From Parcubacteria group bacterium GW2011_GWA2_50_10b (lineage in GTDB: Bacteria; Patescibacteriota; Minisyncoccia; Phycocordibacterales; Zambryskibacteraceae), in contig LCQJ01000005.1 of assembly GCA_001004085.1 (NCBI GenBank), positions 1 to 13,882 on the forward strand: DNA of 13,882 bases, in the 5' to 3' direction. Of the stretch, positions 1 to 13,882 are shown in pieces. Each line of letters begins with the position of its first letter. The stretch's first letter is position 1. The notes beneath the pieces were generated by a model. That model was not told where the DNA came from, ran no database searches, and saw only the letters and a list, made by a program, of their open reading frames with translations. Position numbers and translations under genes: made by a program.

Positions 1-2
1 TC

Positions 3-89
3 TTGAACGACCGGCCGAGAGAATGCATTGGTTTCCGAAGTCCGATGGAGTATTATTATTCACTAACTAGTGTCCTACTTGAGGGGTAG
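3..89 (+). CDS. IS30-like transposase, C-terminal end (partial, runs off the window)
   Basis: Frame 3 is open from the window edge to a TAG at 87-89 and encodes 28 residues beginning LNDRPRECIGFRSPMEYY. The pattern LN-RPR-C-GF-(T/S)P-E is the usual end of the DDE integrase core in IS30-family transposases, which cut and join DNA to move an insertion sequence. What is seen is only this tail, so completeness, activity and exact family cannot be judged. The terminal inverted repeat of the element should lie within about 100 bases downstream, but its border could not be identified. The adjacent DUF5671-like gene starts just 45 bases after this stop. Confidence 0.72.
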   Translation: MNDRPRECIGFRSPMEYYYSLTSVLLEG

Positions 90-99
90 CGGGAGGAGT

Positions 100-128
100 T
101 TGTCAAAGATGTTATAGAAGCATATAAT
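100..128 (+). promoter_or_regulatory. Sigma-70-type promoter of the DUF5671-like gene, leaderless layout
   Basis: TTGTCA at 100-105, a 17-base spacer, and a perfect TATAAT at 123-128. The expected transcription start, about 7 bases after the -10 box, falls on the ATG at 135. This predicts a leaderless message. The promoter starts only 11 bases after the transposase stop, so it may lie within or at the end of the insertion sequence. Confidence 0.7.
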
Positions 129-134
129 TCCCGT

Positions 135-1175
135 ATGTTCAGTATATTCATGCTTATCCCGGTGATTCTTATATTGGTTTTGGTGCTCGCCGGGGTGGGT
201 GTCGCTTCTTTCATTAACAGAACTAAATCTAACAACATGGACCCAAATCAGAGAACTGCAGGCTCGGCGCAAGATTTCTTCCTGCATGTCGGCGCGCTTA
301 TCACTTTCTACACCAGCGCCATCGCGCTTATCACCATACTTTTCGAAGCCATAGACTACGCCTATCCGAAGGTGGTCAATGTCGGATATTACGGCGCTCC
401 CTCAATAAGTTTCCAAGTAGCGATACTTATAGTGGCCTTTCCGATCTTCCTCCTCTTCGCCTGGCTCTTGCAGAGGAGCTATATCAAAGAACCGGCGCTT
501 CGCGAGGCTCCTGTCAGAAAGTGGCTCTCTTTCATCACTCTGGCGATTGCCGGCGGAGTAATGGCGGGCGACCTCATCACGGTTCTTTATATGTATCTCG
601 ACGGACAGGACTTTACCACCGGCTTTCTTTTGAAAGTGCTTGCACTGGTAGTTATCGCCGGCGCAGTCTTCCTGTATTACTTGCGGGAAATTAAGAATCT
701 TATCAGCGCTGGAGAGCGAAATGTCTGGAGAGTGGTCGGGGTTGTAATCGTAGTCGGTTCGATTCTAATTGGCTTCTCCGTGCTCGGTTCGCCCGCCAAA
801 CAGCGCCAGCTTCGCTATGATAATCAGAGAGTGACTGACTTACAGAATATTCAGTGGCAGATAATTAACTACTGGCAGCAGAAGGGCATCTTGCCGAACA
901 CTCTGGCAGAGACCCAAGATTCCATTTCCGGTTTCAAGGTTCCCATGGACCCCAAGACTAAAACGTCGTACCAATACAGACTGACAGGCCCCACCTCGTT
1001 CGAACTTTGTGCCACCTTCGACCAGCCAACCCTCGCCTCGCGCTCGAGTGCGCCTTATCAACTTTCTTACCCGATGGGCAAAATAGGAGAGAATTGGGAG
1101 CACGAAGCCGGACGTCAGTGTTTCGAGCGTACCATCGACCCGGAACTCTATCCACCAACCAAGAGCCTTAGGTAA
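135..1175 (+). CDS. DUF5671-like multi-pass membrane protein with soluble C-terminal domain
   Basis: This is a 346-residue protein of unknown function. About six hydrophobic segments are visible (near residues 4-27, 48-72, 91-113, 130-154, 163-182 and 198-218). A soluble tail of about 125 residues follows, starting with a charged helix whose QRVTDLQNIQWQI stretch resembles the pseudopilin-like tail common in these CPR proteins, and containing two cysteines (C282, C319) that could pair outside the membrane. The family name is from recognition of this architecture, not from a search. The start is uncertain: ATG 135 fits the promoter at 100-128 exactly and adds an N-terminal hydrophobic helix, whereas ATG 237 (residue 35, MDPNQRT) is closer to where homologues seem to begin. 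Neither has a Shine-Dalgarno sequence. Residues 1-34 could be an extension gained when the insertion sequence landed upstream. Confidence 0.75.
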   Translation: MFSIFMLIPVILILVLVLAGVGVASFINRTKSNNMDPNQRTAGSAQDFFLHVGALITFYTSAIALITILFEAIDYAYPKVVNVGYYGAPSISFQVAILIVAFPIFLLFAWLLQRSYIKEPALREAPVRKWLSFITLAIAGGVMAGDLITVLYMYLDGQDFTTGFLLKVLALVVIAGAVFLYYLREIKNLISAGERNVWRVVGVVIVVGSILIGFSVLGSPAKQRQLRYDNQRVTDLQNIQWQIINYWQQKGILPNTLAETQDSISGFKVPMDPKTKTSYQYRLTGPTSFELCATFDQPTLASRSSAPYQLSYPMGKIGENWEHEAGRQCFERTIDPELYPPTKSLR

Positions 1176-1193
1176 GGTCGAATTTCTAATGTC

Positions 1194-1279
1194 GAATGTC
1201 TAATCAATATCTAAGTCAGAATGTCTAAGTTAGTCATTTAATCATTTAGGTTTGATTTGTCATTAAGCATTTGTCATTA
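1194..1279 (+). repeat. Degenerate short direct repeats in front of leuS
   Basis: The 111-base gap before leuS is AT-rich and built of worn, related units. GAATGTCTAA occurs at 1194-1203 and 1219-1228 (25 bases apart). ATTTGTCATTA occurs at 1255-1265 and 1269-1279 (14 bases apart). Further imperfect CTAATGTC and CATTTAATCATTTA copies fill the space. The leuS promoter lies inside the second pair. Origin and function are unknown; slippage-generated repeats are the simplest reading. Confidence 0.6.
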
Positions 1280-1280
1280 T
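1252..1280 (+). promoter_or_regulatory. Promoter of leuS, leaderless layout
   Basis: TTGATT at 1252-1257, a 17-base spacer and CATTAT at 1275-1280. Six bases then separate the -10 box from ATG 1287, the same distance as in front of several other genes here. The -10 box is non-consensus at its first base and third position (CATTAT versus TATAAT). Confidence 0.5.
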
Positions 1281-1286
1281 GGCTTT

Positions 1287-3527
1287 ATGAATGAGTACGA
1301 CCCCAAAGAAATCGAGCCCAAGTGGCAGAAGGAGTGGGAGAAGAAGCGCTCTTATGATGTCGCGGAGGATAGCCCAAAGCCAAAGTACTATTCTTTGATG
1401 GAATTTCCGTATCCCTCCGGAGACGGATTGCATACTGGCCATGTGCGTGGCTATACGGCCATGGATATCATCTCGCGCAAGCGCCGGATGGAAGGTTACA
1501 ATGTCATGTTCCCGATAGGCTACGACGCTTTCGGATTGCCGACGGAGAACTACGCCATCAAAACCAAGCGTCCCCCCGCCGACATCACCAGGGAAAACTG
1601 CGAGAATTTCGAGAAACAGTTCAAGAGTCTCGGTATGTCGTTCGACTGGTCGCGCGAGGTCAATACCACTGACCCGAAGTATTACAAATGGACTCAGTGG
1701 CTCTTTCTTAAATTCCTCGAGCATGGTCTGGCGTACAAGGCGAAGATTCCCATCAACTGGTGCCCGAAGGATAAAATTGGCTTGGCGAACGAAGAAGTAG
1801 TGGACGGCAAATGCGAGCGCTGCGGCACGCTGGTAGAACTTAAGGAGAAGGAGCAATGGATGCTCGCCATTACCAAGTATGCCGACAAGCTTTTGAGCGG
1901 ACTTGATGAAGTCGACTATCCCGAGAGAGTGAAGGTGCAGCAAGAGAACTGGATTGGTCGCTCCGAAGGGGCCCTCATCAGATTTGATGATGTTGAAATA
2001 TTTACCACCCGGCCCGACACCATCCGGGGCGCTACTTTCGTGGTGGTTTCGGGAAAGGCAGATAAATTTACCGGCAAGTATGTGACTAATCCGGCGACGA
2101 AAGAGAAAATCCCGGTCTGGGAAGCCGAATATGTTTACAGCGATTATGGCACGGGCGCCATTATGGGTGTGCCCGCCGACGATGAGAGGGACATGCTTTT
2201 CGCGGAGAAATATAGTTTGCCCATAGTCAGAGATTATACAAAAGCCGGCTTTGAAGATTTCGGGAAAAAAGTTATTAAATATAAACTCCGGGATTGGGTG
2301 TTTTCCAGACAAAGATATTGGGGCGAACCGATACCGGTCATCCATTGTGATAAGCCCGCCCGACCGGACGGTCGTTCGGGCGGGTGCGGCATTGTGCCCG
2401 TGCCAGAGAAAGATTTGCCCGTACTTCTGCCAGAGGTCAAGAATTACCAGCCTACGGACACCGGCGAATCGCCACTGGCTTCGATAGAAGAATGGGTCAA
2501 TGTTGCCTGCCCCAAGTGCGGCGGCAAGGCCAGGCGCGAGACTGACACTATGCCCAACTGGGCCGGCTCTTCCTGGTATTTCCTGCGTTATTGTGACCCG
2601 CATAATGATAAAGAGTTTGCATCAATGGAAAAGTTGAAATACTGGATGGGTGATGCCGGCTTGCCCCGTACCGAACGAAGTTCTGGTACTGGGGTGGATT
2701 GGTACAACGGCGGCATGGAGCACACAGTTTTACACCTTTTATATTCGCGCTTCTGGAACAAATTCCTGTTTGACTTAGGACTCGTGCCGGTGAGCGAGCC
2801 GTACAAGAAGCGCACTTCGCACGGCCTGATTCTGGCCGAAGGCGGAGAGAAGATGAGTAAGTCCAAGGGCAATGTGGTTAATCCCGACGCCATCATCAAA
2901 AGTTTCGGTGCCGACACCTTGCGTCTCTACGAGATGTTTATGGGCCCATTCGAGCAGGCTATTGAGTGGAATGAGAGTTCATTGATTGGTCCAAGAAGAT
3001 TTCTCGAGAAAGTCTGGAAGCTCAAGGCGAAGATTCCTAAAGGTCAGACCTTAAGTATCGGTTCCCAAGGTCTGACCTTAATGCATTCGACGATAAAAAA
3101 GGTATCAGAAGATATCGAGGCCATGAGATTCAACACTGCAGTATCAACTTTAATGATATATGCAAATGCATTGGAAAAACACGGAGGAATTGTACAAGAA
3201 GAATACGAAACTCTGTTAAGGCTGCTCGCGCCGTTCGCGCCACACATGACGGAAGAGTTGTGGCAGTCGCTCGGACATGCTGATTCCATCCATACTCAAC
3301 CATGGCCCAAATATGACCAGAGTAAGCTCAAGAGCGGAGAAGCGACTATTGTTGTTCAGGTCAATGGTCGGGTGCGGGGTAAGTTTGTGGCTTCTATAGA
3401 TATGGGTGAAGCGGAAGCATTTGAGAAAGTTAAAAGTCTTCCGGAAATCCAAAAATGGTTAGTTGGCAAGGAGGTTCTCAAACGAGTTTATGTTCCTGGA
3501 AAAGTGATAAATATCGTAACTTCTTGA
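1287..3527 (+). CDS. leuS: Leucyl-tRNA synthetase with reduced CP1 domain and three palindromic insertions
   Basis: Class I aminoacyl-tRNA synthetase that charges tRNA-Leu in the cytoplasm; 746 residues, shorter than the usual 800-880. Visible are the HIGH-type signature HTGH (49-52), the CP1 region starting IGRSEGALI with TTRPDT and GTGAIMGVPADDERD (it keeps the editing Asp), a cysteine-rich insert, WAGSSWYFLRY, KMSKS (522-526) and a complete C-terminal domain (VVQVNGRVRGKF). Between TTRPDT and GTGAIMGVP about 50-60 residues usual in bacterial LeuRS are missing, including the LAPEH stretch, so proofreading may be reduced. Extra residues at 357-366, about 455-469 and about 585-598 coincide with DNA hairpins. 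ATG 1287 is chosen because MNEYDPKEIEPKWQ is the normal N-terminus and the -10 box sits six bases upstream; an in-frame TTG at 1257 is less likely. The stop is TGA and overlaps downstream promoter sequence. Confidence 0.97.
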   Translation: MNEYDPKEIEPKWQKEWEKKRSYDVAEDSPKPKYYSLMEFPYPSGDGLHTGHVRGYTAMDIISRKRRMEGYNVMFPIGYDAFGLPTENYAIKTKRPPADITRENCENFEKQFKSLGMSFDWSREVNTTDPKYYKWTQWLFLKFLEHGLAYKAKIPINWCPKDKIGLANEEVVDGKCERCGTLVELKEKEQWMLAITKYADKLLSGLDEVDYPERVKVQQENWIGRSEGALIRFDDVEIFTTRPDTIRGATFVVVSGKADKFTGKYVTNPATKEKIPVWEAEYVYSDYGTGAIMGVPADDERDMLFAEKYSLPIVRDYTKAGFEDFGKKVIKYKLRDWVFSRQRYWGEPIPVIHCDKPARPDGRSGGCGIVPVPEKDLPVLLPEVKNYQPTDTGESPLASIEEWVNVACPKCGGKARRETDTMPNWAGSSWYFLRYCDPHNDKEFASMEKLKYWMGDAGLPRTERSSGTGVDWYNGGMEHTVLHLLYSRFWNKFLFDLGLVPVSEPYKKRTSHGLILAEGGEKMSKSKGNVVNPDAIIKSFGADTLRLYEMFMGPFEQAIEWNESSLIGPRRFLEKVWKLKAKIPKGQTLSIGSQGLTLMHSTIKKVSEDIEAMRFNTAVSTLMIYANALEKHGGIVQEEYETLLRLLAPFAPHMTEELWQSLGHADSIHTQPWPKYDQSKLKSGEATIVVQVNGRVRGKFVASIDMGEAEAFEKVKSLPEIQKWLVGKEVLKRVYVPGKVINIVTS
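2355..2384 (+). repeat. GC-rich palindromic insertion in leuS (30 bases, 10 codons)
   Basis: An outer stem pairs 2355-2361 (CCCGCCC) with 2378-2384 (GGGCGGG). An inner stem pairs 2362-2366 (GACCG) with 2369-2373 (CGGTC). Four bases (2374-2377) bulge, giving 12 base pairs in all. The segment is exactly ten codons in phase and encodes PARPDGRSGG. Removing it joins IHCDK to CGIVPVPEKDLP, which is how LeuRS normally reads. This strongly suggests a precise in-frame insertion of a mobile or formerly mobile hairpin. Confidence 0.8.
2664..2694 (+). repeat. Second palindromic insertion in leuS
   Basis: CCCC (2664-2667), GTACC (2668-2672) and GAAC (2673-2676) pair with GTTC (2680-2683), GGTAC (2685-2689) and GGGG (2691-2694). 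There are single bulged T bases at 2684 and 2690 and a GAA loop: 13 base pairs in total. The protein has GDAGLPRTERSSGTG (residues 455-469) between KYWM and VDWYNGGMEH, where LeuRS normally has little more than a proline. The extra residues extend a few codons to the left of the hairpin, so the insertion edges are not exactly the stem ends. Confidence 0.7.
3040..3079 (+). repeat. Third palindromic insertion in leuS (13-bp arms)
   Basis: AAGGTCAGACCTT at 3040-3052 and AAGGTCTGACCTT at 3067-3079 are perfect reverse complements with a 14-base loop. Each arm is itself a near-palindrome around its central base, so the element contains nested symmetry. It encodes about GQTLSIGSQGLT in the linker before the helices of the anticodon-binding domain (LMHSTIKK), a place where insertions would be tolerated. 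Confidence 0.7.
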
Positions 3528-3533
3528 CATCTA

Positions 3534-3562
3534 TTGACACTAGAGGGGTATAGTGATAGAAA
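3534..3562 (+). promoter_or_regulatory. Promoter of the sigma4-HARE gene
   Basis: A consensus TTGACA at 3534-3539, a 17-base spacer, and TAGAAA at 3557-3562 preceded by a TG dinucleotide (3554-3555, extended -10). The expected start would be 4-5 bases before ATG 3573. A second TTGACA at 3524-3529, overlapping the leuS stop, would pair with TATAGT at 3549-3554 only across a long 19-base spacer, so it is the less likely choice. Confidence 0.5.
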
Positions 3563-3572
3563 TAGGCTAAAT

Positions 3573-4610
3573 ATGAGCGAAAAGATTAATCTTAGCTTCA
3601 AGCCGAAGGAGGCGTGCAGACGCCTTTTATCCGTTTTAACCAAGCGCGGGCAGGATGTCATCGTTTCCCGATATGGTCTAGGCGCCAAAGCGCAGAAATT
3701 GACCCTCGACGCCATCGGCAAGAAGTACAACATTACCCGTGAACGCGTCAGACAAATCGAGAATCATTCACTCGCCACTATCCGGAAGTCAAAGGCTTAC
3801 AAAGAAAGCGAACCGGTCTTTACCGAACTCAAAGCGATGCTTCTCGGCCTCGGCGGCATCGTCTCCGAGAAAGATCTCTTGCATCACTTGAGTCCGGACC
3901 CGGGGCTCCAGAATCATTTCCATTTCTTGTTCGTCATCGGCGAAGAATTTAAGCGCGAGAAGGAAGACGAAGAATTCAAGCACCGCTGGCACGTCGACCA
4001 GGAGCTTTCCCAGAAAATCCAGGCCGCTTTGCGCAAACTCTACGCCAAACTATCCGATGACGAACTGGTGGTCGAAGGCGACCTCATCAACTCCTTCCTC
4101 GAGGAAGTCAAAGATCTCAACGACAAGTACAAGAACGAGGAGGTGATCAAGCGCTGGCTCTCCATCTCTCATAAAATCGGCAAGAACCCGCTCGGTGAAT
4201 GGGGACGCGCCTCATCTCCGAACGTCAACGCCAAAGGCATGCGCGATTACGCTTTCCTGGTCATCAGAAAGCACGGCTCTCCCATACACTTCAAGGAAGT
4301 GGCCAAGGCTATCGAGCTTTATTTCAATAAAAAGGCCCATGTCGCCACCACGCACAACGAACTCATCAAAGACAAGCGCTTCGTGCTCGTCGGCCGCGGA
4401 CTCTACGCGCTCTCCGAGTGGGGTTATATGTCCGGCGTGGTCAAAGACGTCATCAGAAAAATTCTCGAGAAAGAAGGACCGCTCTCCAAGGAAAAAATCG
4501 TTGAAAAGGTGCTCAAGGAGCGCTACGTCAAGGAAAACACCATTCTCGTCAACCTGCAGAACTCCAAGTATTTCAAGAAAGACAAAGACAACCGCTACCA
4601 TAACGCCTAA
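3573..4610 (+). CDS. Sigma-70 region 4 / HARE-HTH fusion protein, probable transcription regulator
   Basis: A 345-residue soluble protein. Residues 16-74 resemble sigma factor region 4, the part that reads the -35 box; the helix-turn-helix is LTLDAIGKKYNITRERVRQI (43-62). There is no region 2, so it cannot melt a -10 box as a normal sigma factor does. Residues about 224-285 (RDYAFLVIRKHGSPIHFKEV...GLYALSEWGY) look like a HARE-HTH winged helix, as in the RNA polymerase delta subunit. Another winged-helix-like unit occupies about 289-343, and the middle (76-210) is charged and helical. Inferred role: an RNA polymerase-associated or promoter-binding regulator. ATG 3573 is used; an in-frame TTG at 3534 is part of the promoter. 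A hairpin with a T-tract (3607-3628) lies near its 5' end. It follows leuS directly but has its own promoter. Confidence 0.8.
   Translation: MSEKINLSFKPKEACRRLLSVLTKRGQDVIVSRYGLGAKAQKLTLDAIGKKYNITRERVRQIENHSLATIRKSKAYKESEPVFTELKAMLLGLGGIVSEKDLLHHLSPDPGLQNHFHFLFVIGEEFKREKEDEEFKHRWHVDQELSQKIQAALRKLYAKLSDDELVVEGDLINSFLEEVKDLNDKYKNEEVIKRWLSISHKIGKNPLGEWGRASSPNVNAKGMRDYAFLVIRKHGSPIHFKEVAKAIELYFNKKAHVATTHNELIKDKRFVLVGRGLYALSEWGYMSGVVKDVIRKILEKEGPLSKEKIVEKVLKERYVKENTILVNLQNSKYFKKDKDNRYHNA
3607..3628 (+). other. Terminator-like hairpin early in the sigma4-HARE coding region
   Basis: AGGCGT (3610-3615) pairs with ACGCCT (3620-3625) around a GCAG loop. The stem extends through two G-T wobbles and an A-T pair (3607-3609 with 3626-3628) and runs into TTTTAT. 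The shape is that of an intrinsic terminator or pause site. It lies 35 bases inside the gene, so it could act as an attenuator, but it encodes the normal-looking residues EACRRLL and may be coincidental. Confidence 0.3.
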
Positions 4611-4622
4611 AAAATAGGTTAG

Positions 4623-4692
4623 ACCCCCACACCTACTTTAATACTGCGCTTCGCGCCTAAATGAAATTTGGTATTAAAGTAGGTGTGGGGGT
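4623..4692 (+). repeat. Perfect 22-bp inverted repeat with 26-base loop between genes
   Basis: The arms at 4623-4644 and 4671-4692 are exact reverse complements (arm ends ACCCCCACACC and GGTGTGGGGGT). The loop holds a small GCGC-TTC-GCGC hairpin (4646-4656). No T-tract follows on either strand, so it is not a standard terminator. The right arm runs into the promoter of the next gene: the -35 box overlaps its start, and its last base is the first base of the -10 box. It could be a miniature palindromic mobile element, or a cruciform or RNA hairpin that separates the two transcripts. Confidence 0.85.
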
Positions 4693-4697
4693 AGAAT
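4668..4697 (+). promoter_or_regulatory. Promoter of the DUF8128-like/mltG/mnmA operon, leaderless layout
   Basis: TTGGTA at 4668-4673, an 18-base spacer and TAGAAT at 4692-4697, then six bases to ATG 4704. The promoter overlaps the right arm of the long inverted repeat, so folding of that repeat could interfere with its use. Confidence 0.45.
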
Positions 4698-4703
4698 AGA
4701 ATA

Positions 4704-5951
4704 ATGATATTCGACGATTTCTTCTCTCTGTTTCAGGGCGAAGTACTCATAAAAGCTTTTGGCATCTTGCTCTCCGCCTGGCCGGTCTGGGTGCCCCTGC
4801 TTTTAATCAACGTCGCCTTTACCACCTGGCTGAACTACATCAGGCGCCTGTGGATAGGCAAGCAGGGAAGCGTGCTTTTGGAAATCAGACTGCCCAAGGA
4901 AGTGACCAAATCGCCGGCGGCCATGGAGCTGGTCCTTCAGGGCATCTGGGAGAATGCCAACATCTCCACCCCTGAGGACGCCTTCTGGGAAGGAAAGCTC
5001 CGCGAATGGTTCTCGCTCGAAATAGTCTCCATCGGCGGACAGGTCAAATTCTACATCTGGGCCTTTCCGCGGTGGAGGAAAATCATCGAATCAAGGATTT
5101 ACGCCCAGTATCCGGAAGCGGAGGTGTTTGAGGTCAAAGATTACGCCGTAGATATCAAATATGACCCGGAGAAATTTACCGCCTGGGGTGTTAACACCGG
5201 CCTGGTCAAGGCCGACGCCTATCCCATCAAGACTTATATCGAATACGAGCTCGACAAGAAAACCGGCGACGAACAGGAAGAAATCGTTGACCCCATCACG
5301 CCGGTCATCGAATATCTCGGCATGCTGAAACCGGGCGAAGTGGCCTGTATTCAGATGATTATCCGCGCTCACGCCAAAGAGAACTACCTTTACGGCCATG
5401 TGGGCACGAAACCGGACTGGAGGGGCGACATCAAGAAAGAGATTGAGAAGATGATTCAGGATGAGTCGTTGCTCAAGCCGACCGAAGGTCAGACACAAAG
5501 CTTCCTCAACCTCACCAAATCCCAGACCGAGACTATCGCGGCCATCCAAAGAAATGCCGGCAAGCTCGCTTTCGATACCATGATCCGCCTCATGTACATC
5601 GCCCCCAAGGACGCGTTCGAGAAGACGCGCGGCATGGGTATTATCGGCTCGATGCGCCAGTTTGGTTCGGGCACCCTCAACGGCATCAAGCCTGTTTTCT
5701 TCAGCTTCACTCATCCCTGGCAGGATTGGAACGGTATCCGTAAAAGGGAGAGGATGAATGCTTTTATGGAGGCATTCAAGCGCCGCGCTTTTTTCGGCAC
5801 CCCGCATTATCATTTGTTAGCCAAACCCTATATTCTGACCGTTGAAGAGGTGGCCACTCTTTTCCACTTGCCGGGCTCGGTCGCCACGACACCGACGCTT
5901 TCTCGCGCTCCGTCGAAGAAGTCCGAAGCACCGGCCAATCTGCCCATTTAG
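4704..5951 (+). CDS. DUF8128-like membrane-anchored protein, possible secretion or conjugation-related component
   Basis: A 415-residue protein with one or two N-terminal membrane segments (about residues 14-44) followed by a large soluble domain. It resembles a protein found widely in CPR genomes (I believe the DUF8128 family). Features I associate with it are LLEIRLPKE near residue 60, SLEIVSIGGQVKFYIW, the AQYPEAEVFEVKDY stretch, and a C-terminal ILTVEEVATLFHLPG followed by a proline/serine tail ending PANLPI. In relatives the protein often sits beside a TraC/VirB4- or HerA-type ATPase, so a role in a membrane DNA or protein transfer machine has been suggested, but no ATPase is present here. 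Here mltG follows after five bases, suggesting an envelope link. The function is not established; family assignment is from memory of motifs. Confidence 0.65.
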   Translation: MIFDDFFSLFQGEVLIKAFGILLSAWPVWVPLLLINVAFTTWLNYIRRLWIGKQGSVLLEIRLPKEVTKSPAAMELVLQGIWENANISTPEDAFWEGKLREWFSLEIVSIGGQVKFYIWAFPRWRKIIESRIYAQYPEAEVFEVKDYAVDIKYDPEKFTAWGVNTGLVKADAYPIKTYIEYELDKKTGDEQEEIVDPITPVIEYLGMLKPGEVACIQMIIRAHAKENYLYGHVGTKPDWRGDIKKEIEKMIQDESLLKPTEGQTQSFLNLTKSQTETIAAIQRNAGKLAFDTMIRLMYIAPKDAFEKTRGMGIIGSMRQFGSGTLNGIKPVFFSFTHPWQDWNGIRKRERMNAFMEAFKRRAFFGTPHYHLLAKPYILTVEEVATLFHLPGSVATTPTLSRAPSKKSEAPANLPI

Positions 5952-5956
5952 TCTTC

Positions 5957-6847
5957 ATGCCGCCACCGACTTTAGCCATCGAGAAAAGGATTTACCTTTT
6001 TTTATTAGGGATTGTTGTTTTCGTCTTTATCGTCTGGGGTGTGGCGCCGCCGGCCTCGTACCCCTCCGGCTCCATTATCGATATTCCCGAGGGTTTGGGC
6101 CTTGATGCGCTTTCTCAGAAACTCGAACGGGAAAATGTCATCCGTTCGCCGTTCTGGTTTCGCGCCGCCGCTATCATGCTGGGCGGCGAGCGCGGCATGA
6201 AGGCCGGCGAATACTACCTTTCCCGGCCGCAGAATCCTTTTACCATCGCCTGGCGCATTTTAAACGGTAAATACCAGATTGAGACGGTTAAACTGACCAT
6301 TCCCGAAGGTTTTGACGTCAAGGCCATCTCAAACCTTTTTGACCGGCGCTTTCCGTATTTCGACAACGAATTGTTCATCAGGGTGGCGCCGGAAGGCTAT
6401 CTTTTCCCCGACACTTATTTCGTGCCGGTGACCGCCACCGCCTCTTCCACCATCCGGCTTTTGAGGGACAATTTCATCAGAAAGATTTTCCCGGTCATGC
6501 CGGAAGTGGAGTCTTCCGGCAAATCGCTCGAGGAGATTATCATCATGGCTTCGCTTATCGAGGCGGAAGTCAAGACTCAGGCGGACAGGGAGATGGTTTC
6601 CGATATTCTCTGGAAGCGCCTGAAAATCGGCATGCCACTCCAGGTCGATTCGGAAATGGGTACGTACGAATGGAACGGTCTGCCCGAGCGTCCCATCAAC
6701 AATCCCGGCCTGGAGAGCATCTCGGCGGCCCTGTATCCGACCACTACGCCCTATCTTTATTTCTTGACCGGTGATGACGGCAACATGTACTATTCTCGGA
6801 CCTTCGATGAACATGTCGTCAAAAAACAAAAATACATCTCCCGATAG
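5957..6847 (+). CDS. mltG: Endolytic murein transglycosylase MltG (YceG-like)
   Basis: Cleaves glycan strands of new peptidoglycan at the outer face of the membrane and so sets strand length. 296 residues: one membrane anchor (11-30), a LysM-like part (SGSIIDIPEGLGLDALSQKL), then the catalytic domain with EGYLFPDTYF (146-155) and MASLIEAEVK. E202 corresponds to the catalytic Glu of E. coli MltG. The pattern KIGMPLQVDSEM...NGLPERPINNPG, YLYF and the near-terminal EH are also as expected. The loop between LQVDS and NGLPERP is about 25 residues shorter than in E. coli and lacks the SPYNTY segment, which may narrow the cleft. It starts five bases after the previous stop with no ribosome site, so translation is probably coupled. 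Its last codons and TAG stop lie inside an inverted repeat (6839-6869) and inside mnmA. Confidence 0.92.
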   Translation: MPPPTLAIEKRIYLFLLGIVVFVFIVWGVAPPASYPSGSIIDIPEGLGLDALSQKLERENVIRSPFWFRAAAIMLGGERGMKAGEYYLSRPQNPFTIAWRILNGKYQIETVKLTIPEGFDVKAISNLFDRRFPYFDNELFIRVAPEGYLFPDTYFVPVTATASSTIRLLRDNFIRKIFPVMPEVESSGKSLEEIIIMASLIEAEVKTQADREMVSDILWKRLKIGMPLQVDSEMGTYEWNGLPERPINNPGLESISAALYPTTTPYLYFLTGDDGNMYYSRTFDEHVVKKQKYISR

Positions 6848-7970
6848 CAAAGCAAAGCTTGCTACGGGACAAGCGTTAAGGCCCAGAGTCTTCGTTGGTT
6901 TATCTGGAGGTGTCGATTCTGCCGTGAGTGCCGCGCTGCTCAAGGAACGGGGTTTCGACGTGACGGGAGTCTTTATCAAGGCTTGGCAGCCGCCGTTCAT
7001 GCCCTGCACCTGGCGGGATGAACGGCGCGACGCCATGAGAGTGGCCATCGCGCTCGATATCCCGTTTCTCTTTTTCGACCTGGAGAAGGAATATAAAAAG
7101 GGAGTAGTGGATAAAATGATAGAAGAATATAAGGCTAATCGCACGCCTAATCCGGATGTGCTTTGTAACCGGGAGATTAAATTTGGCGCGTTCTGGGAGA
7201 AGGCCAAGGCACTGGGCGCGGATTTCATCGCTACCGGCCATTACGCACAGGCTTTACAAAGGGTTCCCCTTTATAAAGCTACCAAGGGGAACCCTTTGCA
7301 GTTGAGGGAAGGCAAGGACAAAGAGAAAGACCAGAGTTATTTTCTCTGGACGCTTACTCAGGAAGATCTTTCTCACACGCTTTTCCCGGTCGGTCATCTG
7401 GAAAAACCGGCGGTGAGAAAATTGGCGCAGCAATACAAGCTGCCGGTGGCGGAGAAAAAAGACAGCCAGGGCGTTTGTTTCCTGGGAGAGGTCACCATGG
7501 AGGAATTTCTCTCCCATTTCATCGAAATCAAACCGGGCAAAGTCTTGAATACGGAAGGGGAAACCATCGGTTCCCACCGGGGCGTCATCTATTACACCAT
7601 CGGCGAACGGCACGGCTTTGAAATCACCGACAAAAGCCCGTTAAGCGGCGCTTTCTACGTCATCGCCAAAGACGCGGCGGCCAATACGCTGACCGTTTCG
7701 AATAAAGAAAGCGAAATCCTTTCCCTTTCGCCTTCCAAAATCACGGTCAAGTCGGTCAATTGGCTAAACGAACCGGAGAGTCCCACACTCTCCGCCAGAA
7801 TCCGCTATCGCGCCGATAAGCTGCCCATCACCCTGGTGCTAGCCGGTAAGAAACTGGCGGTAGCCTTCAATGAGCCGGTGCGGGGACTGTCGTTGGGCCA
7901 GTCGGTGGTCTTTTACAGCGGGGAAGAATGTCTCGGCGGTGCTGTGATGGATAAGGTTGCGGCTCTCTAG
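6813..7970 (+). CDS. mnmA: tRNA-specific 2-thiouridylase MnmA with palindromic insertions
   Basis: Puts sulfur on U34 of tRNA-Lys, -Glu and -Gln in the cytoplasm, using ATP and a persulfide relay. 385 residues from this start. Seen are the PP-loop SGGVDS (31-36), NPDVLCNREIKFG with the first catalytic cysteine (C118), GADFIATGHYA, KDQSYFLW, DSQGVCFLGE with the second cysteine (C222), and the C-terminal beta-barrel (IRYR). The gene overlaps the end of mltG by 35 bases. ATG 6807 is two codons upstream in the same frame and equally possible; neither has a clear ribosome site, so coupling to mltG is likely. The first 20-odd residues precede the usual start of the domain and partly come from the inverted repeat at 6839-6869. 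A 14-codon hairpin insertion lies at 7257-7298 and a smaller one perhaps at 7774-7794. Confidence 0.95.
   Translation: MSSKNKNTSPDSKAKLATGQALRPRVFVGLSGGVDSAVSAALLKERGFDVTGVFIKAWQPPFMPCTWRDERRDAMRVAIALDIPFLFFDLEKEYKKGVVDKMIEEYKANRTPNPDVLCNREIKFGAFWEKAKALGADFIATGHYAQALQRVPLYKATKGNPLQLREGKDKEKDQSYFLWTLTQEDLSHTLFPVGHLEKPAVRKLAQQYKLPVAEKKDSQGVCFLGEVTMEEFLSHFIEIKPGKVLNTEGETIGSHRGVIYYTIGERHGFEITDKSPLSGAFYVIAKDAAANTLTVSNKESEILSLSPSKITVKSVNWLNEPESPTLSARIRYRADKLPITLVLAGKKLAVAFNEPVRGLSLGQSVVFYSGEECLGGAVMDKVAAL
6839..6869 (+). repeat. Palindromic element across the mltG stop / mnmA N-terminus
   Basis: TCCCG (6839-6843) pairs with CGGGA (6865-6869), TAGCAA (6845-6850) with TTGCTA (6859-6864), and a GC pair closes further in, with bulged A bases at 6844 and 6851. 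The mltG TAG stop (6845-6847) is in the left arm. In the mnmA frame it encodes residues about S9 to G19, ahead of the conserved domain. The right arm GCTTGCTACGGGA closely resembles GCTTCTAACGGGA at 12887-12899 before infA, so the two may be one element family. Confidence 0.65.
7257..7298 (+). repeat. Palindromic insertion in mnmA (42 bases, 14 codons, 15-bp arms)
   Basis: The arms CAAAGGGTTCCCCTT (7257-7271) and AAGGGGAACCCTTTG (7284-7298) are perfect reverse complements with a 12-base loop. The element is exactly 14 codons in phase (QRVPLYKATKGNPL). Removing it joins GHYAQAL to QLREGKDKEKDQSYFLW, which reads like an ordinary MnmA loop before the KDQSYFL motif. It sits in a surface loop that is variable in the family. 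Confidence 0.8.
7774..7794 (+). repeat. Small inverted repeat in the mnmA 3' region
   Basis: CGGAGAGT (7774-7781) and ACTCTCCG (7787-7794) pair perfectly around CCCAC. The seven codons in between and around encode about PESPTLS, in a loop just before the ARIRYR strand of the C-terminal barrel. Length is a multiple of three, but the loop varies in MnmA, so insertion cannot be told from chance here. Confidence 0.4.
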
Positions 7971-7976
7971 TATAAT
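7971..7976 (+). promoter_or_regulatory. -10 box of the nuclease/mgtC-like/udg operon
   Basis: A perfect TATAAT immediately after the mnmA TAG stop, ending six bases before ATG 7983. No convincing -35 box is seen 16-18 bases upstream (the region is TGGATA-like). The 6-base spacing matches other leaderless-looking genes in the window. Confidence 0.4.
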
Positions 7977-7982
7977 TAAATA

Positions 7983-8858
7983 ATGACAGAAACCATGAAG
8001 AGCAAAGCGCCTTCACATCTCTCTTTGAATACGGACGAAATTAACATTGTTAAGGCCTCCGGCAAACACGAATCCTTCGACCCCGAAAAACTGCGCTTCT
8101 CGCTTTTGAACTCCGGCGCTTCCGCCGAGGCGGCCGAAGACGTGCTCGCGCATATTTTGCCGGAACTCCATAGCGGTATGACCACGGCAGAAATCTACAG
8201 CCATGCCTTTTCTATCCTCAATCAGACTAATAAGCCGGTCGCCCGAAGCTATTCCCTCCGCCGGGCCGTGATGGATCTCGGTCCATCAGGCTTTCCCTTC
8301 GAGGATTTCGTAGCGGAAATATTGAGGGCCAAAGGATTCGAGTGTGTGACCCGCCAGACTGTGCTCGGGGGATGTGTGGCTCATGAAGTGGATGTGGTCG
8401 CTTATAATGAGAAGAAGCTCATTATGGTTGAAGCCAAATTCCACAATGAGCTGGGCACAAAATCCGACCTCAAGGTTGCCCTCTATATCAAGGCCCGTTT
8501 CGACGACCTCGAGGAAAATGTTTTCAACTACGGAGGACAAAATCGCAAGGTGACCGACAGCTGGCTTGTCACCAACACAAAGTTCTCTTCTACTGCCATC
8601 CATTACGCCGTTTGCAAAAATATGACGCTCATCGGTTGGAATTATCCGGAGAAGGGGAGTCTGCAGGACATGATTGAGGAAGAAAGCCTTCATCCCATTA
8701 CCTGCCTCACCTCGCTTTCAGGGGAGCAGAAGAAATCACTGCTCGCCGGCGGAGTGGTGCTTTGTTCGGCTATCGCCAAAGAGCCGGAAGTCTTAAGAAA
8801 AATTTTCGGGGAAAGTTTCGATTCCAAGCCGGTCCTTAATGAAATAACAGAATTATAA
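7983..8858 (+). CDS. ATP-cone domain fused to an Mrr-like PD-(D/E)XK nuclease
   Basis: A 291-residue soluble protein. Residues about 20-100 look like an ATP-cone, the nucleotide-sensing domain known from ribonucleotide reductase and NrdR (VKASGKHESFDPEKLRFSLL, then RSYSLRRAVMDLGPSG). Residues 101-215 resemble a restriction-endonuclease-like domain: FPFEDFVAEILRAKGFE, then E135-V-D137 and E150-A-K152, which fit the metal-binding D...ExK core. The C-terminal 75 residues are less clear. The inferred role is DNA cleavage or repair controlled by dATP/ATP level; target and biology are unknown. There is no methyltransferase beside it, so a classical restriction-modification system is unlikely. Its stop overlaps the next start (TAATG), and a repair glycosylase lies two genes on. 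Confidence 0.78.
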   Translation: MTETMKSKAPSHLSLNTDEINIVKASGKHESFDPEKLRFSLLNSGASAEAAEDVLAHILPELHSGMTTAEIYSHAFSILNQTNKPVARSYSLRRAVMDLGPSGFPFEDFVAEILRAKGFECVTRQTVLGGCVAHEVDVVAYNEKKLIMVEAKFHNELGTKSDLKVALYIKARFDDLEENVFNYGGQNRKVTDSWLVTNTKFSSTAIHYAVCKNMTLIGWNYPEKGSLQDMIEEESLHPITCLTSLSGEQKKSLLAGGVVLCSAIAKEPEVLRKIFGESFDSKPVLNEITEL

Positions 8859-9307
8859 TGCTCAACTTCACGAACTTCGATATATCGCTGGAGCCTTTTG
8901 TTTACCTGGTCGCCGCCTTGATTCTCGGTTCCATTCTCGGCATCGAGAGAACCCTGGCCCACAAAACCGCCGGGGTGCGCACTTACAGCTTGGTCAGCAT
9001 GGGTTCCTGCCTTTTTATTCTTATTGCGCGCTATGTGATACCCACGGTCGAGTCATTCAATTATGACCCGATGCGCATGGCAGCCGGGGTAGTGATGGGG
9101 GTCGGCTTTCTCTGTGGCGGCGTCATTATCTTCAAGGATTCAAGTCTTGTCGGTTTGACCACTGCCGCTGGTTTGTGGGTAGCGGCCGGTATCGGCATGG
9201 CGGTCGGTTACGGACTCTTGGGACTCGCGGTCCTGGCTACGGTCTCGACGCTCTTGGTCTTTACCCTCTTCTGGTTTATTGAACAAAAGATTATTTCACG
9301 GAGATAA
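8858..9307 (+). CDS. MgtC/SapB-family membrane protein
   Basis: 149 residues, nearly all hydrophobic, with about four to five membrane helices. Recognisable family marks are LGSILGIERTLAHKTAGVRT (conserved GxER and AGxRT), SLVSMGSC, GVGFLCGGVIIF and GLTTAAGLWVAAGIGMAVG. MgtC proteins are linked to magnesium starvation, acid or membrane-potential stress; the true activity is debated even in well-studied bacteria. The protein stops after the membrane part and lacks the ACT-like C-terminal domain of Salmonella MgtC, so it is of the short SapB-like kind. The start codon overlaps the stop of the nuclease gene by one base (translation coupling) and udg starts one base after its stop. Confidence 0.88.
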   Translation: MLNFTNFDISLEPFVYLVAALILGSILGIERTLAHKTAGVRTYSLVSMGSCLFILIARYVIPTVESFNYDPMRMAAGVVMGVGFLCGGVIIFKDSSLVGLTTAAGLWVAAGIGMAVGYGLLGLAVLATVSTLLVFTLFWFIEQKIISRR

Positions 9308-9308
9308 A

Positions 9309-9893
9309 ATGGCGGAGAGAGAGGAAGGGCTGAAAAAAATCAAAGAAGAAGTTTTAAATCTCTCCGTTTCGCCGCTGTACGCTGAGAGAGTTAAAAACAA
9401 GTATTTCCCGGTCATCGGCGAGGGTAGTCACTCGGCGGCTATTATGTTTGTGGGCGAAGCGCCGGGCGAGAACGAAGCCAAGACCGGCAGGCCTTTCTGC
9501 GGCCGGGCCGGCAAATTGCTCGACTCGCTGCTTGATTCTGCCGGCATCAAGCGCGAGGATGTCTACATCACCAACATCGTCAAAGACCGCCCGCCGAAGA
9601 ACAGGGACCCCTTGCCGGATGAGATAGCGATTTACGCGCCGTTCCTGGACCGGCAAATCGAACTCATCAAACCCAAAGTCATCGCCACCCTCGGCCGTTT
9701 TTCCATGCAATACGTCATGAACCGCTACGGCCTCGAATTCGAACTCGATTCGATCAGCAAGCTTCATGGGCAAATTTTTTCGGCTGATAAGTTCAAGGTC
9801 GTGCCCCTCTATCACCCGGCCGCGGCCATCTACAATCAGCAACTCCTCTCTACGCTTAAGGAAGATTTTAAGGTGTTGATAACTCTATCTTGA
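9309..9893 (+). CDS. Family-4-type uracil-DNA glycosylase lacking the iron-sulfur cysteines
   Basis: Removes uracil from DNA by cutting the base-sugar bond; first step of base excision repair. 194 residues. Motif A is GEAPGENE (49-56), followed by TGRPFCGRAG, YITNIVKDRPPKNRDP and motif C HPAA (169-172). Family-4 enzymes carry a [4Fe-4S] cluster on four cysteines, two near the N-terminus (CxxCPL) and two around RPPxNR. Here these positions read L18, S21, D93 and Y109; the only cysteine, C64, is in the PFCG motif. The cluster is therefore very probably absent, with fold and catalytic motifs otherwise intact. ATG 9309 is chosen because GGAG (9300-9303) lies five bases upstream; an in-frame start at 9279 would overlap the mgtC-like gene. 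The stop is TGA. Confidence 0.9.
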   Translation: MAEREEGLKKIKEEVLNLSVSPLYAERVKNKYFPVIGEGSHSAAIMFVGEAPGENEAKTGRPFCGRAGKLLDSLLDSAGIKREDVYITNIVKDRPPKNRDPLPDEIAIYAPFLDRQIELIKPKVIATLGRFSMQYVMNRYGLEFELDSISKLHGQIFSADKFKVVPLYHPAAAIYNQQLLSTLKEDFKVLITLS

Positions 9894-9896
9894 TGG

Positions 9897-9925
9897 TTGC
9901 AAAGGTTTAATATGTGTGGCATTAT
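9897..9925 (+). promoter_or_regulatory. Promoter of the GC-rich orphan gene
   Basis: TTGCAA at 9897-9902, a 17-base spacer and CATTAT at 9920-9925 preceded by TGG (9917-9919, extended -10). The start would be near 9932, giving a leader of about 27 bases, unlike the leaderless layout of neighbours. It begins four bases after the udg stop. Confidence 0.5.
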
Positions 9926-9958
9926 TAAAGTAGATGTTCGTAACTGGGGGGGGCAAAC

Positions 9959-10180
9959 ATGCAGCTTGCACTTAGCGGCGGCGAAAACATCAGTCGCGGT
10001 GACCCGGTTCAGCAAGTCGGCCCGTTCGCGCTCATTCAGCTCAATCGGCCGGTATACGTCCTCGAGGTGGTGGGCAGCGAGCTCGAGCTCTCGAACGAGC
10101 CCAACGGCCCGCCTCTCAAGGACCTCAGCGGGCAGCCGATGCACTTTCCGATTCAGAAGTTCCGGAAAGTAGCCGCTTAG
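9959..10180 (+). CDS. Small GC-rich orphan protein, function unknown
   Basis: A 73-residue soluble protein that I do not recognise. It starts MQLALSGGENISRGDP and ends QKFRKVAA; it has no membrane segment, cysteine or catalytic motif. The sequence QVGPFALIQLNRPVYVLEVV looks like two beta strands, so a small beta-rich fold is possible. Support for a real gene comes from its surroundings: a promoter at 9897-9925, a run of eight G bases (9946-9953) five bases before the ATG that can serve as a ribosome site, and a GC-rich hairpin after the stop. Base composition is clearly richer in G+C than the flanking genes, with many codons ending in G or C, which hints at a different origin or strong codon selection. 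A longer overlapping frame (9897-10172) gives a serine/arginine-rich, unlikely protein. Confidence 0.6.
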   Translation: MQLALSGGENISRGDPVQQVGPFALIQLNRPVYVLEVVGSELELSNEPNGPPLKDLSGQPMHFPIQKFRKVAA

Positions 10181-10201
10181 TTGGCGGAGGGAGACGGTCC
10201 C

Positions 10202-10228
10202 AGGGGCGACGCAAAAAGCGTCGCCCCT
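10202..10228 (+). terminator. Probable intrinsic terminator after the orphan gene
   Basis: AGGGGCGACGC (10202-10212) and GCGTCGCCCCT (10218-10228) form a perfect 11-bp stem with an AAAAA loop. The tail CTCTCATTTCATAATT is pyrimidine- and AT-rich but has no continuous T run, so termination may be weak. It cleanly separates the orphan gene from alaS. Confidence 0.65.
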
Positions 10229-10250
10229 CTCTCATTTCATAATTAAAATA

Positions 10251-10259
10251 TGCTATATT
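10251..10259 (+). promoter_or_regulatory. Extended -10 promoter of alaS, leaderless layout
   Basis: TGCTATATT: an extended -10 (TG at 10251-10252) with TATATT at 10254-10259, ending six bases before ATG 10266. No clear -35 box is visible, which an extended -10 can compensate for. Confidence 0.45.
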
Positions 10260-10265
10260 CATCCC

Positions 10266-11432
10266 ATGCTCTCATCTGAAATACGGCAGAAATTTTTGAA
10301 TTTTTTCGAAAAGCGTGGACACGCTGTTATTCCTTCGGCTTCGCTCGTGCCCAACAAAAGCGATAGCTCGGTTCTTTTTACAACGGCTGGTATGCAGCCT
10401 CTGGTCCCGTACCTCATGGGCAATCCTCATCCGGCTGGGAAGCGCCTGGTCAATATCCAGAAATGCGTGCGTACCCAGGACATCGACGAAGTGGGGGACA
10501 ATACTCACGACACTTTTTTCGAGATGCTCGGTAACTGGTCTCTGGGAGATTATTTTAAAGAAGAGGCTATTCAGTGGAGCTACGAATTGCTAACGTCTAA
10601 AGAAGAAGGCTTCGGTCTCGATATTAATAGATTGCATGTAACAGTCTTCGAGGGAGATGAATATGCTCCGCGCGATGATGAATCTGCCAAAATTTGGGAA
10701 AAAATCGGTATACCAAAAGAGAAAATCAAATATTTGGGTGCCGCTGACAATTGGTGGCCTGCTCGAAAGACCGATTTCAACTGGACCGGTCCAACTGGAC
10801 CTTGCACTGAAATGTTTTATGACGATGTCGAGATTTGGAATGATGTCTTCATGGAATACAGTGCGGAAAACGGTAAGATTACCGGTAAACTTTCGCAGAA
10901 AAACGTCGACACTGGTGCCGGACTTGAGCGTCTCGCCATGGTCCTTCAGGGCAAAGACAACATTTTTGATACAGACCTCTTCAGCTCTATCATGTCCGCT
11001 GCCGGCTCGAGAATCGTCGCCGACCATATCCGCACAGCCTGCTTTATGATTGCCGACGGCGTGACTCCATCCAACACCGACCGCGGGTACATACTGCGCC
11101 GTCTCTTGCGCCGCGCTTATGTGAGGAATAAGGACCTCGGTCCGGTTATCGATGCTGTGATTAACCACACAAGTTACAAAGGACTTTATACTTTCTCCCC
11201 CGATACTCAAGAGGTCATAGCCCAAGAGTTGGAAAAGTTTAAAAAAGCGCTTGACGCGGGCCTCAAGCAAATAGAAAAAGGAGAGGACCCCTTTATACTT
11301 TTTACGAGTTTTGGTTTACCATTAGAGATCATTGAAGAAGTGACAAAGATTGACCGGGCTAAATTTGAAAAGCAGATGGCAGAACACAAACGACTTTCGA
11401 GCGTCTCTGGTGAGCAGAAATTTAAAAAGTAA
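10266..11432 (+). CDS. alaS: Minimal alanyl-tRNA synthetase (catalytic and tRNA-recognition part only)
   Basis: Class II synthetase that charges tRNA-Ala. It is 388 residues, against roughly 850-900 in most bacteria. The catalytic core is complete: FTTAGMQPLVPYL, the motif 2 region CVRTQDIDEVG with R69, THDTFFEMLGNWSLGDYF, NWTGPTGPC, EIWNDVFMEY and motif 3 VDTGAGLERL (214-223). The tRNA-recognition helices follow (ADHIRTACFMIADGV, GYILRRLLRRAYVR), with a few dozen residues missing before them. The protein ends at EHKRLSSVSGEQKFKK, where ordinary AlaRS continues into the editing and C-Ala domains. No remaining part is encoded downstream, so either this is a natural mini-enzyme, as the short AlaRS-like proteins of CPR bacteria suggest, or the editing part is supplied by another gene. 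Loss of editing would permit Ser/Gly mischarging unless an AlaX protein helps. Confidence 0.92.
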   Translation: MLSSEIRQKFLNFFEKRGHAVIPSASLVPNKSDSSVLFTTAGMQPLVPYLMGNPHPAGKRLVNIQKCVRTQDIDEVGDNTHDTFFEMLGNWSLGDYFKEEAIQWSYELLTSKEEGFGLDINRLHVTVFEGDEYAPRDDESAKIWEKIGIPKEKIKYLGAADNWWPARKTDFNWTGPTGPCTEMFYDDVEIWNDVFMEYSAENGKITGKLSQKNVDTGAGLERLAMVLQGKDNIFDTDLFSSIMSAAGSRIVADHIRTACFMIADGVTPSNTDRGYILRRLLRRAYVRNKDLGPVIDAVINHTSYKGLYTFSPDTQEVIAQELEKFKKALDAGLKQIEKGEDPFILFTSFGLPLEIIEEVTKIDRAKFEKQMAEHKRLSSVSGEQKFKK

Positions 11433-11435
11433 TTG

Positions 11436-11444
11436 TGGTATAAT
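11436..11444 (+). promoter_or_regulatory. Extended -10 promoter of the baseplate-J-like gene, leaderless layout
   Basis: TGGTATAAT: TG at 11436-11437 and a perfect TATAAT at 11439-11444, seven bases before ATG 11452. It starts four bases after the alaS stop. No clear -35 box is seen. Confidence 0.5.
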
Positions 11445-11451
11445 TTATCCC

Positions 11452-12813
11452 ATGTCGAAAAAGATCGAGGATATCATTCCGCCAGAAAGACGAAGGAGCA
11501 TACGGGACATCCCAATACCTGAAGGCCGGCGCAAAAGCGACCCGTTCTCGCCACGCCCTGCCACTCCGGCCAGAGCTACCGCCAGAAAAGCCGCTCCCGC
11601 CATTCGCATCGAAGAGGAAGAAGAATCTGCTGTTCCAGTTTCCGGACGCAATCCGGATTTCCCGCGACGCAAAAGGACTTCGAGAAGGAGAGTGTGGATG
11701 GCCGCAGGTGCGGGAGCGCTCATCCTCATTTTCGCCGTTCTTTCGATGTTTAACGGAGCCACTTTCGCCTACGTGCCGAAATCGGCCGCCCTTATTTTCA
11801 ACAACGAGACCTACACGGCTCACAAGTCGGGGACGGAAGGACTTTTCTACAGTGTGGTTAAACTCTCCCGAGAGAAAGGGGCCGCCACGCCGGCCGGCGG
11901 CGAGACCGATGTCGAGAGAAAGGCCTCCGGAGTAATCGTGGTCTACAACGATGCTTCCGCCGAACCGCAAAGATTGATTGAAAACACACGCTTCGAATCT
12001 TCCGCCGGCAAGATTTACCGTATCAGAAACGTCATCACTATCCCGGGCAAGAAAACCGTCTCAGGGGTTTCGCAGCCAGGCACTATTGAAGTGACCGTGT
12101 ACGCCGACGCGCCGGGCGAAGCATATAATGCCGGCCTTTCCGATTTCACCGTGCCGGGACTCAAAGGCACTCCGCGTTATACTTCGATTTATGCCCGCTC
12201 CAAGACCCCCATGACCGGCGGTCTGGTTGGCAAGGAAAAGACGGTCAAAGCCGAGGACCTGGCCCGCGTCAAAGCGGAGCTCCAAGGGGCTCTCAAGGAC
12301 GAGTTGTGGCAGGAAGTCCAGGCCGAAGTGCCGGGGGATTTCATCCTCTTTCCTTCTCTCTTGTCCTATACTTTTGAAGACCTGCCGCAGGGGGCCGGTT
12401 CGGGCGACAACGTCACCGTCAACGCCCGCGGCAACCTCTATGGTGTTATGTTCAAGAAAAGCGACCTGGCCGGTTACCTGGCGCTCAAGAAACTGAGTGT
12501 TCCCAAGACCGAGCCGGTGGAGGTGCCTGCACTCAGTTCCCTTAATCTGACTTTCGCCGGCACGCCCCCGGCCGACCTCCTCTCGGTGAGTGAAATTAAT
12601 TTCAAAATCGTCGGCAATGCCACAGTGCTGTGGCTCACGGACGAAGTGGCTCTGAAAGCCGATATCCTCGGTCGCCACAAGAGAGACATCACAGCCATTC
12701 TCAAGAATTATCCGACCGTCGCTTCCGCCAGCGTGACTGTCAGACCTTTCTGGAAAAGCACTTTACCGGCCGAAAGCGATAAGGTTTCCATCAAGAAGTT
12801 GTCAGCCCAGTAG
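11452..12813 (+). CDS. Single-pass membrane protein with baseplate-J-like extracellular domain
   Basis: 453 residues. A basic and proline-rich cytoplasmic N-terminus (about 1-80, including RRKRTSRRR) precedes one membrane helix (about 82-100), placing the rest outside. The outer domain is beta-rich: VERKASGVIVVYNDASAEPQ, then a stretch around RFESSAGKIYRIRNVITIPG, GTIEVTVYADAPGEAYNAG and FTVPGLKGTPRY. This order (added tags, a value required to be set, then the VT-YADAPG-EYN signature) is what CPR proteins annotated as baseplate J/gp47 family show. The family name comes from a phage tail protein but the cellular role is unknown; a cell-surface or pilus-related structure is a guess. ATG 11452 is chosen over an in-frame ATG at 11350 that overlaps alaS, because the promoter is only seven bases ahead and MSKKIEDIIPPERR is a natural start. 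Confidence 0.75.
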   Translation: MSKKIEDIIPPERRRSIRDIPIPEGRRKSDPFSPRPATPARATARKAAPAIRIEEEEESAVPVSGRNPDFPRRKRTSRRRVWMAAGAGALILIFAVLSMFNGATFAYVPKSAALIFNNETYTAHKSGTEGLFYSVVKLSREKGAATPAGGETDVERKASGVIVVYNDASAEPQRLIENTRFESSAGKIYRIRNVITIPGKKTVSGVSQPGTIEVTVYADAPGEAYNAGLSDFTVPGLKGTPRYTSIYARSKTPMTGGLVGKEKTVKAEDLARVKAELQGALKDELWQEVQAEVPGDFILFPSLLSYTFEDLPQGAGSGDNVTVNARGNLYGVMFKKSDLAGYLALKKLSVPKTEPVEVPALSSLNLTFAGTPPADLLSVSEINFKIVGNATVLWLTDEVALKADILGRHKRDITAILKNYPTVASASVTVRPFWKSTLPAESDKVSIKKLSAQ

Positions 12814-12820
12814 CCACTTG

Positions 12821-12899
12821 TCCCATTAGAAGCCAGGGTGTACAAGCCAGTCAATATAACCTATTATCAAAACATAATAAGCAAAAGCTTCTAACGGGA
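12821..12899 (+). repeat. Inverted repeat spanning the infA leader and start codon
   Basis: TCCCATTAGAAGC (12821-12833) pairs with GCTTCTAACGGGA (12887-12899) with one mismatch (A12825/C12895) and a 53-base loop. The right arm ends on the A of the infA ATG, so pairing would hide the start codon region. A possible -10 box TATTAT (12862-12867) with a poor TGTACA -35 (12839-12844) lies in the loop; if used, the message would start after the left arm and the stem could not form in RNA. The right arm resembles that of the element at 6857-6869. Confidence 0.6.
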
Positions 12900-13114
12900 T
12901 GAACCAAAACAAAGAGCTCGAAAAGACCGGGGTGGTGGTGGAATCCCTGCCCAATATCATGTTCAAGGTGAAATTGGACCATAACGGAGAGGAAATTCTG
13001 ACCTACCTTTCCGGGAAAATGCGTCTGCACCGTATCCGGGTTTTGGTGGGAGATAAGGTGCTCCTGGAGCTCGAGCCCTACGGTGGCAAAGCCCGCATCA
13101 CCAAACGTTTATAA
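12899..13114 (+). CDS. infA: Translation initiation factor IF-1
   Basis: 71 residues, the normal size. IF-1 binds the ribosomal A site of the small subunit and helps IF-2 and IF-3 choose the start codon. The single OB-fold is complete: [39 protein letters not shown] (the conserved SGKMR-IR--GD pattern) and the ending [10 protein letters not shown]. Compared with E. coli IF-1 the N-terminus has a few extra residues (MNQNKELEK). There is no Shine-Dalgarno sequence at a sensible distance: ACGGG directly abuts the ATG and is part of an inverted repeat. It stands alone rather than in the usual ribosomal protein cluster with rpmJ, rpsM and rpsK. Confidence 0.96.
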
Positions 13115-13138
13115 AATTCCTCAAGTATCACCTAAACT

Positions 13139-13181
13139 TTGTTAAGTAAGATACTATGATATATCATAGTATCTATATAAT
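13139..13181 (+). promoter_or_regulatory. Promoter region of the TrpR-like gene
   Basis: Two readings are possible. TTGTTA (13139-13144), a 17-base spacer and TATCAT (13162-13167) place the -10 box inside the palindrome. Alternatively TATAAT (13176-13181) lies two bases after the palindrome, 12 bases before ATG 13194, with no good -35 box. In both cases a repressor on the palindrome would block RNA polymerase. Confidence 0.45.
13149..13174 (+). promoter_or_regulatory. Operator-like perfect 26-bp palindrome upstream of the TrpR-like gene
   Basis: The half-site AGATACTATGATA is followed by its exact reverse complement, centred between 13161 and 13162, ending 19 bases before ATG 13194. Overlap with both possible promoters and position before a repressor gene suggest an autoregulatory operator. 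Known trp operators are also palindromes with CTAG-type half-sites; here the corresponding bases are CTAT. Confidence 0.7.
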
Positions 13182-13193
13182 AATAGTATTTTT

Positions 13194-13619
13194 ATGAAAG
13201 TAAAAATCGGAAAATTGGGAAAGAAAGAGGTAATGCGAACTCTTGATACCCTTTATACTGCTGCCAGTGCCATTCAAGGAAGAGAGGCCGTAAAACTTTT
13301 TCTGCGCGATTTGCTCACACCAAGTGAGCGGATAATGTTGGGGCGTCGTTTGATTATTGCCAGGAAGCTTATAAATGGAGAGACACATGAAGAAATAGTG
13401 AACAGTCTTGGGGTAGGCTACGACACTATTATGAGAGTGCAAAAATGGCTTGATGACCAGTTACCAGGTTATGAAAAGGCGATTGAAGGTATGGAGAAAG
13501 AATTTAAAAATAGAAAAGACAAAATGCTTTATGCAAAAAGTGCCATCTACCGTTTGAAGAAAAAATACCCGATGCATTTCCTGCTTTTTCCGACCCCAAA
13601 ACTCAAAGATTTTAATTAA
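13194..13619 (+). CDS. TrpR-family DNA-binding repressor
   Basis: 141 residues; residues about 8-100 match the Trp repressor superfamily (TrpR/YerC group). Typical are an N-terminal helix with LDTLYTAASAIQGREAVKLF, then LLTPSERIMLGRRLIIARKL (the LTP-ER--LG-R--IA pattern before the reading head), NGETHEEIVNSLGVGYDTIM as the helix-turn-helix and RVQKWLD. It then carries a basic tail of about 40 residues (KNRKDKMLYAKSAIYRLKKK) beyond the usual 100-110. The family acts as a dimer on palindromic operators; TrpR itself needs tryptophan, but the YerC-like group is not proven to. No tryptophan genes are nearby. The gene is visibly AT-rich compared with the rest of the window. Matching palindromes lie on both sides, so it likely controls itself and what follows. 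Confidence 0.88.
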   Translation: MKVKIGKLGKKEVMRTLDTLYTAASAIQGREAVKLFLRDLLTPSERIMLGRRLIIARKLINGETHEEIVNSLGVGYDTIMRVQKWLDDQLPGYEKAIEGMEKEFKNRKDKMLYAKSAIYRLKKKYPMHFLLFPTPKLKDFN

Positions 13620-13636
13620 ATATAATAAAATAAAAC

Positions 13637-13654
13637 ACTATGATATATCATAGT
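13637..13654 (+). promoter_or_regulatory. Second operator-like palindrome, 18 bp, downstream of the TrpR-like gene
   Basis: ACTATGATATATCATAGT is a perfect palindrome identical to the central 18 bases of the operator at 13149-13174, centred 484 bases away. A TATAAT (13621-13626) lies 10 bases ahead and a short open frame starts one base behind. This is consistent with control of a second transcription unit, or with looping between the two sites. Confidence 0.7.
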
Positions 13655-13655
13655 A

Positions 13656-13727
13656 ATGAAGTTAGATTTATCACACGAGGAAATCGTCGACATACACATG
13701 GGAGCAACCGGCTATCACGAATACTAG
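13656..13727 (+). CDS. Short open frame behind the second operator, possibly a truncated gene
   Basis: Twenty-three codons (starting MKLDLSHEEIVDIHMGATG) end at TAG 13725-13727. I do not recognise it. It begins one base after the palindrome, and the message would start at or just before its ATG, as expected for a leaderless target of the repressor. The start of an insertion sequence lies within about 60 bases after it, so it may be the surviving 5' end of a longer gene cut by that insertion. It may equally be a chance frame or a small peptide. Confidence 0.3.
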   Translation: MKLDLSHEEIVDIHMGATGYHEY

Positions 13728-13787
13728 GGAATGAGCTTCATCTGAGGTTGTGGGGAGGGGAAATAAGGGGACGCCGCGGGCGTTGTC
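13728..13787 (-). mobile_element. Probable end region of the right-hand insertion sequence
   Basis: This is the non-coding stretch between the minus-strand transposase stop (13788-13790) and the operator-linked short frame. It contains GAGCTTCATCTGAGGTTGTG and an imperfect hairpin (about 13769-13788: GGAC/GTCC and GCC/GGC with a bulge). The element terminus must lie here or slightly to the left, but no matching inverted repeat or target duplication can be identified because the other end is outside the window. Confidence 0.35.
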
Positions 13788-13882
13788 CTAGGTACACACA
13801 TTTGGCGGACTAAGTCTTGAATAATCGGCAAGAAATTCATTCGGTGTCTTGCCGCCCAATCCGCAGTGCTCAAGATTGTTGT
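13788..13882 (-). CDS. IS3/IS481-like transposase, C-terminal end (partial, runs off the window)
   Basis: On the minus strand an open frame enters from the window edge and stops at 13788-13790. It encodes 30 residues with NNLEHCGLGGKTPNEFLADY. The arrangement NN-x-x-H--LG-KTPNEF is typical of the end of the rve integrase core in IS3- and IS481-type transposases. The rest, including the catalytic DDE residues, is outside the window. The sequence differs from the transposase tail at 3-89, so two different elements flank this region. Confidence 0.72.
   Translation of the reverse strand, partial: NNLEHCGLGGKTPNEFLADYSRLSPPNVCT

What the first reader, a model, noticed from the sequence alone, without database searches (positions are those of the whole stretch)
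2355..7298. A set of in-frame hairpin elements inside housekeeping genes, similar in kind to Rickettsia palindromic elements
Seen: five hairpins in coding DNA (2355-2384, 2664-2694 and 3040-3079 in leuS; 6839-6869 and 7257-7298 in mnmA), plus a weaker one at 7774-7794. The best cases are whole codons in phase and match extra residues at sites where the protein family normally has none. Known: Rickettsia palindromic elements insert in frame in genes. Inference: this genome carries small palindromic elements, of several unrelated sequences, that survive in proteins because they land in surface loops and stay in frame. Two essential genes hold most of them, which suggests broad spread across the genome.
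Basis: partly seen in the sequence, partly recalled or inferred. Interest (0 to 1): 0.85.

Follow-up and report, generated by a model that had tools for sequence, protein, structure and literature searches.

The report
In-frame DNA hairpins in bacterial enzymes
A group of tiny uncultured bacteria carries a family of about 40-base self-complementary DNA pieces that sit, in frame, inside loops of essential proteins, much like the selfish palindromes known from Rickettsia but far smaller and with paired sequence changes that keep the hairpin intact.

Summary
In leuS, 2355-2384 is an exact 10-codon insert, 2664-2694 lies in a 14-codon insert, and 3039-3080 is a 14-codon element; in mnmA, 7257-7298 fills a variable loop. 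6839-6869 straddles the mltG/mnmA junction; 7774-7794 is not an insert. 3039-3080 belongs to a dispersed family, AAGG-n5-CCTT / loop near AAGTACTGATTCCC / AAGG-n5'-CCTT; 7257-7298 has the same arm form. A covariance model finds the family in 14 of 17 genus genomes. Of 83 places 77 had DNA at hand, and 65 lie in ORFs of at least 140 aa, with no stop inside, at 36 sites. At shared sites stem differences are mostly paired (174 compensated, 18 with G-U, 44 broken). Near-identical LeuRS proteins differ in this block. Best reading: RPE-like protein-coding palindromic elements, a small Patescibacteria variant. Mobility and its agent are inferred: none of 20 Y1-transposase loci examined carries the family, and no clean empty site at DNA level or target duplication was resolved.

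The parts
3039..3080 (+). Member of the main family in leuS: 13-bp arms AAGGTCAGACCTT/AAGGTCTGACCTT around a 14-base loop; encodes KGQTLSIGSQGLTL (LeuRS residues 585-598)
   Evidence: the same site is occupied in 8 species
7257..7298 (+). Hairpin in mnmA with the same arm form (AAGGGTTCCCCTT/AAGGGGAACCCTT at 7259-7296) but a different 12-base loop; residues 148-161 of MnmA, variable loop
   Evidence: not among the model hits
2355..2384 (+). Exact 30-base, 10-codon insert in leuS between the two cysteines of a C-x2-C motif; encodes PARPDGRSGG; other hairpin family
2664..2694 (+). Bulged hairpin inside a 14-residue leuS insert
6839..6869 (+). Bulged hairpin across the mltG stop codon and the leader of mnmA; weakest of the set
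1287..3527 (+). leuS, host gene of three hairpins
6816..7970 (+). mnmA, host gene of one hairpin (start codon not certain)

Best explanation
The window carries small protein-coding palindromic elements. The main family is a 40-42 base unit: two 13-base arms AAGG-n5-CCTT, each itself a quasi-palindrome and together reverse complements, around a conserved loop. It works like the Rickettsia palindromic elements: a non-autonomous hairpin is copied or moved to new places by an activity not yet identified, and inside genes only those copies survive that add whole codons without a stop at loops able to take about 14 extra residues, where they would be translated as KGQTLSTDSQGLTL-like peptides. SHOWN: dispersed homologous copies; extra residues relative to relatives; open reading frame through the element; shared sites; paired stem changes; turnover at the leuS site. 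INFERRED: mobility; that the hairpin is what is recognised, copied or corrected at DNA level; neutrality in the protein. NOT SHOWN: the enzyme, a target duplication, translation.
For: Family in 10 of 17 genus genomes and 0 of 14 other genomes of the family by exact pattern, control 0; by covariance model 14 of 17 and 4 of 14. 32 of 32 pattern copies in open ORFs, the shortest 161 aa; 65 of 77 model places in ORFs of at least 140 aa, none with a stop inside, 35 of 39 copies of 42 bases in one phase, two of the other four being rplC copies read on the wrong strand. Same host sites in several species and empty or short sites in others: LepA, LeuRS, uL3 and others. LepA and an EF-G-like protein carry it at the equivalent place before DTPGH. 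Stem pairs vary on both sides. Presence on the LeuRS tree needs 18 changes; with one row per distinct linker this is about as scattered as shuffled labels (18 against a mean of 19.9), and nearly identical proteins differ in the block. In-ORF hairpins with loops of 8 or more: 10 in 178 kb here, 1 in 100 kb, 0 in 20 kb and 0 in 45 kb in controls. Related copies, many in no long ORF, in Lloydbacteria.
Against: No clean presence/absence pair at DNA level: in the nearest pair the block is exchanged, not simply missing. No target duplication seen. No Y1_Tnp locus of 20 carries the family, and Y1 counts do not follow element counts (G023 and G024 have Y1 genes but no element). Shared sites in up to 8 species could mean old inheritance rather than movement. 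Three of the five window hairpins are outside this family.
Confidence: 0.7

Rival explanations
1. The hairpins are kept for a function in the mRNA (binding site, pause, stability), so stem and loop are under direct selection and movement is past or minor.
For: Paired changes; conserved loop while the arms change completely in rplC; one orientation to the gene in most copies (47 sense, 8 antisense, 10 undecided of 65; two of the 8 are rplC copies read on the wrong strand, so 49 and 6), although 61 of 65 have an open frame on both strands.
Against: Very different host genes; many species lack it at any given site; near-absence of G-U pairs in the 24 aligned copies is not what RNA selection alone predicts; Lloydbacteria relatives are often outside long ORFs.
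Confidence: 0.15
2. Local template switching during replication makes hairpins by copying neighbouring DNA in inverse; no mobile family is needed.
For: Other perfect stems with short loops occur here in coding DNA that aligns without gaps; flanks beyond the arms are inverse copies in G157 and Lloydbacteria.
Against: It cannot give the same arms and loop at 36 sites. It may explain how stems stay paired, and possibly 2664-2694 and 6839-6869.
Confidence: 0.08
3. Hypervariable linkers exchanged by homologous recombination between species; the hairpin is an incidental passenger.
For: The P0036/P0103 exchange; many different linker sequences at the leuS site.
Against: The same element occurs at 36 sites of unrelated genes, including tight beta-turns before DTPGH.
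Confidence: 0.05
4. The element is skipped or removed before the protein is made (translational bypass or splicing).
For: A hairpin of nearly fixed length inside essential genes.
Against: The frame stays open through all 65 ORF copies, and other loop lengths come with a shifted arm phase that keeps the downstream frame; a skipped element would not need this.
Confidence: 0.02

Closest known systems
Rickettsia palindromic elements (RPE); Wolbachia protein-coding palindromes (PMC2229807 and PMC10969869: passages read; the Ogata and Claverie papers seen only in reference lists, one search found one not held)
   Same: Palindromic, stem-loop forming, dispersed, in frame inside unrelated conserved genes, also outside genes
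   Different: RPE are 105-146 bp (PMC2229807 passage); these are about 36-46 bp, the arms are themselves quasi-palindromes, and sites are shared across many species with paired stem changes. Sequence relation to RPE not tested
Intragenic GTAG/CGTC REPs, including R. conorii RPE-4 and RPE-6 (PMC3733652, passages read)
   Same: Small hairpins, some inside ORFs and translated
   Different: No consistent GTAG or CGTC tag; not found at the Y1_Tnp loci examined
Coding palindromes in Nematomorpha mitochondria (PMC6649704, abstract and outline read)
   Same: Perfect inverted repeats inside translated genes
   Different: There both arms encode conserved residues; here the residues are extra
Bypass elements (byp) of yeast mitochondria and double-hairpin elements (recalled, not looked up)
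   Same: Mobile hairpins inside genes
   Different: Here the reading frame is kept through the element

Membership tests
RPE-like protein-coding palindromic repeats | Repeated palindrome with a long stem-loop | tested here: met
RPE-like protein-coding palindromic repeats | In frame within ORFs of unrelated conserved proteins | tested here: met
   32 of 32 pattern copies; 65 of 77 model places
RPE-like protein-coding palindromic repeats | Residues absent from relatives at the site | tested here: met
   shown for several hosts, not for all 36 sites
RPE-like protein-coding palindromic repeats | Size of about 100-150 bp | tested here: not met
   40-42 bp typical
RPE-like protein-coding palindromic repeats | Sequence relation to RPE families | not tested
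   no RPE sequence was compared
RPE-like protein-coding palindromic repeats | Element is translated and the protein works | not testable with these tools
   open frame only
REP (GTAG or CGTC type) | GTAG or CGTC tag at the stem base | tested here: not met
   within 8 bases of the stem in 1 of 32 genus copies and 7 of 65 Lloydbacteria copies
REP (GTAG or CGTC type) | Linked Y1 transposase (RAYT) flanked by the repeat | tested here: not met
   0 of 20 Y1 loci fetched; more Y1 genes exist than were fetched
MITE | Target site duplication | tested here: inconclusive
   species too diverged at DNA level; no duplication seen
Translational bypass elements (recalled) | Reading frame need not be kept through the element | tested here: not met
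   0 stops in 65 ORF copies

The most novel reading that the evidence does not exclude
The hairpin itself is actively maintained. The element is recognised by a trans-acting DNA-level activity whose preferred stem differs between species, so copies in one genome drift together (G016 mostly AAGGC..GCCTT where others have AAGGT..ACCTT; same-genome excess 0.075, reached by 1 of 1000 label shuffles) and orthologous copies keep pairing by double changes. Essential genes of these bacteria would host a living, co-evolving population of coding hairpins, sometimes nested one in another or, in other lineages, set at the tip of site-specific outer stems.
Probability: 0.3. Interest if true: 0.88.

Novelty: new variant of a known kind. 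Interest (0 to 1): 0.72.

Why it matters
Protein-coding palindromes are a puzzle known mainly from Rickettsia and Wolbachia. A second, rich system in reduced Patescibacteria, much smaller and sitting at the same sites in many species, makes the open questions testable: which activity spreads them, why the stem stays paired, and how essential enzymes and ribosomal proteins gain loops. It also warns that indels in marker proteins of these bacteria (leuS, rplC, argS, lepA) come and go and are a poor basis for phylogeny.

Tried and rejected
7774-7794 was rejected as an insert. A Y1/RAYT origin was looked for and not supported: the two genus genomes without Y1 genes have one weak or no model hit (G015, G026), which fits, but G023 and G024 have Y1 genes and no hit, and no fetched Y1 locus carries the family. 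A viral origin: 0 matches (loop one base too long) and 1, whose stem has 5 mismatches, so I treat it as chance. Rfam at gathering scores: no match in the window. The intergenic hairpin 4623-4692 belongs to another repeat family and was set aside.

Mistake to know: the pattern was one base too long (loop 15, total 41) and missed the window's own form. It used the only genome-contig scan, but showed the related 41-base Lloydbacteria elements. The corrected pattern was used (3 of 383 genomes drawn from the class).

Rows dropped and cautions: A1 holds 24 rows; of 23 pattern-found 42-mers I left out two (L031, L049_2001) with another loop and one mispair each, and added three variants; the pattern itself fixes most arm positions, so leans towards pairing. 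In one search two rplC copies are entered twice; 48 of 67 entries have no mispair. One search merged LepA and an EF-G-like paralogue into one site and read the two rplC copies of G000 and G016 on the wrong strand (corrected). Of 83 model places 6 had no DNA at hand. Model E-values are rough, and in 30 of 31 genomes only 150 first-look candidates were scored, so counts are lower bounds. Label shuffles do not correct for relatedness; the same-site excess (0.067) was reached by 53 of 1000. In one search five rows were classed by hand; with one row per distinct linker the trait is not more clustered than shuffled labels (18 changes; mean 19.9, least 14). That the 12 copies outside long ORFs interrupt no gene was judged only from ORF positions. 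Host gene names other than leuS, mnmA and mltG are recalled from peptide motifs, not from a family search.

Full report
WHAT WAS CHECKED. The window is contig C5 of a 384,075-base draft genome of 31 contigs, 77.65% complete. Several close LeuRS relatives are named Candidatus Zambryskibacteria. The window scan with shuffles is; folding is. Two of the five hairpins (3040-3079, 7257-7298) exceed anything in 20 shuffles; 2355-2384 is at chance level as a bare stem; 2664-2694 and 6839-6869 are bulged stems that the ungapped scan does not report.

PRESENCE AND ABSENCE. LeuRS was searched in 17 genus genomes and 16 rows from 15 genomes, some partial, were aligned. PARPDGRSGG (2355-2384) occurs in G000 and G026 and is absent from the 12 other rows covering the site; among 120 listed homologues 2 have C-x12-C, 110 have C-x2-C, and 8 give 1 in my count because my pattern did not match them. 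The insert at 2664-2694 is absent from 13 rows; G021 has a shorter, different one; P0007 has the same residues there. T. thermophilus LeuRS has gaps of 10 and 14 residues. The linker at 3039-3080 carries the element in eight species and other sequences in the rest. In MnmA (16 rows) the 7257-7298 loop is short in many relatives and differently filled in others. The LeuRS model (mean pLDDT 78.2) has each of the three inserts overlapping a segment under 50; the last residues of the third lie in a predicted helix.

THE FAMILY. In 164 kb of other contigs plus the window, long-loop hairpins inside ORFs share one form: AAGG-n5-CCTT, a loop near AAGTACTGATTCCC, AAGG-n5'-CCTT. The arm pattern occurs twice in the window, at 3040 and 7259. 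ORF hairpins with stem score 12 or more and loop 8 or more: 10 in 178 kb, against 1 in 100 kb of two sister genera, 0 in 20 kb of another family and 0 in 45 kb of E. coli. An exact pattern finds the family in 10 of 17 genus genomes and 0 of 14 others, control 0; 32 of 32 distinct copies are in open ORFs. A covariance model finds it in 14 of 17 and 4 of 14. Of 83 places 77 had DNA at hand and 65 lie in ORFs of at least 140 aa; 62 of these 65, out of 74 catalogued, are in the genus. None of the 65 has a stop inside; 35 of 39 copies of 42 bases share one phase, reading mostly [KQ]GxTLxTDSQGxTL. The 65 fall at 36 sites, 14 of them shared by two or more genomes. Hosts, named by recall, include leuS, rplC, argS, lepA, an EF-G-like factor, gatB, dusB, ligA, topA, cysS.

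STRUCTURE KEPT WHILE SEQUENCE CHANGES. In 24 aligned copies all 312 pair cells are standard; six of 13 pairs vary, always on both sides; 0 of 500 shuffles reach the covariation score, with the selection caveat told in Tried and rejected. At shared sites, species comparisons give 765 unchanged, 174 compensated, 18 with G-U and 44 broken pairs. Stems resemble those elsewhere in the same genome more than expected (excess 0.075, 1 of 1000 shuffles); the same-site excess is 0.067 (53 of 1000). The rplC copies of G000 and G016 keep loop and frame but have quite different paired arms. Orientation to the gene: 47 sense, 8 antisense, 10 undecided; with the two rplC copies corrected, 49 and 6.

TURNOVER. 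On a tree of 93 LeuRS homologues without the linker, presence needs 18 changes (shuffled mean 27, least 21); with one row per distinct linker, 18 against a mean of 19.9 and least 14, so it is hardly clustered. P0036 and P0103, aligned over 719 columns, have 20 differences, 15 of them in a 22-column linker block: element in one, unrelated sequence in the other. That is recent replacement, not a clean insertion, and these are metagenome proteins whose DNA was not seen. Some linkers look nested, such as KGLAGEGQTLSIDSQGLTFKSETQ beside KGLTLKSETL; one genus locus shows an outer 10-bp stem around the element (L034).

WIDER DISTRIBUTION. Related elements occur in a Lloydbacteria genome (65 copies read, 38 in no ORF of 140 aa or more) and in small numbers in other genomes, some inside ORFs at places like those in this genus. 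In Lloydbacteria and G157 the flanks beyond the arms are inverse complements of each other (mean 6.06 against 2.68, and 6.29 against 1.63 for swapped flanks); in 55 genus copies they are not (0.53 against 0.75).

WHAT IT IS NOT. No consistent GTAG or CGTC tag, no copy at 20 Y1_Tnp loci, no Rfam match in the window, no convincing viral copy. In print: searches of the held open-access library listed no paper that, by title or abstract beginning, describes such elements in candidate phyla radiation bacteria; some searches showed only part of their hits, and most subscription papers are not held.

JUDGEMENT. These work like Rickettsia palindromic elements and meet the features tested that matter most, but not the RPE size; sequence relation to RPE was not tested. 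I file them as a new variant of protein-coding palindromic elements. Mobility and its agent remain inferred.

Noticed in passing
window 4623-4692; L016:6156, L018:247, L021:5456, L023:8552, L024:1985: A second repeat family, ACCCCCACACCTA ... TAGGTGTGGGGGT, with loops of 4 to 37 bases, six copies in the sampled contigs, not in long ORFs except one 115-aa, one 185-aa and one 90-aa frame (window copy z -9.8).
   Followed up: no
LeuRS of G014, G015, G016, G022; P0007, P0049, P0093, P0107, P0120, P0106, P0108: A foreign domain of about 150 residues is inserted in LeuRS between the editing and catalytic parts: NUDIX (PF00293) in some, alpha/beta-hydrolase families in P0106 and P0108, another unrelated stretch in G017.
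   Followed up: no
L127:10994, L119:5594, L113:10369, L113:10458, L129:8581: Perfect or near-perfect 12-18 bp stems with 3-4 base loops in coding DNA that aligns without gaps to relatives; hint of template-switch correction of quasi-palindromes.
   Followed up: partly
G000:C9, L013:4219-4245 and 4872-4900: A Y1_Tnp gene flanked on both sides by its own hairpins ACTTGGCGGT-nnn-ACCGCCAAGT, a REP/RAYT-like set unlike the main family.
   Followed up: partly
LeuRS linker in P0016, P0017, P0035, P0037, P0109 and G015; G015 L122: Another recurrent insert peptide (SSDV..GKHGQ) at sites where relatives carry the main family.
   Followed up: no
window 10266-11432: AlaRS ORF of only 388 aa, matching the catalytic family PF01411 to position 432 of 552 and nothing else in Pfam.
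   Followed up: no
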